Positions 1 through 64,000 of a stretch of 64,000 nt of DNA are shown here, one piece after another. The translations under genes were made by a program, and so were the position numbers. The stretch covers positions 2,480,001 through 2,544,000 of the forward strand of contig NZ_CP119787.1 in assembly GCF_029338255.1 (NCBI RefSeq), given 5' to 3'. The DNA comes from Haloarcula halobia (GTDB taxonomy: Archaea > Halobacteriota > Halobacteria > Halobacteriales > Haloarculaceae). The notes below the pieces were generated by a model. The model searched no databases. It saw nothing but the letters and a program-made list of their open reading frames with translations, and was not told the origin of the DNA. How positions within the stretch are numbered: the first letter of the stretch is position 1; each line of letters starts with the position of its first letter.

Positions 1-24
1 GCCAGCCACGTGTAAGTCGACACG

Positions 25-32
25 CCTTTAGG
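25..32 (+). promoter_or_regulatory. TATA box of the 66-aa gene at 55
   Basis: The motif CCTTTAGG lies 23-30 nt before the ATG at 55. This is the usual haloarchaeal spacing for a TATA box driving a leaderless transcript. Nothing else is visible in bases 1-54. Confidence 0.45.
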
Positions 33-54
33 CGGCCAACCGTCAGGTTCGATC

Positions 55-255
55 ATGGCAGACGTCGAGCGCTTCCGCGACAGCACGCAGATCCGCCTGC
101 CAGCCGGTGCGCTCGACGGCATCCGCGAGGAACTGGAAGCGCGGTTCACCGTCACGGTCCGTCGGGAGGACGACCACGTCCGCATCATCGGGTCGCCGGT
201 CGAGATCAAGGCGGCCGGCGAGTTCCTCGCGATGAACGGCGTGACCTTCGCCTAA
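55..255 (+). CDS. small conserved haloarchaeal protein, VNG_1110C-like
   Basis: This 66-aa acidic protein has an N-terminal MADVERFRDSTQIRLPAG, then a short beta-alpha pattern and the stretch IIGSPVEIKAAGEFL, which looks like a small KH- or HMA-size fold. No catalytic residues are evident. It sits 93 nt upstream of rpl11 on the same strand, the place where Halobacterium carries VNG_1110C, a small conserved protein of unknown role. The start is the only ATG and follows a TATA-like motif at leaderless distance. A nucleic-acid-binding role is possible from the fold impression and the neighbourhood, but it is only inference. Confidence 0.8.
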   Translation: MADVERFRDSTQIRLPAGALDGIREELEARFTVTVRREDDHVRIIGSPVEIKAAGEFLAMNGVTFA

Positions 256-317
256 CGGCCGCAGGTCGGCCGGTCCGGCCGTGTGTCGCACTCACGGGGG
301 CGTCGGTGAAACGCAAT

Positions 318-325
318 CCTTTAAA
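318..325 (+). promoter_or_regulatory. TATA box for rpl11
   Basis: CCTTTAAA lies 24-31 nt before the chosen rpl11 ATG at 349, which indicates a leaderless or nearly leaderless mRNA. An earlier ATG at 338 is too close to this box and is out of frame with the gene. Confidence 0.6.
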
Positions 326-348
326 CCGCCGAACGGGATGGCTGAGAC

Positions 349-837
349 ATGGCTGGAACTATCGAAGTGCTCGTTCCCGGCGGCCAGGCCAACCCTGGCC
401 CGCCGCTCGGTCCCGAACTGGGCCCGACTCCCGTGGACGTGCAGGCAGTCGTCCAGGAGATCAACGACCAGACCGCAGCGTTCGACGGCACCGAAGTCCC
501 CGTCACCGTCGAGTACGACGACGACGGGTCGTTCTCCATCGAGGTGGGCGTCCCGCCGACGGCCGAGCTCATCAAGGACGAGGCCGGCTTCGAGACCGGC
601 AGCGGCGAACCCCAGGAGAACTTCGTCGCGGACCTCAGCGTCGACCAAGTCATCCAGATCGCAGAGCAGAAACACCCCGACCTGCTGGCCTACGACCTCA
701 AGAACGCCGCGAAGGAGGTCGTCGGCACCTGTGCCTCCCTGGGCGTGACCATCGAGGGCAACGACCCCCGGGAGTTCAAGGAGCGCATCGACGGCGGCGA
801 GTACGACGACGTCTTCGGCCAAGCGGCCAACGCGTAA
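349..837 (+). CDS. rpl11: large-subunit ribosomal protein uL11 (L11)
   Basis: This is a component of the GTPase-associated stalk base of the 50S subunit, where it binds 23S rRNA together with the P0/P1 stalk. At 162 aa it has the normal archaeal length. The N-terminal domain carries the hallmark segment GGQANPGPPLGPELG at residues 11-25, followed by the VQEIND region. The C-terminal half contains the rRNA-binding domain, ending near GVTIEGNDPREFKERIDGG. It is the first gene of the L11-L1-L10-L12 cluster. A 213-nt gap with its own promoter precedes L1, so L11 is probably a separate transcript, as described for Halobacterium. The identification is secure. Confidence 0.97.
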   Translation: MAGTIEVLVPGGQANPGPPLGPELGPTPVDVQAVVQEINDQTAAFDGTEVPVTVEYDDDGSFSIEVGVPPTAELIKDEAGFETGSGEPQENFVADLSVDQVIQIAEQKHPDLLAYDLKNAAKEVVGTCASLGVTIEGNDPREFKERIDGGEYDDVFGQAANA

Positions 838-952
838 CGCCGACCCGACTCTCGGAGTGCGATTTCCCTGTTCGCTCGCCCGAAAGCGGTGTGTCCGTCC
901 CCGTACCCGCGCCGGTATGTGACTGTCACACACCGTCTGCGCGGTGGTTCGA

Positions 953-962
953 CGCTTTTAAG
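953..962 (+). promoter_or_regulatory. TATA box for the L1-L10-L12 operon
   Basis: The sequence CGCTTTTAAG lies about 90 nt before the L1 start. It predicts a transcription start near 985 and an untranslated leader of roughly 65 nt. That agrees with the leadered tricistronic L1-L10-L12 message known from Halobacterium, and contrasts with the leaderless promoters elsewhere in this window. Confidence 0.6.
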
Positions 963-1014
963 TGTCGCATCGGCCTCCACACGGACGAGACAGGCAACCG
1001 CCTGTTTCACTGAC

Positions 1015-1046
1015 CCGTAGCAGCCGTTTGGCGCACTACGGAGGTG
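1015..1046 (+). promoter_or_regulatory. structured leader before L1, candidate L1 autoregulatory site
   Basis: CCGTAG (1015-1020) pairs with CTACGG (1036-1041). GCC (1023-1025) can pair with GGC (1030-1032), leaving a small asymmetric internal loop CA/GCA. The 3' arm runs directly into the Shine-Dalgarno sequence GGAGGTGA at 1040-1046, so folding or L1 binding would hide the ribosome binding site. A second hairpin, ACAGG/CCTGT, sits just upstream at 990-1005. In archaea, L1 is known to repress its own mRNA by binding a mimic of its 23S rRNA site. That this exact stem is the site is inference. Confidence 0.6.
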
Positions 1047-1050
1047 AACA

Positions 1051-1689
1051 ATGGCAGACCAGGAAATAGAGAATGCAGTCTCTCGCGCACTCGAGGACGC
1101 ACCTGAGCGGAACTTCCGCGAGACGGTCGACCTCGCAGTCAACCTGCGCGACTTAGATCTCAACGACCCGTCGAACCGCGTCGACGAGTCCGTCGTCCTC
1201 CCTGCCGGCACCGGTCAGGAGACCGCCATCGTGGTCTTCGCCGAGGGCGAGACAGCCCTCCGTGCCGAGGAGGTCGCAGACGACGTACTCAGCCAGGACG
1301 AACTCGAGGAGCTCGGGGGCGACGACGACGCCGCCAAGGACCTCGCAAACGAGACCGACTTCTTCATCGCCGAGACGGACATGATGCAGGACATCGGTCG
1401 CTACCTCGGGACCGTCCTCGGTCCGCGCGGCAAGATGCCGGAACCGCTCGACCCCGACGACGACGTCGTCGAGGTCATCAACCGAATGAAAAACACCGTG
1501 CAGCTGCGCAGCGGTGAACGTCGAACCTTCCACACCCGCGTGGGTGCCGAGGACATGTCCGCCGAGGACATCGCCGACAACATCGACGTCATCCTCCGCC
1601 GCCTGCACGCCGACCTAGAGAAGGGGCCGCTCAACATCGACACCGTCTACATCAAGACGACGATGGGGCCCGCCGTGGAGGTGGCCTGA
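1051..1689 (+). CDS. rpl1: large-subunit ribosomal protein uL1 (L1)
   Basis: L1 builds the mobile L1 stalk at the ribosomal E site and acts as a translational repressor of its own operon in archaea. The 212-aa length is typical. Signature segments are the N-terminal [17 protein letters not shown] (residues 21-37), the mid-domain [16 protein letters not shown] from residue 123, and the C-terminal [14 protein letters not shown]. The ATG is preceded by a strong Shine-Dalgarno sequence, unlike most genes here. The gene is followed after 1 nt by rpl10, so L1, L10 and L12 are co-transcribed. Confidence 0.97.
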
Positions 1690-1690
1690 C

Positions 1691-2740
1691 ATGAGCGCCG
1701 AAGGCGAACGCAAGACAGAGACCATCCCGCAGTGGAAACAGGAGGAGGTCGACGCCCTCGTCGAGACCATCGAGTCCTACGAGAGCGTCGGCGTCGTCAA
1801 CATCGCGGGCATCCCGTCCCGCCAGCTCCAGGACATGCGCCGCGACCTGCACGGCACCGCGGAACTCCGCGTCTCGCGGAACACGCTGCTCCGGCGGGCC
1901 CTCGAGGAAGTCGACGACGGCGCGGAGGACCTCACGCAGTTCGTCGAGGGCCAGGTCGGCCTCATCGGAACGGACAGCAACCCGTTCTCGCTGTTCCAGG
2001 AGCTCGAGGCCTCGAAGACGCCGGCTCCCATCAGCGCCGGCGAGATCGCCCCGAACGACATCGTGATTCCCGAGGGCGACACCGGCGTCGACCCCGGACC
2101 GTTCGTCGGGGAGCTCCAGAGCGTCGGGGCGGACGCGCGCATCCAGGACGGCTCAATCCAGGTCCTCTCGGACTCGACCGTGCTCGACGCGGGCGAGGCG
2201 GTCTCCCAGGGGCTCTCGAACGTCCTCAGCGAGCTCGGCATCGAACCGAAGGAGGTCGGGCTCGACCTCCGCGGCGTCTTCGCGGACGGCGTGCTGTTCG
2301 AACCCGAGGAACTCGAGCTGGACGTCGACGAATACGCGGCCGACATCTCGGCCGCGGCCAGCCGGGCCTTCAACCTCTCGGTCAACGCCGAGTACCCGAC
2401 GGCCCAGACGGTCCCGACGATGCTCCAGACGGCAAGCGGCGAGGCAAAGAGCCTCGCACTCCAGGCCGCCATCGAGGACCCCGAGGTCGTCCCCGACCTC
2501 GTGAGCAAGGCCGACGCGCAGCTGCGCGCGCTCGCGGCCCAGATCGAGGACACGGAGGCGCTGCCCGACGAGCTCCAGGACGTGGAGGTCGCCGCGGCAC
2601 CTGCGGAATCGGCTGACGAAGACGACGAGGACACCGCAGACGAGGACGCCGGCGACGACGTCGAGGCCGAGGCCGAGGAGGCCGAGGACGACGATGACGA
2701 CGATGACGACGCTGGCGACGCGCTCGGAGCGATGTTCTAA
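1691..2740 (+). CDS. rpl10: large-subunit ribosomal protein uL10 (acidic P0 homologue)
   Basis: L10/P0 anchors several L12 dimers and holds the stalk on 23S rRNA. The 349-aa product has the archaeal P0 layout: an rRNA-binding N-terminal domain ([16 protein letters not shown] near the start, [12 protein letters not shown] near residue 62), an inserted domain, long helices that bind L12 dimers ([13 protein letters not shown] region), and a highly acidic tail with an unbroken run of aspartates. The extreme C-terminus, DALGAMF, resembles the factor-binding tail shared with L12. It starts 1 nt after rpl1 and ends 26 nt before rpl12. Confidence 0.97.
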
Positions 2741-2766
2741 CCACCCACACACCACATCACAGAACA

Positions 2767-3108
2767 ATGGAATACGTTTACGCTGCACTCATCCTGAACG
2801 AATCGGGCGAAGAGATCAACGAAGACAACCTCACCGGCGTGCTCGAGGCCGCCGGCGTCGACGTCGAGGAGTCCCGCGTCAAGGCGCTCGTCGCCGCGCT
2901 GGAGGACGTCGACATCGACGAGGCCGTCGAGCAGGCCGCCGCTGCACCTGTCGCCGCGAGCGGTGGGGCCGCGGAGGCCGACGAGGAGAGCGCCGACGAG
3001 GCCGACGACGAGGCCGACGACGAGGCCGACGAGGAAGAGGCCGACGACGAAGACGACGACGAAGACGACGACGCAGGCGGCGAGGGCCTCGGCGAGCTCT
3101 TCGGCTAA
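2767..3108 (+). CDS. rpl12: ribosomal stalk protein P1 (archaeal L12)
   Basis: This is the acidic stalk protein that recruits translation GTPases. The 113-aa length is normal. The N-terminal dimerisation domain starts [21 protein letters not shown], followed by an alanine-rich hinge and a long Glu/Asp/Ala linker. The protein ends in GLGELFG, the conserved tip that contacts elongation factors. It is the last gene of the operon; an oligo-T run follows 22 nt after the stop. Confidence 0.97.
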
Positions 3109-3130
3109 TCAGCCGACGGCAACCAGCGAA

Positions 3131-3138
3131 CTTTTCTT
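3131..3138 (+). terminator. possible oligo-T terminator after rpl12
   Basis: CTTTTCTT begins 23 nt after the rpl12 stop codon. Haloarchaeal terminators are often simple T-rich runs without a strong hairpin. The next gene begins about 140 nt further on. Confidence 0.35.
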
Positions 3139-3280
3139 CGGTGCCGACCCGCACAGCGACGCGTCCCGCGAGCGCCCGGGCGAGTGCTGCCCTCGCGAAG
3201 CCACCGGACCAGCGCGCGGGGATACGGACGCCACCGACCGGTGCTGAGGTTCAAGTACCGGGACGGGACCAGGGGCATCT

Positions 3281-4507
3281 ATGCTCCCGGTCAGACTCTC
3301 GGGCGACCCCGTCGCGACGGCGACGCTGCTGGCGGCGGTGGCCGGGGGCGTCTGCCTCGGCACGGTCAGCGGCCTCGTCCCGGGCCTCCACGCGAACACG
3401 TTCGCGCTCCTGCTCGCCGCTACCGCCGGCACCGTCCCGGGTCCGCGCCGCTACGTCGGGGCGGCGATGCTCTCGGCCGGCGTCGTCCACACGTTCCTCG
3501 ATGTCGTCCCCGCCCTGGCGCTTGGCGTCCCGGACCCCGCGATGGCCGCCGGCGCGCTGCCGGGTCACCGGCTCGTCGTCGAGGGCCGGGGCCGGGAAGC
3601 GCTACGGCTCTCGGCCGTGGGGAGCGCCGGCGCCGTCGTGCTGGCGGCGCCGCTCGCGCTGCCGGTCACGGCCGGGATGGTCGAACTCTACCCGCTGGTC
3701 GAGGCCCATCGCTCGCTGGTCCTCGGCGGCGTGGCGGCGCTGCTCGTCGCCACCGAGCGCGACGCCAGAGCGATGGTCGGGGCCTGCTGTTCGCTCGCGG
3801 CCAGCGGGGGCCTGGGACTACTCGTCCTCGACGCCGAGGTGACGTCGCTCCTGCCCGTCGCGGACGTCCTCGTGGCGCTGTTCGCGGGACTGTTCGGCGC
3901 GCCGGTGTTGCTCGCGGCCATCGACGGCGAGGGCGCCCCCGCACAGGCCGACGCGACGGTGACGACGCCGCGGCGGAGAGTCGCCGGCCTCGTCGTCGTC
4001 GGGACGCTGTGTGGCGCGGTCGTCGGCTACCTGCCGGGCGTCTCAAGTGCCGTGGCGGCGACCCTGGCGCTCGGGCTGACCGCGGACGGCGGCCCGCGTG
4101 CGTTCGTGGTCACGACCAGCGGCGTGAACACGGCGACGGCGGTGTTCGCGCTGTTTGCGCTCGTCGCGCTCGGCGAACCGCGCACCGGCGTCCTCGTCGC
4201 CATGGAACGGGCCGGCGTCCCGCTCGCGCTCCCCCCGCTGCTGACCGCGGTGGCACTCGCCGCCGTCGCCGGCGCGGTACTGGTACCGGTGCTCGGCGAC
4301 CGGTACCTCCGGACCGTCGGCCGACTGAACCCGACGCGCCTCTCGCTGGCGGTCCTCGCGGCCCTGGGCGTCCTCTCGTGGGTCTTTGCCGGCGCCGTCG
4401 GCGTCGGTGCGTTCGGCGCGGCGACGCTCGTCGGGCACGTCCCGCCGCACTTCCGGACGCGCCGAGCGACGCTGATGGGGGTGTTGCTCGTCCCGCTGAC
4501 CCTATAG
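3281..4507 (+). CDS. TctA-like (DUF112) polytopic membrane permease
   Basis: The 408-aa protein is highly hydrophobic with about ten predicted membrane spans. It opens with LSGDPVATATLLAAVAGG and the glycine-proline motif GTVSGLVPGLHANT, then has a second copy-like motif GYLPGVSSAVAATLALG near residue 250. The repeated GxxPG pattern in two halves is characteristic of TctA, the large membrane subunit of tripartite tricarboxylate transporters; archaeal members are shorter than bacterial ones. No TctB or TctC partner is adjacent, so the substrate is unknown. It overlaps corA by 6 nt, convergently. Confidence 0.75.
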   Translation: MLPVRLSGDPVATATLLAAVAGGVCLGTVSGLVPGLHANTFALLLAATAGTVPGPRRYVGAAMLSAGVVHTFLDVVPALALGVPDPAMAAGALPGHRLVVEGRGREALRLSAVGSAGAVVLAAPLALPVTAGMVELYPLVEAHRSLVLGGVAALLVATERDARAMVGACCSLAASGGLGLLVLDAEVTSLLPVADVLVALFAGLFGAPVLLAAIDGEGAPAQADATVTTPRRRVAGLVVVGTLCGAVVGYLPGVSSAVAATLALGLTADGGPRAFVVTTSGVNTATAVFALFALVALGEPRTGVLVAMERAGVPLALPPLLTAVALAAVAGAVLVPVLGDRYLRTVGRLNPTRLSLAVLAALGVLSWVFAGAVGVGAFGAATLVGHVPPHFRTRRATLMGVLLVPLTL

Positions 4508-5479
4508 GTAGCCCCGCCGGCGGAAGTGAGCGAGCATGACGGCCACGATGAGCGCCATCCCCAGCATCGTCGCCGGGTAGCCGAAGGTCCACGTGAGCTC
4601 GGGCATGTTGTAGGGGCTGTCCGCGAAGTTCATCCCGTAGACGCCAGCGACGAACGTCAGCGGGATGAATATCGTCGCGACGACGGTCAGCACCTTCATC
4701 ACCTCGTTGGTCGACTGCGAGAGGGTGTTCAGGTAGATGTCGCGGGCGCCCGCCACCAGGTCGCGGTAGGTCTCGGTCAGGTCGACGACCTGGACCAGGT
4801 GGTCGTAGACGTCCCGGAAGTACTTCTCGGTCTCGGGGGCGACCTGGGCGGGATCGCCGCGGGCGAGGACACCTACGGCCTCGCGGGCCGGCCAGGCCTG
4901 CTTGCGAAACGAGAGCAGGTCCCGTCGGACGTCGTTTATCTTCTCGAGGGTCTCCCGGTCCGTCGAGACGGTGACCTCCTCCTCGATCTCCTCGATGTCG
5001 GTCTCGATCTCGTCCAGGAGGTCGAAGTAGCCGTCGACGATGACGTCCAGCACCCGGTAGGCGGTGAAGTCGGCGCCGCGGTGGAGCAGGCGCTCGTCCC
5101 CGCGCGAGACGGCGTCGAGGACGCGCTGGACCGGTCGCGCCGCGCCCGGCGAGACGGTGACCACCCAGTCGTCGCCGACGAAGATACCGACCGGCGTCGT
5201 CTGGACCTCCTTCTCGAAGGTCGTCTCGCCCGGCGAGAGCGCCGCGACTTTCAGCAGGACGAACGTGTAGTCGCTGAACTCCTCGGTCTTGGCCCGAGCG
5301 TGGTTCCGGACGTCGTCGATGGGCAGCGGGTGGAGGTCGAACGCGTCCCGAATCGCGTCGACTTCCGCCTCGGTGACCGACGTGGCGTGCACCCAGGTCG
5401 TCCCCGGGGCGCGACGGGCCGCCGAGAGGTCGTCGTAGGCCACCGCCTCCTCGTCGGCGTAGACCACGGCCGAAATCAC
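4502..5479 (-). CDS. corA: CorA family magnesium/divalent cation transporter
   Basis: CorA forms pentameric Mg2+ channels in the cytoplasmic membrane. The 325-aa length fits. Residues 1-260 form the soluble alpha/beta and long-helix domain (DVRNHARAKTEEF, then DEIETDIEEIEEEV). The two C-terminal membrane spans are separated by the signature YGMNF, with G282-M283-N284 as the selectivity-filter triad. The C-terminal positive patch is AHFRRRGYL. Its ATG overlaps the stop of the small upstream gene (ATGA), so the two are translationally coupled. Mg2+ versus Co2+ or Zn2+ specificity cannot be read from sequence. Confidence 0.93.
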   Translation of the reverse strand: MISAVVYADEEAVAYDDLSAARRAPGTTWVHATSVTEAEVDAIRDAFDLHPLPIDDVRNHARAKTEEFSDYTFVLLKVAALSPGETTFEKEVQTTPVGIFVGDDWVVTVSPGAARPVQRVLDAVSRGDERLLHRGADFTAYRVLDVIVDGYFDLLDEIETDIEEIEEEVTVSTDRETLEKINDVRRDLLSFRKQAWPAREAVGVLARGDPAQVAPETEKYFRDVYDHLVQVVDLTETYRDLVAGARDIYLNTLSQSTNEVMKVLTVVATIFIPLTFVAGVYGMNFADSPYNMPELTWTFGYPATMLGMALIVAVMLAHFRRRGYL

Positions 5480-5643
5480 GGTTCGGTTCCCCCCTGGGCA
5501 CGGCCGACGGTCAGAAGCGTCAGCCCGAGCATCAGCGCCGTCAGCGAGAACGCCCGGCCCGAGTACGGCACGAGGACGCCGACGGCGTAGCCCCCGAGGC
5601 CGACGGCGGTGAGCAGCGCCCCGGCGATTGCTGCCGTGTGCAT
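5476..5643 (-). CDS. small two-span membrane protein upstream of corA
   Basis: This 55-aa protein starts MHTAAIAGALLTAVGLGGY, with one hydrophobic helix, then a short loop and a second helix SLTALMLGLTLLTVG before a polar tail ending GGTEP. The ATG at 5643 is chosen rather than an upstream extension because the extension is low-complexity S/T-rich and falls into the preceding intergenic region. A T-rich TATA-like element lies about 26 nt upstream. The stop overlaps the corA start, so it may act with CorA. The family is not recognised. Confidence 0.65.
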   Translation of the reverse strand: MHTAAIAGALLTAVGLGGYAVGVLVPYSGRAFSLTALMLGLTLLTVGRAQGGTEP

Positions 5644-5689
5644 ACCGGCCACTCGCCGGCCGGGCAGAAAACGGTACGCCCCGGTGGCG

Positions 5690-6325
5690 TCAGGAAGTGG
5701 GGTGCTGGATGGCGCCCAGGAGCGTGTCGACCCGGTCTCGCTCGTCGATGCGCTCGGGGTGGACGGCGATGGCGACGACCACGTCACCCTCGTGTTCGAA
5801 ACTGGAGACGTGCAGGCGGACGTCTATCTCCTGGCCCTGGACCTCGGAGGTGCCGGTGAACTCGCTGACCGTGCGGTCCTCACCGAGGATCTGGACGGTC
5901 CGGTTGCCCTGGCTCTCGACGTCGCTGATGCGCCCGGAGCGCTGGACGAGTCGCTCGACGAGGCGGCGGTTGGACTGGCTCGCGAGCGGGTTCAGCGACT
6001 GGCCGGCGACCGTCGCCCCCGGCGTCGAGAGGAGGACCAGGCGGGCGAACTCGACTTCGCCCAGCGGTCCAAGGTCGACCGAGCGGTTGTACTCGGCGAC
6101 GTGGTTCGTGATGCGGACGGTCCGCTGTTGTCCGACGACGGAGACGTTCCGGGTCACGGTCTGGGCCTCGGCGCGGGCCTCGTCGTAGCCGGTCGTCTCG
6201 AGGGCGGCGGCGTCGACCGCCGCGGGTTCGGCCTCGAAGGCGACGGTCTCGCCGGTGATCAGGCCGACGCATCCGGAGGAGACGACGAGGAGAGCGACGA
6301 GCGCGGTGAGGAGTCCGGTTCGCAT
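5690..6325 (-). CDS. secreted lipoprotein, DUF6517-like
   Basis: The 211-aa protein begins with a hydrophobic signal ending in the lipobox VSSGC (Cys19), so it should be lipid-anchored outside the cell; there is no twin arginine. The body has the patterns FEAEPAAVDAAALETTGYDEA and NHVAEYNRSVDLGPLG, which I associate from memory with the haloarchaeal DUF6517 lipoprotein family. The second half holds a beta-rich segment (VRLHVSSFEHEGDVVVAIAVHP). Two N-glycosylation sequons (NRS, NRT) are present. Function unknown. Confidence 0.75.
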   Translation of the reverse strand: MRTGLLTALVALLVVSSGCVGLITGETVAFEAEPAAVDAAALETTGYDEARAEAQTVTRNVSVVGQQRTVRITNHVAEYNRSVDLGPLGEVEFARLVLLSTPGATVAGQSLNPLASQSNRRLVERLVQRSGRISDVESQGNRTVQILGEDRTVSEFTGTSEVQGQEIDVRLHVSSFEHEGDVVVAIAVHPERIDERDRVDTLLGAIQHPTS

Positions 6326-6350
6326 GGTGTCCCAACAGATGCCCCGTGGT

Positions 6351-6359
6351 GTAAAAAAA
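6351..6359 (-). promoter_or_regulatory. T-rich TATA element for the lipoprotein gene at 6325
   Basis: On the minus strand TTTTTTTAC lies 26-34 nt before the ATG at 6325, the distance expected for a leaderless haloarchaeal promoter. Confidence 0.5.
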
Positions 6360-6484
6360 CAACACGTGTCGGACCGTCGGCCCGGCTCGGGCAGAACCAG
6401 TCAGCGAGGGGGCCCGTCCCAGAGCGGTTGCTGCGCTCGATTGCGGGTGTCGGCGACAGTCACTCGGCTACGGGCCCACCCGGG

Positions 6485-6586
6485 TCAGATGGTCACACCG
6501 GTCGAGGACAGCGAGGCCACGACGAGCAGCAGTCCGAGTGCCAGAAGGATGCGGACCGGCCGCGAGTTTGCGTGGAACAGGTTCAT
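6485..6586 (-). CDS. possible 33-aa single-span membrane peptide
   Basis: A short reading frame from ATG at 6586 to TGA at 6485 encodes a basic start (MNLFHANSRPVR), one strongly hydrophobic helix (ILLALGLLLVVASL) and a short tail SSTGVTI. This N-in basic, membrane, short-tail design is typical of real haloarchaeal micro-proteins. Upstream on the minus strand is an AT-richer TGTATACC element, though at about 50 nt it is further away than normal. No homologue is recognised and it could be a chance frame. Confidence 0.4.
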   Translation of the reverse strand: MNLFHANSRPVRILLALGLLLVVASLSSTGVTI

Positions 6587-6941
6587 CGTACGTTCCACTG
6601 ACGTGCAGGTACGGTATTGGTATACACTACCTGTCACGACCCGGGCCACGGGAGGGCGGGTGTCGGCGCGGCGGAAGTCGTTGCTTACAGCCAGAGGGCG
6701 GTGTCATCGTGCGCGCCCGGTACCTAGACACCGAGCGCCGTGAGCTCGTCGTGTCACTCGTCACCCGCCACGGCTTCCCAGCCCCGCATCCCGTCTTCGA
6801 ACCTGGGTGTAACCGGCTCGCCACTGACGGGACCAGCACGTTCCGATGACAGAATCGAGAGGGCGCCCGGACCCCACTTGAATCGGAGTCACAGGCGTTA
6901 CGGGGCCGCGTACGTCGGTGAAGATATCGACCGGAAAGCTA
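6587..6941. other. intergenic region without a recognisable gene
   Basis: These 355 bases have no frame with haloarchaeal acidic composition in either strand. The small frames present are Arg/Ser/Pro-rich shadows. A fragment around 6795-6805 (CTTCGAACCTGGG) resembles part of a tRNA T-arm, but no acceptor or anticodon stem can be built around it. Confidence 0.5.
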
Positions 6942-7445
6942 TCAGAACAGGCTCGCCAGCACGTTGATCACGGCCCATTTCAGTGAGTTGATGACCCCGA
7001 TGCCGTCGATTCGGATGTCACCGTCCATGAGAGCGTTCTGGAACGCGGTCGTGGGGGTGTTCGATTCGAGGATCCTGTCGATGGTCGCCCGGTCGGTCGT
7101 CATCTTCAGCGTCGCGTCGTCACGAGTTCCCTGTTCGAGTTCCTGAATCTGGAGTTGCGCGTTCATTCGGAACGACGCAGTGCCTTGCGTGCCATCTGCA
7201 TCGGTGACGATTAGATTCACGCGCTCGTTTTTCAGCTGGTCGGCGGCGATGCCGAGGTCACTCGCGTCGACGTTCTCGTTGTACGTCGAGACGAATCCCT
7301 CGAAGCTCCCGAACATCTCGTCGGCCCACGCTGGCTGGTCAGATTGGGCGAGGGCTGGGGCGACTCCGAACGACGCGACCGAGACGACGACGACCGTCGC
7401 AATCAGTAGTCGGACGGATTGAGAGCTACTTGGTAAGCATTTCAT
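6942..7445 (-). CDS. secreted SCP2-like (sterol carrier protein fold) protein
   Basis: From the ATG at 7445 the protein has 167 aa. A Sec-type signal (RLLIATVVVVSVASFGV, cleavage near ALAQS) precedes WADEMFGSFEGFVSTYNENV. The C-terminal part has the succession DDATLKMTTDRATIDRIL, then AFQNALMDGDIRIDGIG, matching the SCP2 pattern of a beta strand, an acidic residue at a helix start, and a final GxIxIxG turn. An extracellular lipid- or hydrophobe-binding role is inference from fold only. The longer upstream start is rejected because it would include the TATA box. Confidence 0.65.
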   Translation of the reverse strand: MKCLPSSSQSVRLLIATVVVVSVASFGVAPALAQSDQPAWADEMFGSFEGFVSTYNENVDASDLGIAADQLKNERVNLIVTDADGTQGTASFRMNAQLQIQELEQGTRDDATLKMTTDRATIDRILESNTPTTAFQNALMDGDIRIDGIGVINSLKWAVINVLASLF

Positions 7446-7470
7446 AACGACAGTAGGTACGCCGATCGAG

Positions 7471-7478
7471 TATATATA
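7471..7478 (-). promoter_or_regulatory. TATA box of the SCP2-like gene
   Basis: A perfect TATATATA lies 26-33 nt before the ATG at 7445 on the minus strand. It is the strongest TATA element in the window and supports both the start choice and a leaderless transcript. Confidence 0.65.
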
Positions 7479-7611
7479 CTCGTGCTGACGGGTGATAGCA
7501 GTCGTCGGCTCCACATCGCAGCGAGCCGGCTCTGACAGTGTCGTGACGTCGCTGCAACGACCCCAGTACCACCAGACCCAACGGAGAGACGACCGGAGGG
7601 GTGCCGATACC

Positions 7612-9090
7612 TCAGAGCCGGTAGGTCGGGCCGTCGTCGGTGTCCTGCACCTCGACGCCGAGTGCCTCGAGCTCGTCGCGCAGCTCGTCGGCGCGCTCGT
7701 AGTTCCCGGCCTCCCGCTCCTGCTCGCGGACCTCGAGAACGAGTTCGACGAGGTCGCCGGCGATGGTCACGTCGCCGTCCGTCTGTTCACCGAACGAGAG
7801 GCCGAGGATGCCACCACCCAGGTCCTCGAAGGTCTCGACGGCGCGCCGGAGGCCCCGGTAATCGAATGCTTCGTGTGCATCCACGTGGGTGTTGACCGCC
7901 GCCGTCACGTCCAGGAGGGCCGTCGTCGCCTCGCGGGTGTTGAAGTCGTCGTTCATCGCCGCCTCGAAGTCCGCCCGGGCCGCGTCGACGGCCTCGCGGA
8001 GCGTCTCGTCGGCGACGGTAGCGTAGGCGTCGACGTCGTCGCAGGCCGCGACGGCGCGCTCGTAGCCCCGCTGGAGGCGGTCCCAGCGCTCCCGTGCCTC
8101 GGCAATGGTCGCCTCGCTGTAGACGGCGCTGGAACTGTAGGCCGTCGAGAGCAGGAAGGTCCGGAGGACGTCGGGGCCGAACTCCGCGACGGCGTCGCAG
8201 ACGGTGAAGTAGTTGCCCAGCGAGGAGGACATCTTCTCGCCTTTCGTCTCCAGTAAGCGGACGTGGAGCCAGTACGTGGCGAACTGCTCGCCGGTCGCGG
8301 CCTCGCTCTGTGCCACCTCGTTCTCGTGGTGGGGGAAGACGAGGTCCTGGCCGCCGACGTGGACGTCGATGGACTCGTCCAAGTGGGTCATCGACATCGC
8401 CGAGCACTCGATGTGCCAGCCGGGTCGGCCCTCGCCCCACGGCGAGTCCCACGTCTGGGCCGTCTCGCAGGCCGCCGCGGCCGGCGCGGCCTCGGGATGC
8501 TGGTGTTCCTCGACGTCCTCGGGTCGGACGCCGCCGGCCTTCCAGAGCGCGAAGTCCGCCGGGTGGTGCTTCTCCGACTCGGCGGCCGCACCCTGTGACT
8601 CGATGTCTTCGACGGTCTGGTTCGACAGTTTGCCGTAGTCCTCGAAGCTGCGAACGTCGAAGTACACCGAGCCGTTGGCCTCGTAGGCGTGGCCCGACTC
8701 GACGAGGCGCTCGACGAGCGAGATTATCTCGGGGACGTGCTCGGAGACCCGGGGGTAGACCTCCGCGCGCTGGAGGTTCAGCGAGCGCATGTCCTCGATG
8801 ACCTGCTGGACGTAGTGACGGGCGACGTCGGCTTCGCTGTCGCCGTCCTCGCCGACGCGGGCGACGATCTTCTCGTTGACGTCGGTGAAGTTCTCGACGT
8901 GGCGGACGTCGTAGCCCAGGTGCTCGAGCCAGCGACACATCACGTCGACGTGGACCCACCCGCGGGCGTGGCCCAGGGGGGGCGGGTCCGACGTCGTCAG
9001 CCCGCAGTAGTACAGCAGCACCGAGTCGGGGTCGCGCGGCTCGAAGGGCTCTTTCTCGCCGGTCAGCGTGTTCGTCACGCGCAGCGTCAT
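7612..9090 (-). CDS. cysS: cysteinyl-tRNA synthetase
   Basis: This enzyme charges tRNA-Cys with cysteine using ATP in the cytoplasm. At 492 aa it is a normal class Ia CysRS. The first zinc ligand is Cys29 in LYYCGLTTSDPP, followed by the HIGH-like PPPLGHARG at about residues 36-44. Further zinc and active-site residues lie in IECSAMS (Cys229) and FPHHENE (His254/255). The KMSKS loop is GEKMSSSLGN (286-290). An alanine-rich insertion near residues 195-212 (EAAPAAAACE) is longer than usual. The C-terminal DALR-like anticodon region ends DTDDGPTYRL. Its promoter is at 9116-9121. Confidence 0.96.
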   Translation of the reverse strand: MTLRVTNTLTGEKEPFEPRDPDSVLLYYCGLTTSDPPPLGHARGWVHVDVMCRWLEHLGYDVRHVENFTDVNEKIVARVGEDGDSEADVARHYVQQVIEDMRSLNLQRAEVYPRVSEHVPEIISLVERLVESGHAYEANGSVYFDVRSFEDYGKLSNQTVEDIESQGAAAESEKHHPADFALWKAGGVRPEDVEEHQHPEAAPAAAACETAQTWDSPWGEGRPGWHIECSAMSMTHLDESIDVHVGGQDLVFPHHENEVAQSEAATGEQFATYWLHVRLLETKGEKMSSSLGNYFTVCDAVAEFGPDVLRTFLLSTAYSSSAVYSEATIAEARERWDRLQRGYERAVAACDDVDAYATVADETLREAVDAARADFEAAMNDDFNTREATTALLDVTAAVNTHVDAHEAFDYRGLRRAVETFEDLGGGILGLSFGEQTDGDVTIAGDLVELVLEVREQEREAGNYERADELRDELEALGVEVQDTDDGPTYRL

Positions 9091-9115
9091 TGGCAGGAGG
9101 GTCTGTCCGCGCCCG

Positions 9116-9121
9116 CTTTAA
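9116..9121 (-). promoter_or_regulatory. TATA box of cysS
   Basis: CTTAAAG on the minus strand lies about 28 nt before the cysS ATG at 9090, which indicates a leaderless message. Confidence 0.5.
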
Positions 9122-9155
9122 GTCGTCGGATGCCTGCGCGCGGTCGCTGCCGGGG

Positions 9156-9635
9156 CTACCGGCCGACCGCGGCCTCGACGAGACGGAGCGCGTCCGGTCC
9201 GTCGCGACGTTCGACGACGACGACGAGCGTCTCGCCGCCGACCGCGGCGGCCTCGACGTCGACGTCAGCGGTTCCGAACCGGCCGAGCACGTCGGCCAGC
9301 GCCGCCCCGGAGAGGTCGCCGGTGGCGACGACGGCCGTCAGTGACCCCGCGTCGCGCCCGAATCGAGCGTCGCCGACGACCAGCAACGGGTCCGTCGCCT
9401 CCGCGTCCACGGGCCCCAGGCCGGTCTCCATCGACACGCGCGCCTCGGCCGCGGGCGGCCCGTACTCTGGCAGCTCCTCGGCGAACCGGCGCAACGCCGT
9501 CGCGACGGCGTCTACCTCACCGTCGACGTCCAGCGCCCTGGCGGCGGCGGTGTAGTTGACGACGTCCGCCCGGAGCGCGTCGTAGAGGAAGGGGCGCGCC
9601 CGGACGGCGTCGCGCGTCTCGCTCGCGAGTGACAT
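9156..9635 (-). CDS. conserved haloarchaeal protein of unknown function
   Basis: This 159-aa acidic cytosolic protein starts MSLASETRDAVRARPFLYDALRADVVNYTAAARAL. That is a winged-helix or ACT-domain style opening in which a helix pair precedes an alpha/beta core. A second half with a regular beta-alpha-beta rhythm (SLTAVVATGDLSGAALADVLG, then VDVEAAAVGGETLVVVVERRDGPDALRLVE) looks like an ACT or ferredoxin-like fold. I connect it from memory to DUF7523, unverified. It lies between cysS and the cobalamin-type genes; its role is unknown. Confidence 0.75.
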   Translation of the reverse strand: MSLASETRDAVRARPFLYDALRADVVNYTAAARALDVDGEVDAVATALRRFAEELPEYGPPAAEARVSMETGLGPVDAEATDPLLVVGDARFGRDAGSLTAVVATGDLSGAALADVLGRFGTADVDVEAAAVGGETLVVVVERRDGPDALRLVEAAVGR

Positions 9636-9718
9636 ACCGGACCTGACGCTGGAGGGGACAAAAACCCGCGTGACTCGCGGGCGAAGCCCCTATGAACGGT
9701 TCGTCCTAATCCAGAGGT

Positions 9719-10600
9719 ATGACCCCAGCGCTCGTCATCGCCGCCCACGGCTCGCACCTGAACGCCGAGTCGAGCACGCCGACCTACACCCACGCGGACA
9801 CCATCCGCGCGACCGGCGCGTTCGAGGAGGTCCGGGAGTCGTTCTGGAAGGAGGAACCGTCGTTCCGCGAGGCGTTGCGGACCGTCGACGCCGACGAGGT
9901 GTATCTCGTGCCGCTCTTTGTCTCGGAGGGGTACTTCACCGAGCAGGTCATCCCCCGGGAGTTCCGCCTCGAGGGCTGGGACCCGGACCTGTGGCGCTCC
10001 GACGGGACGAGCGCCACACACGCGACGCTCACGGCCGAGGATACCGGCCAGACCGTCCATTACTGTGGCCCGGCGGGCACCCACGACGCGATGAGCGACG
10101 TCATCGTCCAGCGTGCCGAGTCGGTCACCGGCGACCCCGACGTCGGCGAGGGCTTCGGCCTGGCGGTGGTCGGCCACGGCACCGAGCGCAACGAGAACTC
10201 CGCGAAGGCCATCGAGTACCACGCCGGCCGCATCCGCGACCGGGGCCGCTTCGACGAGGTGCAGGCGCTGTTTATGGACGAGGACCCCGAGGTAGACGAC
10301 GTCACGGAGTACTTCGAGAGCGACGACATCGTCGTCGTCCCGCTCTTTATCGCAGACGGGTTCCACACCCAGGAGGACATCCCCGAGGACATGGGCCTGA
10401 CCGACGACTACCGCCTCGGCTACGACGTCCCCACGGACGTCGACGGCCACGCCATATGGTACGCCGGCGCGGTCGGGACCGAACCGCTGATGGCCGACGT
10501 CGTCCTCGAACGGGCCGCCGACGCCGGGGCCGACGTCGACGCAGCCATCGAACAGGTCCGCGAGCGGACCAGCGGCGCCAACCCGACCGCGGGCGACTGA
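9719..10600 (+). CDS. cbiX: CbiX-type sirohydrochlorin cobalto/ferrochelatase-like protein
   Basis: The 293-aa protein carries two chelatase-like halves. The first begins LVIAAHGSHLN, with the metal-binding His10 motif; the second begins LAVVGHGTERNENSAKAIEYHA near residue 148. Each is followed by the conserved VYLVPLFVSEGYFT or IVVVPLFIADGFHT strand-turn. Enzymes of this family insert Co2+ or Fe2+ into sirohydrochlorin for cobalamin or siroheme synthesis. The downstream DR2241-like iron-sulfur protein is a usual companion of two-domain CbiX proteins in haloarchaea. Which metal is inserted cannot be decided here. Confidence 0.9.
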   Translation: MTPALVIAAHGSHLNAESSTPTYTHADTIRATGAFEEVRESFWKEEPSFREALRTVDADEVYLVPLFVSEGYFTEQVIPREFRLEGWDPDLWRSDGTSATHATLTAEDTGQTVHYCGPAGTHDAMSDVIVQRAESVTGDPDVGEGFGLAVVGHGTERNENSAKAIEYHAGRIRDRGRFDEVQALFMDEDPEVDDVTEYFESDDIVVVPLFIADGFHTQEDIPEDMGLTDDYRLGYDVPTDVDGHAIWYAGAVGTEPLMADVVLERAADAGADVDAAIEQVRERTSGANPTAGD

Positions 10601-10622
10601 CCGCCGGTCGGAGACCGACTCG

Positions 10623-10649
10623 TTTTTTTCGCGGGAGCCCTGTCTCCCG
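10623..10649 (+). terminator. T7 run plus hairpin between cbiX and the DR2241 gene
   Basis: Seven Ts (10623-10629) follow the cbiX stop by 23 nt. They are followed at once by the inverted repeat CGGGAG (10632-10637) and CTCCCG (10644-10649), which abuts the next ATG at 10652. The T-run could end part of the cbiX transcription; the hairpin could instead sit in the leader of the next gene. Confidence 0.4.
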
Positions 10650-10651
10650 GT

Positions 10652-11743
10652 ATGCACGGCGACCATGTGGACGCGCTGGTGGCGACCGCTCCGGACGGCA
10701 TCGCCTTCGACGACCTCCGCGTCGACCGCGAGGGGGACCGCTACGCGTTCGAGACGCCCGAGGAGACCCACGGCGCGCTGAGCGAGGGCGACCTGCGGGA
10801 CGTGGCCGCCGACTCGGCGTACGTCAGCAACTGGTACTTCTGGCACGCCGTCGCGCCACAGAAGGCCGACCGCTGGGCGTTCCTCCGGTGGCTCGAGGAC
10901 GCCGACGAGACGGCCCTGGAGTCCCGCCTGGACGACCTGGGGGACGGCGTGGTCAGCGAGTGGGGCCAGCTTCGGGTCACCGCGACTGTCGACGACGAGG
11001 GCGAGCGGCGCTACCACGTCCGTCACGCTGACGATGCGCGGGCGGACGCCGCCGCCCTGACTGCCCACGAGGACCCGCGGGCGGCCCGCGACCTCGCGAA
11101 ACACGACCGACGGGGGCGGTACCGCCCGCTGAAGTCGGCCCCGACGCTCCGGACCGGGTGGCGCTTTGCCGACCTCGCGGCGGCCGACCTCGTCGAGACG
11201 GTCGAGACGTTCTATCCGGCGTCGGTCGCCAACTGGCACCGCGAGCGCGAGGGCGACCTCGATATCACCCACTGGCACGAGACCGTCGAGCGCCAGACCG
11301 GCATCTACGGCGTCGTCAAGACCTGGGATCGGGGTGAGGGGTACGAACACGTAAACTGGGTCGCCGAGGCCTGCTGTGACGACTCGCAGTGTCTGAAGCG
11401 CCGCGAGTGGCACTACGACGGGGAGACCGACCTCGACGTCGACGGTGGCGACGGCCGCTTCCCGTGTCGCGAACCGTGTTCGGTGGTCATCGCGGCCGCC
11501 AGACAGTGGACGAAACTCGAGAGCGAGGACACCCGGACCTACGAGTTCGAGCTGACGCCCAGCGAGAAAGAACAGGTCGAGGGCATCATCGAGGCCGTGG
11601 CCGACGGGCGGGCCGGCGACATCCGCGAGGCCGACGTCTACGAGGACGCGAACCGCTATCGGGCACGCTTCCTCCGGGCGAAGCAGTTCGACGAGGACGG
11701 CAACCTCGGCGGCGTCCCGACGGACCGTGACGACGGGGAGTGA
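10652..11743 (+). CDS. DR2241-family iron-sulfur protein
   Basis: The 363-aa protein has an N-terminal region with SNWYFWHAV and a cysteine-rich module near residues 240-275. In that module AEACCDDSQCLKR and FPCREPCSVV give five cysteines suited to binding an Fe-S cluster, as reported for the DR2241/CbiX family. It is followed by a long helical C-terminus (PSEKEQVEGIIEAVADG). Position directly after cbiX suggests it works with the chelatase in siroheme or cobalamin formation, perhaps supplying or stabilising a redox-active cluster. The molecular role is not established. Confidence 0.8.
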   Translation: MHGDHVDALVATAPDGIAFDDLRVDREGDRYAFETPEETHGALSEGDLRDVAADSAYVSNWYFWHAVAPQKADRWAFLRWLEDADETALESRLDDLGDGVVSEWGQLRVTATVDDEGERRYHVRHADDARADAAALTAHEDPRAARDLAKHDRRGRYRPLKSAPTLRTGWRFADLAAADLVETVETFYPASVANWHREREGDLDITHWHETVERQTGIYGVVKTWDRGEGYEHVNWVAEACCDDSQCLKRREWHYDGETDLDVDGGDGRFPCREPCSVVIAAARQWTKLESEDTRTYEFELTPSEKEQVEGIIEAVADGRAGDIREADVYEDANRYRARFLRAKQFDEDGNLGGVPTDRDDGE

Positions 11744-11746
11744 CCC

Positions 11747-12310
11747 CTATTCGGAACTGCGGACGTACAGCGCGACGAGCGCGGCCGCGACGACGGCCAG
11801 CGAGCCCAGCAGCAAGCCGACGTTGTCGAGGACGGTGACCGCGACGACGGCGAAGGCGAGCGCGATCCCGCCGAGCGCGAGGACGGGGACCGACTGGTTC
11901 TCCGGGAGCAGCGAGCCCGACCCCCGCTCGGGCCGTGGCTGTGGTTTCGAGAGCGATTCGTCTACCAGCACCGACTCCTCCCCGGCCGCGGGTTCGTGAA
12001 CCTCGACGTCGACGTAGCGCGTCTGGGCCCCGTATCCCGTGACCACCTTGAGCGAGCCCCGGACCGGGAAGGACGCGTCCTCGTCGACCTCGATACGGAC
12101 CCGCCGCTCGGACTCGCCGCTGACGTAGTGGTTCGACGCCTCCAGCGTCGCCGCCGCCGACAGGTCGTCGTCGATGTGCAGGTGCACGTGGAGCGCCTCG
12201 CCGTGGTTGACGACGCGGACGTCGAAGCTCCCGTCGGCCTCGAAGGCCGTCGGAACCTCCAGTCCGTGGAGCTCCTGACGGTTGACGTGCACGGGCAGGG
12301 CGTCTGTCAC
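11747..12310 (-). CDS. conserved haloarchaeal membrane protein with an outward beta domain
   Basis: This 187-aa protein has a GTG start (12310). Residues 1-110 form a beta-rich domain resembling an Ig-like sandwich (FEADGSFDVRVVNHGEALHVH, RRVRIEVDEDASFPVRG). A Pro/Ser linker follows, then two membrane helices at the C-terminus (VPVLALGGIALAFAVVAVTV and VGLLLGSLAVVAAALVAL). I associate it from memory with DUF7524. Orientation and function are unknown. It precedes the Trm112-like gene on the same strand direction by position but probably has its own promoter. Confidence 0.7.
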   Translation of the reverse strand: MTDALPVHVNRQELHGLEVPTAFEADGSFDVRVVNHGEALHVHLHIDDDLSAAATLEASNHYVSGESERRVRIEVDEDASFPVRGSLKVVTGYGAQTRYVDVEVHEPAAGEESVLVDESLSKPQPRPERGSGSLLPENQSVPVLALGGIALAFAVVAVTVLDNVGLLLGSLAVVAAALVALYVRSSE

Positions 12311-12343
12311 ATAGTCGATTCCGGCGGGACAGGTAAAAAAGGT

Positions 12344-12538
12344 TCAGGCGGGGGCCTCGTCGCGCATGTCCGGCGGGAGGAGGTTGGGGATGCCGTCCTC
12401 GATGGGGAACGCCTCGCCACACTCGGTACAGACGAGTTCGCCGGTGAGTATCTCCTCGTCCGCACGTTCCTCGACGGTGAGTTCGAGGTCGTGTTTGTCC
12501 AGCGGGCAGCAGATGATGTCCATCAGGTCCTCTTTCAT
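12344..12538 (-). CDS. Trm112-like zinc-binding methyltransferase activator
   Basis: This 64-aa protein starts MKEDLMDIICCPLDKHDLEL and has four zinc-type cysteines: the Cys10/Cys11 pair region, then CTEC at 37-40. It ends with FPIEDGIPNLLPPDMRDEAPA. The IEDGIPxLLP ending is the signature of Trm112p-like proteins, which activate tRNA, ribosome and release-factor methyltransferases by heterodimerisation; in Haloferax, Trm112 has several such partners. A longer upstream frame was rejected because it runs antisense into purA. It lies downstream of purA on the same strand with a 68-nt gap. Confidence 0.88.
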   Translation of the reverse strand: MKEDLMDIICCPLDKHDLELTVEERADEEILTGELVCTECGEAFPIEDGIPNLLPPDMRDEAPA

Positions 12539-12606
12539 ACGTCGGAGGTGGGCTGGCGGGCGCAAAAGTCTGCCGCTCTCCAGAAAGTCGGGTGCGAGAG
12601 CGCCGT

Positions 12607-13983
12607 CTAGAACGGGTGTTCGCGGACGATAGTCTCGCCCCGGCCGGGCCCGACGCCGATGGCGTAGGCCGGCGTGTCGAGCTGGTCTTCGATGTACTCG
12701 ACGTAGGTGCGGGCGTTCTCGGGGAGCGCGTCGTAGCCCTCGTCGGCCACCGCACCCCAGTCCACGTCGTCCCAGCCCTCGAAGGTCCGGAGCGTTGCCT
12801 CGCAGCGTGCCCACTGCTCGGTGGTAGCGGGCATCGTCGTCAGTTCCTCCCCGTCGAGGGTGTAGGAGTGGCCGACCTGCACTTCCGCCAGACCGCCGAG
12901 CACGTCCAGGTGATTGATCGCGAGGCCGTCGAACCCGGAGACGCGGGTCGCGTGGCGCAACATCGGCATGTCGAGCCAGCCGACCCGTCGGGGTCGTCCG
13001 GTGACGGTGCCGTACTCGCCGCCCTCCTCGCGGATGTAGCGGGCCAGGTCCTCGTCGGGGCCCTCCTCGTCGCCCTCGTAACCCGGCGTGTCGCCGACGA
13101 CGCCGCCCAGTTCGGTCGGCAGCGGTCCGCTTCCGACGCGGGTGAGGTAGGCCTTCACGATACCGACGACGTCGCCACTGCCGACGACCCCCGGACTCAG
13201 ACCGGTGCCGACGGCCGCGCCGCCGGCGGTGGGGTTCGAGGAGGTGACGAAGGGGTAGTTCCCGTGGTCGATGTCGATGATGGTCCCCTGGGCGCCCTCG
13301 ATCATCACGTTCTGGCCGTCGACCATCGCGTCGGAGAGAAACTCGCCGGCGTTGACGGTCATCCCGTTGGCCTCGAAGCGGCGGCCGTACTCGCGGAACT
13401 CCTCGAAGAGCGCGTCGACGTCGAAGGCCTGGGGCTCCTCTAGATCCGCGATATCGACGCCGTAGACCTCCTCGACCAGCGCGCGCTTCTGCGGGACGGC
13501 GTACTCGAGTCGCTCCCGGAGGACGTCCGGCTCGAGCAGGTCCCCGATGCGGACGCCCCGGCGGCCGGCCTTGTCCTCGTAGGTCGGGCCGATACCCCGA
13601 CCGGTGGTCCCGACCTCCTGGTCGTCCTCGCTCTTTACCTCCTCCTCGATGCCGTCGAGGACACGGTGGTACGGGAGGATGACGTGGGCGCGCTCCGCGA
13701 CGCGGACGTCGGGATCGAGGCCACGTTGCTGCAACGTGTCTATCTCGTCGAACAGCGTCCGCGGGTTGACGACGCACCCGTTGCCGAGCACGCCGACCTT
13801 GCCGCGGATGGCTCCGCTCGGCACGAGCGAGAGTTTGTACTCCTCGCCCTCGTGGACGACGGTGTGGCCGGCGTTGTCGCCGCCCTGGTAGCGGGCCACG
13901 ACGTCCGCGTCGTCGCCGTACAGGTCGACGATACCGCCCTTCCCCTCGTCGCCGAGCTGTGAGCCGACGATGGTTACGGTCAT
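12607..13983 (-). CDS. purA: adenylosuccinate synthase
   Basis: PurA condenses IMP with aspartate using GTP, the first committed step to AMP. The 458-aa length is typical for halophiles. The N-terminal P-loop-like GSQLGDEGKG occupies residues 7-16 with the catalytic Asp12. NAGHTVV supplies the catalytic His near residue 40. Further conserved blocks are TTGRGIGPTYEDKAGRRGVR and FEWPTGR-equivalent segments such as TGRPRRVGWLDM. purK lies elsewhere in the window (57.7 kb), so purine genes are scattered. Confidence 0.96.
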   Translation of the reverse strand: MTVTIVGSQLGDEGKGGIVDLYGDDADVVARYQGGDNAGHTVVHEGEEYKLSLVPSGAIRGKVGVLGNGCVVNPRTLFDEIDTLQQRGLDPDVRVAERAHVILPYHRVLDGIEEEVKSEDDQEVGTTGRGIGPTYEDKAGRRGVRIGDLLEPDVLRERLEYAVPQKRALVEEVYGVDIADLEEPQAFDVDALFEEFREYGRRFEANGMTVNAGEFLSDAMVDGQNVMIEGAQGTIIDIDHGNYPFVTSSNPTAGGAAVGTGLSPGVVGSGDVVGIVKAYLTRVGSGPLPTELGGVVGDTPGYEGDEEGPDEDLARYIREEGGEYGTVTGRPRRVGWLDMPMLRHATRVSGFDGLAINHLDVLGGLAEVQVGHSYTLDGEELTTMPATTEQWARCEATLRTFEGWDDVDWGAVADEGYDALPENARTYVEYIEDQLDTPAYAIGVGPGRGETIVREHPF

Positions 13984-14006
13984 CGCACGACCATTCCGGC
14001 CACCGT

Positions 14007-14012
14007 GATAAA
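14007..14012 (-). promoter_or_regulatory. TATA box of purA
   Basis: TTTATC on the minus strand lies 24-29 nt before the purA ATG at 13983, compatible with a leaderless transcript. Confidence 0.45.
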
Positions 14013-14145
14013 CAGATTACGGTCCGAACGTCCGGTTCGCTGGCCGTCGCCGGCTGTCAGCCCTTCCCATGTGAACTGTTGCGATGGCTTTATGACACCG
14101 CTGTCCGTACGAAACAACCGGCAAAGGCGGGTAGATGAGGGTAAC

Positions 14146-14152
14146 TTTTAAA
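14146..14152 (+). promoter_or_regulatory. TATA box of the regulator gene at 14180
   Basis: TTTTAAA lies 28-34 nt before the ATG at 14180. It excludes the upstream in-frame start at 14135, which would place the promoter inside the coding region. Confidence 0.6.
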
Positions 14153-14179
14153 CCCCGCAAACACAAGTTAACAATTGCC

Positions 14180-14485
14180 ATGATAGACAGGCTTGAGAAG
14201 GAAGTAGACATGCTGGAGCGACACCTCCAGGTGCTCCGCATGGTGATTGAGAACGAGCCTATCGGTATCGTGAAGATGTCCAACGAGACTGGATATCCCC
14301 ACCACAAGGTTCGCTACTCGCTGCGCGTGCTCGAGGAGGAGAACCTCATCGAGCCCTCCAGCCAGGGAGCAATCACCACCGAGCAGACCGGCGAGTTCGT
14401 CGACGACTTAGACGAGAAGATCGACGAGATCATCGAGAAGCTCGAGGGCATGAAGATCGAAGATGCCGCCGAGATAGAAGGCTAG
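14180..14485 (+). CDS. small winged-helix transcriptional regulator
   Basis: The 101-aa protein begins MIDRLEKEVDMLERHLQVL, a coiled helix. It is followed by a helix-turn-helix region (PIGIVKMSNETGYPHHKVRYSL) and a wing-like segment (EENLIEPSSQGAITT), then a C-terminal amphipathic helix (LDEKIDEIIEKLEGMKIEDA). The order dimerising helix, wHTH, helix is seen in haloarchaeal one-domain regulators. The targets are unknown; divergent purA is the closest candidate. The start is fixed by the TATA box. Confidence 0.8.
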   Translation: MIDRLEKEVDMLERHLQVLRMVIENEPIGIVKMSNETGYPHHKVRYSLRVLEEENLIEPSSQGAITTEQTGEFVDDLDEKIDEIIEKLEGMKIEDAAEIEG

Positions 14486-14504
14486 GACGACTGTTTTCGT
14501 CTCG

Positions 14505-16832
14505 CTACAGTTCGGGTACCGCCAGGTGGAACTCCTGGTTTCTCGCTTCGAGCAGACAGAGGTGGTACCCGTCCTTGCGCGAGAGGTTCACGTAACTGTC
14601 GCGTTTGTCCCGGCTGAACAGTCCGCTCGAGGTCGCCTCCTCGGCGGTCTCCAGGGCACCCGGTTCGAAGAAGCTGCTGGTGACCAGGAACGCCGCCGCG
14701 AGCGTCTCGGAGGCGTTGCCAACGCGCTCGCCGTCGCGGACGAGCGTCGTCATCTGCTCTTCGGTGGCGGGGGAACGCGAGTCGTTCATGTTCGCGACGA
14801 CGAGCGGGTTGCCCATCCGGTCGCGGACGACCACGTCGAAACGCTCCTGTGAGCGGTGTTCCTCGCCGTTCTCGACGTAGGTCACCGACACCTGGCCGTT
14901 GAGTTCCGCGCGGTCGATTCGGGGGATGGCGTCGAAGAGGTCCTGCATCCCGCTGGCGTGGCCGGTGTTGGCGATCTCGTAGAGCAGGTGGCGGATGAGC
15001 CAGTCGACGAAGCGGTACTGCATCGTCCCGTGGAGGAACGCCTCGAAGGGCTCGCCGTCGACGGACGCCTCCTCGGCCTCGAACTGGGTGTGGTACTCGA
15101 GGCGCAGGTTCTCCTCGACCGCCTCGCGCCCGACCTCGCCGTCGTGAGCCTTCGCCAGCGTGGCCTCGCCCTTCGAGTGGTACCGGACGAACAGGTTGGT
15201 CTTGCTGATGGCGTCGCCGGGGGTGAGGGCGGTCCCGGAATCGGTGACCGCACCCCCTGCCTCCTCGAGCTGGCGCTCCAGGCGCTCGATCTCGGCGCGT
15301 GCCTCCTCCAGGTCGGACTGGAGGCGGTCACGTTCGGCTCGAAGGTCATCCGCCGTCGACTCCAGCGATTCGACCTCCGCCTCCAGACGTGAGATCTCGT
15401 TCTCGCGCTCTGCCAGCTCCGACTCGAGGGACTCGACCTTGCTCGGATCGCCGTCGTCGCTCTCGTTCGAGTTCGTCGGGGTCGGCCGCGTCGCCGGACT
15501 CGAGGACTGCGTCGGTTGCCGGCGCGTCTGTGGCGACTCGGCTGTCCCCGCCCGGGGTCGGTCACGCCGCGGGCCGGCGTCGGCCCCGGGGTCGCTCTCG
15601 GACGCACTCGCGGCCGACTGGTCGGACGAGGCCGACCGCTCGGGGTCCACGGACGGAATCGAGCGCGTCTCGAGGTCCGCCGCCGTGGTCGCACCGCCGC
15701 TGTCGCCGCTCGTGTCGGCGCCGCGCTCGGCGTTCGCCAGGCTCTCGTCTCGCTGTTGACTCACCGGCCCGGTCTGGACGGCCCCGTCCGTTGGCTCCCC
15801 GTCGGGCGTCGGGGGCGACTCGCCGCTCGACGCCGGTCGTTCGCTCGTCGGCTCGGTCTTCGGCGTCGGGTCGTACCGTTCGACGCCCGAGTCGGTCGTA
15901 TCGGACTGTTGCCGGGGGTCCGACCGTGACTGTGTCGGCTCCGTGTTCGACGCCGCCGCGTCCGCCGACGTCGCCTGCTCTGTCGTGTCAGTCGACGCCT
16001 CGGCGGCTGGGTCGTCGGCCTCGCCGCCGGAGCGGACCGACGCCCCCTGACTCGACCCGGCGGCCTTCGACCCCGGCGGGCCACTGCTCGACCGGGCACT
16101 GACGTCCTCCCTCGACTCGGACTCGGCGTCCCCGTCGCTCCCGCCACCCGCCGGCGGCGCGTCCGCCACTGCACCCCCGGACGCGTCGGCGGCCGTCGCG
16201 TCGTCTCCGTCGTCGGCCACCTCGGACGGCGAGTCCGGGGCCTCCTCGACGGCGACTGCACCCGAGTTCTCGGCTTCCTCCGTGGCCCCCTCGGGTTCGG
16301 GGATCTCTACTGGCGTGATGTCGACGGGCTTGACCTCGTAGATGCCCACCTCACCGTTAGCCTGGTCGAAGGCCTCGTCGTCGGTGAGCAACCGCTCTGC
16401 CGACCCGACCCAGGCGACGCTCATCGAACGGCCCTGGTGGTAGACGACGTAGTAGTCGCCCGAGAGAACGTTCTCGGAGAGCTCGACGAAGCCGGTGAAC
16501 TTCCCGTCAGCGAGCGTCCGGTCGACCTCCTCGATGGCGGTCTCTTCGGTGTAGTACTTCGCCCGCACCTCGTCGGCGCGGTCCTGCATCACCGCGAGCA
16601 GGGGGAGTGCCTCGTGTGGAGCCTCGCGGGCGGTGCCGTCGGCGTCCTCGAAGTCCTCGATGTCGCCGTCGAGGACTCCGACGACCGTCCCGTTCAGCAT
16701 GAACAGTCGCGTCGGGCCGGCACGGACGGCACCCGAGAATTCGTCCGCGGCGAGTTCCTGGAGGCCCTCGTACCCGCCCGCGAACGGGACCGGTTCCCAG
16801 TCGCCGACCCGTTCGTCTGTACGTGTGGTCAT
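14505..16832 (-). CDS. large haloarchaeal protein with Ser/Thr/Asp-rich linker, coiled coil and conserved C-terminal domain
   Basis: From ATG at 16832 the protein has 775 aa. The N-terminal domain (about 1-165) is globular, with RLFMLNGTVVGVLDGDIEDFEDADG. About 300 residues of extremely low-complexity Ser/Thr/Asp/Gly/Pro linker follow. A predicted coiled coil near residues 465-525 has EISRLEAEVESLESTADDLR-type heptads. The C-terminal domain (540-775) starts NLFVRYHSKGEATLAKAHDG and includes FEAFLHGTMQYRFVDWLIRH and DRMGNPLVVANMNDSRSPAT, which looks like a restriction-endonuclease-type alpha/beta core, though no catalytic triad is certain. I associate it from memory with DUF7527. The earlier in-frame starts are rejected because they are divergent intergenic sequence. 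Confidence 0.75.
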   Translation of the reverse strand: MTTRTDERVGDWEPVPFAGGYEGLQELAADEFSGAVRAGPTRLFMLNGTVVGVLDGDIEDFEDADGTAREAPHEALPLLAVMQDRADEVRAKYYTEETAIEEVDRTLADGKFTGFVELSENVLSGDYYVVYHQGRSMSVAWVGSAERLLTDDEAFDQANGEVGIYEVKPVDITPVEIPEPEGATEEAENSGAVAVEEAPDSPSEVADDGDDATAADASGGAVADAPPAGGGSDGDAESESREDVSARSSSGPPGSKAAGSSQGASVRSGGEADDPAAEASTDTTEQATSADAAASNTEPTQSRSDPRQQSDTTDSGVERYDPTPKTEPTSERPASSGESPPTPDGEPTDGAVQTGPVSQQRDESLANAERGADTSGDSGGATTAADLETRSIPSVDPERSASSDQSAASASESDPGADAGPRRDRPRAGTAESPQTRRQPTQSSSPATRPTPTNSNESDDGDPSKVESLESELAERENEISRLEAEVESLESTADDLRAERDRLQSDLEEARAEIERLERQLEEAGGAVTDSGTALTPGDAISKTNLFVRYHSKGEATLAKAHDGEVGREAVEENLRLEYHTQFEAEEASVDGEPFEAFLHGTMQYRFVDWLIRHLLYEIANTGHASGMQDLFDAIPRIDRAELNGQVSVTYVENGEEHRSQERFDVVVRDRMGNPLVVANMNDSRSPATEEQMTTLVRDGERVGNASETLAAAFLVTSSFFEPGALETAEEATSSGLFSRDKRDSYVNLSRKDGYHLCLLEARNQEFHLAVPEL

Positions 16833-16854
16833 TACCTCATGGAAGCCCCATGGA

Positions 16855-16867
16855 AGACAAATAGTTT
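16855..16867 (-). promoter_or_regulatory. AT-rich promoter element of the coiled-coil protein gene
   Basis: AACTATTTGTC on the minus strand, centred about 29 nt before the ATG at 16832, is the only AT-rich stretch in the divergent gap to the gene at 16933. Confidence 0.4.
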
Positions 16868-16932
16868 GTGCCCAGACCGGCCAGAACAGCGAGTCCGATG
16901 GGCATATGTCGCCCGACCCGTAACGAGGGGGT

Positions 16933-17328
16933 ATGGAAGAGCAACCGGGGTTGAGCGACCAGTATCGGACCGCCAGCCCGTGGCCGGTGTTCATCGCACT
17001 CGGCCTCGCGCTGTCGGAGGTGGGCGTCTTCGTCGGCCTGTTTCCGGTGGCCGTCTTCGGCCTCATCCTCTTCGGTGGCAGCGTCGCCGGCATCCTCACC
17101 GAGTCGGGCTACGCCACCCGCCCGTGGCCGACGCTCGTGGCGGTGGGTGCGGTGCTCGCGCTCGTCGCCGCTGCCATCGCCCTCTGGCAGATCCCCGCGA
17201 GCGAGTTCTACGTCGCGAACATCGGCGACAACGGCCTGCTCTCGCGGATGGTCGCCGTCGTCGTCGCCGGCGTCGTGATGGCCGCGATGGGCAGCGTCGG
17301 GTCGCTCTTAGAGCAGTCTGCGGTCTGA
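16933..17328 (+). CDS. four-span membrane protein, cox-cluster type
   Basis: The 131-aa protein has a short N-terminal cytosolic part (MEEQPGLSDQYRTASPWP) and four hydrophobic helices: VFIALGLALSEVGVFVGLF, VAVFGLILFGGSVAGIL, TLVAVGAVLALVAAAIALW and MVAVVVAGVVMAAMGSVGSLL. NCBI calls relatives of this protein cox cluster protein or DUF7541, as far as I recall, because it travels with terminal oxidase genes; such genes are indeed 3.5 kb downstream. Its function is unknown. Confidence 0.75.
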   Translation: MEEQPGLSDQYRTASPWPVFIALGLALSEVGVFVGLFPVAVFGLILFGGSVAGILTESGYATRPWPTLVAVGAVLALVAAAIALWQIPASEFYVANIGDNGLLSRMVAVVVAGVVMAAMGSVGSLLEQSAV

Positions 17329-17367
17329 CGCCGACACGCTGACGGTCCGGGCGACCGTCTGTCGGGT

Positions 17368-17937
17368 ATGACCGAACCAGCGATGACCCGGTTCCCCGTC
17401 CCCGACGAGGCGGACCTGCCTGCCGACGTGCGCGAACGCATCGAACGAGAGACCGAGGAGGCCGGCTTCACCCCGAACGTCTTCTCGGCGCTGTCCTACC
17501 GGCCGTCGCAGTTCCGCGCCTTCTTCGCCTACTACGACGCGCTGGTCGAGGACAGCGCGCTCGAACGCGCGGAGATCGAGATGATAATCGCGGCCGTAAG
17601 CGGCGTCAACGACTGCCTCTACTGTGTCGTCGCCCACGGCGCGCTGGCCCGTATCTACGCCGACGCCCCCCTGCTGGCCGAGCAACTGGCGACGAACCAC
17701 CGGACCGCGGACGTCGGCGAGGCCCACCGGGCGATGCTCGACTTCGCGGTGAAGCTGACCGAAGCACCCGCGCGCGTGTGCGAGGACGACATCGAAACCC
17801 TCGAAGACCTCGGCTTCTCCCGGGAAGCGGTCTGGGACGTCGGCGCCGTCGCCTCGTTTTTCAACCTCTCGAACCGGATGGCCCACCTCGCGGACATGCG
17901 TCCGAACGAGGAATTTTACACGCTTGGTAGAGAGTAA
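17368..17937 (+). CDS. AhpD-like / carboxymuconolactone-decarboxylase-family peroxidase-related enzyme
   Basis: The 189-aa all-helical protein carries the AhpD redox motif Cys83-x2-Cys86-x3-His90 in NDCLYCVVAHG, preceded by the general-acid Glu region (EDSALERAEIEMI). Length and the N-terminal FPVPDEADLPADVRERIE match the uncharacterized peroxidase-related group (TIGR01926). It probably reduces alkyl hydroperoxides or related substrates through the CxxC disulfide; the electron donor is unknown. It follows the membrane protein at 16933 after 39 nt, possibly co-transcribed. Confidence 0.88.
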   Translation: MTEPAMTRFPVPDEADLPADVRERIERETEEAGFTPNVFSALSYRPSQFRAFFAYYDALVEDSALERAEIEMIIAAVSGVNDCLYCVVAHGALARIYADAPLLAEQLATNHRTADVGEAHRAMLDFAVKLTEAPARVCEDDIETLEDLGFSREAVWDVGAVASFFNLSNRMAHLADMRPNEEFYTLGRE

Positions 17938-18412
17938 TTATTCGCCGAACGGGTAGCGGACACATATCTACGGGTAAGACCGAGATACCGGGCTCGATAC
18001 ACTATCAATTCTATAATACTTTTTCCCATCACGGGAAGCAAACCAGCAGGTATTCCACGCCCCACCGACCCGTACAGCTCGTGGCGGTATTATTCTAGTA
18101 GATAGAATAGGAACGCCCGCCTCGATACTCAGCAGGCTCGAGTAATCTCGGAGTACCGACCAGAGTTGGTGTGGCATGAGCCCCCAGTCCCCGGTCGTCG
18201 ACTGTCGCCTGGCGACTGTCCCTGGTTCGAACGGAGCGATTCATCTCTCCCGTTTGTATCCATCTCTTGATATCAGCACCCTTCGATCGGCAGGTCGACG
18301 TGGCGTCCAGCGAGGTAACTATGTATTATCGTTGGTAATTCAATCGAACTATCACACTGCCGGATGAAAGGTTGTCACGTTATTAGACATCGTAACACTT
18401 CGATTGCGAAGG
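17938..18412. other. AT-richer intergenic region, no gene seen
   Basis: About 475 bases with clearly lower GC than the flanks. Frames present on both strands lack the acidic composition expected and have no recognisable domain. It probably contains the promoter of the secreted repeat protein at 18413, for example the AT-rich stretch near 18325-18345. The composition hints at older or acquired DNA. Confidence 0.5.
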
Positions 18413-19777
18413 ATGCACACACATACCAGAAAAGTCACAGCACTCTCGCTGGTGCTGTTGATGCTCGTATCATCTTCAATCGCGATCGGCTTTGCCGGCG
18501 CGTCGCTGCAACAGGCCGGGAACGCCGGGAACGCTGGGAACGTCGGCGCCGCGACGGTCTCGTTCTCCGACCAGACGACGGCCGGGACGACAGTCACCGT
18601 CGACTCGGTCAACGTCTCCGAGGGCGGGTTCGTCGCGATACACGATAGTAGCCTGCTGGAGGGCAACGTAGCCGGGAGCGTCATCGGAGTGAGCGAGTAT
18701 CTCGAACCCGGCGAGCACGAGGACGTCGAAATCACGCTGTTCGACGTCCCGGGCGCAGAGTTCGATCAAAGCGAACTCACCGAAGACGACACGCTGATCG
18801 CGATGCCGCATCTGGACACGAACGCCAACGAAACGTACGACTTCGTCGAGACGGACGGCGCGGCGGACGGTCCGTACGTGACAGAAGACGGCTCGCCGGT
18901 GACTGACGCGGCCAACGTCACCGTCGAAGCGGAGGAGCTCACGGAGGGTGAGTCGTACACCGTCTCGAACCTCTCGGCACCGCCGTCCGTCGAAGAGGGT
19001 GACCCGGTGACCGTCAGTGCGACGATAACGAACCCGAACGACGTCGCAGACACGCAGGAAGTCGTCTTCAGGTTCGACGGCACCGTAGTGGTCCGCGAAG
19101 AGGTCGAACTCGCGGCCCAAAACTCGACGACCGTCTCGTACACTCTCGATACGTCGGAAGTCGACACCGGGTCGTACTTCCACGGCGTGTACACGCGGTC
19201 CGACGGCGCGCCAGCACAGATCCAGGTCGTCGACGACGTACAGTCCTTCGAGGTGTCGAACCTCTCGGCCCCCGAGGCTGTCGAAGTTGGCAGCGAGTTC
19301 ACGGTGACCGCGACCATCACCAACCCCAACGCGTTCGTCAGCAGACAGTCCGTCGAGTTCCGGTTCCAGGGTGGCCTCGTCGAGGCACGGGACGTCTCCC
19401 TCGACGCTGAGAGCAATTCCACGGTCGAGTTCCAGGCTGACGCGAGCGACGTCAGTCCGGGCACGTACATCCACAGCGTCTTCACCCGTGACTTCGGACA
19501 GTCGGCACTCATCACCGTCGAGACACCTGGAGAGGGCCCACCGACTGAGGAACCCACCGAAGAACCGACTGAGGAACCCACCGAAGAACCGACTGAGGAA
19601 CCCACCGAAGAACCGACTGAGGAACCCACCGAAGAACCGACTGAGGAACCCACCGAAGAACCGACTGAGGAACCCACCGAAGAACCGACTGAGGAACCCA
19701 CCGAAGAACCGACTGAGGAACCCACCGAAGAACCGACTGAGGAACCCACCGAAGAACCGACTGAGGGCGACGCGTAG
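18413..19777 (+). CDS. secreted two-Ig-domain protein with a long PTEE repeat tail
   Basis: From ATG at 18413 (a TTG at 18404 is an alternative) the protein has 454 aa. A Sec signal (VTALSLVLLMLVSSSIAIGF) is followed by a DUF7282-like domain (FSDQTTAGTTVTVDSVNVS). Two CARDB/Ig-like repeats begin VSNLSAPPSVEEGDPVTV and VSNLSAPEAVEVGSEFTV, each ending in a GxYxHxVxTR motif. The tail is 18 consecutive PTEE units then PTEGDA and a stop. Many N-x-S/T sequons are present. Unlike similar haloarchaeal surface proteins it has no C-terminal membrane helix or PGF-CTERM signal, so it is released, held non-covalently or truncated. Confidence 0.8.
   Translation: MHTHTRKVTALSLVLLMLVSSSIAIGFAGASLQQAGNAGNAGNVGAATVSFSDQTTAGTTVTVDSVNVSEGGFVAIHDSSLLEGNVAGSVIGVSEYLEPGEHEDVEITLFDVPGAEFDQSELTEDDTLIAMPHLDTNANETYDFVETDGAADGPYVTEDGSPVTDAANVTVEAEELTEGESYTVSNLSAPPSVEEGDPVTVSATITNPNDVADTQEVVFRFDGTVVVREEVELAAQNSTTVSYTLDTSEVDTGSYFHGVYTRSDGAPAQIQVVDDVQSFEVSNLSAPEAVEVGSEFTVTATITNPNAFVSRQSVEFRFQGGLVEARDVSLDAESNSTVEFQADASDVSPGTYIHSVFTRDFGQSALITVETPGEGPPTEEPTEEPTEEPTEEPTEEPTEEPTEEPTEEPTEEPTEEPTEEPTEEPTEEPTEEPTEEPTEEPTEEPTEEPTEGDA
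19541..19756 (+). repeat. nine perfect 24-bp tandem repeats coding PTEEPTEE
   Basis: The unit CCGACTGAGGAACCCACCGA followed by AGAA repeats nine times without a single base difference, then a tenth copy breaks off after CCGACTGAGG. Perfect identity at synonymous positions points to recent expansion or continuing homogenisation. Confidence 0.95.
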
Positions 19778-20031
19778 AGGATAGCCGAGACCCTGTTCGA
19801 GTCGCGGGCGAGCAAGGCGAGCGACCACTACCGAGTTGGGCAGTCGGTCCGGCGGTCTGTGTCTCCGTCCCGGCTCTTCCTCGCGACGTCTCCCCACGTG
19901 CTGGCCCGTCCGTCGTGGTTCCAGCACGGGGTCGTCAGACGTGCCGCGAGCCGGATCGGCGGTGACGACCGACGACCACCTGAGCGAAACCAACAGTCTA
20001 TTTACCGCCCTGTGCTAACCCCGATTTATCC

Positions 20032-20391
20032 ATGGCACTGTTCGGATTCGAGAAAGACACCCTGCTCGACCTCACTGTCAACTTCATCCCGCTGGGTATC
20101 ATCCTCTTTTTCATCGCCGCGTTCGCCGTCGTGCCCGCGTTCGGCGTCGACCCGGTGTTCTCTGGGATGCAGTTCGCGCTGATGATCTCGATGTTCTTCT
20201 TGCTTGGCGTGCTGACCTACTACGCCGGGCGTGCCATCGAGAACGCCGAGAAGGAAGCGGAGGCGGCGGCGCTCGAGGAACCGACCGACAGCGACCCGGA
20301 AATCGAGGGGACGACCGAGGAGTCGGCGGCGCTCGACGACGAGGGAGCGGACGCCCAAGCGGCGATCGAGCAGACTGACGACGACGCCTGA
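20032..20391 (+). CDS. small cox-cluster membrane protein, DUF6684-like
   Basis: The 119-aa protein has two membrane helices (LTVNFIPLGIILFFIAAFAV and ALMISMFFLLGVLTYYAG) and a strongly acidic cytosolic tail of about 45 residues. It lies 72 nt upstream of the terminal oxidase subunit I gene in the same direction. This protein type is found beside haloarchaeal cox genes and may help assemble the oxidase, but no activity is known. The family number is recalled, not searched. Confidence 0.8.
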   Translation: MALFGFEKDTLLDLTVNFIPLGIILFFIAAFAVVPAFGVDPVFSGMQFALMISMFFLLGVLTYYAGRAIENAEKEAEAAALEEPTDSDPEIEGTTEESAALDDEGADAQAAIEQTDDDA

Positions 20392-20463
20392 AGACGGAGA
20401 CGGACCGACCGAGGGCGGCGCGGAACCGACCCTTTCATTATCGTCTAGTCCCGAAGGGCGACC

Positions 20464-22254
20464 ATGGCAGCAGGAGATCTATTGCTGACGGGGTTGATGG
20501 CCGTCCTCCTCGTCGGCATTGCCGCGCTTTTGACACGCATCGAGGACTGGCGGTCGTACACGCCGCTGGCGGGCGGGGGTTCCGCTACCGGCGAGACCGT
20601 CGTCCACAGAGAGAAGCCGACGGGGGTCATCCGCTGGCTGACGACCGTCGACCACAAGGACATCGGCCTCCTCTACGGGGCCTACGCGGTCATCGCGCTC
20701 GCCGTGGGCGGCATCATGGCGATGCTCATCCGCCTCCAGCTGGTCACGCCCGCCGGTGCCCTGCTGGGGCCGAACGCGTACAACGGCATCCTGACGAGCC
20801 ACGGCATCACGATGCTGTTCCTGTTCGGGACGCCCATCATCGCGGCGTTCGCGAACTACTTCATCCCGCTGCTCATCGGGGCCGACGACATGGCGTTCCC
20901 GCGCATCAACGCAATCGCGTTCTGGCTGCTCCCGCCCGCGGCGCTGCTCATCTGGGCCGGGTTCTTCCTCGCGCCCATCACCGGCAACATGATCGAACCG
21001 GCCCAGACCAGCTGGACGATGTACACGCCGCTGTCGGTCGAACAGACCAACCCCGGCGTCGACTTCATGCTGCTCGGCCTGCACCTCTCGGGCGTCGCGG
21101 CGACCATGGGGGCCATCAACTTCATCGCGACCATCTTCACCGAGCGAGACGACGAGGTGAGCTGGGCGACGCTTGACATCTTCTCGTGGACGGTCCTCAC
21201 CCAGTCGGCGCTCATCCTCTTTGCCTTCCCGCTGCTGGGCAGCGCCATCGTCATGCTGCTGCTCGACCGCAACCTCGCGACGACGTTCTTCGCTGTCGAG
21301 GGCGGCGGGCCGCTGCTCTGGCAGCACCTGTTCTGGTTCTTCGGCCACCCCGAAGTGTACATCCTGGTCCTGCCGCCGATGGGCCTGGTCAGCCTCATCC
21401 TGCCGAAGTTCTCGGGCCGGAAGCTCTTTGGCTTCAAGTTCGTCGTCTACTCGACGCTGGCCATCGGCGTGCTGTCCTTCGGCGTCTGGGCCCACCACAT
21501 GTTCTCGACGGGCATGGACCCGCGACTGCGGGCCTCGTTCATGGCCGTCTCGATCGCTATCGCCATCCCGAGTGCAGTCAAGACGTTCAACTGGATCACG
21601 ACGATGTGGAACGGCCGGCTGCGCCTGACGACGCCGATGCTGTTCTGTATCGGCTTCATCGCGAACTTCATCATCGGCGGCGTGACCGGCGTCTTCCTCG
21701 CCGCGGTCCCGGTCAACCTCATCCTCCACGACACCTACTACGTCGTCGGCCACTTCCACTACATCGTCATGGGCGCCATCGGCTTTGCCGCGTTCGCCGG
21801 CATCTACTACTGGTTCCCGGTCTTCACCGGCCGGATGTACCAGCGTACGCTCGGGAAGGCCCACTTCTGGCTCTCGATGGTCGGGACGAACATCACGTTC
21901 TTCGCGATGCTGGCGCTTGGCTACCTCGGGATGCCCCGCCGGTACGCGACCTACCAGTTCGACGGCGCCATCGCGCCGCTGGCACAGGTCCAGACGTTCC
22001 ACATCGCCGCGTCCGTCGGTGCGGTCATCCTGTTCGTCGGCCAGATAATCTTCGTCTGGAACCTCGTCCAGTCGTGGCTCGAGGGCCCGGTCGTCCAGGA
22101 CGGCGACCCGTGGGACCTGGAGCGCGACGGCATGCTCGACCGCGAGTTCGAGTGGTTCGACCGGAAGCTCGAGACGGCCGTCGCCGACGGCGGTGAAGAC
22201 GAGGACCAGTCAGTGCTGCCCGACGGCGGCGAGCGGACCGACGCGGACGACTGA
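20464..22254 (+). CDS. coxA: heme-copper terminal oxidase subunit I
   Basis: This is the catalytic subunit that reduces O2 to water and pumps protons. The 596-aa protein has at least twelve helices. Ligands visible are His113 (SHGITMLF, low-spin heme), His295 with Tyr299 in HPEVY (CuB and the cross-linked tyrosine), the His344-His345 pair (CuB), and His430/His432 in VGHFHY (heme a3 and low-spin heme). The HPEVY motif with the downstream GFKFVVYST region places it in the A-type family. Subunits II and III are not in the window, so they are encoded elsewhere or the enzyme has an unusual arrangement. Confidence 0.95.
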   Translation: MAAGDLLLTGLMAVLLVGIAALLTRIEDWRSYTPLAGGGSATGETVVHREKPTGVIRWLTTVDHKDIGLLYGAYAVIALAVGGIMAMLIRLQLVTPAGALLGPNAYNGILTSHGITMLFLFGTPIIAAFANYFIPLLIGADDMAFPRINAIAFWLLPPAALLIWAGFFLAPITGNMIEPAQTSWTMYTPLSVEQTNPGVDFMLLGLHLSGVAATMGAINFIATIFTERDDEVSWATLDIFSWTVLTQSALILFAFPLLGSAIVMLLLDRNLATTFFAVEGGGPLLWQHLFWFFGHPEVYILVLPPMGLVSLILPKFSGRKLFGFKFVVYSTLAIGVLSFGVWAHHMFSTGMDPRLRASFMAVSIAIAIPSAVKTFNWITTMWNGRLRLTTPMLFCIGFIANFIIGGVTGVFLAAVPVNLILHDTYYVVGHFHYIVMGAIGFAAFAGIYYWFPVFTGRMYQRTLGKAHFWLSMVGTNITFFAMLALGYLGMPRRYATYQFDGAIAPLAQVQTFHIAASVGAVILFVGQIIFVWNLVQSWLEGPVVQDGDPWDLERDGMLDREFEWFDRKLETAVADGGEDEDQSVLPDGGERTDADD

Positions 22255-22394
22255 GACGGGCGGCCCTGTTTTCGCGACGGCGGACGCATAGATTCACGCA
22301 CAGCGCCGACGAACCGGCGAGTGACGGGCTCGTCCGTTGGCGCAGTGACGCTGGACGACAGGGAGAGCGACCCGCCGGGAGCACACGAGGACAG

Positions 22395-22487
22395 TCAGGC
22401 CGCGCCGGCGACCAGCACCATGGCGGTCACGAACATCATCACGGCGATGCCGGAGAGCACGAGGAACAGCAGTTCCTTCTGGGACAT
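22395..22487 (-). CDS. 30-aa single-span membrane peptide next to coxA
   Basis: From ATG at 22487 to TGA at 22395 the frame reads MSQKELLFLVLSGIAVMMF, continuing as a hydrophobic helix to VLVAGAA. A charged start followed by one full membrane helix and nothing else is typical of small oxidase-associated subunits (CoxIV or CcoH-like minis). It is antiparallel to coxA, 140 nt past its end. Too short for ordinary gene finders; no database check was possible. Confidence 0.6.
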   Translation of the reverse strand: MSQKELLFLVLSGIAVMMFVTAMVLVAGAA

Positions 22488-22545
22488 ACCCTCCGTAGGG
22501 GACGGAAGTGAAAAAGGCTAATCGTCTCGCGGCCGACGCTCTGGT

Positions 22546-22809
22546 ATGAGCGAAGCAGTCGCCGCGAGATCCGGCGACAGAATCGTCGTCCGCCTCTACG
22601 TCGCCATCGTCGCCCTGGCGGGCGTGATGGGGTACGTGCTCGGCGTCATCCGCCCGGAGAACCTCCAGCCAGTGCTGTTCGGGATCATCCCGCTCCCGCC
22701 GACGCCGCTGGGGGTCGCCATCTACGGAGTGACGACAGTGGGCGTGGGGCTCGGGGTGTTGCTCTTGCTGGTCGTCTACGTCTCGCGGTACGACGAGGCG
22801 AGCGAGTGA
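22546..22809 (+). CDS. two-span membrane protein of the cox cluster (DUF7520-like)
   Basis: The 87-aa protein has a short basic N-terminus and two membrane helices (LYVAIVALAGVMGYVLGVI and GVTTVGVGLGVLLLLVVYV) joined by a loop RPENLQPVLFGIIPLPPTP. It is divergent from the 30-aa peptide with 58 nt between starts, so they share a promoter region. Relatives are annotated as cox cluster proteins; function unknown. Confidence 0.75.
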   Translation: MSEAVAARSGDRIVVRLYVAIVALAGVMGYVLGVIRPENLQPVLFGIIPLPPTPLGVAIYGVTTVGVGLGVLLLLVVYVSRYDEASE

Positions 22810-22897
22810 CGGCCGGTCCCGCAGGTCACCGGGCTGTCGACGCACGGACCGACGGGCCCGCGTCGCCGACGACGGACCGGGAGGGCGGGCCGACGGC

Positions 22898-24601
22898 TCA
22901 GACCGCGCCCGCCGTCTCGGTGTAGGACCCGTAGGCCGCCTCGAAGACGGCCATTATCTCGCCCATCGTCGCGTAGTCTTTCACCGCGTCCACGATGGCC
23001 GGCACGACGTTGTCCCCCTCGTCGACGCGGTCACGGAGCGCGGCCAGGTGGGCCTCGACGGCCGCGTCGTCGCGCTCGGCTTTCACCCGTTCGAGGCGCT
23101 CGTGCTGTCGCTGCTGGACGGATTCGTCGACGCGCAGCAGTTCTGGTTCGGTCTCCTCGGCGACGGTGTAGGCGTTCACGCCGACGACGACCTCTTCGTC
23201 GCGCTCGACACGTTCCTGGTACTCGTAGGCCGAGTCCTGGATCTCGCGCTGGAAGTACCCCTGCTCGATGCCCGCGAGGACGCCGTCGCGGACCGACCCG
23301 TCACCCAGCTCCTCCTTGATGTGTTCGATGTAGGCCATCGCCTGCGACTCGATGTCGTCGGTGAGCGCCTCGACGGCGAAACCCCCCCCGAGCGGGTCGA
23401 CGATGTCGGCGGCGCCGGACTCCTCGGCGATTATCTGCTGGGTCCGCAGGGCGACCCGGACCGCCTCCTCGGAGGGCAGCGCCAGCGCCTCGTCGAAGGA
23501 GTTGGTGTGGAGGCTCTGGGTGCCCCCGAGGACGCCCGCCAGCGCCTGGATGGTCACCCGGACGACGTTGTTGAGCGGTTGCTGGGCGGTCAGGGACTGG
23601 CCGGCCGTCTGGGTGTGGAACTTCAGTTGCTTGCTCTGGGGGCGGGCCGCGCCGTACCACTCGTCCATCACCCGGGCGTAGATGCGCCGCGCGGCCCGGA
23701 ACTTCGCCACCTCCTCGAAGATGGCGTTGTGCGAGTTGAAGAAAAAGGACAGCTGGGGGGCGAAGTCGTCGACGTCCAGCCCCCGGTGGAGGCAGTCCTC
23801 GACGTAGGCGAAGCCGTCGGCCAGCGTGAACGCCAGTTCCTGGACGGCCGTCGATCCCGCCTCGCGGATGTGATAGCCCGACACCGAGACGGGCTTGAAG
23901 TTGGGCGTCTCATCGCTTGCGTACTCGATGACGTCGGTGACGAGCTTCAGCGAGGGCTCCGGGGGGACGACCCACTCCTTCTGTGCGATGAACTCCTTGA
24001 ACATGTCGTTCTGGAGGGTGCCCCGAATCTGGTCGCGAGCCACGCCTTGCTGGTCGGCCAGCGCGACGTACATCGCGTAGACGACCGGTGCGCTCGGGTT
24101 GATGGTGAAGGAGGTCGAGACCTCGCCCAGGTCGATGCCGTCGAAGAGCACCTCCATGTCCGCGAGGGTGTCGACGGCGACGCCCTCCTTGCCCACCTCG
24201 CCGTCGGCCATCGGGTCGTCCGAATCCAGCCCCATCAGCGTCGGCATGTCGAAGGCCGTCGAGAGCCCCGTCTGGCCCTCGTCGGTCAGGTAGTGGAACC
24301 GCTCGTTTGTCTCCTCGGCGGTCCCGAACCCGGCGAACTGCCGCATCGTCCAGGTCCTGCCCCGATACATCGTCGGGTAGACGCCGCGAGTGTACGGCGC
24401 CTCGCCGGGGAACCCCAGGTCGGCGTCGTAGTCGATGTCGGCGACGTCGAGCGGGGTGTAGAGCCGGTCGACCTCGAGGTTCGAGACGGTGGCAAAGCGG
24501 TCGCGGCGTTCGCCGTGGGCGTCCAGCGCCGGGTCCAGCGTGTCGTTCTCCCAGGCGTCCTTGGACTCACGGATCTTCCGGAGGTCCGCCTCGTCGTACA
24601 T
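22898..24601 (-). CDS. mcmA: acyl-CoA mutase (methylmalonyl-CoA mutase type) large subunit
   Basis: The 567-aa TIM-barrel subunit isomerises acyl-CoA carbon skeletons with adenosylcobalamin. The N-terminus reads YDEADLRKIRESKDAWENDT. The substrate-binding region TRGVYPTMYRGRTWTMRQF, the barrel motif TSFTINPSAPVVYAMYVALA and the FFFNSHNAIFEEVAKFRAAR segment are all present. The B12-binding small subunit is absent here, as is usual in archaea, where it is a separate gene. Whether the substrate is methylmalonyl-CoA, ethylmalonyl-CoA or 2-hydroxyisobutyryl-CoA depends on active-site residues I cannot assign with certainty. Confidence 0.92.
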   Translation of the reverse strand: MYDEADLRKIRESKDAWENDTLDPALDAHGERRDRFATVSNLEVDRLYTPLDVADIDYDADLGFPGEAPYTRGVYPTMYRGRTWTMRQFAGFGTAEETNERFHYLTDEGQTGLSTAFDMPTLMGLDSDDPMADGEVGKEGVAVDTLADMEVLFDGIDLGEVSTSFTINPSAPVVYAMYVALADQQGVARDQIRGTLQNDMFKEFIAQKEWVVPPEPSLKLVTDVIEYASDETPNFKPVSVSGYHIREAGSTAVQELAFTLADGFAYVEDCLHRGLDVDDFAPQLSFFFNSHNAIFEEVAKFRAARRIYARVMDEWYGAARPQSKQLKFHTQTAGQSLTAQQPLNNVVRVTIQALAGVLGGTQSLHTNSFDEALALPSEEAVRVALRTQQIIAEESGAADIVDPLGGGFAVEALTDDIESQAMAYIEHIKEELGDGSVRDGVLAGIEQGYFQREIQDSAYEYQERVERDEEVVVGVNAYTVAEETEPELLRVDESVQQRQHERLERVKAERDDAAVEAHLAALRDRVDEGDNVVPAIVDAVKDYATMGEIMAVFEAAYGSYTETAGAV

Positions 24602-24650
24602 ACCACGTTATATGACACCAGATTGCATGAACGTTCGGGCGCTTCCCCCG

Positions 24651-25448
24651 TCACTCCTGGAGGCGCTGGGTCGTCTCGACCAGCGGGTGGTGGGCGTAGT
24701 CGACGACGTCGATGTCGGCGATGGACTCGAGGTCGGACTCGGCGGCCGTCTTCGCCATCCCCAGTTCCACCGGGGGGTCGAGCACGATGACGTAGGCGTC
24801 CATCCGGTCGATGTCGAGGCGCTCGGCGGCCTTCACCCGGTGGTGGCCGTCCGCGAGCAACAGGTCGCCGCCGTTGTCGATGACCACGAGCGGTTCGGCC
24901 AGTTTCCGCTCGAGCTCGTAGACCCGGCCCTCCAGCTCGTCCGCGTAGACCGTCGTCTGTGTCGGCGTCAGGTCCGCCAGGGACACCGTCCGCCGCTCCT
25001 CGTGGACCGTCGTCCCGTGGATGTTCTCTAGGGTCCGGCCCAGTTTGTCCACCTTGTCGGGGGTCGCGCGCTCTATCTGCGAGCGGATGACGTCGGCGTT
25101 CGAGATGATGCCCACGAGGTTGCCCGCGTCGTCGACCACCGGCAGCTTCTGGATACCCGACCGGAGGATGACCCGGGCGGCGTCCTGGACGGCCATCTCC
25201 GGGTGGGCGACGAGGATGTCGTCGGTCATCACGCGGAACATCGGTTCGTGGTCCTCGGCTAAGAGCAGGTCGCGGGAGCTGACGAACCCCTCGACCCGCC
25301 GGCCGTCGGTGACCGGGAAGCCGCTGAACTCCTCGTTGTTCGAGATGCGCTCGGCGACCTCGGCAACCGTGTCGTCGAGTTCGACGGTGGCGACGTCGCG
25401 TGTCATGTACTCCCCGACGGTCGGCCGGCCGGAGTCCTCCATCGACAC
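24651..25448 (-). CDS. CBS-pair protein with C-terminal ParB-like domain
   Basis: Residues 1-130 of 265 hold two CBS motifs: VGEYMTRDVATVELDDTVAE, then MTDDILVAHPEMAVQDAARV with IQKLPVVDDAGNLVGIIS. CBS pairs sense AMP, ATP, SAM or similar ligands. Residues 150-240 form a ParB/Srx-like nuclease fold with DLTPTQTTVYADELEGRV and the signature DGHHRVKAAERL, as in ParB-like enzymes that use CTP or ATP. This fusion is a known archaeal architecture (a related ParB-like enzyme is an ADP-dependent serine kinase), but function here is uncertain. It lies 32 nt downstream of the DHH gene and is probably co-transcribed. Confidence 0.85.
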   Translation of the reverse strand: MSMEDSGRPTVGEYMTRDVATVELDDTVAEVAERISNNEEFSGFPVTDGRRVEGFVSSRDLLLAEDHEPMFRVMTDDILVAHPEMAVQDAARVILRSGIQKLPVVDDAGNLVGIISNADVIRSQIERATPDKVDKLGRTLENIHGTTVHEERRTVSLADLTPTQTTVYADELEGRVYELERKLAEPLVVIDNGGDLLLADGHHRVKAAERLDIDRMDAYVIVLDPPVELGMAKTAAESDLESIADIDVVDYAHHPLVETTQRLQE

Positions 25449-25480
25449 TCGATTGACGACCGACGGCCAAAAAGACTCCC

Positions 25481-27091
25481 CTACCGGGGGTCGGCGTCGC
25501 CGTCGCCGCTCGCCGGGGCCGTCGCCTCGTCGTCCTCGTCGCCGGTCTCGCCGTTCGAGCTCGATTTCGACTCGCCCTCGTCGGGGCGCGCCCGCCCGAC
25601 CAGCGAGTCGCCCAGCGTCGCGCTGGCGAATCCCTCGGTCGCGTACTCCGAGGGGCCGTACACGTCAAGCAGGCGGTTCGACCGCGCCTCGACGGCCTCG
25701 AGGAACCGGTTGTTGACGACCCCCGTGACGATGTCGTGCAGCGACTCCGCCCGGTCGTCGACGGACTCCAAGACGCCCAGCGTGATCTGGGCGCCGGCCA
25801 TGTCGGCGTGGCCGCCCGCCGACCCGATCTGCCCGAAGGCGTCACGGAGCGCCTCCCCCAGGTCGATGTCCGCGCCGCGGGCCCGGGCCGACGCGTAGAT
25901 GGTTCCCTCCATCACGCCGTAGACCATCGTCGCGTGGACGCCATCCAGGTCGAGCAGTCGGTCCGCGGCCTGGGCCAGCGCGTCCCGGTCGGCGACCTGG
26001 CCGACACAGCTGAGCAGGACCGACCCCTCCTGCTCGCGGTTCGTGATGGCCCGCCCGATGACCGAAAGCGTCTCCGAGGTCACGCTCGGGTCCTCGATGC
26101 GCTGGAGGATACCCATGTCGGCCCGCTCGACCAGGCGCGCCGCCGCCAGGAAGTCCTCGGCGGAGACTTCCCGGCGGAAGTCCCGCGTGTCGACACGGAT
26201 GCCAAAGAGCAGCCCCGTCGCGATGGGTCCGGGGATGTCGACGTCGAACCGTCGGAAGTAGTCCACCAGCAACGTGCTCGTCGCGCCGACGCCGCTCCGG
26301 AGGTCGACGAACCGTCCCTCTATCGGCACCCGCGGTGGGTGGTGGTCGATGACGATGTCGATGTCGAGGTCCTCGGGCAGCTGGTCGTTGACGCCTGGCC
26401 GGGAGTGATCGACCAGCGCGAACCCGGCGAACCGGTCGAGTCCCTCGTGGTCTCCGGGCTCTAAGTTCTCGAGGTCGTAGTCGAGCAGGTTGACGAACGC
26501 CCGGTTCTCCTGGTGGGAGATGTCGCCGTAGTAGCAGACGGTCGCCGAACAGTCGGCGCGGTCGGCCAGTTTTGCCAGGGCGACGGCGCTGGCGATGGCG
26601 TCGGGGTCGGGGTTGTCGTGGGTCACGATGGCCAGTTCCCCGTCGACGTCCCGGAGGATACGCTGGAGCTGGCGGACGCGCGTCCCGTCCTCGCCGACGG
26701 CCTCCCTGAACCAGCCGGTGAGCACCTCCTCTGGGTCGACGAGTCTGTCGGCGACGGTCCCGAAGGACTCGCGCTGGTCGGCAGTCGCCCCCGTGCCGGT
26801 GTAGACGAGCAGGAACGCGTCGGGAAACAGCGTGGCCGCCGTCCGCGCGGCCCGCAGGTTCGTCGCGGGGTCCTCGGAGGCGACGACGACGGTGTCCGGC
26901 GCGACGTCGAGTGCCACGAGTTCGTCGGGGTCCGTCTGGTCGGCCTCTGTCACGCCGATGCCGTCGTCCCGGAGCGCCCCGGCCCGGGGCCTGTCGTCGG
27001 TGACGACCACGAGGTCACCCTGCCTGTCACCGAGCGTATCGAGCAGCGACAACGCGGTGGGCCCGGCGCCCAGCACCAGCCGGGAAGACAT
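25481..27091 (-). CDS. TrkA_N plus DHH/DHHA1 phosphoesterase
   Basis: The 536-aa protein begins with a Rossmann nucleotide-binding segment (LVLGAGPTALSLLDTLGD, GxGxxG-like). It continues with a DHH phosphoesterase: motif I THDNPDPDA around 157-165 with Asp162 and Asp164, and motif III VIDHHPP at 248-253. A DHHA1-type ending carries GQIGSAGGHADMAGAQI. The Gly-rich GGHxxxAG motif marks substrate binding. The acidic Ser/Gly-rich C-terminus is likely disordered. Archaeal relatives are candidates for small-nucleotide (c-di-AMP or nanoRNA) phosphodiesterases; the partnered CBS-ParB gene supports a nucleotide-signalling role, by inference. Confidence 0.9.
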   Translation of the reverse strand: MSSRLVLGAGPTALSLLDTLGDRQGDLVVVTDDRPRAGALRDDGIGVTEADQTDPDELVALDVAPDTVVVASEDPATNLRAARTAATLFPDAFLLVYTGTGATADQRESFGTVADRLVDPEEVLTGWFREAVGEDGTRVRQLQRILRDVDGELAIVTHDNPDPDAIASAVALAKLADRADCSATVCYYGDISHQENRAFVNLLDYDLENLEPGDHEGLDRFAGFALVDHSRPGVNDQLPEDLDIDIVIDHHPPRVPIEGRFVDLRSGVGATSTLLVDYFRRFDVDIPGPIATGLLFGIRVDTRDFRREVSAEDFLAAARLVERADMGILQRIEDPSVTSETLSVIGRAITNREQEGSVLLSCVGQVADRDALAQAADRLLDLDGVHATMVYGVMEGTIYASARARGADIDLGEALRDAFGQIGSAGGHADMAGAQITLGVLESVDDRAESLHDIVTGVVNNRFLEAVEARSNRLLDVYGPSEYATEGFASATLGDSLVGRARPDEGESKSSSNGETGDEDDEATAPASGDGDADPR

Positions 27092-27125
27092 ACCAGCTCC
27101 TCTACCCGGAGCGGCTAAAAACCCT

Positions 27126-27554
27126 TCACTTCAGTCGTTCCTGGAGGAACGAGGGGTGTGCGGCGGTGACGCCGTCGAGCGCGAGGATATCGTCCTCGAT
27201 GACCCTGGCCATCGACCCGCCGTCGGGCGCGCGGACCTCGGCCATCAGCATGTGGTCGCCGCTCGACGTGTACAGTGCCTCGATGGCGTCGACGTTCTTC
27301 AGCTGGCGCGTCGCCTCGACGTACCGCTCGCTCGCCACGTCCATCCCCACCAGCGCGATAGACTGGCCCGCGAGTTTCTTCGGGTCCACGTCGGCCGAGT
27401 AGCCGACGATGACGCCCTCCTCCTCGAGCTTCTCGATGTACTTTCGCACCGTCGGTTTCGAAACGTCGGCTCTGTCAGCGATCTCGGCGTACGACGCCTG
27501 TGCGTCTTCCTCAAGGATAGACAGGATTCGACGCTCCGTCGACTCGGTGCTCAT
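27126..27554 (-). CDS. Lrp/AsnC family transcriptional regulator
   Basis: From ATG at 27554 the protein has 142 aa. The N-terminal winged helix is ERRILSILEEDAQASYAEIA with recognition region VSKPTVRKYIEKLEEEGVI. The C-terminal half is a RAM/AsnC effector domain (ALVGMDVASERYVEATRQL, then MLMAEVRAPDGGSM). Such proteins form octamers that respond to amino acids. It lies 85 nt downstream of porB on the same strand but has its own TATA element, so it could regulate porBA or be read through from it. The longer upstream frame is basic S/T/P-rich shadow sequence and is rejected. Confidence 0.9.
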   Translation of the reverse strand: MSTESTERRILSILEEDAQASYAEIADRADVSKPTVRKYIEKLEEEGVIVGYSADVDPKKLAGQSIALVGMDVASERYVEATRQLKNVDAIEALYTSSGDHMLMAEVRAPDGGSMARVIEDDILALDGVTAAHPSFLQERLK

Positions 27555-27580
27555 GTAGCGTATTTTTCCGTGGACAAAAA

Positions 27581-27590
27581 AATATCTTCC
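27581..27590 (-). promoter_or_regulatory. TATA box of the Lrp gene at 27554
   Basis: On the minus strand GATATTTTTT lies about 27-33 nt before the ATG at 27554. It gives the regulator an own leaderless promoter in the gap after porB. Confidence 0.5.
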
Positions 27591-27639
27591 GAACAAGAAA
27601 CCCCTCGTGTACGACAGCCCAAACGGGGTTGTCGACGGG

Positions 27640-28578
27640 TTACTTGTGGTGGTGGAGCAGCTCGTCGTAGGTGCGCTCCCACTCGGCGTCCTCGTCGAAG
27701 TAGCGCTCGGCGAGTGGCTCGTCGGGCATCTCGCCGGTCGCACGCTTCTCCTCACCGTAGGACGGGCTCTGGTCGTCGACGTAGTAGCGACCGGTCAGCA
27801 CCTCACCCTCGTAGAGCTTGTTCTCGGTCTGGAACATCATCTCCGCCGCCTCCTGGCGGTCGTTGACGTCGTGGTCGTGCTCGTCGGACTGCTGGATGTC
27901 CGTATACGGGACGTAGTGTTTCGCGTCCTTGTTCCAGGTCGGACACTGCGTGAGGAAGTCGATGTGGGCGAACCCGTCGTGTTCGATGGCCTCGGCGATG
28001 ATCTCCTTGGCCTGGTTCGGGTTGACCGCGGCGGTGCGAGCGATGTAGGTCGCACCGGCGTTCAGCGACTGGCTGAGCGGCCGGATGGGCGACTTCGCCG
28101 AGCCGTGGGGCTGGGTCTTTGACTTGTGGCCCTTCGGCGAGGTCGGCGAGGTCTGGCCCTTCGTCAGCCCGAAAATCTCGTTGTTGAACACGATGTAGGT
28201 CATGTCGTGGTTCTCACGGGCCGTGTGGATGAGGTGGTTGCCACCGATGCCGTAGCCGTCACCGTCGCCGCCGGCGGCGATGACTTCCAGTTCCGGGTTG
28301 GCCAGTTTCGCGGCCCGAGCGACGGGCAGCGAGCGGCCGTGGATGGTGTGGAACCCGTAGCTGTTGAAGTAGCTGTTCAGTTTCCCGGAACAGCCGATGC
28401 CCGTAAAGAGAGCGACCTCGTCGGGGTTCTTGCCCACCATGGGCATGGCCTGTTTCAGCGCCTTGAGGACGCCGAAGTCACCACAGCCCGGACACCACGT
28501 CGCCTGCGGTTCGATGCCGGGTGTGAATTCGTCTCGGTCTATCTCGCTCTCGTCTCCGATTGCACTGAATGCACTCAT
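27640..28578 (-). CDS. porB: pyruvate:ferredoxin oxidoreductase beta subunit
   Basis: The beta subunit binds thiamine diphosphate and decarboxylates the 2-oxoacid. The 312-aa length is typical. WCPGCGDFG (residues 28-36), FTGIGCSGKLNSYF (58-71) and the ThDP motif GDGDGYGIGGNH (104-115), followed by NNEIFGLTKGQTSPT, are all intact. It lies immediately after porA with a 2-nt gap, forming the operon porA-porB. The assignment to pyruvate rather than 2-oxoglutarate rests on the similarity of the partner to haloarchaeal PorA. Confidence 0.92.
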   Translation of the reverse strand: MSAFSAIGDESEIDRDEFTPGIEPQATWCPGCGDFGVLKALKQAMPMVGKNPDEVALFTGIGCSGKLNSYFNSYGFHTIHGRSLPVARAAKLANPELEVIAAGGDGDGYGIGGNHLIHTARENHDMTYIVFNNEIFGLTKGQTSPTSPKGHKSKTQPHGSAKSPIRPLSQSLNAGATYIARTAAVNPNQAKEIIAEAIEHDGFAHIDFLTQCPTWNKDAKHYVPYTDIQQSDEHDHDVNDRQEAAEMMFQTENKLYEGEVLTGRYYVDDQSPSYGEEKRATGEMPDEPLAERYFDEDAEWERTYDELLHHHK

Positions 28579-28580
28579 AG

Positions 28581-30479
28581 TTAGTCACCCGCTGCGGGGA
28601 GGTACTTCATGTTGGTCGCGGCGAGGTCCTCGCCGTTGATGCTGGATTCGAACCCGTCGACGATCTCGGCGGGTTCGAAGGGGTTGCCGTTGTACTTCAG
28701 GAGGCTCGACATCTTGTCGCCGTACTTGCCGATCTCCTTCTGCGTGAGGCCGCGGAACTGCCCCGTGGCGTTCATCTCGACGACCAGCGCCTGGTCGACG
28801 GACTCGAGGAACTCGCTGACCTCCTCGACGGGGTAGGGCATCATGTCGGAGACGCCCAGTGCCTTCACAGAGTGACCGGTCTCGTTGAGGCGGTCGACGG
28901 CCTCGAAGGCCGTGTCCTGCTGGCTGCCCCAGACGAGGATGCCGTAGTCGGCCTCCTCGGGGCCGTGGTAGGTCTGGTGGTCGGCGTTCTCGTCGAGGTC
29001 CGCACGGATGTCGTCGAGCTTCTCGAGCCGGCGGTTCATCTGGGCGATACGGTTCGCGGGGTCCTCGCTGATGTGGCCCTCCTCGTTGTGCTCGTTCCCG
29101 GTCGCGAGGAAGCGACCGTTCTTCTGGCCGGGGATGGAGCGCGGACTGACGTTCGACCCGTCCTCGGGTTCGTGCAGGAACCGCTTGAACTTCCCCGAGG
29201 AGTGGTGGGCCGCCTCCTCGATCTCCTCCTCGGTGAGGACCGAGCCTGGGTCGGCGTTCGGTTCCTCGTCGAAGTGGCTCGCCGGCAGGTTCCGGAGCTC
29301 GCCCTGGATCTTCTGGTCGTAGATGACGATGGTCGGGATCTGGTACTCGTAGGCGATGCGGAACGCCGAGCGCGTCTGCGTGTAACACTCGCGGATGTTT
29401 GCTGGGGCGAACACGACCCGTGCGGAGTCACCCTGTGACGTGTACAGGACGTGTTCGAGGTCGGCCTGCTCGGGCTTGGTCGGCATCCCGGTCGACGGAC
29501 CGGCACGCATCGCCTCGACCAGCACGACGGGCGTCTCGGTCATCTCCGCGAGGCCGAGCGGTTCGGACATCAGCGCGAAGCCACCGCCGGACGACCCGGA
29601 CATGGCCTTGACGCCGGCGTGCGAGGCCCCGAGTGCGAGCGCCGCGGCCGCGATCTCGTCTTCGACCTGCTCGGAGATGCCACCGAAGTTCGGCAGGTGC
29701 TGAGACATGATGGTAAAGACGTCGGTCCACGGGGTCATGGGGTATCCGGAGATGAACCGACAGCCCTCGTCGAGGGCCCCATACGAGATCGCGTTGGAGC
29801 CCGAGAGGATGACCTGCTCCTCGTCGTGGGTGTTCTCCGGAACCTCGATGTCGTGGTCGACGTCGAGTTCGTTGGCCGCCTCGTAGGCGTCCTCGAGGAC
29901 CGCGAGGTTCGCTTCCTGCATGTCCCCGCTCATGTTCTGTTCGATGAGCGTCTCGAACTCGTCGGTCTCGATGTCGAGGATGGCGGCGGTCGCGCCGATA
30001 CCGGCCGTGTTGCGCATGATCTCGCGGCCGTGTTCCTTCGCGATGCCGCGCAGGTCCATCGGGACGACCTCCCAGCCGTTCTCCTCGGCGGCCTCCTCGA
30101 GGCCGACCTCGTCGACGTCTTCCTCGTCGAGGAGTCCCTCGTCGTACAGCAGGACGCCGCCCTCGCGCAGTTCGTCGAAGTTCTCGTACAGCGGTTTGAG
30201 CTCCTCTTTCCCGTAGTAGGCCTCTTCCTGGGGGTTGCGTGCGAACGAGTCGCCCAGGGCGAGCAGGAAGTTGTAGCCGTCGCCGCGTGACTGTACCGGT
30301 TCGTCCTTGGCCCGTACCTCCACGTACGTGTGGCCACCCCGGATCCGCGACGGGTAGTGGCGATGTGTGAACACGTGAAGTCCCGAACGCATCAGGGCCT
30401 TCGCGAAGTTCTGACTCGTCGAGTCGATTCCGTCGCCGGAACCGCCAGCGATTCGCCAGATTAGCTCGTTGTCTGTCAT
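28581..30479 (-). CDS. porA: pyruvate:ferredoxin oxidoreductase alpha subunit (gamma-alpha fusion)
   Basis: The 632-aa product fuses the gamma domain (residues 1-200, IAGGSGDGIDSTSQNFAKAL, then HRHYPSRIRGGHTYVEVRA) to the alpha domain (from about 215, GSNAISYGALDEGCRFISGY). The alpha domain carries the CoA/pyruvate-binding TPWTDVFTIM region. Halophilic enzymes have this alpha-beta form with one [4Fe-4S] cluster and pass electrons to 2Fe-2S ferredoxin. The ATG at 30479 follows a structured leader; an earlier in-frame start at 30560 would read through the promoter. KorA-type proteins begin differently (NWAIGGEAGDG), which favours PorA. Confidence 0.9.
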   Translation of the reverse strand: MTDNELIWRIAGGSGDGIDSTSQNFAKALMRSGLHVFTHRHYPSRIRGGHTYVEVRAKDEPVQSRGDGYNFLLALGDSFARNPQEEAYYGKEELKPLYENFDELREGGVLLYDEGLLDEEDVDEVGLEEAAEENGWEVVPMDLRGIAKEHGREIMRNTAGIGATAAILDIETDEFETLIEQNMSGDMQEANLAVLEDAYEAANELDVDHDIEVPENTHDEEQVILSGSNAISYGALDEGCRFISGYPMTPWTDVFTIMSQHLPNFGGISEQVEDEIAAAALALGASHAGVKAMSGSSGGGFALMSEPLGLAEMTETPVVLVEAMRAGPSTGMPTKPEQADLEHVLYTSQGDSARVVFAPANIRECYTQTRSAFRIAYEYQIPTIVIYDQKIQGELRNLPASHFDEEPNADPGSVLTEEEIEEAAHHSSGKFKRFLHEPEDGSNVSPRSIPGQKNGRFLATGNEHNEEGHISEDPANRIAQMNRRLEKLDDIRADLDENADHQTYHGPEEADYGILVWGSQQDTAFEAVDRLNETGHSVKALGVSDMMPYPVEEVSEFLESVDQALVVEMNATGQFRGLTQKEIGKYGDKMSSLLKYNGNPFEPAEIVDGFESSINGEDLAATNMKYLPAAGD

Positions 30480-30490
30480 GGTTAAATCTC

Positions 30491-30530
30491 GGCCCCAGCT
30501 GAGGTGCCGTACTCTGGCAATTGGGGGGCC
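30491..30530 (-). promoter_or_regulatory. inverted repeat in the porA leader
   Basis: GGCCCC (30491-30496) pairs with GGGGCC (30525-30530), and TGCC (30505-30508) with GGCA (30516-30519) forms an inner stem. The nearest TATA-like element CTTTAG lies beyond it near 30533-30539, so the hairpin would be in a leader of about 30-40 nt. It could be a regulatory structure or an operator. Confidence 0.4.
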
Positions 30531-30734
30531 GTGACTAAAGATTTTCCACTCCGACGACACTCATTAATCGTTATCTTTCGTTTGACGGGGCTCAATCGGC
30601 CGATTTCGGGAGGCGAGCGACAACGGAGTTCGAAGAACGTCGAGTCGGGAGTGGGCAGATACACACGTGGGAACCAACCTGGGACCCTGACCGGCGGAAG
30701 GCATAACCAGACGGGCCACCTACCTCTGGCGTCG

Positions 30735-31487
30735 ATGTCGCTCTCCGAACTCATCGCCGGCGTCGAGGGGCACGAACAGACGCTGACCGTGTACAACGCC
30801 GGCGACGACGTCAGTGACGAACTGCGGGCGCAGTTCGCCGACCGCAACATCCGCGTCGAGACGGAACGCACCGAGAGCGGCCGGCCCGGCGAGTTCGTCA
30901 CGCTGAGCGACGACGGCGAGGTGGTCACGGCGACCAGTCTGGCGGCCTTCCGCGACGAACTCGGCTCGGGGTCGGCCACGGGATCGGTCGGCGACAGCCC
31001 GTACCGGCCGCTTCTCGACCACCTGGACGAGACGATGTTCACCTCGTGGTCCATCGACCGCCTGGTGGCTGCCTCCCGGGAGATCGAGGACCGGGCCTGG
31101 CGGGTCGGCCGCGGGGCACTCCACGCCGGGTTCCAGACCACCACGACGCTCGAGGGCGAACGCGACCTCTACGAGCGTCTGGGCGAGACGGACGTCGACG
31201 TCCACGCCTACGCGTACCCGGACTCGGATCCACCCACCCACGATCGGTTCACGCTCCATCATCCACCCACCCACGATCGGTTCACGCTCCATCTCGAGCG
31301 GGCAAGCGAGATCGAGAACTCGTGGTTCGTCGTCTTCGACGGCGGCGGCGACGACGAGCAGAAGAGCGCCCTGCTGGCCGAGGAGCGCGAACCCAGAGCG
31401 TTCTACGGGTTCTGGACCTACGACCCGTCGACGGTCGACTACATCCTGGAGCATCTGGAGTCGACCTACGGCTTCGTCGAACAGTGA
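30735..31487 (+). CDS. DICT sensory domain protein
   Basis: The 250-aa soluble protein matches the DICT domain pattern: N-terminal MSLSELIAGVEGHEQTLTVY, middle EFVTLSDDGEVVTATSLAAFRDEL, SWSIDRLVAASREIEDRAWR and a C-terminal FYGFWTYDPSTVDYILEHLE. DICT domains sit with diguanylate cyclases and light sensors in bacteria and stand-alone in haloarchaea (often next to bat regulators). An in-frame 33-bp tandem duplication gives PPTHDRFTLHH then PPTHDRFTLHL. The start follows weak upstream AT-rich sequence; the longer upstream start is not favoured because it is basic. Confidence 0.85.
   Translation: MSLSELIAGVEGHEQTLTVYNAGDDVSDELRAQFADRNIRVETERTESGRPGEFVTLSDDGEVVTATSLAAFRDELGSGSATGSVGDSPYRPLLDHLDETMFTSWSIDRLVAASREIEDRAWRVGRGALHAGFQTTTTLEGERDLYERLGETDVDVHAYAYPDSDPPTHDRFTLHHPPTHDRFTLHLERASEIENSWFVVFDGGGDDEQKSALLAEEREPRAFYGFWTYDPSTVDYILEHLESTYGFVEQ
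31228..31293 (+). repeat. perfect 33-bp tandem duplication within the DICT gene
   Basis: Bases 31228-31260 and 31261-31293 are identical, beginning ATCCACCCACCCACGATCGG. The length is a multiple of three, so 11 codons are duplicated without a frameshift. No base difference between the copies implies a recent event. Confidence 0.95.
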
Positions 31488-31693
31488 GCGAGGTCGAGGC
31501 CGGCGAGGGCGAGAACCGCATGTTCCGTATCGTCGAGACCGGTCAGCGGGTGAGCGGCCTCGAGCTGGAGTTGCACCTGTTTTTCGACCGCTGGCGCGTC
31601 AGCGAGCGCAGCGACGACCGCCGGGTCGTCCGGACCGCCGACGGCGAGACGCTGACGCTCGAACGCGACCGGGAGTACGCCCGGCTTACGTAA
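31484..31693 (+). CDS. small haloarchaeal protein after DICT gene
   Basis: A GTG at 31484 overlapping the DICT stop (GTGA) starts a 69-aa frame; an ATG at 31520 is an alternative. The protein has the pattern MFRIVETGQRVSGLELELHLFFDRW and RRVVRTADGETLTLERDREYARLT. It is acidic and basic balanced, with no membrane segment. Translational coupling to the DICT gene supports reality. It ends overlapping the convergent lactonase-like gene by 8 nt. Not recognised. Confidence 0.65.
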   Translation: MSEVEAGEGENRMFRIVETGQRVSGLELELHLFFDRWRVSERSDDRRVVRTADGETLTLERDREYARLT

Positions 31694-32471
31694 GGTTCTC
31701 GAACACCGAGCGGTCGTGGCCCAGCAGCACGTCGGCCCCCGTCTCGCGCTCGAGGTCGCGGCACCGCTCGAGGCTGTCCTTCCACGCGCCGTTGTTCCAC
31801 AGCAGACTCGTGGCCATGGGCTGGCCGGCGTAGTTCGCCTCGACGTAGGCCTCGTCGCCGACAACGAGCAGTGGCCGGTCGGGCCGATGAACGAGCGCCC
31901 CCAGCAGCCCAGGTGTGTGACCCGGCAGGTTGAGCAACTCGACGCCCTCGGTCAGGTGGTACCGGTCGCCGTGGACCACCTGCCAGTTCAGGTCGTGGTC
32001 GAAGTCGCTGGCGAGGTAGGCGATCGAACCCTCGTCGGTCTTCGCGCTGTAGTACGCGAAGGGCAGTTCCTCGCGGTGGACGTAGATCGGCACGTCCGTC
32101 CCCGCAAAGTTGTAGAGGCCGCCGGCGTGGTCCAGGTGGAGGTGGCTCATCACGACGGCGTCGATGCCCTCGATCGAGTAGCCCGCGGCCCCCAGATCGT
32201 CCGAGAGGTGGTGGTCGGCGGCGTCGACGTGAGCGAACGCCTCGTACAGCGGGGCGGGCCAGTACCCGTCGCCGGCCTCGGGATGCGAACCGGTGTCCCA
32301 GAGGATGGTCATCTCGGGCGTCTCGATGACGAGGTTCCAGACGACGAACTCGGCGTACTCGTGGTCGGGCGAGCGGTTCGAGGCGGTGGCGACGGCCTGC
32401 CCGTCGACCACGAAGTTCATGTCGGCAGTGACAGTCCCGCGGTCGACGAACGAGACCGAGATATCGTCCAT
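31686..32471 (-). CDS. metallo-beta-lactamase fold hydrolase, AHL-lactonase-like
   Basis: The 261-aa protein has the di-zinc motif HLHLDHAGG (His110, His112, Asp114, His115), a later His in LPGHTPG and Asp in GDEAY, with a final GHDRSVF. The arrangement, the insertion between strand 1 and the motif, and the length match the N-acyl homoserine lactonase family of MBL hydrolases. Whether lactones are the natural substrate in a haloarchaeon is unknown. Confidence 0.85.
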   Translation of the reverse strand: MDDISVSFVDRGTVTADMNFVVDGQAVATASNRSPDHEYAEFVVWNLVIETPEMTILWDTGSHPEAGDGYWPAPLYEAFAHVDAADHHLSDDLGAAGYSIEGIDAVVMSHLHLDHAGGLYNFAGTDVPIYVHREELPFAYYSAKTDEGSIAYLASDFDHDLNWQVVHGDRYHLTEGVELLNLPGHTPGLLGALVHRPDRPLLVVGDEAYVEANYAGQPMATSLLWNNGAWKDSLERCRDLERETGADVLLGHDRSVFENLT

Positions 32472-32549
32472 ACCCCAGATACGTGTCAGCGCCGGATAAG
32501 GAGTGGCCCAAACAGGTAGGGAGTGACAGTGCGACGCAATGACCCGGCG

Positions 32550-33704
32550 TTACTGCGGGGCCTGCCGGTAGATGAGGTTGCGCTGGATGTCGTTTGCCCC
32601 TTCGTAGATGACCGGGATGCGGACGTCACGGTAGACCCGCGAGATGCGGTTCTCGGTCAGCACCGAGCGGCCGCCGTGGAGCTGCATCCCCTTCTCGGCG
32701 CAGTCCGTCGCCGCCTCGGTGGCGCGGGTCTTCGCCAGTGCGGCCCAGTACCCGGCGTTGTCCTGGTTCGCCACGCGGTCGGCGGCGTGCCAGGTGAGCG
32801 TCCGAGCCGACTGGAGTTCGAGCTGCATGTCGGCGAGCTTGTGCTGGACGGCCTGGAACTCGTCGACGGTGCGGCCGAAGGCCTCCCGGTCGTGGACGAA
32901 CTCCCAGGCCTCCTCGATGGCGGCCGTCGCCAGACCCAGGCCGTGGCCGCCGACGATGACCCGGCCGTGGTTGAAGAACTCCGCGAGCATGTAGAATCCG
33001 GCGCCCTCGACGCCGACGAGGTGGTCCTCGGGGACCCGGCAGTCGTCGAAGACGATGTGGGCCTGCTTGGAGGCGCGAAAGCCCATCTTCTCGGGGATGT
33101 GCTCGGCGTCGTACCCGTCGGTGTCGGTGGGCACGATGAACATCGAGTAGTTGCCATAGCGGTTGTTCGGGTCGTCGCCCGTCTTGGCGTAGACGGTCAC
33201 CCAGTCGGCCTCGACGCCGTTGCCGATCCAGTACTTCTCCCCGTTTATCACCCACTCGTCGCCGTCCTTCTCTGCGGTCGTCGACATCCCCGCCAGGTCG
33301 CTGCCGGTCTCGGGTTCGGAGACGGCCAGGCCGGTGATCTGTTCGTTCTCGGCGACCGGCCGAAGGAACTCCTCTTTCTGGGACTCGTCGCCGTGGTCCT
33401 CGACGATCTCGGCCCCGAAACTCGCCAGCTGGAGCGTGAGCGCGATACCGGCGTCGGCCCGGTAGAACTCCTCGGCGATGGCGAGTATCTGGTGGAGGTC
33501 GTAGCCCTTCCCGCCCCACTCCTCGCCGATGTCCTGGGCGACCAGGCCGGCGTCCATCCCCGCTTCGAGGATGTCGACGGGGTACTCGCCGGACGCGTAG
33601 TAGTCGGCGGCGTTGGGCGCGATGTGTTCGTCGGCGAACTCCCGTGCGGCCTGCTTGACCTCGTGGGCGTGCTCGGGGACCAGCTCGTCTGAGAGTAACT
33701 CCAT
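32550..33704 (-). CDS. acd: acyl-CoA dehydrogenase
   Basis: This FAD enzyme introduces the alpha-beta double bond in acyl-CoA. The 384-aa product covers the three-domain fold: helical N-terminal part (ELVPEHAHEVKQAAREFADE), beta domain with GLAVSEPETGSDLAGMST, and C-terminal helices ending VIYEGANDIQRNLIYRQA, with the catalytic Glu near residue 368. The ATG at 33704 is chosen because upstream sequence is basic and overlaps the divergent promoter. Substrate chain length is not deducible. There is no adjacent beta-oxidation gene. Confidence 0.95.
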   Translation of the reverse strand: MELLSDELVPEHAHEVKQAAREFADEHIAPNAADYYASGEYPVDILEAGMDAGLVAQDIGEEWGGKGYDLHQILAIAEEFYRADAGIALTLQLASFGAEIVEDHGDESQKEEFLRPVAENEQITGLAVSEPETGSDLAGMSTTAEKDGDEWVINGEKYWIGNGVEADWVTVYAKTGDDPNNRYGNYSMFIVPTDTDGYDAEHIPEKMGFRASKQAHIVFDDCRVPEDHLVGVEGAGFYMLAEFFNHGRVIVGGHGLGLATAAIEEAWEFVHDREAFGRTVDEFQAVQHKLADMQLELQSARTLTWHAADRVANQDNAGYWAALAKTRATEAATDCAEKGMQLHGGRSVLTENRISRVYRDVRIPVIYEGANDIQRNLIYRQAPQ

Positions 33705-33829
33705 GGCCGACCCATGGACCGTGCCACCATATACCTCGTGAAACTTCCGAAAACGTCGCCGGAGTTGTTTCCGCGAAATCGCCGATAATCGGCCGGTAAT
33801 CTTTTGGCAGTCAATAGCAAGCGAGTGGT

Positions 33830-34603
33830 ATGGATCGACGCGACTACCTGGCCGCGGGTGCGGGTGTCGGTGTGGCGGCGCTCGGTGGCTGTTCGTTCCT
33901 CGCGGCCGCGGAGACGCCCCCGCCCGCGGTACCACGGCAACGACTCGACGAGGGCGAGTGGGTCCAGACCGGCGAGACGTCAGGGACGGTGCTCGAACGC
34001 AGTTACGGCCCGGTGACGCTCGAGGCCGTCTCGCACGCCCTGCGGTACGTCGACCAGGGCCTGCAGACGCAGGTAGCCGACCGGACGCTGGGACAGATAG
34101 CGACGGCGCTGGCGGTCTTTTTCGCCTCGCGGGTCGACTTCAGCCCCGACCTGGACAACCTCCCGGGCGGCGTCGGCCAGGAAGAGATCGTCGACCAAGT
34201 CCGGGCCAGCAGTCGCGAACAGTTCGAACAGCAGCTGCGCGACCAGGGACTGACCGACATCGAGAAACGCGGCGAAGGGACGCTCGATATCGATACCGGC
34301 GAGACCGCGGAGACAGTCGAGATGACCGCCATCTACCCCTTCGAGGGCATCGAGTTCCCGGTGACCGAGGACGAACGCGTCACCATCCCGGCGGCGGACA
34401 TCGAGGTGTCGGCGCTGCTGGCCGTCTGGCACCACGGGGACTTCGTCCTCATCTCCGGTGGCGCTTTCCCCGCACAGAACTTCGCGACGACCGTCGAGGA
34501 CGACCTGAGCGAGGGCATCACGGTCTCCGTCGACGTCGATCTCGGCCTGACGCCGGCGGCCTACGGTGAGGAGATCCGCGGCCTCGTCGCCGGCGTCGAG
34601 TGA
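33830..34603 (+). CDS. Tat-exported lipoprotein, DUF6517-like
   Basis: The 257-aa protein begins MDRRDYLAAGAGVGVAALGGCS, with an Arg-Arg Tat motif at 3-4 and a lipobox ending at Cys21. Lipid anchoring outside the membrane is expected. The body is mostly alpha/beta without catalytic motifs (VTLEAVSHALRYVDQGLQTQ, SRVDFSPDLDNLPGG, VSALLAVWHHGDFVLISGG). It may be a distant cousin of the lipoprotein at 5690, judging by the similar closing beta region, but this is uncertain. It is divergent from the acyl-CoA dehydrogenase gene. Confidence 0.7.
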   Translation: MDRRDYLAAGAGVGVAALGGCSFLAAAETPPPAVPRQRLDEGEWVQTGETSGTVLERSYGPVTLEAVSHALRYVDQGLQTQVADRTLGQIATALAVFFASRVDFSPDLDNLPGGVGQEEIVDQVRASSREQFEQQLRDQGLTDIEKRGEGTLDIDTGETAETVEMTAIYPFEGIEFPVTEDERVTIPAADIEVSALLAVWHHGDFVLISGGAFPAQNFATTVEDDLSEGITVSVDVDLGLTPAAYGEEIRGLVAGVE

Positions 34604-34758
34604 GACACTGCACGTCGACATCCCGGTCCTGGCCGTCGGTGGACCGACGGTCGCCGGGCGCCCCCGACCCGGCGACTCGCACTGGTACACTCCCCGAGTA
34701 TCGATCGGCCCGGCTATCTCGCTGCTCTCGAGCGGTCGACTCGACCAGGAATCCGCCC

Positions 34759-35361
34759 TCAGACGTCGATTTGCTGCATGAGGTCGACCAGTTCCTCGAG
34801 TTCGGGGAAGGTGTAGACGGTCACGTTGATGTCGGAGTCGAGCGCCTGGACGCGCGAGTCGAACATCAGCGCCATCTCGCCGTCTCGGTCGCCCACGAGC
34901 TGGTCGACCATCCCGCTACCCGGCCCGAACGTGAAGTTCGGCGTGGAGATGTCGATGGTCGTGTCCAGGACGTTGGCCCACCCGTCGATGAACCCGGAGG
35001 TCATGATGTTCCCGATCTCCTGGATGGCCGACCGCTCCATGTCGGTGAAACCGGTCGCGCTGGGGTCGGTCTCGCCCATGTCGCCGATCATCCCAGCCGC
35101 GAGGTCCTTCGCGCTCCGGGCGCTGAACAGAAAGAGGATGTAGCCGTGGGGCTTTTCGACCATCTCGATGCTGATGCCGATCTGTTTCTCGTCGCCGATG
35201 TGGGTCTTGATGTCCGGGATGTCGATGAAGTTGATCTTGGTAATCTCCATCTTCGTCTCCATCCCCGTCATCTGGCTGAGGTGGCTGGCGACCGTGTTGC
35301 CCCCCTCCTTGGCCATCTGGTTGAACAGTCCGAGCTTCCGGATATCTATCTTCAGACTCAT
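34759..35361 (-). CDS. cheC: CheC-type phosphatase of the chemotaxis system
   Basis: CheC dephosphorylates CheY-P and binds CheD. The 200-aa protein carries the catalytic signature in its second half: SAIQEIGN, with Ser111, Glu115 and Asn118, then exactly 22 residues to Pro141 (DISTPNF). The first half has EGGNTVASHLSQM, a degraded copy without the closing Pro, so only one active site is likely. It is encoded alone, away from any che cluster here. ATG at 35361 is preferred over a TTG two codons upstream. Confidence 0.9.
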   Translation of the reverse strand: MSLKIDIRKLGLFNQMAKEGGNTVASHLSQMTGMETKMEITKINFIDIPDIKTHIGDEKQIGISIEMVEKPHGYILFLFSARSAKDLAAGMIGDMGETDPSATGFTDMERSAIQEIGNIMTSGFIDGWANVLDTTIDISTPNFTFGPGSGMVDQLVGDRDGEMALMFDSRVQALDSDINVTVYTFPELEELVDLMQQIDV

Positions 35362-35440
35362 GAGCAAAGGGGTCTTGGCGGAGATTCTGTCCGCTCGTAC
35401 ATAAGCGGTGCACCCACATTTTCGCAGGCGAGAATCGGAC

Positions 35441-36109
35441 TCACGCGACTCTGACGCTCACCGCGACCCCCTCGCCCAGCGGGAGGAGTCCGGTCTCGAA
35501 GTCCGGGTCGGACCTGACCGTCTCGAGGTAGTCCGCGATGCCCCTGCTCATCGCGTTCGCGTCGACGGACTCGCCCGCGAGCAGGGCCCGCACGTCCGTG
35601 AAGTCCAGCGGCCCGGCCTCGATGGCGTTGTCCGCCGCGACGACGCCCCCGACGGGCACCTTCTCGCGAACCGCCGCGAAGGCCTCGGCGTAGCGGTCCT
35701 TCTCGTTGTCGACGAGCACCACGTCGAACGGGCCCGCGTAGTCCTCGACGGTGTCGATGGCGTCGCCGTGTTCGAAGCGCGCCCGGTCGGCGTAGCCGCC
35801 GCGCTCGAGGAACTCGCGGGCCTCGTCGAGTTCGTCGGCGTCGACCTCGGTCAGCACGACCTGGCCGTCCTCGGGGAGTGCCGGGGCCATCCAGTACGCC
35901 GAGTAGCCGAAGCCGGAGCCGAACTCGAAGACCCGCTCGGCGTCGACCATGCGGGCAAGCATCCGGAGCCACCCGCCCACGGCCGGGCCGACCGTCGGGA
36001 ACCCCTCGCGGTCGGCCTTCGCGTCCATCTCCGCGATGACCTCGTCGGGCTCGGGGGCGAGCGTCCGGGCGAACTGTTCGGTGACGTCGAGCAGCGGAGT
36101 CTCGTCCAT
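35441..36109 (-). CDS. SAM-dependent O-methyltransferase (CCoAOMT family)
   Basis: The 222-aa class I methyltransferase has the SAM motif FEFGSGFGYSAYWMA near residues 62-76, the acidic strand end VVLTEVDADELDEA, and the FDVVLVDNEKDRYAEAF region that supplies the catalytic metal-binding Asp. An N-terminal helix (PLLDVTEQFARTLAPEPDEV) forms the cap. Members of this family methylate catechol-like hydroxyls with Mg2+. The substrate in archaea is unknown. Confidence 0.88.
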   Translation of the reverse strand: MDETPLLDVTEQFARTLAPEPDEVIAEMDAKADREGFPTVGPAVGGWLRMLARMVDAERVFEFGSGFGYSAYWMAPALPEDGQVVLTEVDADELDEAREFLERGGYADRARFEHGDAIDTVEDYAGPFDVVLVDNEKDRYAEAFAAVREKVPVGGVVAADNAIEAGPLDFTDVRALLAGESVDANAMSRGIADYLETVRSDPDFETGLLPLGEGVAVSVRVA

Positions 36110-36170
36110 ACCGGTCGTGTGTCCGGCCCGGTGGTAAATCTCTCCCCACGAGCAGGCCTCCGACAGGTAC

Positions 36171-36983
36171 TCAGTCCCCGTCCCGGGCGCTGGCGACCAG
36201 GGACTCGACCCGCTCGCGAGCGACCGGGTTCGTCGTCACGCCGTCGCGTTTCAGCGCCGTCCCGACGACGACGCCGTCGGCGGTTTCGAGCAGGTCGCCG
36301 ACCGTCTCTGCCGTGACACCGCTGCCGACGAACACCGGGACGGACGGGTCGACCTCGTCGCGGGCCGCGACGACGGCATCGAGGACGCCCTCGTCGGTCG
36401 TTGCACCGGTCCCAGCCCCCGAGACGACCAGGCCGTCTGCCAGGCCCCGATCGATGGCGTCCGCCACCTGCTGGTCGAGCGGGCGGTCGGCCAGCGGCGC
36501 GGAGTGTTTCACCGCGACGTCTGTGAGTATCGCCACGTCGGCGTCGATGCGCTCGCGCAGACGGAGCGTCTCGTGGGCCCGTCCCTCGACGACGCCCTGG
36601 TCGGTGAGACGGGCGCCGGTATGGACGTTGACCCGGACGAACGAGCCACCGGTCGCGGCGGCCACCGAGAGCGCCGCCGCCGCGTCGTTCCGGAGGACGT
36701 TGACCCCGACCGGGACGTCGACGGCGTCGCGGACGGCACCCGTGACGGCGGTCACGTCGGCGACGACGTGGGCCGGCACCTCGTCGGGGTAGAAGGGCGC
36801 GTCGCCGAAGTTCTCGACGACGAGCGCGTCGACGCCGCCCGCCTCGAGCGCCCTCGCGTCCGCGACGGCCCGCTCGTGGATCTCGGCGCGGGAGGCCTCG
36901 TGTGCCGGTGCGCCGGGGAGCGCCGGCAGGTGGACCATGCCGACCACGGGCCGTTCGGCACCGAAGACCGCCGCTCGGTTCAT
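36171..36983 (-). CDS. BtpA/SgcQ family TIM-barrel protein
   Basis: The 270-aa protein opens VGMVHLPALPGAPAHEASRA and includes GVDALVVENFGDAPFYPDEV and GVNVLRNDAAAALSVAAAT. It also has an ending PVFVGSGVTAETVGDLLETADGVVVGTALKRDG, the full BtpA signature with a phosphate-binding barrel end. In cyanobacteria BtpA stabilises photosystem I; in other organisms the role is unknown, possibly a sugar-phosphate or nucleotide enzyme. Monocistronic. Confidence 0.9.
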   Translation of the reverse strand: MNRAAVFGAERPVVGMVHLPALPGAPAHEASRAEIHERAVADARALEAGGVDALVVENFGDAPFYPDEVPAHVVADVTAVTGAVRDAVDVPVGVNVLRNDAAAALSVAAATGGSFVRVNVHTGARLTDQGVVEGRAHETLRLRERIDADVAILTDVAVKHSAPLADRPLDQQVADAIDRGLADGLVVSGAGTGATTDEGVLDAVVAARDEVDPSVPVFVGSGVTAETVGDLLETADGVVVGTALKRDGVTTNPVARERVESLVASARDGD

Positions 36984-37034
36984 ACCGCTCGCTTCGGCGG
37001 CGGGGCTGAAAAAGGCAGTCGCCCGACTCCGGCG

Positions 37035-37625
37035 CTACGCGTCCCAGTAGTCCGGTTCGTTCCCGGGCTTCCACTTGATGGAACAGCCGCGAGACGGGCG
37101 TTCCGTGGCGGTCACGTCCTCGCCCGCGAGCACCGTCTCGACGTGGGCCGCCATCTCGCGCTCGGTCGGGTCGTCGTCGGGGTTCGGGGCGTCGTCGAGT
37201 CGGCCGTGGTAGGCCAGTTCGAAGGTCCCGTCGACGTTCCGGAAGAGGAACGGGTCGGGCGTACAGCGGGCGCCGTAGGCCGCCGCGACGGACTGGTCCA
37301 CGTCGAAGAGGTAGGCGTCGTACTGCACGGTACCGTCTGCGACGACCGCCTGCATCCGCTCGAAGGAGTCGTCGGGGTACTGCTCGGGGTCGTTCGGGTT
37401 GATACCGACGACGGCGAGGTCGTCGAACTGCTCGGCGAGGCGGTTCAGTTCGGGCATCTTCGCCTTCGCGTACGGACAGTGGTTGCAGGTGAACACGACC
37501 AGCAGGGCGTCGTGGTCCTCGAGGTCCGAAAGCGAGTGGGTGGCGCCGTCGGTACCGGGCAGTTCGAACGCCGGCGCGGGGTCACCGTGTTCGAGTACGT
37601 CGGATTCCGAGTCTAGCGAGACCAT
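37035..37625 (-). CDS. thioredoxin-family / AhpC-TSA-like protein
   Basis: The 196-aa protein has the peroxiredoxin-type opening DPAPAFELPGTDGATHSLSDL and the redox motif FTCNHCPYAK with Cys47 and Cys50. A cis-Pro region CTPDPFLFRNVDG follows, then a C-terminal extension with Cys near GCSIKWKPGNEPDYWDA. This CNHCPY subgroup is usually annotated as thioredoxin family protein and is probably a thiol-disulfide oxidoreductase. No signal peptide is seen, so it is cytosolic. Confidence 0.9.
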   Translation of the reverse strand: MVSLDSESDVLEHGDPAPAFELPGTDGATHSLSDLEDHDALLVVFTCNHCPYAKAKMPELNRLAEQFDDLAVVGINPNDPEQYPDDSFERMQAVVADGTVQYDAYLFDVDQSVAAAYGARCTPDPFLFRNVDGTFELAYHGRLDDAPNPDDDPTEREMAAHVETVLAGEDVTATERPSRGCSIKWKPGNEPDYWDA

Positions 37626-37676
37626 ACCCTCACTTGGGCGAGTGTGGACAAAAACGTCCTGTCGGCGGTGCCCCGG

Positions 37677-38915
37677 TCACTCGGGGACTGGTCGCCCGGC
37701 GGAGGCGTCGCCCGCGACGGCGAGTACGACCGCCGTCAGTGCGATGGCCAGCACGCCGATGCCCGCGACCGCCAGGAAGGCCGCCTCGACGCCGGCCCGT
37801 TCGACGACGACCGCGAGCACCGGCGGCGCGACCGCCGCCCCGCCGGAGATACCGACCGTGAGGAGGCCGAAGTTCTTCCCGGCCGAATCGGCCGACGAGA
37901 GCGCGTCGGCCAGCGACGCACGGGCCGGTCGACTCGCGTCGACAGTGGCGCTCAGGACGAGCACCAGCGCGAGGGCACCGAGCGTCGGGAGCACGCCGAG
38001 TCCGAGCGCCCCCGCGACGGCGACCAGCGCCGCGTACCCCGCCACGAGCACCACCGCGGGCGAGAACCGGTCGGTGAGCCACCCGCCACCGAAGATGAGG
38101 ACGGCCCCCGTGACGAGCATCGCCGACACCGCGAAGTTGGCCGTCGGGTCGGGGACCCGGTAGACGGTCGCGAGCAGGCCGGCGGTGAACTGCTTGATGC
38201 CCCACCCGGCCATCGACGTCACGAACCACAGGACGGTGAGTGCGACGATGGGGGGCGAGGAGAGCACCGTCCGGAGTTCGGCGCGCGCTCGCTGGGGGAG
38301 TGAGGCCGCCGTCGGCGCCGTCGCAGTCGGGGCGGTGACGTCGTCGTCGACGTACCGGTCCAGCGTGACAATCGCCACCACGCCGTAGAGCCCCCCGAGC
38401 ACCGCGATGGAGCCGACGGCCAGTCGCCAGTCCAGGCCCAGCGTCGCGAACAGCGCGACGACGGCGGGCGGCGCCGCGAACCCGACGGCGCCGGTGAACC
38501 CGTGGACGCTGTAGGCCCGGCCACGCGTCGCCGGCCCCGTCGCCGCCCCGATGAGCGGGTAGTGGGCCGGGTGGTGGCCGGCGATGCCGACGCCCGTGAC
38601 GGCGCTGGCCACCAGGAGCCAGGCGTAGGACTGGGCGGTCGCCGTCAGCAGCGCCCCCAGCGCGCCGAACGAAAGCGAGAGTGCGAGGACCGGCGTCCGC
38701 CCGCGCGAGTCGGAGACCGACCCGAGCGGGAGCTGGAGTGCCGTGACGACGACGCCGACGACGCCGAGCGCGACGCCAAGCTGGGCGTCTGTCACTCCGA
38801 GCTCGCTCCGGAGCGGGCCGAAGATCGGCGGCAGGAGCATGAAGTACGCGTGGTTCGCGACGTGGGACCCGCCGACGAGCGCCACGACCAGACGGGACTG
38901 GGAGTCGGTGACCAC
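37677..38915 (-). CDS. major facilitator superfamily transporter
   Basis: The 412-aa protein has twelve hydrophobic helices, a GTG start, and the MFS A-motif-like loop GSVSDSRGRTPVLAL between helices 2 and 3. A second half motif is GGWLTDRFSPAVVLV. A long charged cytosolic loop follows helix 6 (DRYVDDDVTAPTATAPTAAS). The substrate is not predictable. It is followed by a wHTH regulator gene divergent at 39323, which might control it. Confidence 0.88.
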   Translation of the reverse strand: MVTDSQSRLVVALVGGSHVANHAYFMLLPPIFGPLRSELGVTDAQLGVALGVVGVVVTALQLPLGSVSDSRGRTPVLALSLSFGALGALLTATAQSYAWLLVASAVTGVGIAGHHPAHYPLIGAATGPATRGRAYSVHGFTGAVGFAAPPAVVALFATLGLDWRLAVGSIAVLGGLYGVVAIVTLDRYVDDDVTAPTATAPTAASLPQRARAELRTVLSSPPIVALTVLWFVTSMAGWGIKQFTAGLLATVYRVPDPTANFAVSAMLVTGAVLIFGGGWLTDRFSPAVVLVAGYAALVAVAGALGLGVLPTLGALALVLVLSATVDASRPARASLADALSSADSAGKNFGLLTVGISGGAAVAPPVLAVVVERAGVEAAFLAVAGIGVLAIALTAVVLAVAGDASAGRPVPE

Positions 38916-38981
38916 CGTTGGCGGTGCCTCGTGGCGACGGTAAAAGAGCGTCCTGATTGCGCGCTCGCCGCGGCGATCGGG

Positions 38982-39323
38982 TTACGACGTCGACTCCGTG
39001 GCGCCGAGGCGGTCGGTGACGGCCTCGTCGAACGCGGCGGCCGCGGCGTAGACCTCGCTGTCCCGGTCGACGGTGTATGTCGTCTCCTCGCCATCGGCCT
39101 CCTCCTTCGAGAGAAAGCCCATCTCGACGAGGTGCTCCAGCGTCCCGTCCAGGTACAGGGTCTTCATCGCGACGCCGGCGGACTCGCTCAGTTCGGTCCG
39201 CGTGTACTCGGTGTCGGCGTCGAGACGGAGTATGGCGTCGATGACCGCCGGTGCGTCGTCGTGTTCGGCGACGTGGCCCCACCCCGTGTCGGGGTCCTGT
39301 GCCTGCCCAACTTCGTCGTGCAT
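38982..39323 (-). CDS. small wHTH protein upstream of the MFS gene
   Basis: From ATG at 39323 the protein has 113 aa. The core reads APAVIDAILRLDADTEYTR, then TELSESAGVAMKTLYLDGTL with a wing segment VEMGFLSKEEADGEETTYTV, a compact winged-helix fold, and a helical tail. It lies 66 nt upstream of the MFS gene on the same strand and may be co-transcribed. The longer upstream start is low-complexity Arg/Pro shadow and is rejected. Confidence 0.8.
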   Translation of the reverse strand: MHDEVGQAQDPDTGWGHVAEHDDAPAVIDAILRLDADTEYTRTELSESAGVAMKTLYLDGTLEHLVEMGFLSKEEADGEETTYTVDRDSEVYAAAAAFDEAVTDRLGATESTS

Positions 39324-39472
39324 TACGTTCACCCAGGTCGGGCCTCTCAATAAAGTCCGGGGCTTCTCTGTGAGGGGACGGGTCGGCCCGGCACGCGACG
39401 GGCGGGAGGAAGCAGTACCGCGGGAGGGGCGAGGGAGCAAGGTTTTTGTCCGCGACCCTCCGCCTCCTCTGT

Positions 39473-39967
39473 ATGAGCAGTCGACGAGAGATCCTGGACC
39501 TGCTTCGGGAGAACGCCCGCTACACCACCGAGGACATCGCCCGCCAGACCGACTTCTCCGTCGAGGAGGTAGCGGCCGCAATCGAGGACTTCGAGGAGGC
39601 AGGCATCGTCCGCGGGTACCAGGCCGTCGTCGACTGGGGCGCCGTCGAGACCGAGGACGAGCGGGTCCGGGCGACCGTCGAGCTGAACGTCGCGCTGGAC
39701 CGCGAGACCAACTACGGGGACATCGCCGAGCGCATCGCCAAGTTCCCGGAGGTCACCTCGCTGCGACTCGTCAGCGGCGACTACGACTTCGACCTCGAGG
39801 TCGAGGGCGACTCGATGCGCGAGGTGTCCCACTTCATCAGCGACAAGATCGCGCCCATCCCCGAGATCACCCAGACGGTCACCCACTACATCATGGAGTC
39901 CTACAAGGAACAGGGGATGGAGTTCGGCGACCGCGACGACGACGATAGACTATCGGTCTCACCATGA
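39473..39967 (+). CDS. lrpA1: Lrp/AsnC family regulator, LrpA1-like
   Basis: The 164-aa protein has a winged helix (REILDLLRENARYTTEDIARQ, VEEVAAAIEDFEEAGIVRGY) and an AsnC-type domain with SLRLVSGDYDFDLEVEGDS and ITQTVTHYIMESYKEQG. The stop overlaps the ATG of the aminotransferase by 4 nt (ATGA), the same gene pair as lrpA1-aspB3 in Halobacterium, where LrpA1 acts on aspB3. The name is inferred from that arrangement. Confidence 0.85.
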   Translation: MSSRREILDLLRENARYTTEDIARQTDFSVEEVAAAIEDFEEAGIVRGYQAVVDWGAVETEDERVRATVELNVALDRETNYGDIAERIAKFPEVTSLRLVSGDYDFDLEVEGDSMREVSHFISDKIAPIPEITQTVTHYIMESYKEQGMEFGDRDDDDRLSVSP

Positions 39968-41109
39968 CCTTCGAACCTGCCGACCGGGTCGAGAAGGTCC
40001 CGCCGTCGGGTATCCGCCGGTTCTTCGAGCTGGCCGAGGAGATGGACGACATCATCTCGCTGGGCGTCGGAGAACCGGACTTCACGGCGCCGTGGGCCGC
40101 CCGCGAGGCCGCCATCGCTTCACTCGAGCGGGGCCGGACCTCCTACACGGCCAACCGCGGCAAGCGGGAACTGCGCGAGCGCATCGCCAGGTTCGAGGCC
40201 GACAAGCACGAGCTGCCCTACGACCCCGACGAGGAGATACTCGTCACCGCGGGCGCCAGCGAGGGCATCGACCTCGCCTTCCGCGCGCTGTCGAACCCCG
40301 GCGACGCCATCGCCGTCGTCCAGCCCTCGTACGTCTCGTACGTGCCGGACGCGACCTTCGCCGGCGCGGAGGTCGTCGACGTGCCCACGCGGGCCGAAGA
40401 CGAGTTCAAACTCACGCGGGACGTCCTCGAGTCGTCGGGCGCCGCCGAGGCGGACGTGCTGGTCTACTGCTACCCGAACAACCCGACGGGCGCGACGATG
40501 ACCGGTGACGAACTCGCCGAGGTGGCGGCGTTCTGCCAGGAGCACGATCTCGTGGTGTTCGCCGACGAGATATACGCCGACCTGACCTACGAGCACGACC
40601 ACACCTCAATCGCGACGCTGCCGGGGATGCGCGAGCGGACCATCGTCTTCAACGGGTTCTCGAAGGCCTTCGCGATGACCGGGTTCCGCCTCGGGTACGC
40701 GATGGGGCCGCCCGAAGCCATCGAGGCGATGAACCGCATCCACCAGTACACGATGCTCTCGGCGCCGACGACGGCCCAGTACGCCGCCATCGAGGCCCTG
40801 GACAGCTGCTGGGGGGAGGTCCAGGAGATGACCTCGCAGTACGACCGTCGTCGCAAGTACGTCCTCTCGCGCTTCGAGGAGATGGGCATCGACTGTTTCG
40901 AGGCCGCCGGCGCGTTCTACGCGTTCCCGAAGTGCCCGTGGGACGACGCCGAGGAGTTCGCCGAGGCCCTCTTGCAGGAGGAGGGCGTCGCCGTCGTGCC
41001 GGGCACTGCCTTCGGTGAGGGCGGGTCCGGCCACCTGCGCGTCTCGTACGCCACCGGCCTGCCCGACCTCAAAGAGGCGATGTCGCGCATGGAATCGTTC
41101 CTCGAGTGA
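39964..41109 (+). CDS. aspB3: PLP-dependent class I aminotransferase (AspB3-like)
   Basis: The 381-aa protein is a fold-type I aminotransferase. GVGEPDFTAPWAAREAA sits at the N-terminus; YPNNPTGATM binds PLP; the Schiff-base lysine is Lys234 in NGFSKAFAMTGFRLGY. It is translationally coupled to the upstream Lrp regulator. It transfers amino groups, probably between aspartate or aromatic amino acids and 2-oxoglutarate. Substrate specificity is not fixed by sequence. Confidence 0.93.
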   Translation: MTFEPADRVEKVPPSGIRRFFELAEEMDDIISLGVGEPDFTAPWAAREAAIASLERGRTSYTANRGKRELRERIARFEADKHELPYDPDEEILVTAGASEGIDLAFRALSNPGDAIAVVQPSYVSYVPDATFAGAEVVDVPTRAEDEFKLTRDVLESSGAAEADVLVYCYPNNPTGATMTGDELAEVAAFCQEHDLVVFADEIYADLTYEHDHTSIATLPGMRERTIVFNGFSKAFAMTGFRLGYAMGPPEAIEAMNRIHQYTMLSAPTTAQYAAIEALDSCWGEVQEMTSQYDRRRKYVLSRFEEMGIDCFEAAGAFYAFPKCPWDDAEEFAEALLQEEGVAVVPGTAFGEGGSGHLRVSYATGLPDLKEAMSRMESFLE

Positions 41110-41217
41110 GAGACGGTCCGGTGTGGCGACGTCCGAGTTATCAGATATTGTAACGGTCCCGTAAGTTTCAGTATGGGCCGGGGTAAAGCACAGTCAACCG
41201 TGCCGAATCGTGTCAAA

Positions 41218-41235
41218 CCGCGGATAATACCGCGG
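41218..41235 (+). promoter_or_regulatory. palindrome around the TATA-like core of the pil operon promoter
   Basis: CCGCGG (41218-41223) and CCGCGG (41230-41235) flank ATAATA, giving a self-complementary arrangement 52-69 nt before the PilB ATG at 41287. An AT core between two identical self-palindromic GC arms resembles a TATA box framed by operator half-sites. The predicted start of transcription would be about 41255. Confidence 0.5.
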
Positions 41236-41286
41236 GACGGGTCACTGACAGTCGATTTCTCTACGGGTCAGCGAGCATGAAACACA

Positions 41287-43767
41287 ATGGCAATTGACCA
41301 CTCCGAGGACCGAGCGACCGACCAGCCACAGGCCGGACCGGCGGACGAGGCCGCGACCGTCGGCGAGTACACCTGGGACGACCTCCGTCGGGAGGTCCAC
41401 AGCGGCGGCCGGTTCGACCGGAGCGAGTACCTCGGGTTCGAACCGAACAAACTCCCACAGCACCTCGATGACGGGGCGAGCGCCGCCAAGTCACTCACCG
41501 AAGTGTTCGAGTCACACATCGACCCGAGCACGACGCCCGTGAGGAAGGACGTCTACTCGTGGGAGCACTTCAAACAGGAGTATTACTACGAGGACGGGGA
41601 GCGCCCGACGGACGGCGAGGGCAACGTCGTCCCGTTCGACGCGTCCGAGTACCTCGCGTTCGAGCCCGAGCAGACGGAGAACGTCCTCTCGCACGGCGAG
41701 GACCTCGCGGCCGAACTGGACGCCGTCGTCGACCGCAACACCGTCGACGTCAACCCCGACCTCGACGAGGACGCGTTCTTCTCGACACGGGAGGGCTACA
41801 CGACCGTCGTCAACCGCTACGACCTGGAGAAGGCGGTGCCACAGTCCAAGAAGTCCCACTTCAAGGAACTCGAACGCTACTGGGTCAACAAGCCGTTTGC
41901 CTGCGTGGTCATCTTCCACTCCCGGAAGGAAAACGAGAAGAAGTACTACGTCATCGAACCGCACCGCAACCCCATCGAGTCGGACCTCATGTCCTTCCTC
42001 TCGGGCAAGCTCAAGACGGCCATCAAGTACTCCGAGGACGACGTCATCGTCAAGGGGTCGGAGGCCGACCGTGCCGACGTCATCCAGCGCGAGGCCGAGC
42101 AGCTGCTCTCGCGGTACGACCTCTACGACGGGTCCGTCGCGAGTTCCGGCGACGACGGGAGCTTCGTGGGGCAGGTCAAGCGTCTCCTCGGGATGGAGGC
42201 CGAGTCAGAGACGGACGAGGGGCCACTCGAGGGCATCTCCGCGCGGCCGGAACCGGCCATCTTGGAGGACGACCCGAAGACCCTCAACGAGTACCAGGTC
42301 GAGAAGCTGCTGTACATGCTCAAGCGGGACTTCATCGGCTACGCCCGCATCGACGGCATCAAGCACGACATCAACGTCGAGGACATCTCCTGTGACGGGT
42401 ACAACTCGCGTGTGTTCGTCTACCACACCGACTACGAACAGATCATCTCGAACGTCGAACACGGCGAGGGCGAACTCGACGACTTCGTGGTGAAACTCGC
42501 CCAGCGGTCGGGCAAGGGTATCTCGAAGCGCCAGCCCCAGGTCGACGCCACGCTTCCCGACGGGTCACGTGCCCAGCTGACTCTGGGCCGAGAGGTGTCC
42601 GACCACGGGACGAACTACACGATTCGTCAGTTCAAGGACGTCCCCTTCACTCCCATCGACCTCATCAACTGGAACACCTTCTCGCTCGACGAGATGGCGT
42701 TCCTCTGGCTGTGTATCGAGAACAACAAGAGCCTCATCTTCGCCGGGGGTACGGCGTCAGGGAAGACCACCTCGCTGAACGCCGTCTCGCTGTTTATCCC
42801 CTCGAACTCGAAGATCGTCTCTATCGAGGACACCCGCGAAGTCGAGTTGCCCCAGCGTAACTGGGTCGCCTCGGTGACACGGCCCTCGTTCGGCGAGGAC
42901 GACAGAGGCGACGTCGACGAGTTCGACCTGCTGGAGGCCGCGCTCCGGCAGCGGCCCGACTACATCGTCATGGGCGAGATCCGTGGCGAGGAAGGTCGCA
43001 CCCTGTTCCAGGTCATGTCGACCGGGCACACCACCTACACCACCTTCCACGCCGACTCGGTCGGCGAGGTCATCAAGCGCTTCACCACCGAACCGATAAA
43101 CGTCTCGAAGACCCTGTTCACGGCGCTGGACCTGGTCTCCATCCAGACCCAGACGCGGGTCGACGGCAACAAGGTCCGCCGGAACAAGTCCCTGACCGAG
43201 ATCAACGAGTACTCCGCGGAGAACGACGAGATCAACGTCAGGGACGTCTACGAGTGGCGGGCCCAGCGCGACGAGTACGTCCAGATGGGCAACTCCAACA
43301 CCCTGGAGGAGATCAAGTTCGACCGCGGGTGGACCCAGGAGAAACTGGACGAGGAGATATTCAAGCGCAAGGTCGTCCTCGCCTATCTCATCGAACAGGG
43401 GCTCAACACCTACACCCAGGTCGCAGCGACCGTCCAGGCCTTTATCAACGATCCTGACACGATACTGACGCTCATCGCGAACGACCAGTTGAAGAACTCG
43501 CTCGAGGACCTCCGGGAGATGGAGTCGGTCAAGATCGATATCGACCCCGCGAAAGAGGAGATGGTCCCCCGGCCCGAGGCGCCCGCGGAGATGGTCGAGG
43601 AGACCAAGGCCGTCCTCGACGACGCCTCGTCGCTGTTCGACAGCTACCGGAGCCGCGACACCCCCGACATCGTCTCGGCCCTGATGGACGGCGAGATGGA
43701 CCCGGAGTCCGAGACCGAGGACGCCGTCGGGTTCGGCGAGTTCGTCCCGAAGGTCGGGGAGGAGTGA
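41287..43767 (+). CDS. pilB: type IV pilus assembly ATPase, PilB-type (VirB11/GspE superfamily)
   Basis: The 826-aa cytosolic hexameric ATPase drives pilin assembly. The N-terminal 330 residues contain two repeated segments, each with a WDDLRREVHSGGRFDRSEYLGFEP-like pattern (at about 32 and 92). Walker A is GGTASGKTT (487-495, Lys493). The Asp/Walker B region is VMGEIRGEEGR (Glu564). The His box is TGHTTYTTFHADS. An extended C-terminal part (640-826) follows. The gene precedes pilC with 3 nt between stop and ATG, forming a conserved pair. The neighbouring minor pilins show it serves this locus. Confidence 0.93.
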   Translation: MAIDHSEDRATDQPQAGPADEAATVGEYTWDDLRREVHSGGRFDRSEYLGFEPNKLPQHLDDGASAAKSLTEVFESHIDPSTTPVRKDVYSWEHFKQEYYYEDGERPTDGEGNVVPFDASEYLAFEPEQTENVLSHGEDLAAELDAVVDRNTVDVNPDLDEDAFFSTREGYTTVVNRYDLEKAVPQSKKSHFKELERYWVNKPFACVVIFHSRKENEKKYYVIEPHRNPIESDLMSFLSGKLKTAIKYSEDDVIVKGSEADRADVIQREAEQLLSRYDLYDGSVASSGDDGSFVGQVKRLLGMEAESETDEGPLEGISARPEPAILEDDPKTLNEYQVEKLLYMLKRDFIGYARIDGIKHDINVEDISCDGYNSRVFVYHTDYEQIISNVEHGEGELDDFVVKLAQRSGKGISKRQPQVDATLPDGSRAQLTLGREVSDHGTNYTIRQFKDVPFTPIDLINWNTFSLDEMAFLWLCIENNKSLIFAGGTASGKTTSLNAVSLFIPSNSKIVSIEDTREVELPQRNWVASVTRPSFGEDDRGDVDEFDLLEAALRQRPDYIVMGEIRGEEGRTLFQVMSTGHTTYTTFHADSVGEVIKRFTTEPINVSKTLFTALDLVSIQTQTRVDGNKVRRNKSLTEINEYSAENDEINVRDVYEWRAQRDEYVQMGNSNTLEEIKFDRGWTQEKLDEEIFKRKVVLAYLIEQGLNTYTQVAATVQAFINDPDTILTLIANDQLKNSLEDLREMESVKIDIDPAKEEMVPRPEAPAEMVEETKAVLDDASSLFDSYRSRDTPDIVSALMDGEMDPESETEDAVGFGEFVPKVGEE

Positions 43768-43770
43768 CCG

Positions 43771-45813
43771 ATGAGCCTCAAGACGACGGACCGCCAGGAG
43801 CTGGCCAGCGGCGGCGCGCTGGGTGACACCTTCTACCCGGCCTACCAGCGGCTGTTCGACGAGGAGGGCGACTTCGTCCAGGGTGTCGAGGAGAAGCTCG
43901 CCCAGGCCCGGATGGCCGACAACGTCGAGATGTTCCTGGCGCGGGCGCTCGCCGTCGGCGTCATCGCCGGGCTGGCGCTGTGGCTCGTGGGGACGCTACT
44001 GGGCTACCTGGTGGTCAACCTCCTGATTCCGAACCCCTCGGAGTTCACCTTCATCGGTATCCCCGTCTCCGACTCGACGTCGGCGCTCATCGACACGCTG
44101 AAGCTGCCGATTCTGGTCCTCTGTACCGGCCTCGTGTTCGGGTTCATCGGCTTTGCCGTCGGCTTCGGCTCGCTCGTCTCGATTCCGTACTTCCGCGCCG
44201 GGGCCCGGAAACGGGAGATCAACGTCCTCCTCTCGGACTCCATCTCGTTCATGTACGCCCTCTCGGTGGGTGGACTGAACCAGCTCGAGATCCTGCACGC
44301 GATGGGCCAGGCCGACGACACGTACGGCGAGGCCGCAAAGGAGTTCCAGTCTATCGTCCTAGAGACCGAGTACTTCGATACGGACTACCGGACGGCAGTC
44401 AGGAACCAGGCGCTGGAAACGCCCTCGGATCAGCTCTCGCAGTTCCTGACCGACATGCTCTCTATCATCAACTCCGGGGGTGACATGACCTCGTTCCTGG
44501 AAGACCAGAAGGAGAAACACATGCGGACCGCCCGACAGGAACAGGAGAAGATGCTGGAGACGCTGGAGCTGTTCGGCGAGATGTACATGACCCTCTCGCT
44601 GTTCCCGCTGTTGCTCATCATCATCCTCGTCATCATGTCGATGATGGGCAACGCACAGACGATGCTCATCTACGGGACGGTCTACGGCCTGATTCCCCTC
44701 ACCGGCATCGCCTTCCTCGTGCTCGTCTCGACGGTCACCCAGGACTCCGTCGGCGACGGCTACCTGCGGCCCAACAACCGCGAGGAGGACGTCGTCGTCG
44801 ACGAGGGCATCGGCGTGTTCAACCTCGGCCTCGTCGAGCAGTACACCGGGCGCCACGGTATCTTCGACCGCATCAAGAACCGCGAGGGCACCTACGAACT
44901 CACGCAGATTCTGCTCAAACCCCACCTGTTCTTCCGGGACCACCCCATGCTGGTGCTGGGACTGACCGTGCCGACGTCCATCGTCGCGCTGGCAGTCACC
45001 GTCGTGCTCGGCTGGGCGCCGCTGTCGGTCGACGGGATGCTCGCGAACCCCGTGCTCGGCACGTTCGCGTGGGTGTACGTCCCGCTGTACATCAACTTCC
45101 TCCCGCTGGCGGTCTTCTACGAGTGGAACCAGCGCTCGCGGAAGGCCATCGTCGGCAACCTCTCGGAGAACCTCCGGAAGCTGGCCTCCGCCAACGACAC
45201 CGGGATGACCCTGCTGGAGTCGATCAAGGTAGTCTCGGAGACGTCGGCCGGGAAGCTCTCCGACGAGTTCGAGACGATGCACGCGAAGGTCAACTACGGC
45301 ACCAGCCTCAAGAACGCCCTCCGGGAGTTCAACAACAAGTACCACGTGCCACGCCTGGCGCGGACGGTCAAGCTCATCGCGGAGGCCCAGGAGGCCTCCA
45401 GCCAGATTCAGGACGTGCTCTCGACGGCCGCACAGGCCGCCGAGAACCAGGACGACATAGAGCGCGACCGCAAGTCCCGAACCCGCATGCAGACGGTCAT
45501 CATCATCATGACCTACCTGACGCTGTTGGGCGTGATGGCGCTGCTGAAGACGCAGTTCCTCGACGTCATGGCCGGCCTCTCCGCCCAGGCCTCGAACGCC
45601 GGCGGCTCGGGCGCGGTCGGCGGTGGCGGTGGCTTCGGGGGCAACGTCGACACGAACATGCTGTCGATGCTGTTCTTCCACGCGGTGACCCTGCAGGCCA
45701 TCCTGTCGTCGTTCATCGCGGGCTACATCCGCGAGGTCAAGCTCATCGCGGGCGTGAAGTTCGTCGTCATCCTCTCGACTATCGCCCTCGCCGTCTGGAT
45801 ACTGGTCGGGTGA
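43771..45813 (+). CDS. pilC: type IV pilus membrane platform protein, PilC-type
   Basis: The 680-aa protein has two T2SF/GspF domains. The first has GGLNQLEILHAMGQADDTYGE after about residue 165; the second has ASANDTGMTLLESIKVVSETS near 470. Membrane helices flank each domain. A glycine-rich loop (GGSGAVGGGGGFGG) sits between the last two helices, possibly flexible. PilC organises pilin extraction with PilB. Distinct from FlaJ in length and in the doubled domain. Immediately downstream of pilB. Confidence 0.93.
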   Translation: MSLKTTDRQELASGGALGDTFYPAYQRLFDEEGDFVQGVEEKLAQARMADNVEMFLARALAVGVIAGLALWLVGTLLGYLVVNLLIPNPSEFTFIGIPVSDSTSALIDTLKLPILVLCTGLVFGFIGFAVGFGSLVSIPYFRAGARKREINVLLSDSISFMYALSVGGLNQLEILHAMGQADDTYGEAAKEFQSIVLETEYFDTDYRTAVRNQALETPSDQLSQFLTDMLSIINSGGDMTSFLEDQKEKHMRTARQEQEKMLETLELFGEMYMTLSLFPLLLIIILVIMSMMGNAQTMLIYGTVYGLIPLTGIAFLVLVSTVTQDSVGDGYLRPNNREEDVVVDEGIGVFNLGLVEQYTGRHGIFDRIKNREGTYELTQILLKPHLFFRDHPMLVLGLTVPTSIVALAVTVVLGWAPLSVDGMLANPVLGTFAWVYVPLYINFLPLAVFYEWNQRSRKAIVGNLSENLRKLASANDTGMTLLESIKVVSETSAGKLSDEFETMHAKVNYGTSLKNALREFNNKYHVPRLARTVKLIAEAQEASSQIQDVLSTAAQAAENQDDIERDRKSRTRMQTVIIIMTYLTLLGVMALLKTQFLDVMAGLSAQASNAGGSGAVGGGGGFGGNVDTNMLSMLFFHAVTLQAILSSFIAGYIREVKLIAGVKFVVILSTIALAVWILVG

Positions 45814-45918
45814 CCGGCCCGGACCGTTCCCACGACGTCTCGCGGCGTCGGTGAAGCCCCCGGAGCGCGTATCGATATCGAGAGCGCGGCCAGGCCCTCG
45901 CGCTCGGGAGTACGACAG

Positions 45919-46053
45919 ATGACAGACGACGACGGACTCGCCCACCAGATTCGCGAGTCCCTGGGCGACCGACCGGGACTGACCGCTGAAGACGCCGTCG
46001 AGACGTGGCTCGACCGCTGTCTCGCGTTCGCCGAGTCGCTGCCCGAAAAGTGA
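45919..46053 (+). CDS. 44-aa soluble protein after pilC
   Basis: From ATG at 45919 to TGA at 46053 the frame reads MTDDDGLAHQIRESLGD, then LTAEDAVETWLDRCLAF, ending SLPEK. It is an acidic, all-helical protein with good haloarchaeal composition and no membrane segment. Its one cysteine is not part of a motif. It lies 105 nt after pilC. Function unknown. Confidence 0.55.
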   Translation: MTDDDGLAHQIRESLGDRPGLTAEDAVETWLDRCLAFAESLPEK

Positions 46054-46132
46054 GTGGGGCCGACTCCAGGCCGGGTCGGCGGAGCCGGCACGACGTGGCG
46101 GTTTTATTCGACCGGCCGCTCAAACGTCGCCC

Positions 46133-46339
46133 GTGTCCCCCGAGCGAACCTGTCCCGACTGCGCGGAACCGCTCGAGAAGATGGAGCTCCAGGGAACCGA
46201 TGCGCTGGGCTCGCTCGCCATCGTCGCTCCGGCCTCGGACGACGGCTTCCTCAGCAGCCACCGGGCCGACGAGGTGCTGACGCCCGTGCCGTACGTCTGT
46301 CCCGAGTGTCGACGGACGCTCGTCTACGCAGAGGAGTGA
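46133..46339 (+). CDS. small zinc-ribbon protein
   Basis: GTG-started 68-aa protein with two CxxC knuckles: CPDC (residues 7-10) and CPEC (57-60). Between them is a long spacer (SLAIVAPASDDGFLSSHRAD). Four cysteines suit one zinc. Typical of haloarchaeal rubredoxin-like zinc-finger micro-proteins, which often matter for biofilm or swarming phenotypes, though for this one nothing is known. Confidence 0.75.
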   Translation: MSPERTCPDCAEPLEKMELQGTDALGSLAIVAPASDDGFLSSHRADEVLTPVPYVCPECRRTLVYAEE

Positions 46340-46342
46340 ATG

Positions 46343-46394
46343 GACTCGCCGGGATTGAGCGACCGCGAAGCGGTCGCGATGTTCGGCGAGTCCA
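46343..46394. repeat. nested inverted repeat carrying a copy of the tRNA-Ala 3' end
   Basis: TGGACTCGCCG (46343-46353) is the exact inverse of CGGCGAGTCCA (46384-46394). Between them GCGACCGC (46361-46368) and GCGGTCGC (46372-46379) form a second stem with a GAA loop. The outer arm extended (TGGACTCGCCGGGATT) equals 16 nt of the tRNA gene 3' end at 46426-46441 in direct orientation. Confidence 0.9.
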
Positions 46395-46426
46395 CGACTG
46401 AGGGAGCGAAAGCGACCGAAGAAAGT

Positions 46427-46497
46427 GGACTCGCCGGGATTTGAACCCGGGGCCTCTCCCATGCCAAGGGAGTGATCTACCTCTGATCTACGAGCCC
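46427..46497 (-). tRNA. tRNA-Ala with anticodon GGC
   Basis: Read on the minus strand the 71-nt gene folds as a cloverleaf. The acceptor GGGCTCG pairs with CGAGTCC, with the G3-U70 wobble that identifies alanine tRNAs. The D stem is GATC/GATC. The anticodon stem CTCCC/GGGAG encloses TTGGCAT (anticodon GGC). The T arm is CCGGG-TTCAAAT-CCCGG. The CCA is not encoded. A TATA box lies at 46530-46535. Confidence 0.95.
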
Positions 46498-46529
46498 TCT
46501 CGGCATTCACCTGTATCCGGTGGCCTTTC

Positions 46530-46535
46530 TTAAAG
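46530..46535 (-). promoter_or_regulatory. TATA box of the tRNA-Ala gene
   Basis: CTTTAA on the minus strand lies 33-38 nt before the mature 5' end of the tRNA (46497), leaving a short leader to be trimmed by RNase P. Confidence 0.5.
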
Positions 46536-46581
46536 GCATCGAACCACGGGGGAGGTGTGAGACGGTCCCGTACGACACAAC

Positions 46582-46666
46582 TGATAATTGCGGCACAATG
46601 GCTAAGAGCATCCAGTACGAGCATCGATCAGACGCGGTTACCAGGGTCATATCGGGTCAATTATCA
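46582..46666 (+). promoter_or_regulatory. inverted 9-bp repeats before the pilin operon
   Basis: TGATAATTG (46582-46590) and its inverse CAATTATCA (46658-46666) flank the upstream region of the gene at 46666; the second arm abuts the start codon. The same TTATCA/TGATAA hexamers form a palindrome at the divergent promoter of the gene ending at 51827. A shared operator is an inference. Confidence 0.4.
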
Positions 46667-47286
46667 TGGATGTGAAACGGGGCGGAGATCGCGAGGCACG
46701 TAGCCAGCAGGGACGGGCAGCGACAGAGCGCGGGCAGACGACGCTCGATTTCGCCATCGGCATGAGCCTCTTCCTCGCGGTCCTCATCTTCACCTTCCTG
46801 TTCGTTCCAGGTCTGCTGGCACCGTTTACGGCCGGCGGGCAGGATGAGACGGTATCGACGAATCGGGTTGCCGACTACCTGACGAAAGGGGCGCTCGGGA
46901 CGCCGCGGGACCCGTTCGTCCTCGACACGCAATGTACGATTCTCTTCTTCGATAACCGGACGGCGGCGGACAAGTGCGGCGGCGACTGGAGCAGTGACAC
47001 GCCGGTCGAGGAGACGGTGGGTCTCGACCCGGCGCGGCAGAACCTGAACGTCACCATCCGGGGGACGGCACCGAACAGCGGCGACGAGGAGGTCCTGTGC
47101 TGGGACGAGGACGATAACGTGCTCGTCGGCATCTCGCACGGGACGTGTGGCACCAACCCCGGCGACCCCGACGTCCCGTTCACCAGAGGCGACACGCCCC
47201 CGGACACGAACGACGCGACGGTGACCGCCCTCCGCGTCGCCTCGCTGAAAGGGACGGACGTCACCGTCTACGTGGAGATGTGGTAG
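46666..47286 (+). CDS. pilin-like protein 1 (DUF7287-like)
   Basis: The 206-aa protein has a basic N-terminus, then GQTTLDFAIGMSLFLAVLIF, the hydrophobic helix of a class III (type IV pilin) signal with the G-Q processing site. The rest is a secreted beta-rich domain with three cysteines near TCNIL-like positions (TQCTILFF, DKCGGDW, GTCGTNP) and several sequons. It starts the five-gene pilin array; the next gene starts 2 nt after its stop. Confidence 0.8.
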   Translation: MDVKRGGDREARSQQGRAATERGQTTLDFAIGMSLFLAVLIFTFLFVPGLLAPFTAGGQDETVSTNRVADYLTKGALGTPRDPFVLDTQCTILFFDNRTAADKCGGDWSSDTPVEETVGLDPARQNLNVTIRGTAPNSGDEEVLCWDEDDNVLVGISHGTCGTNPGDPDVPFTRGDTPPDTNDATVTALRVASLKGTDVTVYVEMW

Positions 47287-47287
47287 G

Positions 47288-47875
47288 ATGCGGGGCCAGG
47301 CACACACGCTGGAGGCCACCGTCGCGAGCCTGTTGCTGCTCGCGAGTCTCGTCTTCGCGCTCCAGATGACGGCCGTGACGCCGCTGTCTGCGAGTACGTC
47401 CAGCCAGCACATCGAGAATCAGCAGCAGGCCACTGGCAGTGGCGTCCTCGCGGCGGCGGCCGAGGAAGGGGCGCTCAAGCCCGCGGTGCTCTACTGGAAC
47501 AACTCGAGTCAGCGCTACCACGACACCAACGGCAACCTGGGCTACTACACGAACGGCCCGCCGAACAACACCTTCGGCGACATGCTCAACCGATCGTTCG
47601 ACCAGCGGGGCATCGCGTACAACGTCTACTTCACGTTCCAGAACGCCGGCGGGGAGAGCATCACCCAGCGGTACGTCTACAGCGGGGCCCCCAGCGACAA
47701 CGCGGTGTCGGCGTCCCGCACGGTGACGCTCCTCGACGACGACCACCTGTACAACGCAAACGAGACGCGCAACGCGACGGCGCTGACGAACCCGAACATC
47801 ACCTACCCGATACCGGACACGGGCCGGAACGTGTTCAACACGGTCCGCGTGGAGGTGGTCGCGTGGCGCATCTAG
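47288..47875 (+). CDS. pilin-like protein 2 (DUF7288-like)
   Basis: This 195-aa protein begins MRGQAHTLEATVASLLLLAS, a short basic start and hydrophobic pilin helix. The secreted domain follows with NNSSQRYHD, NTFGDMLNRSF and several N-x-S/T sequons. It ends NTVRVEVVAWRI. Its stop overlaps the next start by 13 nt. Confidence 0.8.
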   Translation: MRGQAHTLEATVASLLLLASLVFALQMTAVTPLSASTSSQHIENQQQATGSGVLAAAAEEGALKPAVLYWNNSSQRYHDTNGNLGYYTNGPPNNTFGDMLNRSFDQRGIAYNVYFTFQNAGGESITQRYVYSGAPSDNAVSASRTVTLLDDDHLYNANETRNATALTNPNITYPIPDTGRNVFNTVRVEVVAWRI

Positions 47876-48897
47876 CCCGCGAGGACCGGGGTCAGATAAT
47901 CCTCATCGCCGCGTTCGCGCTGGCGGTGACGTTCGTCGCGCTGGCGCTCATCGTCAACTCCGCTATCTTCACCGAGAACCTCGCCAGTCGAGGCGAGACG
48001 GGCGGGAGCGACGACGCACTCGACGTGCGTGCGATGGTCGAAGCAAGCGTGGGCGAGGCTATCGCCGGCGCGAACATCCACAACACCACGTCGACGACGA
48101 CGCTGGGCGAGGGGGTAAAGGACGGTATCGGGGAGACGACCGACCAGCTGGAACTGCAACACGTCACCAGCAGCGCGCTGGTGGAGGTGTCGCTGGTCTC
48201 GGGGTCGCCGGTGAACGGGTCGCGAATTGCCCAGAACGAGAGCGGGGGACGGACCTTCGAGGACAACGCCATGTCCGGCGACGCCGAGTGGCAAGTCGTC
48301 ACCCGCGTCGAGCCTCACTCGGACCGGTACAACGGGACGCGTGCCTTCAGGATGAACGTCTCGACGCTCCCGGATTCGGGCGACGCGTTCGTCGTCACGG
48401 CCAACGGGACCGATGGGGAGCCGACCTGGGAGATGCGCCTCTACAGCGACTCCGACGGGGACGTCGACGCCGGTGAGGACGTCACCGTCGAGGTCACCAC
48501 GCCGAGCGGGAGCGAGAGCTGCACCCACGAGACCGAGCACCCCTACGTCCACGTCGACGTGACCGGGGGGGCCGTGGCCGGCGAACCGTGTGACGCGCTC
48601 CGGCGAGGGTTCTACGATGGCGGCGATACATCCGTCTTCGACGGCCGGTTCGCCCACGGCGTCGGGGACGAGCGGTACAACATCACCTTCGAGAACGGCG
48701 GCGAGGTGGTCGGGAACTACTCGCTCGTGACCCGGTCGACGGGTGCCAACCCGACCCCGAACCTCAACACGGCCGTGGGCGCCTCGCCCTACGTCACCGA
48801 CGCGGTCTACAACGTGAGCGTCGAGTTCACCTACGAGACCTCGGAGGTCCGCTACGAGACCAGGATTCGGGTCGCCCCGGGTGAGCCAGATGCGTGA
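47863..48897 (+). CDS. pilin-like protein 3 (DUF7261-like)
   Basis: A GTG start at 47863 gives 344 aa. N-terminal REDRGQIILIAAFALAVTFV is a pilin-type hydrophobic helix, followed by a long secreted domain with nine or more N-glycosylation sequons and two cysteines (SCTHETEH, EPCDALR) likely disulfide-linked. It is the largest member of the array. It overlaps the upstream and downstream genes, so all are translated from one mRNA. Confidence 0.8.
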   Translation: MAHLAREDRGQIILIAAFALAVTFVALALIVNSAIFTENLASRGETGGSDDALDVRAMVEASVGEAIAGANIHNTTSTTTLGEGVKDGIGETTDQLELQHVTSSALVEVSLVSGSPVNGSRIAQNESGGRTFEDNAMSGDAEWQVVTRVEPHSDRYNGTRAFRMNVSTLPDSGDAFVVTANGTDGEPTWEMRLYSDSDGDVDAGEDVTVEVTTPSGSESCTHETEHPYVHVDVTGGAVAGEPCDALRRGFYDGGDTSVFDGRFAHGVGDERYNITFENGGEVVGNYSLVTRSTGANPTPNLNTAVGASPYVTDAVYNVSVEFTYETSEVRYETRIRVAPGEPDA

Positions 48898-49336
48898 GGA
48901 CCGTGCCGTCTCGACGGCGCTTGGCTACGTGTTGACCCTCTCTATCGCGTCGCTGCTCGTGACGGGCCTGCTCGTCGCCGGCAGCGGCTTCGTCGAGGAC
49001 CGCCGCGAGCAGGTGGTCCGTGAGGAACTGACCGTCATCGGCCAGCAGGTCGGGGCCGACCTGGCCCGGGCGGACCGGCTCGTCCTCGCGGCGGACAGCA
49101 GCGGTGGGGACCTGACGGTCCAGCTCAACCGGACCTATCCCGACCGCGTGACGGGGAGCCCCTACCGGGTAGCCATCGACCAGTCGAACGAACGGGTCGT
49201 CCTCAGCGCCTCGAACCCGGAGATTACGGTGACGGTCGGCGTCACCCACGAGACGTCGCTCCGGGACTCCTCGGCCGACGGCGGGAACATCCAGCTGGCC
49301 TACGACAGCGGGGACCTGGTGATCCGCGATGTCTGA
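48890..49336 (+). CDS. pilin-like protein 4 (DUF7266-like)
   Basis: From ATG at 48890 (GTG at 48881 possible) the protein has 148 aa. MREDRAVSTALGYVLTLSIAS is a pilin-like N-terminus of the VSxxxG type seen in archaellins and adhesion pilins. A helix (DRREQVVREELTVIGQQVGAD) and a compact beta domain follow. Its stop overlaps the next start by 8 nt. Confidence 0.8.
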   Translation: MREDRAVSTALGYVLTLSIASLLVTGLLVAGSGFVEDRREQVVREELTVIGQQVGADLARADRLVLAADSSGGDLTVQLNRTYPDRVTGSPYRVAIDQSNERVVLSASNPEITVTVGVTHETSLRDSSADGGNIQLAYDSGDLVIRDV

Positions 49337-50075
49337 GCGTGGGGTCAGCGAAGTGCTGAGCTTCACGCTGGTGTTCGCGCTGGTGGTGACCTCGGTCGCC
49401 ATCGTGTCGGTGAGCGGCCTCGGGAGCCTCCAGGACGCGCGCGACGCGGAGCAACTCGAGAACGCAGAGCGCGCCTTCGACGTGCTGGCCGACAACCTCG
49501 CCGATCTCCACCGACAGGGCGCCCCGAGCAGGGCGACCGAGATCAGCCTCGGCCAGGCGCAGCTGGCGACCGAGGACAACGTCACGATGACCGTCAGAGT
49601 CGAAGACAGCGGCGGGACCACGACGGTCGGGACCTGGGAGATTCGGCCGCTGGTCTACAGCGGCAACCAGGAGCGAGAGCTCGTCTACGAGGCCGGCGCC
49701 ATCTTCCGGACCAACCGCGACAGCGGGTTCGTCGTGCGCGACCCGCCGCTGGTGGTCGACGACGACCGGGTACTGCTCCCGGTTATCGGGCTCAACTCCC
49801 CGCAGGTCCAGAGCCTCGGCGGGTCGACGGTGCTGGTCCGGGCCACCCACCGCGAGGCCGACGTCGCGTTCTCACGGACGGACGGGTCCATCGAGTCGCT
49901 CACCGTCGAGGTAGCGTCCCCGCGGGAGGCCCAGTGGGAGCAGTACTTCGAGTCACACGGGTTCACCTGTACCGGCAGCGCGCCGATATCGTGTGTGTAC
50001 GACCCGCCCCCATCGGACAACTTCGAGCGGGTCTACATCGTCTACCACGACATCGGCGTCGTCATCGACAAGTAG
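49329..50075 (+). CDS. pilin-like protein 5 (DUF7289-like)
   Basis: The 248-aa protein starts MSERGVSEVLSFTLVFALV, a classic haloarchaeal prepilin signal (RGVSEV) with following helix ending SVSGLGSLQDARDAEQL. The secreted part has a cysteine pair near FTCTGSAPISCVY and ends HDIGVVIDK. It closes the array and runs convergently into the gene that ends at 50079. Confidence 0.8.
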   Translation: MSERGVSEVLSFTLVFALVVTSVAIVSVSGLGSLQDARDAEQLENAERAFDVLADNLADLHRQGAPSRATEISLGQAQLATEDNVTMTVRVEDSGGTTTVGTWEIRPLVYSGNQERELVYEAGAIFRTNRDSGFVVRDPPLVVDDDRVLLPVIGLNSPQVQSLGGSTVLVRATHREADVAFSRTDGSIESLTVEVASPREAQWEQYFESHGFTCTGSAPISCVYDPPPSDNFERVYIVYHDIGVVIDK

Positions 50076-50078
50076 GGC

Positions 50079-51827
50079 TCACCCGCTCGTGACGTTCAGT
50101 TTGTTCTCCGAGATGTGGAGGTAGGTCAGCCGGACGATGTTAGTCTGGGGCGGGATGGCGCGCTGGCCCAGGAGCGCCTGGTCGTAGTGGACCGTCCCGC
50201 CGTTGTCCAGCTCGACGCTGCCGGCGACGATGCCGCCATAGAGGTGTGCCTTGCCGATGTAGACGTCGCTCGACCCGGTGATGCCTGCGGGCGCGTATAT
50301 GACCCCCTCGTAGCGGATAGTCGAGGAACCCGACCCGCTGATGCGGGTCGTGAAGTCGGACTTGCCGTAGAGCCAGAACTGCGAGGCGTTCTGGTTGTCC
50401 GCCACGTCGACGACGCCCCCGGAGTTGGGAATCGAGAGGTGCGCGCCGGTGGGACTGGTGGCCTCGCCCTGGACGAACACACGCACCTGTCCGTCACCCT
50501 GCACCTCGATGCGCCCGTCGTTCTTGATGTGGACGAAGTCCCGGACCGCGATGGTGACGTCGCCGCTCCCGGTGTCGAGCGTCAGCGTCCGGCCGTCGAG
50601 CGTCAGGCTGTCGAGGTAGTAGACGCCCTCGGTGAGCGTCTGGTCGCCGCTGTCGAGCGTGGTGCTCGTGATGGGGACGCCAGCGTCGCCGTTGTCGTTC
50701 TCGGCGCTCGCGTTGTCGACCTGCTGCTGGACGTAGCCGTCGACCGGCGCGGCGCCGTCGACACCGCCGATCTGGGTGACGCTCCCCTCGACGGTCCCCT
50801 TGATCTTCTTGCTCGAGGTGTACTCGACGCTGCCGTTGACCCACCCGCTCCCCTTGACCTCGACGCGGTCGCCGGAACGAATCGACCCGTTGACCTCGCT
50901 GTTGCCCGTGACGACGACGTCGCCCGCGGTGGTGACGGTGCCGAACGCGCCCCTCGTGTCGGCGTACGCGCCCGTCCCCACCGAGGAGTCGTAGCTGTCG
51001 GTCCGGGCGGGGTCGCCACCGTTGCCCGAGAGGCGGATCTCGCCGCCGGCGGACGTCGCGGCGACGGCGCTGGTCACCTCCCGCGGGCCGGTCGGGACGG
51101 TCAGCGTGGCGGTGACCCGCTGATTCGGGTGGTCGTAGGAGGCCTTCCCGTCGGTCCGCTCCTCGAAGTACCGGCCCCAGGCGCGGTAGTACTCGCTGGT
51201 GACGGTGACGTTGACGACGCCGGTCTCGAGGGGGTTCGTCCGGTCGGCGCTCGCGTCGGGGTAGACCTGGGTCGTCTCGCCGGGGGTCAGCGAGGCCCGG
51301 CCGGACAGCGTCGTGTCGCCGCTGACGGTGATCAGCGGGAGCGTCAGCGTCGCGTCACGGTAGTAGAACTCCGGCGGTGAGACCATCACGGTCCCGTTCC
51401 GGGATTTCTTCCAGACGCCGCCGCCCTGGTAGGCGACCTGGCGGTCCTCGTTCTCGTAGACGACGGCGCCGAGCGGGACGTCCAGCAGCGTCGTCGTCGT
51501 CGTCGGGGACGCCGAGGAGTTCGTGATGGTTATCTCCATCCGACCGGCCGCGTCGTCGACGCGGTACCGGGCACCCTGTACCCGCGAGAGCGACACCTGC
51601 TGGCCGTTCGAAGAGCCCAGTGCGACCATCGCCGCCTGGGAGTCCAGCTGTGTCATCACTTTCTCCGAACGCGAGACGTCCAGTCCCACCTCGGTGTCGG
51701 TCAGCGCCGTCGCGCCCAGCCCCACGACCAGCGTCGACCCGACGATAACCATGCTGAAGACGAGTAACAGTCCGAGCGGCGCGGACTGCGCACGCTGTCG
51801 ACCCTCGCGGCGACGCCAACCAGTCAT
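50079..51827 (-). CDS. large pilin-like protein with bactofilin-like domain, copy A
   Basis: The 582-aa protein opens with arginines and RAQSAPLGLLLVFSMVIVG, a pilin-style signal helix. Residues 60-230 are beta-rich (VAYQGGGVWKKSRNGTVMVSPPEF). Around residues 290-350 is a bactofilin/polymer-like beta-helix ladder (GNSEVNGSIRSGDRVEVKGS). The C-terminal part has another ladder and ends HISENKLNVTSG. It resembles bacterial PilX_N/DUF7305 proteins. Paralogue of the gene at 51982. Convergent to the pilin array; the ATG is downstream of an operator-like palindrome. Confidence 0.8.
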   Translation of the reverse strand: MTGWRRREGRQRAQSAPLGLLLVFSMVIVGSTLVVGLGATALTDTEVGLDVSRSEKVMTQLDSQAAMVALGSSNGQQVSLSRVQGARYRVDDAAGRMEITITNSSASPTTTTTLLDVPLGAVVYENEDRQVAYQGGGVWKKSRNGTVMVSPPEFYYRDATLTLPLITVSGDTTLSGRASLTPGETTQVYPDASADRTNPLETGVVNVTVTSEYYRAWGRYFEERTDGKASYDHPNQRVTATLTVPTGPREVTSAVAATSAGGEIRLSGNGGDPARTDSYDSSVGTGAYADTRGAFGTVTTAGDVVVTGNSEVNGSIRSGDRVEVKGSGWVNGSVEYTSSKKIKGTVEGSVTQIGGVDGAAPVDGYVQQQVDNASAENDNGDAGVPITSTTLDSGDQTLTEGVYYLDSLTLDGRTLTLDTGSGDVTIAVRDFVHIKNDGRIEVQGDGQVRVFVQGEATSPTGAHLSIPNSGGVVDVADNQNASQFWLYGKSDFTTRISGSGSSTIRYEGVIYAPAGITGSSDVYIGKAHLYGGIVAGSVELDNGGTVHYDQALLGQRAIPPQTNIVRLTYLHISENKLNVTSG

Positions 51828-51840
51828 TGCCGCCCCTTTG

Positions 51841-51859
51841 TTATCATGTGTGATAAATC
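51841..51859 (-). promoter_or_regulatory. TTATCA palindrome overlapping the promoter of copy A
   Basis: TTATCA (51841-51846), a TGTG spacer and TGATAA (51851-51856) form an inverted repeat 14-29 nt upstream of the ATG at 51827; the same bases contain the TATA-like TTTATC. The overlap of palindrome and TATA box is the geometry of a repressor site. Confidence 0.5.
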
Positions 51860-51981
51860 AAGTGGCCACCCGACGAATTCGTGCCGTGTGAAAACGCCGG
51901 CCGGGATATATACTCGCCGCTCCGGATATCAGACGTGAGGATTTCCCCTCCCCCGGACGACTCGACACCGGTCCCCGGCGG

Positions 51982-53766
51982 TCAATCCTCGAATCGCACC
52001 GTGTTCTCGGAGACGTGCACGTACGTTATCTTCACGACGTTCGCCTTCCGACTGACGACCTGCGTGTCTCCGAGTGCCTGGTCGTAGTGGATGCGGCCCT
52101 TGGTGTCGATATTCACGTCACCGGAGACGATGCCGCCATAGATGTCCCCGTTTTCGACCCGGGTTCCCCCTGGACCGCCAGCTCCGACAGGTGCCCAGAG
52201 CACGCCGGTGAACTGACCCCCGTCCACCGATGCGTTGAACGTGTCGTTCGCGTAGAAGCGGAGCTGTGGGGCGTCGTCGCCGGGGACGGAGACCGTGCCA
52301 CCGTGGACTCTGAGACCGGCGTCTCGCCATCCCGAGACGCTCACTTTGCCGTCGCTCGGGTTCGCCCCCATCGTCCGGACGTAGACGTTGACGCGATTGT
52401 CCCCCTGGACGTCGATGGTACCGCTCACGTCGACATACTCGTCGACGACGATGGTGATTGCGCCATCGTTCGTGTCGAGTTCTAGCGTCTCGCCACTGCC
52501 GAGGTCGATTCTCTCGAGGTGGTACCGCCCCGCGTTCTCGATCGTGACCGTCGACCGACTCGAGAAGTCGAGCGTGGGGTCCGGCCCGCCCGTTATCGCG
52601 TCGTAGGCGTCGTTCGCGTCGTCGTTGTCGTTGTCGTCTGCCACATCCTGTCCCATCGTGGCGACGAAGTGATTCAGCGGTGACCGCGTGTCGACACCCG
52701 AGATCTGCTCCTCGCTATCGTAGGAGGCGCTCCCGGACGCGGAGAAGCTGTCCGTCCAGTAGATGTCTCCGTTGATGTCGGCGCTGCCGGTGATGTCGAC
52801 GTCGGACCCAGAACGGATGTTCCCGTGGAAGTTTGCGTTGCCCTGATAGTCGACGGAGCCGCCGAACGTGACGTTCCCGTTCGACCCCGTGGCGCCGGAG
52901 GAGTACTGCGAACAGTAGTCGCCTGGCTCCGACGAGTTGTAGCTGTCAGTGTAAAACGGGTTCGATCCGGGCGAGTCCCCACACGGGCGCCCCCCGTTGC
53001 CCTGGACCTGGAGGCTTCCGGAGGAGAGCCCGGCGACCGCAGACGTGAGTTTGGTGGTTCCGATAGGCGTCACCAGGTCGATGGTCACCCGCTGGTTTGG
53101 GGGGTCGTAACTGACTTCGCCGTCGGTCCGCGTCTCGAAGTATTGCCCCCAGGCCCGGTAGTAGTCGCTCGTTATCGTGACGACGATGGTCCCGTTCTGA
53201 ATCGGGTTCGAGACGTCGACCTCGTTCGAGCTGGTCCGTCGAACCGACGCTCTCTCGCTCAGCGAGGTGTCACCCTCGACACTGATAATCGGGAACGTCA
53301 GCGTCGCGTTCCGGTAGTGAAACTCCGGCGGCGAGACCATCACCGACCCGCCGTCCGTCTCTTTCCAGACGCCACCGCCCTGATATGCGACGGTACTGCT
53401 CGCCCCAGTCGTGCGGACCGAACCGAGGTCACGGTCCACGAGCGTGACAGTTCCACTCGGTTTCTCGTGTTCGATAGTGACGTGCCCGGCAGTCTCGTCC
53501 AATACGTACCCGTCGTTCACCCCGCCCGGGATGTGAACAGTCTGTGCGTTCGAACTGCCGAGCGCGACCAGCGCCGTCTCGGAGTCCAGCTGCGTCAGGG
53601 CTTGTTCTGCCCGTTCGTTTGCCAGCTGGTCTTGCGTCGTCGTAATCGCTCCCGACCCCAGCGCGACGACCGCCGTCGCGCCGATAAACATCACTGCGAA
53701 CACCAGCAAGAGGCCCAGGGGCGCGCTCTGTGCCCGGGTTCCCAACGGCGGCTCTCTGGACCCCAT
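51982..53766 (-). CDS. large pilin-like protein with bactofilin-like domain, copy B
   Basis: The 594-aa paralogue of copy A begins MGSREPPLGTRAQSAPLGLL, continuing as a pilin helix VFAVMFIGATAVVALG. The shared pieces are VAYQGGGVWKETDGGSVMVSPPEFHYR, the SSDYYRAWGQYFETRTDGEVSYDPPNQ-type block, the ladder NIRSGSDVDITGSADINGD and the end YGGIVSGDVNIDTKGRIHYD. It also carries a Cys-containing insert (PCGDSPGSN, GDYCSQYSSG) absent from copy A. Both copies face the same way, 155 nt apart. Confidence 0.8.
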   Translation of the reverse strand: MGSREPPLGTRAQSAPLGLLLVFAVMFIGATAVVALGSGAITTTQDQLANERAEQALTQLDSETALVALGSSNAQTVHIPGGVNDGYVLDETAGHVTIEHEKPSGTVTLVDRDLGSVRTTGASSTVAYQGGGVWKETDGGSVMVSPPEFHYRNATLTFPIISVEGDTSLSERASVRRTSSNEVDVSNPIQNGTIVVTITSDYYRAWGQYFETRTDGEVSYDPPNQRVTIDLVTPIGTTKLTSAVAGLSSGSLQVQGNGGRPCGDSPGSNPFYTDSYNSSEPGDYCSQYSSGATGSNGNVTFGGSVDYQGNANFHGNIRSGSDVDITGSADINGDIYWTDSFSASGSASYDSEEQISGVDTRSPLNHFVATMGQDVADDNDNDDANDAYDAITGGPDPTLDFSSRSTVTIENAGRYHLERIDLGSGETLELDTNDGAITIVVDEYVDVSGTIDVQGDNRVNVYVRTMGANPSDGKVSVSGWRDAGLRVHGGTVSVPGDDAPQLRFYANDTFNASVDGGQFTGVLWAPVGAGGPGGTRVENGDIYGGIVSGDVNIDTKGRIHYDQALGDTQVVSRKANVVKITYVHVSENTVRFED

Positions 53767-53790
53767 ACTTCTTTCAGGATTCTATCGCTT

Positions 53791-53800
53791 ACTTAATAAG
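53791..53800 (-). promoter_or_regulatory. TATA box of copy B
   Basis: CTTATTAAGT on the minus strand lies 25-34 nt before the ATG at 53766. Its symmetric AT-rich form is distinct from the TTATCA palindrome upstream of copy A. Confidence 0.55.
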
Positions 53801-53878
53801 TTCGGTGGCTCGGCTATCACTTTAGAGACTAACCGACAATCGCCGGGCACGAGCGCCCGTCGGTAGGCCGTGATCGGG

Positions 53879-54427
53879 TCACTCGTACGTGACGGTAGTC
53901 TGTGACGGCGCCGGTCGCAGGACGTAACTCGTGGCAGCACCGCGCTGGACGGGGCGGAGGCCTGCCGTGAGAATGGTGGCGTCGCCGGTCCCGATCTCGA
54001 ACGGCGCGCCGAACCTCAGTGGACCGTCGTCGGGCGTCGTGACCATCGCCTCACGGCCGTCTGTCAGTGCGGCGTCGATGCGGGCGACCACGAGCTTGAG
54101 ATAGACGTACTGGCCGGTCATCAGCTCCTGTTCGAACGCGAAGGCGGTCCCGTCGTCGGCTACCTCGACCAGGTCCACCGACGCGTCCTCGATGGAAAAG
54201 AGCAGCTCGGCGCCCTCGTGTTCCTCCGTCTCGGTGGCAGCTGCCGCCGGGAGCACGCGCAACTCGCTGACCGTGACGACACAGGAGTCGAAGTCCGCGA
54301 CGGCGTCCGAGGCGTCCCGGAACCGCGTCACGAGGAGGCCCGTCTCGCCGTTCCGGCCAGGACAGCCCGCGAGCGCACCGCTGCCGGCCACGAAGCCGGC
54401 CGTCCGGAGGAAATCGCGGCGCTGCAT
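53879..54427 (-). CDS. Tat-exported lipoprotein with DUF4382 domain
   Basis: From ATG at 54427 the 182-aa protein begins MQRRDFLRTAGFVAGSGAL with a twin arginine and a lipobox ending in Cys22 (LAGCPG). The body is an Ig/beta-sandwich like DUF4382 (DFDSCVVTVSELRVLPA, DLVEVADDGTAFAFEQELM, GQYVYLKLVVARIDAAL). The upstream extension of the frame is shadow sequence. A substrate-binding or adhesion role outside the cell is possible. Confidence 0.8.
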   Translation of the reverse strand: MQRRDFLRTAGFVAGSGALAGCPGRNGETGLLVTRFRDASDAVADFDSCVVTVSELRVLPAAAATETEEHEGAELLFSIEDASVDLVEVADDGTAFAFEQELMTGQYVYLKLVVARIDAALTDGREAMVTTPDDGPLRFGAPFEIGTGDATILTAGLRPVQRGAATSYVLRPAPSQTTVTYE

Positions 54428-54655
54428 ACCGAGGTAGTACACGAGTCCGTTATAAAGGTCTGCTGCCCGCTCCCGCGAGATAGAAACCGTTTTGTCGGGC
54501 CGGCGACGACGACCCGGTGGGAACAGCACGACCGCAAATCTGACACGCCGTGGGCTTCCATGGCTCGGGATTGCGGCCGTGTTCGGCATCAGCCGATGCC
54601 AATACGCCTCGCTACCGGTTAGCGACGAGCGGTCTGTGCCGTTCCAACCAGAACT

Positions 54656-55120
54656 ATGGCACGAATGCACACACGCCGCCGCGGCTCGTCCGACTCGGAC
54701 AAGCCCGTGGCAGACGAACCCCCCGAGTGGAGCGACGTCGACGAGGACGCCATCGAGGACCGCGTCGTCGAACTCGCCGAACAGGGCCACTCGCCCAGCG
54801 AGATCGGCCTGCAGCTGCGCGACGAGGGCGTTCAGGGCACCCCCGTCCCGAACGTCAAACTCGCGACCGGCAAGAAGGTCACCGAGATCCTCGAGGACAA
54901 CGACGCCGACCCCGACCTCCCCGAGGACCTGCGGAACCTCATGGAGCGGGCCGTCCGACTCCGTGAGCACATGGACGAGAACCCCGGCGACCACCAGAAC
55001 AAGCGTGCGCTCCAGAACACGCAGTCGAAGATCCGCCGGCTCGTCGACTACTACCGCGGTGACGAGCTCGACGAAGAGTTCACCTACAGCTACGACGAGG
55101 CCGTCGAACTCCTCGACTGA
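54656..55120 (+). CDS. rps15: small-subunit ribosomal protein uS15
   Basis: At 154 aa it is the archaeal/eukaryotic form with an N-terminal extension (MARMHTRRRGSSDSDKPVAD) before the four-helix S15 core. The C-terminal part has HMDENPGDHQNKRALQNTQS and RLVDYYRGDELDEEF, the conserved rRNA-binding helices. It is first in the cluster rps15 / RecJ-like / pcc1 / rps3ae; its stop overlaps the next ATG by 1 nt. Confidence 0.96.
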   Translation: MARMHTRRRGSSDSDKPVADEPPEWSDVDEDAIEDRVVELAEQGHSPSEIGLQLRDEGVQGTPVPNVKLATGKKVTEILEDNDADPDLPEDLRNLMERAVRLREHMDENPGDHQNKRALQNTQSKIRRLVDYYRGDELDEEFTYSYDEAVELLD

Positions 55121-56238
55121 TGTCGGCGACCGGTCGGGACAGCGCGCCAGCCCACGCCGCCAGTGACCTCGCCGCGTCGCTGCGCGAGGCCGCCTTCGTG
55201 CGCCTCGTCAGCGGTGCGTCCGGCGCGTCGCTGGCCGCGACTGGCGTCCTGGCGCGGGCGCTCGACGACGACGGCACGCCGTTCCAGGCGAGTGTCGTCG
55301 GGCCCTTCGCCGACTCCGACCGGACCACCGACGCCGACTGCGTGGTCGCGCTCGGCCACACCGTCCCGAACGCGGACGTCACGCTCACCGGCCGGGTGGC
55401 CGTGACGGCCTTCGAGACGGCCCGGGAGCTCGGCGCGTCGACGTCCCCGACCCTCGCGCTGGCCGGCACCCTCGCCGCGGGGCAGGTCGACGGGACGGTC
55501 GCCGAAGCCGCCGAACGCGCCGGTCTCGACCGGCGCCCTGGCGTCGCCGTCCCCGTGGCGGACCTCGCCGACGGACTGGCCCACTCGACGCTCCTGTCTG
55601 GGCCGTTCTCCGGCGACGAGGAGCGTGCACGGGCGACACTCGCCGACCTCGACCTGCCCGCCAAATTGGGTGCGGACGACCACCGGCGCGTCGCGTCGCT
55701 GGTCGCGCTGGCGGTGACGGGCGCCGAGACGGCGTCCGAGCGCGCCACGACGGCGGTCCAGCGGGTGCTTCGCCCCTACACCGGCGGCCCGTTCGAGACG
55801 GTCGGTGGCTACGCCGACGTCCTCGACGCCGCCGCCAGGACGCGGCCCGGCGCCGGCATCGCGCTGGCGCTGGGCCACGACAGCGTCTGCGAGGACGCGC
55901 TGGCCGCGTGGCGACGACACGCGAGTCGCGCCCACGAGGCCGTCCGCGAGGCGACGACCGGCCGCTACGAGGGTCTGTACGTCGCGCGCGGCGACGCGAT
56001 GCCCGTCGGCACCGTCGCCAGACTCGTCGCGGACTTCCACTCGCCCGAACCCGTCACCCTCGTCGTCACGGACGGCGAGGCGGCGGTGCGGGCGACCGAT
56101 GGCCGGGACGTGGCCGCACCGCTCCGGGCCGCGACAGACGCCGTCGGCGGCCGCAGCGTCGAGACAGACGCCGGCGCGCGGGCGCGGTTCGACGTCTCCA
56201 CGGCCGACCTCATCGAAGCGTTCAGGGAGGCCCTATGA
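55120..56238 (+). CDS. RecJ/Cdc45-like protein without the DHH catalytic motif
   Basis: The 372-aa protein is annotated in relatives as archaeal RecJ-like exonuclease. It has the alternating alpha/beta core of the DHH family (VRLVSGASGASLAATGVLARAL, ADCVVALGHTVPNADVTL) and a DHHA1-like end (SVCEDALAAWRRHASRAHEA). The expected Asp-x-Asp of motif I and the DHH triad of motif III are not present. This resembles catalytically dead archaeal Cdc45/RecJ partners of GINS. It may be a structural replisome protein or a KEOPS or ribosome-linked factor, given its neighbours. Confidence 0.75.
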   Translation: MSATGRDSAPAHAASDLAASLREAAFVRLVSGASGASLAATGVLARALDDDGTPFQASVVGPFADSDRTTDADCVVALGHTVPNADVTLTGRVAVTAFETARELGASTSPTLALAGTLAAGQVDGTVAEAAERAGLDRRPGVAVPVADLADGLAHSTLLSGPFSGDEERARATLADLDLPAKLGADDHRRVASLVALAVTGAETASERATTAVQRVLRPYTGGPFETVGGYADVLDAAARTRPGAGIALALGHDSVCEDALAAWRRHASRAHEAVREATTGRYEGLYVARGDAMPVGTVARLVADFHSPEPVTLVVTDGEAAVRATDGRDVAAPLRAATDAVGGRSVETDAGARARFDVSTADLIEAFREAL

Positions 56239-56474
56239 GACGCGCTGAAGTCCGCACGACACACGGGTCCGCCGACGCCGCAGCACGCGTCGCGGCCGCA
56301 CTCCGGCCCGACAACACCGACGAGATGGACACGCGCGTCGACGACGACGCCGTCGTGACCACCGTCGAACGCGAAACCACGGGCGGCCTGCAGTCGACCG
56401 TCGACGACTACGTCGTCAACCTCAGAGTCGCAGCACAGCTTACGAACGACACCACAGAATCCAACCATGAGTGA
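56235..56474 (+). CDS. pcc1: KEOPS complex subunit Pcc1
   Basis: The 79-aa protein begins MRRAEVRTTHGSADAAARVA and has the Pcc1 fold: a beta-strand, helix with ALRPDNTDEM, and TTVERETTGGLQSTVDDYVV. Pcc1 dimerises and activates Kae1 in tRNA t6A synthesis. The ATG is inside the RecJ-like stop region (4-nt overlap), and its stop overlaps the eS1 start by 8 nt, so it is strongly coupled. It is too short to be obvious in automated tracks. Confidence 0.9.
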   Translation: MRRAEVRTTHGSADAAARVAAALRPDNTDEMDTRVDDDAVVTTVERETTGGLQSTVDDYVVNLRVAAQLTNDTTESNHE

Positions 56475-57111
56475 ACGAAGCGTCTCCAAGCGCAAGCAGC
56501 AAAAGCGGTGGTACACCGTGCTCGCTCCCGAACAGTTCGACCGGGAGGAGCTCGGGCGCACACCCGCAGACGAACCGGACCAGGTGCTCGGTCGCACCAT
56601 CGAAACCACGCTGGGCGAACTGAACAACGACGCCAGCGAGAACAACACGAAGCTGACCTTCAAGATCAACGAGGTCGCGAGCGACTCCGCGTACACGGAG
56701 TTCGTCAAGCACGAGCTGACGCGGGACTACCTGCGCTCGCTCGTCCGGCGCGGTTCCTCGAAGATCGAAGCCTTCGTCACCGTGCTGACGACGGACGACT
56801 ACCGCGTCCAGATTCAGCCCGTCGCGGTCACGACCAAGAAGGCCGACGCCTCCCAGGAGAAGGCCATCCGCCGGACGATGATCGACCTCGTCAGGGAGAC
56901 GGCCAAGGACCGCACCTTCGAGGAGGTCGTCGACAGCGTCGTCGAGGGACGGCTCTCCTCGGCCATCTACGGCGAGGCCAAGGACATCTACCCCCTGCGG
57001 CGCGTCGAGATCCAGAAGACCACCCTCGAGGCTCGTCCCGAGGAAGTCGCCGCCGAGGAAGAGGCCGCCGTGGACGTCGACGAGGAGGACGTCGACGTCG
57101 ACGAGGCCTGA
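56467..57111 (+). CDS. rps3ae: small-subunit ribosomal protein eS1 (S3Ae)
   Basis: The 214-aa archaeal/eukaryotic-specific ribosomal protein has the typical start SERSVSKRKQQKRWYTVLAP, the segment TLGELNNDASENNTKLTFKI and VRRGSSKIEAFVTVLTTDDY. An acidic tail (EEEAAVDVDEEDVDVDEA) is a halophilic addition. It overlaps pcc1 and probably ends the operon; a TTTTCT run follows within 20 nt. Confidence 0.96.
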   Translation: MSERSVSKRKQQKRWYTVLAPEQFDREELGRTPADEPDQVLGRTIETTLGELNNDASENNTKLTFKINEVASDSAYTEFVKHELTRDYLRSLVRRGSSKIEAFVTVLTTDDYRVQIQPVAVTTKKADASQEKAIRRTMIDLVRETAKDRTFEEVVDSVVEGRLSSAIYGEAKDIYPLRRVEIQKTTLEARPEEVAAEEEAAVDVDEEDVDVDEA

Positions 57112-57201
57112 GCCGGTCGCAACTCACTTTTCTGCGGGGGAGTCGTGGCTCGTACTCACCAGCAGGCACCCGACGCAGCGACGCGAATCGAGCCCGTCCG
57201 C

Positions 57202-57627
57202 TCAGTCTGACCCCGGGGTCACGACCACGGTCCCGACCATCCCGCCGCGCTCGTGGGGGATACAGAAGTAGGGGTACTCCCCCTCGACCTCGAAGGTGTG
57301 CTCGTAGGACTGCCCCTCGAACAGTGTCCCGCGGTTGCTGTTGCCCCAGGACTTCCGGGCGGACTCCTCGGAGTCGAAGTCACCCGACGCGAAGAACGCG
57401 GCACCGTCGGGGAGTTGCCCCTCGTAGGCCGTGACCGTGTGGCCCTGCTTGCTCGTGTTCAGCCACGTGAGCGTCGTCCCCGGTTCGATTTCGATGCGCT
57501 GGGGTCGGAAGGCCCGCGCCGACATCCCGACGTCGTAGTCCTGGGTCCCGCTGCTCCCGCCGATACACCCCGCGAGGCCGGCCACCGCGGCCGGTCCGAC
57601 CGTCCGGAGGAAGGCCCGACGCTCCAT
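57202..57627 (-). CDS. hcy: halocyanin-type blue copper protein
   Basis: The 141-aa protein starts MERRAFLRTVGPAAVAGLAGC, a Tat and lipobox signal with Cys21 anchoring it to the outer face of the membrane. The type 1 copper site is His63 (GHTVTAYE), Cys122, His125 and Met130 in YFCIPHERGGM. It carries electrons between respiratory complexes, possibly to the terminal oxidase in this window. Monocistronic. Confidence 0.92.
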   Translation of the reverse strand: MERRAFLRTVGPAAVAGLAGCIGGSSGTQDYDVGMSARAFRPQRIEIEPGTTLTWLNTSKQGHTVTAYEGQLPDGAAFFASGDFDSEESARKSWGNSNRGTLFEGQSYEHTFEVEGEYPYFCIPHERGGMVGTVVVTPGSD

Positions 57628-57676
57628 GGCCGGGAGTGAGGCCTACGCGACTAAAGACCGCTCGGTTCCGACCCGG

Positions 57677-58834
57677 TCAGTCCCGGAAGGTCAGGCCGTC
57701 GCGCAGGACCCTCGCGTCGGCCAGGAGCGCGTCCCGGTCGGCGTCGGTCGCGCCGGTCAGCGTGACGTGGCCCATCTTCCGCAGGTCGTAGACCTCGCGC
57801 TTGCCGTACCAGTGCAGGTGGGCCCGCGGGGTCGAGAGCACCTCGCGCTCGCCGTGGAGTTCGGCGGCCTGGCGCTCCGCGACGTCCCCGAGGATGTTGG
57901 TCGAGACGGCCGACGAGCGGAGGTCGGTGGGCCCCAGCGGGAGGCCAGCGACGGCCCGGACGTGCTGTTCGAACTGGGAGGTGTGACACCCCTCGATGGT
58001 CCAGTGCCCGGAGTTGTGGGGGCGCGGCGCGATCTCGTTGAGCAGGATCTCGTCGTCGCTCGTCTGGAACAGTTCGATGCCGAAGACGCCGCGGCCCTCC
58101 ATCACGTCGAGGACGTCGAGAGCCACCTGTCGGGCGCGCTCGCGGACGGCCGCGTCGGCGCGGGCGGGAGCGACCGACTCCCGGAGGATCTCTTCCTCGT
58201 GGACGGTCTCGGTGACGGGGTAGGTGTCGCGCTCGCCGTCGCCCCGACAGCCCATCACGGCGAGTTCGCGCTCGAAGTCGACCATCTCCTCGACCATCGC
58301 CGGCCCCGCGATGTCCGCGACGGCGTCCGCGACGTCCCCGGGGCCCTCGACGGGCACGTTCCCGCGGCCGTCGTAGCCGCCGGTCCGGGCCTTGAGCATC
58401 GCCGGGTAACCCAGCTCCTCGCAGGCGTCCCGGAGGTCGTCGGCCGTCTCGACGGCACGGTACTCGGGGACCGGCACCCCTGCCTCGGAGAGGCGGCGCT
58501 TCTGGACGAGCTTGTCCTGGATGGTCCGCAGCGTTGCCGGGTTGGGGTGGACCGGCGTGCCCGTCTCGGCGGCGACGGCCTCGAGCACGTCCGGGTCGGC
58601 CAGCTCGATCTCGAAGGTGAGGTAGTCCGACCGCTCGGCCAGCTGGCGGAACGTCTCGCGGTCCTCGAACCCGCCGACCAGCTGGTCGCGGACCACCGGC
58701 GCGGCCGGGCAGTCCGGCGTCGGGTCGGCGACGACCAGTTCCAGCCCCAGGGGGGCCGCGGCCTCCCCCATCATGCGCCCGAGCTGGCCACCGCCGACCA
58801 CGCCGACGGTCGGTCCCGGCGAGGTGAGTGTCAT
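57677..58834 (-). CDS. purK: 5-(carboxyamino)imidazole ribonucleotide synthase
   Basis: PurK carboxylates AIR with ATP and bicarbonate in purine synthesis. The 385-aa protein has the ATP-grasp layout: N-terminal VGVVGGGQLGRMMGEAAAP, central KARTGGYDGRGNVPVEGP and C-terminal EIAPRPHNSGHWTIEGC followed by SQFEQHVRAVAGLPL. The partner PurE is not nearby. Its ATG at 58834 is 50 nt downstream of the Agl23-like gene on the same strand. Confidence 0.95.
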   Translation of the reverse strand: MTLTSPGPTVGVVGGGQLGRMMGEAAAPLGLELVVADPTPDCPAAPVVRDQLVGGFEDRETFRQLAERSDYLTFEIELADPDVLEAVAAETGTPVHPNPATLRTIQDKLVQKRRLSEAGVPVPEYRAVETADDLRDACEELGYPAMLKARTGGYDGRGNVPVEGPGDVADAVADIAGPAMVEEMVDFERELAVMGCRGDGERDTYPVTETVHEEEILRESVAPARADAAVRERARQVALDVLDVMEGRGVFGIELFQTSDDEILLNEIAPRPHNSGHWTIEGCHTSQFEQHVRAVAGLPLGPTDLRSSAVSTNILGDVAERQAAELHGEREVLSTPRAHLHWYGKREVYDLRKMGHVTLTGATDADRDALLADARVLRDGLTFRD

Positions 58835-58884
58835 GTCGCTGGATTCCGGTGCGGCGCGCTTAAGCGTTGACTTCTGGCTCGGCG

Positions 58885-60804
58885 TCAGCGGTAGGACTCG
58901 TGGACCCAGACAGTGAAGACGTTCTTGTAGCCGCTGGTCCGCAGCCGGTAGGTCTTCCCGGTGTAGCCGTTCTCGCGGAGTCGCTCTTTCGGGACCGTCG
59001 AATCGTAGTCCTGCGTGAGTATCATCGGCGGGCGCTCGGTCATGGCCGTCACGCCCAGTGCCGTCGGACTGTTCTCGCAGGCGGTCTGGACGTCTTGCGC
59101 AGCGAAGTACCACGGGATCGGGAGCGCGTTGTACCACCGCATGCAGGTCGGCTCCAGGTTCCAGTAGGAGTCGTCCCACTCCGAGCGGTTCTGCTCGACG
59201 AAGGCCTCGTTGTCGTCGTAGGCGTCGCCTTTTTCGCCGTGGTAGACGACGACGTCGGTGCCGTTCGCGTTGGCCGTCGCGACGCGGTCCATCGTCTCGA
59301 GCGCCGTCCGGGTCGACTCCTCCGGCTGGGCGAACTGCACCAGCGGGTTCTCGTCGGCCGTCCCGTCGACGTAGACGTTCGTGACCGCCACGTTCGCGAC
59401 GAGGACGGTCACGAGGACGACGACGAGGCCCGTTATCGCGACGCCGACGACGTCGTCCATCTCCAGGGACTGCACGCCCCAGCGGAACACGGCCGCGAGG
59501 CCGACCCCGGCCGGCAGTGCGAGCGGCACGACGGCGTGGGTGACCAGCCACGGGGCACCGATGTCCGTCCCGGCCGGGTACCCGAAGATGGAGACGAACC
59601 CGCCGTAGGCGACGAAGGGGACGAGGTGGCGCGCGCGGACGACCCCCAGGCGGTCGAGCGCGAACCCGAACACCGAGAACGCGAGCAGGGGCGCGGAGGC
59701 GAACCCGAGGGCCTTCAGTGAGGTGCCCAGATGGCGCCGGTAGTTGTCGGGGGTCTTCTCGGAGGCCGGTTCGAACCACTCCCCGTACTGGTCGACCACG
59801 CGGTCGAGCGTTGCCTCGACCATCTGTGGGAACAGCCGCGGTTCGAAGACACCCTGCCAGAACCCGACGGCGCCCTCCGAGGGCGGGGCCGGCGGGTGTC
59901 TGAGTCCCTCCAGACCGGCGCCCCGGGGGGCATAGAAGAACAGCGAGACGACGAGAAAGACCCCGGCGGCCAGCGCGACGTGGCCGGCGTAGGCGCCCAG
60001 CACGCTCGCGGGGCTGTCGTGGCGCCCTCGGAACGCTCGGACGGGTTCGACCAGCGTGTGAATCCCGCCGTAGAACCGGCCGACGATCCGACGCTTGACG
60101 GCCGCGAGCGAGGGGCCCGCCCAGACGAAGGCGGCCGCCTCGCGGTAGCCGTTCGGGAGGACGAACACCTTCGCGAGCAGCAGACCCAGCGCGCCCAACC
60201 AGGTGAGGACGTAGACGATGGCGTTCTCCTTCGAGGCGAAGCCAAGCGCCATGAAGAAGGCGACGGCATAGAGGTACCGTGGCCGGCGCGTGTCGTAGAA
60301 CCGGACCAGGAGGCCAAACGCGGCGAACATGAACGCCGCGACGAGGACGTCGCTGCGCATGAACCGCGAGTAAAAGAGCACGACGGGATTGACCGCGAGC
60401 AACAGCGCCATCGCCACCGTCTCGGTCTCGCGCAGGTGCGCACGGAACAGGAGTGCCGTCAGCGGCAACAGACTGCCGACGACGGCGACGGGCAGTCGCA
60501 TCGTGAAGTCGTTCGGTCCGAGCGCGGCGAACACGTAGCGGTCGACGTGCTGGATGAACGGGCCGTGGATGATTCGCCGGTAGGCGAAAGAACCGGTCTC
60601 ACCGTAGTGGAGCGCCCAGTAGGCCACGCGCCCCTCGTCGAAGTGGGCGGGGCGTGCACCCAGGAAGGCGAGTCTGAGGACGAACGCGAACAGCGAGACG
60701 CCGACGACGAGTTTCACGAGGGCGTGCTCGTCGGCGTCGAGCCATCGCTGGACGCGGCCCTGAAACGCGCGGAGGGGCGATAGGACGTCGCGTGACCCGA
60801 CCAT
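58885..60804 (-). CDS. GT-C fold membrane protein, Agl23-like (TIGR03663)
   Basis: The 639-aa protein has about 12-13 membrane helices. The first outside loop holds the GT-C acidic pair in ARPAHFDEGRVAYWALHY (Asp56-Glu57), typical of polyprenyl-phosphate-sugar-dependent glycosyltransferases. Agl23-type proteins are linked to lipid-carrier flipping or glycosylation in haloarchaea. Its start is the ATG at 60804. The abundance of N-x-S/T sites in the pilins here makes a glycosylation link plausible, but it is not shown. Confidence 0.85.
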   Translation of the reverse strand: MVGSRDVLSPLRAFQGRVQRWLDADEHALVKLVVGVSLFAFVLRLAFLGARPAHFDEGRVAYWALHYGETGSFAYRRIIHGPFIQHVDRYVFAALGPNDFTMRLPVAVVGSLLPLTALLFRAHLRETETVAMALLLAVNPVVLFYSRFMRSDVLVAAFMFAAFGLLVRFYDTRRPRYLYAVAFFMALGFASKENAIVYVLTWLGALGLLLAKVFVLPNGYREAAAFVWAGPSLAAVKRRIVGRFYGGIHTLVEPVRAFRGRHDSPASVLGAYAGHVALAAGVFLVVSLFFYAPRGAGLEGLRHPPAPPSEGAVGFWQGVFEPRLFPQMVEATLDRVVDQYGEWFEPASEKTPDNYRRHLGTSLKALGFASAPLLAFSVFGFALDRLGVVRARHLVPFVAYGGFVSIFGYPAGTDIGAPWLVTHAVVPLALPAGVGLAAVFRWGVQSLEMDDVVGVAITGLVVVLVTVLVANVAVTNVYVDGTADENPLVQFAQPEESTRTALETMDRVATANANGTDVVVYHGEKGDAYDDNEAFVEQNRSEWDDSYWNLEPTCMRWYNALPIPWYFAAQDVQTACENSPTALGVTAMTERPPMILTQDYDSTVPKERLRENGYTGKTYRLRTSGYKNVFTVWVHESYR

Positions 60805-60894
60805 ACTGGGGTCAAGCCCATGAGGGATTAGAATCCTTCTGGTTTCTCGAGGCGGAACGGTAGTTCTTTAGTGCCAACAGCCACCCAATCAGGT

Positions 60895-61299
60895 ATGGTG
60901 CAGCTCGGACTGGTCGTCGCCCAGTACGACAAACACGGCGCCGTCGTCGAGGAGATGACCGAGTCGGCGCGATCGGCCGCGGCCGGCCACGACGTCGTCG
61001 AGACGGTGACCGTCCCCGGGGCCTACGATACGCCGCTCGCGGCGGACCGCCTGGCCCGGCGGGACGACGTCGACGCCGTCGCCGTCCTCGGGGTCGTCAT
61101 CGAGGGTGACACGGACCACGACAAGGTCATCACCGACGCCGCCGCACAGGCCCTGACAGACGTCTCGCTCGAGCGAGACACCCCCGTCACCCTGGGCATC
61201 CTCGGCCCGGGGATGAGCCGGGCCGAGGCCGAGGCGCGGACCCACAAAGGGGGGACGGCCGTCACGAGCGCCATCGAACTCGCGACGAAACTACCATGA
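60895..61299 (+). CDS. ribH: 6,7-dimethyl-8-ribityllumazine synthase
   Basis: RibH joins 5-amino-6-ribitylaminouracil and 3,4-dihydroxybutanone phosphate in riboflavin synthesis. The 134-aa protein has GLVVAQYDKHGAVVEEMTE, the substrate region VTVPGAYDTPLAADRL, and the GDTDHDKVITDAAAQAL active-site helix with its His. A GILGP segment closes the active site. Its stop overlaps the start of the next gene (ATGA). Confidence 0.94.
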   Translation: MVQLGLVVAQYDKHGAVVEEMTESARSAAAGHDVVETVTVPGAYDTPLAADRLARRDDVDAVAVLGVVIEGDTDHDKVITDAAAQALTDVSLERDTPVTLGILGPGMSRAEAEARTHKGGTAVTSAIELATKLP

Positions 61300-62504
61300 C
61301 TATGGACTTTTCAGCACGGGTCGAACGTGTAGAGCCGAGCGCGACGCTCGCGATCAGCAACAAGGCCGCCGAACTGGAGGCCGAGGGCAAGGACGTCGTC
61401 GACCTCTCGGTGGGCGAACCGGACTTCGACACCCCCGAGAACATCAAGGACGCCGCCAAGGCCGCACTCGACGCCGGCCACACCGGCTACACCCCCTCCA
61501 ACGGCATCCCCCAGCTCAAGGAGGCCATCGTCGAGAAGCTCCACGACGACGGCCTGACCCAGTACGGCACCGAGAACCTCATCGTCACGCCGGGGGGCAA
61601 GCAGGCCCTCTACGAGATATTCCAGACCGTCGTCGACGACGGCGACGAGGTCGCCCTGCTGGACCCCGCGTGGGTCTCCTACGAGGCGATGGCGAAGCTC
61701 GCCGGCGGGACGCTCACCCGCGTCGACACCGCGGCCCACGACTTCCAGCTCGAGGGCGCGCTCGACGACCTCGCCGCTGCCGTCTCCGACGAGACGGAAC
61801 TGCTCGTCGTCAACTCCCCGGGCAACCCCCACGGCGCCGTCTACTCCCGCGAGGCGCTCGAGGGGCTTCGCGACATCGCCGTCGAACACGACGTCACGGT
61901 CATCTCCGACGAGATATACAAGGAGATCACCTACGACGGCGTCGAGGCCGTCTCGCTGGGCACCCTCGAGGGCATGGCGGACCGCACGGTCACGCTCAAC
62001 GGCTTCTCGAAGGCCTACTCGATGACCGGGTGGCGCCTGGGCTACTTCGCCGGCCCCGAGGAACTGGTCTCCCAGGCCGGGAAGGTCCACTCCCACTCGG
62101 TCTCCTGTGCGGTGAACTTCGTCCAGCACGCGGGCGTCGAGGCCATCACCAACACCGACGAGGCCGTCGCGGAGATGCGCGAGGCCTTCGCCGAGCGCCG
62201 GGAGTTCCTGATGGGGCTCTTCGAGGACCACGGCGTCGAGGTGCCCGAACCCCAGGGTGCGTTCTACATGATGCCCCACGTCGCGCCGGAGGGGGACAGC
62301 GAGTCGCGGAGCGACTCGACTAGTCGACCGGTGGAACCGGGAGACGACACCGAGTGGTGCGACCGGGCCATCTCCGAGGCCCAGGTCGCCACCGTCCCCG
62401 GGAGCGCCTTCGGGACGCCGGGCTACGCGCGCATCTCCTACGCCAACAGCAAGGACAGGCTCCAGGAAGCCGTCGACCGCCTGGCCGAGGCAGACCTCAT
62501 CTGA
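61296..62504 (+). CDS. PLP-dependent aminotransferase coupled to ribH
   Basis: The 402-aa class I aminotransferase has SVGEPDFDTPENIKDAAKAA, NSPGNPHGAVYS and the PLP lysine Lys239 in NGFSKAYSMTGWRLGY. The C-terminal part is interrupted near residue 330 by an unusual Ser/Arg/Asp stretch (ESRSDSTSRPVEPGD) encoded by a palindrome-rich block, probably a surface-exposed insertion. It continues normally to TVPGSAFGTPGYARISYA. Translation coupling to ribH may be functional or fortuitous. Confidence 0.92.
   Translation: MTMDFSARVERVEPSATLAISNKAAELEAEGKDVVDLSVGEPDFDTPENIKDAAKAALDAGHTGYTPSNGIPQLKEAIVEKLHDDGLTQYGTENLIVTPGGKQALYEIFQTVVDDGDEVALLDPAWVSYEAMAKLAGGTLTRVDTAAHDFQLEGALDDLAAAVSDETELLVVNSPGNPHGAVYSREALEGLRDIAVEHDVTVISDEIYKEITYDGVEAVSLGTLEGMADRTVTLNGFSKAYSMTGWRLGYFAGPEELVSQAGKVHSHSVSCAVNFVQHAGVEAITNTDEAVAEMREAFAERREFLMGLFEDHGVEVPEPQGAFYMMPHVAPEGDSESRSDSTSRPVEPGDDTEWCDRAISEAQVATVPGSAFGTPGYARISYANSKDRLQEAVDRLAEADLI
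62300..62325. repeat. palindromic insertion in the aminotransferase gene
   Basis: CGAGTCGC (62300-62307) and GCGACTCG (62311-62318) form an 8-bp hairpin with a GGA loop. It is followed immediately by GACTAGTC (62318-62325), which is its own inverse. The pattern of 8-bp arms and a three-base purine loop is the same as at 46361-46379. Confidence 0.85.
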
Positions 62505-62538
62505 GGACGGCCGGCTGACGGTCTGTCCGGCGGGCCCG

Positions 62539-62964
62539 TCAGGCCCGCTGCTCCAGAACCCGGTCGACGATGCGCCCGGTCGAGAGCAACCGGTCGTCGA
62601 CGTCGTCGAGCGGCGTCGCCCGCCGAATCTCGGCGTCCAGCCCCCGTTCGCGCAGGGCAGTCCGGAGCGCGTCCGCGTCGTGGTGCTGGTCGTACCCCAG
62701 CGCGATGACGTCCGGGTCGATGCGCTCGATGGGGACGAAGATGTCCTCCGGGTGCCCGAGGTGGGCCTCGTCGACCGGTTTCAGCGCGGCGACCATCTCC
62801 CGGCGCTGGCCGTCGGGAATCACCGGCGGTTCCTTGTGGGTGACGTTGACCGAGCGCGCGACGATGACGTGGAGTTCCTCGCCCATCGCCGCGGCGTCCG
62901 TAAGGTAGTGGACGTGGCCCGGGTGGAGGATGTCGAAGGTCCCCTGGGCGACGACGCGAGTCAC
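62539..62964 (-). CDS. ribL: FAD synthase (archaeal RibL-type nucleotidyltransferase)
   Basis: The 141-aa cytidylyltransferase-like protein has the nucleotide motif [14 protein letters not shown] (His14, His17) and the ISTGRI-like ending [14 protein letters not shown]. RibL transfers AMP from ATP (or CTP) to FMN. A Cys pair found in the Methanocaldococcus enzyme is not present. The ATG at 62964 overlaps the stop of the JAMM gene by 4 nt, so they are coupled. The upstream ribH gene supports flavin function. Confidence 0.9.
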
Positions 62965-63458
62965 GAGTCGAACTCCTCCTCGCGCAGCTCGCGGTCGATG
63001 TCGGTCTGGTCGAAGTCGAAGAAGGCCTCCTCCGGCGGGTCGACGTCGAGCACGTCGAGGTCGACGGCCTGGCCCTCGCTGTCGAAGGCCCGCCAGTCGT
63101 CTGGTCCGTACGGGTAGCCGATGATGATGTGGACGTCGCCGCGGCCGAACGTGGCCAGGTCCGCGTCGCTCGGCCGGAGGACCCCGTTGGGGTGCGAGTG
63201 GACCGACCCCGCGGCCCGCATGTCGTTCGGGACCATGCTCGTCTTGACCGTCGCGCTGACCGGGTTCGACTCGGTGCCGGGGATGACCAGCACGTCGGTC
63301 AGAACGGTGCCGTCCTCGTCGATGCCGACCTCGCTCGCGCTCGCGCCGCGAAGCAGGCCCATGTACTCGTTCGGGTGGGCGTCCTCAGACGCGGCGAGTG
63401 CGAAGTCGAGCGCCGACTCGGCGATGCCGAGGATGCCGCCCGAGCGAAACAACCCCAT
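62961..63458 (-). CDS. JAMM/MPN metalloprotease (archaeal desampylase-like)
   Basis: From ATG at 63458 the 165-aa protein has a full JAMM motif: Glu31 in NEYMGLL, then His87 and His89, Ser97 and Asp100 in [15 protein letters not shown]. This zinc site cleaves isopeptide bonds of ubiquitin-like SAMPs in Haloferax. A 30-residue upstream extension of the frame is rejected. It is the second gene of the JAMM-ribL pair. Confidence 0.9.
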
Positions 63459-63551
63459 GCCTGGCGCTCGGGTCCGGTCGGTTCTAAGCGTTGTGTCTCG
63501 CGTCCACGGATTCCGAAGAGTACAAACGGCGGCTTGCCGAAGAACGTGCAA

Positions 63552-64000
63552 ATGTCTTCGCCAACTGGCACCCCCGACGGTGCCGTGGTTCCCGACGGGG
63601 GAACCGTCGTCTTCGATCTCGCTGCAGAGTGTACTGTCGACGACCTAGAGGAGGGCGCGCTCTACCACGCGACGGTCAACGGGACCGTCGAGTACGGCGT
63701 CTTCGTCGACCTCTCGGAGGAGGTCTCGGGCCTGGTCCACGACTCGAACCTCGTGGGCACCTACGAGGTCGGCGACGACCTCGTCGTCGAGCTGGGCGAG
63801 ATTCGCCCGGACGGCGACCTCTCGTTCGAGGAGGTCCAGATAGCCGACTACGAGGAGCGCCACGTGGCCCACGGCGATGCCCGCGACGTCGCGGCCCTCG
63901 CGGACGCGACCGGCGAGACGGTCGTCGTCGAGGGGCAGGTCGTCCAGATCAAACAGACCGGCGGCCCGACCATCTTCCAGGTCCGGGACACCACCGGCGT
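63552..64000 (+). CDS. S1 / OB-fold nucleic-acid-binding protein, 5' end only (likely DHH phosphoesterase)
   Basis: The first 149 codons are in the window. After PDGAVVPDGGTVVFDLAAEC there is an S1 domain (GALYHATVNGTVEYGVFVDL, SGLVHDSNLVGTYEVGDDLV), then an OB-fold of the RPA type (GETVVVEGQVVQIKQTGGPT). In haloarchaea this combination is normally the start of a DHH/RecJ-type protein of 600-700 residues. The rest lies beyond base 64000. Confidence 0.8.
   Translation, partial: MSSPTGTPDGAVVPDGGTVVFDLAAECTVDDLEEGALYHATVNGTVEYGVFVDLSEEVSGLVHDSNLVGTYEVGDDLVVELGEIRPDGDLSFEEVQIADYEERHVAHGDARDVAALADATGETVVVEGQVVQIKQTGGPTIFQVRDTTG

Follow-up and report, generated by a model that had tools for sequence, protein, structure and literature searches.

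The A/B Gene Pair and Its Surroundings

The window analyzed here, a 64,000-nucleotide stretch of the Haloarcula halobia genome, contains two intact open reading frames, A and B, which are arranged in tandem and convergent to a pilus operon with the order PilB-PilC-DUF7287-DUF7288-DUF7261-DUF7266-DUF7289 (Table 1). The two proteins align over 600 columns with 42% identity (E = 2e-123) and have a common N terminus, center, and C terminus, in agreement with an earlier sequence-only reading of this DNA that had described them as diverged tandem paralogues. The coordinates given in that reading were confirmed; the spacer between the genes is 154 nt, and not 155 nt as stated there. The same reading had assigned a promoter to each gene; a TATA-like box was indeed found before each ATG, and the boxes, recognized from the consensus only, are compatible with separate leaderless transcripts but fall short of proof. 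The nearest named relative at the locus is Halomicroarcula sp. SYNS111, with A and B 92–93% identical, and dN/dS values against the nearest relative of 0.25 for A and 0.17 for B indicate that both genes are maintained under purifying selection.

Table 1. Features of the A/B locus and of the adjacent pilus operon, by position in the window
Feature	Position	Strand	Description	Basis
PilB-like assembly ATPase (T2SSE)	41287..43767	plus		
PilC/TadC-like platform protein (T2SSF)	43771..45813	plus		profile match
DUF7287 protein	46666..47286	plus	pilin-like operon protein	profile match
DUF7288 protein	47288..47875	plus	pilin-like operon protein	profile match
DUF7261 protein	47863..48897	plus	pilin-like operon protein	profile match
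DUF7266 protein	48881..49336	plus	pilin-like operon protein	profile match
Stand-alone DUF7289 protein	49329..50075	plus	pilin-like, convergent to A	profile match, model
Gene A	50079..51827	minus	582 aa; DUF7289 pilin-like domain with inserted β-solenoid (DUF7305); copy adjoining the pilin operon	
A, C-terminal strand	50085..50123	minus	residues 569–581; predicted counterpart of the last DUF7289 strand	models, HMM tail test
A, inserted β-solenoid	50148..51086	minus	residues 248–560, with helix 363–375; predicted ice-binding-protein/ComZ fold	AlphaFold, fold comparison
A, sub-threshold Pfam Bactofilin stretch	50769..50942	minus	residues 296–353, within the solenoid; absent in some homologues	
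A, pilin-like β domain	51093..51602	minus	residues 76–245; with the helix, DUF7289; strand order as in stand-alone DUF7289	profile, model
A, long N-terminal helix	51621..51782	minus	residues 16–69	AlphaFold model
A, prepilin-type leader	51789..51827	minus	QRAQSA; predicted cleavage R12-A13 / Q14	sequence
A, TATA-like box	51851..51857	minus	TTTATCA; 24 nt upstream of the A ATG	consensus only
Gene B	51982..53766	minus	594 aa; diverged paralogue of A, domain order as in A; outer copy	
B, loop with C262 and C285	52912..52983	minus	probable disulfide	sequence, Cys parity in homologues
B, TATA-like box	53792..53799	minus	TTATTAAG; 26 nt upstream of the B ATG	consensus only

The arrangement of five pilin-like genes followed by a convergent DUF7289-DUF7305 gene was observed at most loci examined, in many halobacterial genera, and in most genomes of the genus homologues of A/B are found at the equivalent location. 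Of the 31 other genomes of the genus, 28 encode one or more DUF7305 genes, the remaining three being only 58–80% complete, and a tandem pair was counted from coordinates in 20 of the 31. When genomes were sampled evenly across the phylum, 66 of 393 gave a match; nearly all of the strong matches fall in the same taxonomic order, and several of the matches outside that order are weak. The H. halobia genome itself contains a third gene of the DUF7289-DUF7305 type, located near a second PilB/PilC set.

The pair had been taken for a recent duplication, which is ruled out by both identity and phylogeny. A is closer to the A copy of Halomicrobium (57% identity) than it is to B (42%). In a phylogeny of 96 proteins, A clusters with operon-proximal copies of Haloarcula and Halomicrobium, whereas B clusters only with its SYNS111 orthologue and the distal copy of one other member of the genus (L053). 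A and B consequently belong to separate, old lineages. To account for the distal copies, a minimum of four label changes is required on well supported branches, and, as judged from this tree, second copies have arisen or been exchanged repeatedly, on at least four occasions.

Pilin Features of A and B

The N termini of both A and B are of the prepilin type. The N-terminal part of A has the characteristics of a type IV pilin, with a leader (R-A/Q-S-A-P-L-G) running into a long hydrophobic N-terminal helix. R12 and Q14 are near-invariant among 62 homologues, and the leader is predicted to be removed between R12-A13 and Q14; a single prepilin peptidase is encoded in the genome. Both proteins score well above the cut-off of 27 bits with the DUF7289 profile (A, 90 bits; B, 69.7 bits) and are likewise well above cut-off with the DUF7305 profile (147 and 106 bits, respectively). 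The two profiles match 62 (E ≤ 1) and 61 of the 62 homologues, respectively. A comparison of the stand-alone DUF7289 model with solved folds gave a best Z-score of 2.3, with no pilin among the matches listed; thus, the pilin label rests on the N-terminal signal, traces of Pfam Pilin_N, and the gene context, which links these proteins to PilB/PilC and pilin genes both in the window and at dozens of other loci. Mean pairwise identity is 44% in the pilin part compared with 28–31% in the solenoid, the pattern expected of a carrier and an effector. In neighboring genomes DUF7289 also heads proteins of 1250–1600 residues with CARDB domains.

The Outer Part of A Is Modeled as an Ice-binding-type β-Solenoid

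An AlphaFold model of A, calculated on the 62-sequence alignment, has a mean pLDDT of 87, with the blocks of the solenoid mostly at 83–97. A β-ladder type of structure joined to the pilin helix, as anticipated in the sequence-only reading, is present in the model, so that the refuting outcome named in that reading, a predicted structure lacking any β-ladder, did not occur. The ladder forms a discontinuous β-solenoid of ∼310 residues with helix 363–375 alongside, the arrangement typical of ice-binding proteins (DUF3494). Fold comparison of residues 248–550 returned ice-binding proteins with Z-scores of 17–18 over ∼195 residues, the best being FfIBP (Z = 17.9, 195 residues, 2.7 Å), together with ComZ (PDB code 6qvi; Z = 16.9, 251 residues, 3.6 Å), and the next unrelated entries have Z-scores of about 8 or less. 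A Foldseek search with the whole model gave no E value under 0.001, with ice-binding proteins ranking first, and the top match in a fold search of a viral library was a DUF3494 protein of a giant virus. On the basis of the model, the outer part of A is an ice-binding-type β-solenoid, and B, at 42% identity, would share this fold.

Sequence comparison within the family gives some independent support. The profile for a putative ice-binding-like adhesive domain (PF20597) matches one homologue, L138, over its DUF7305 region (29.2 bits against a curated cut-off of 23.8) and comes near the cut-off in a second, L122 (20.0 bits); neither A nor B themselves gave a match. The ice-binding profile PF11999 found nothing in A, B, or their own genome, nor in the control genomes. 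A search of PDB sequences with a 62-row profile produced chance matches only, plus a 31-residue match to a Natrinema pilin at E = 3.8, and no direct sequence match of A to ComZ or to ice-binding proteins was found. Ice binding is an implausible role in a halophile.

The solenoid of B includes a loop carrying Cys262 and Cys285 that is absent in A, as had been noted previously. An insertion private to B-type copies was considered and rejected, as other copies carry Cys pairs at several positions of the solenoid. Among 95 distinct homologues, 42 have no cysteine in the ectodomain, 52 have an even number, and one has an odd number. An even count is therefore found in 52 of the 53 Cys-containing homologues (p about 1e-14 under an assumption of independence that related sequences violate), which suggests that Cys262 and Cys285 of B probably form a disulfide, one of several pairs at differing sites of the solenoid.

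The Modeled Solenoid Interrupts the Pilin-like Domain

In the model of A the solenoid separates the last strand of the DUF7289 domain from the remainder. The stand-alone DUF7289 protein of the operon, folded alone (pLDDT 94), has the element order helix, strands, short helix, two strands, and a long last strand (residues 234–247), and the two ends of A reproduce this order, with a 13-residue strand after the solenoid against the 14-residue closing strand of the stand-alone protein. When the 21 residues of the actual C terminus were appended to the N-terminal domain, the DUF7289 HMM score rose by a mean of 2.5 bits, compared with 0.44 bits for other segments of the same proteins used as controls (mean rank of the true tail 0.07), a result that is supportive, not decisive, of the C-terminal strand being part of DUF7289. 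Taken together, the element order and the tail test place the solenoid, in the model, between the second-last and last strands of the DUF7289 carrier, as in ComZ.

Proposed Function and Alternative Explanations

We consider it likely that both proteins belong to a haloarchaeal type IV pilus as modular minor pilins, with the solenoid probably serving as an adhesive or receptor module at the tip. Prepilin peptidase would remove the leader, and the long N-terminal helix of the DUF7289 carrier would then allow A or B to join a filament built by the adjacent PilB/PilC. Held at both ends by the carrier, the solenoid effector would project as a rigid block. Bulky modules have been argued to fit pilus tips only, for ComZ (PMC6561018) and for PilB of Streptococcus sanguinis (PMC8179133), and by analogy the solenoid would probably be accommodated only at the tip, where it may act in adhesion or as a receptor; the ladder could alternatively lie along the filament or on the membrane. 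Two diverged copies may provide two alternative, interchangeable tip specificities. Entry into the pilus, position at the tip, and the ligand are all inferred.

An unlikely alternative is that A and B are membrane-anchored surface adhesins, retained in the membrane by the N-terminal helix, with the solenoid projecting from the cell and the pilus machine as a mere neighbor. The separate TATA-like boxes and the location on the strand opposite to the operon would suit such proteins, as would one homologue encoded on the Haloferax mediterranei plasmid pHME505 about 5 kb from the pilC-type gene; against this, the leader is a typical class III sequence (R-A/Q-S), the DUF7289 carrier is common to a member of the operon, and synteny with pilin operons extends across genera. 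The fold and insertion point shared with ComZ would also be expected of a DNA receptor, a solenoid pilin that captures DNA for uptake or exchange, but the solenoid is strongly acidic (20 K/R against 38 D/E in A; mean 16 against 45 in the 62 homologues), and we consider this role very unlikely. The compound proposal, that Halobacteria and Thermus reached the solenoid-in-pilin design independently and that the archaeal version captures DNA at the tip for gene exchange, has only a slim chance of holding in full. As for a pectate-lyase-like, carbohydrate-active enzyme, pectate lyases do occur lower in the fold list (Z about 6), yet ice-binding folds are far ahead, and the few conserved residues of the solenoid are scattered and mostly Gly, Tyr, and Ser; we regard an enzymatic function as the least probable of the readings.

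The sequence-only reading had described both proteins as bactofilin-like and had suggested a polymer of the membrane or pilus surface; on this view the ladders would join end to end into a filament. Matches to Pfam Bactofilin (PF04519) do occur in 21 of the 62 homologues and in A coincide with a β-helical block, residues 296–353, but they are weak: A and B score 21.3 and 15.3 bits against a curated cut-off of 27.9, the match spans 43–58 residues of a domain of ∼98 positions, and at least six homologues lack the block while keeping the rest of the protein. The match that exceeds the cut-off in this genome lies elsewhere (C1:1539154). A bactofilin identity was consequently rejected, the ice-binding/ComZ solenoid fitting instead. 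The modeled solenoid, moreover, includes a helix and loops and is connected to the pilin domain through two linkers in place of free ends, and no bactofilin is among the fold matches listed, which by itself proves nothing. Because the ladder sits inside a pilin domain, the would-be polymerizing module is the pilin helix. A surface or pilus location survives from the earlier proposal, whereas no sign of self-polymerization by the ladder was found, and a bactofilin-type polymer is scarcely credible.

Comparison with Known Systems

The DUF7289 group is already known, and the solenoid is apparently undescribed in the open literature, where our searches found no mention of DUF7305 and no description of an archaeal pilin with a solenoid or of a haloarchaeal pilin tied to the ice-binding fold. 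The group probably corresponds to arCOG02911, a euryarchaeal candidate minor pilin of type IV pili that is 250–550 residues in length, duplication-prone, FlaFind positive, and assigned an Ig-like fold (Makarova et al. 2016, PMC4858521). That description does not include the solenoid module found in A and B, and, if arCOG02911 is DUF7289, the Ig-like assignment is corrected here. The roles of minor pilins in haloarchaeal type IV pili have only been guessed at, and A and B provide a concrete candidate for the adhesive or receptor end of these filaments.

Bactofilins and halofilins share with A and B a short parallel β-helical stretch and a sub-threshold Pfam similarity, and differ in that A and B have another domain make-up, are predicted to be extracellular, and carry the ladder inserted in a pilin domain. 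The ice-binding proteins (DUF3494) and PF20597 are closest in fold to the modeled solenoid of A, and homologue L138 exceeds the PF20597 threshold, although the sequences of A and B match neither of the ice-binding Pfam families. In S. sanguinis PilB, as in our proposal, a pilin displays a functional module grafted onto it, and probably does so at the tip; there, the module is a vWA module appended at the C terminus, in a bacterium (PMC8179133). The survey of modular pilins in that work used the N-terminal motif IPR012902 and its text makes no mention of archaea. The pairing of the DUF7289 carrier with either a solenoid or CARDB domains suggests that archaea too have modular pilins.

The closest parallel is ComZ of Thermus thermophilus, argued to be a tip pilin, whose solenoid is inserted between the last two strands (PMC6561018), the same topological place as that modeled in A. 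ComZ binds DNA, whereas the A/B solenoid is acidic, archaeal, and present in tandem copies, with no sequence similarity to ComZ found. The ComZ carrier resembles a T2SS pseudopilin and has five strands, whereas the carrier of A and B is DUF7289, which is larger and matches nothing in the PDB above a Z-score of 2.3. Given these different carriers, we infer that the likeness is probably convergent, making A/B and ComZ a case of probable convergent design.

Modular pilins at the DUF7289 operon

Pilin-like proteins of giant size (1250–1600 aa), in which an N-terminal DUF7289 is joined to CARDB domains, were found at homologue-bearing loci L039 and L049, with similar proteins at L040, L042, L056, and L057. 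Modular pilins in archaea thus come in two types adjoining the same operon, the solenoid (DUF7289-DUF7305) type and these DUF7289-CARDB giants. In the homologue at L151, DUF7308 follows DUF7289 and takes the position of DUF7305, and is perhaps another effector module. The genome also carries a third DUF7289-DUF7305 gene, which falls in a clade of the tree distinct from those of A and B.

Features of the modular pilin loci and flanking genes
Feature	Position	Strand	Context
DUF7289-CARDB giant	L039:9801-13610
DUF7289-CARDB giant	L049:9871-14655
DUF7289-DUF7308 homologue	L151:9635-11560
Third DUF7289-DUF7305 gene	L055:5846-7696; G000:C1:1773929-1774576		adjoins second PilB/PilC set
tRNA-Ala (GGC)	window 46425-46497	minus	in gap 45814-46665, between PilC and pilin operon
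Ribosomal protein S15 gene	window 54656-55120
Bactofilin match	C1:1539154-1539390		away from A/B locus

Surroundings of the operon

The tRNA-Ala gene between PilC and the pilin operon may be an insertion site. In several Haloarcula genomes, a gene for a DUF7289-CARDB modular pilin of 1250–1300 aa adjoins the operon on the tRNA side, at its DUF7287 end, and PilB/PilC were not found in the stretch examined. On the far side of B, the ribosomal protein S15 gene is often adjacent in related genomes. At two Halopenitus loci (L145 and L150) the DUF7289 and solenoid genes are flipped as one block relative to the remaining operon.

Elsewhere in the genome, the Bactofilin match, which exceeds the cut-off, is possibly a halofilin.
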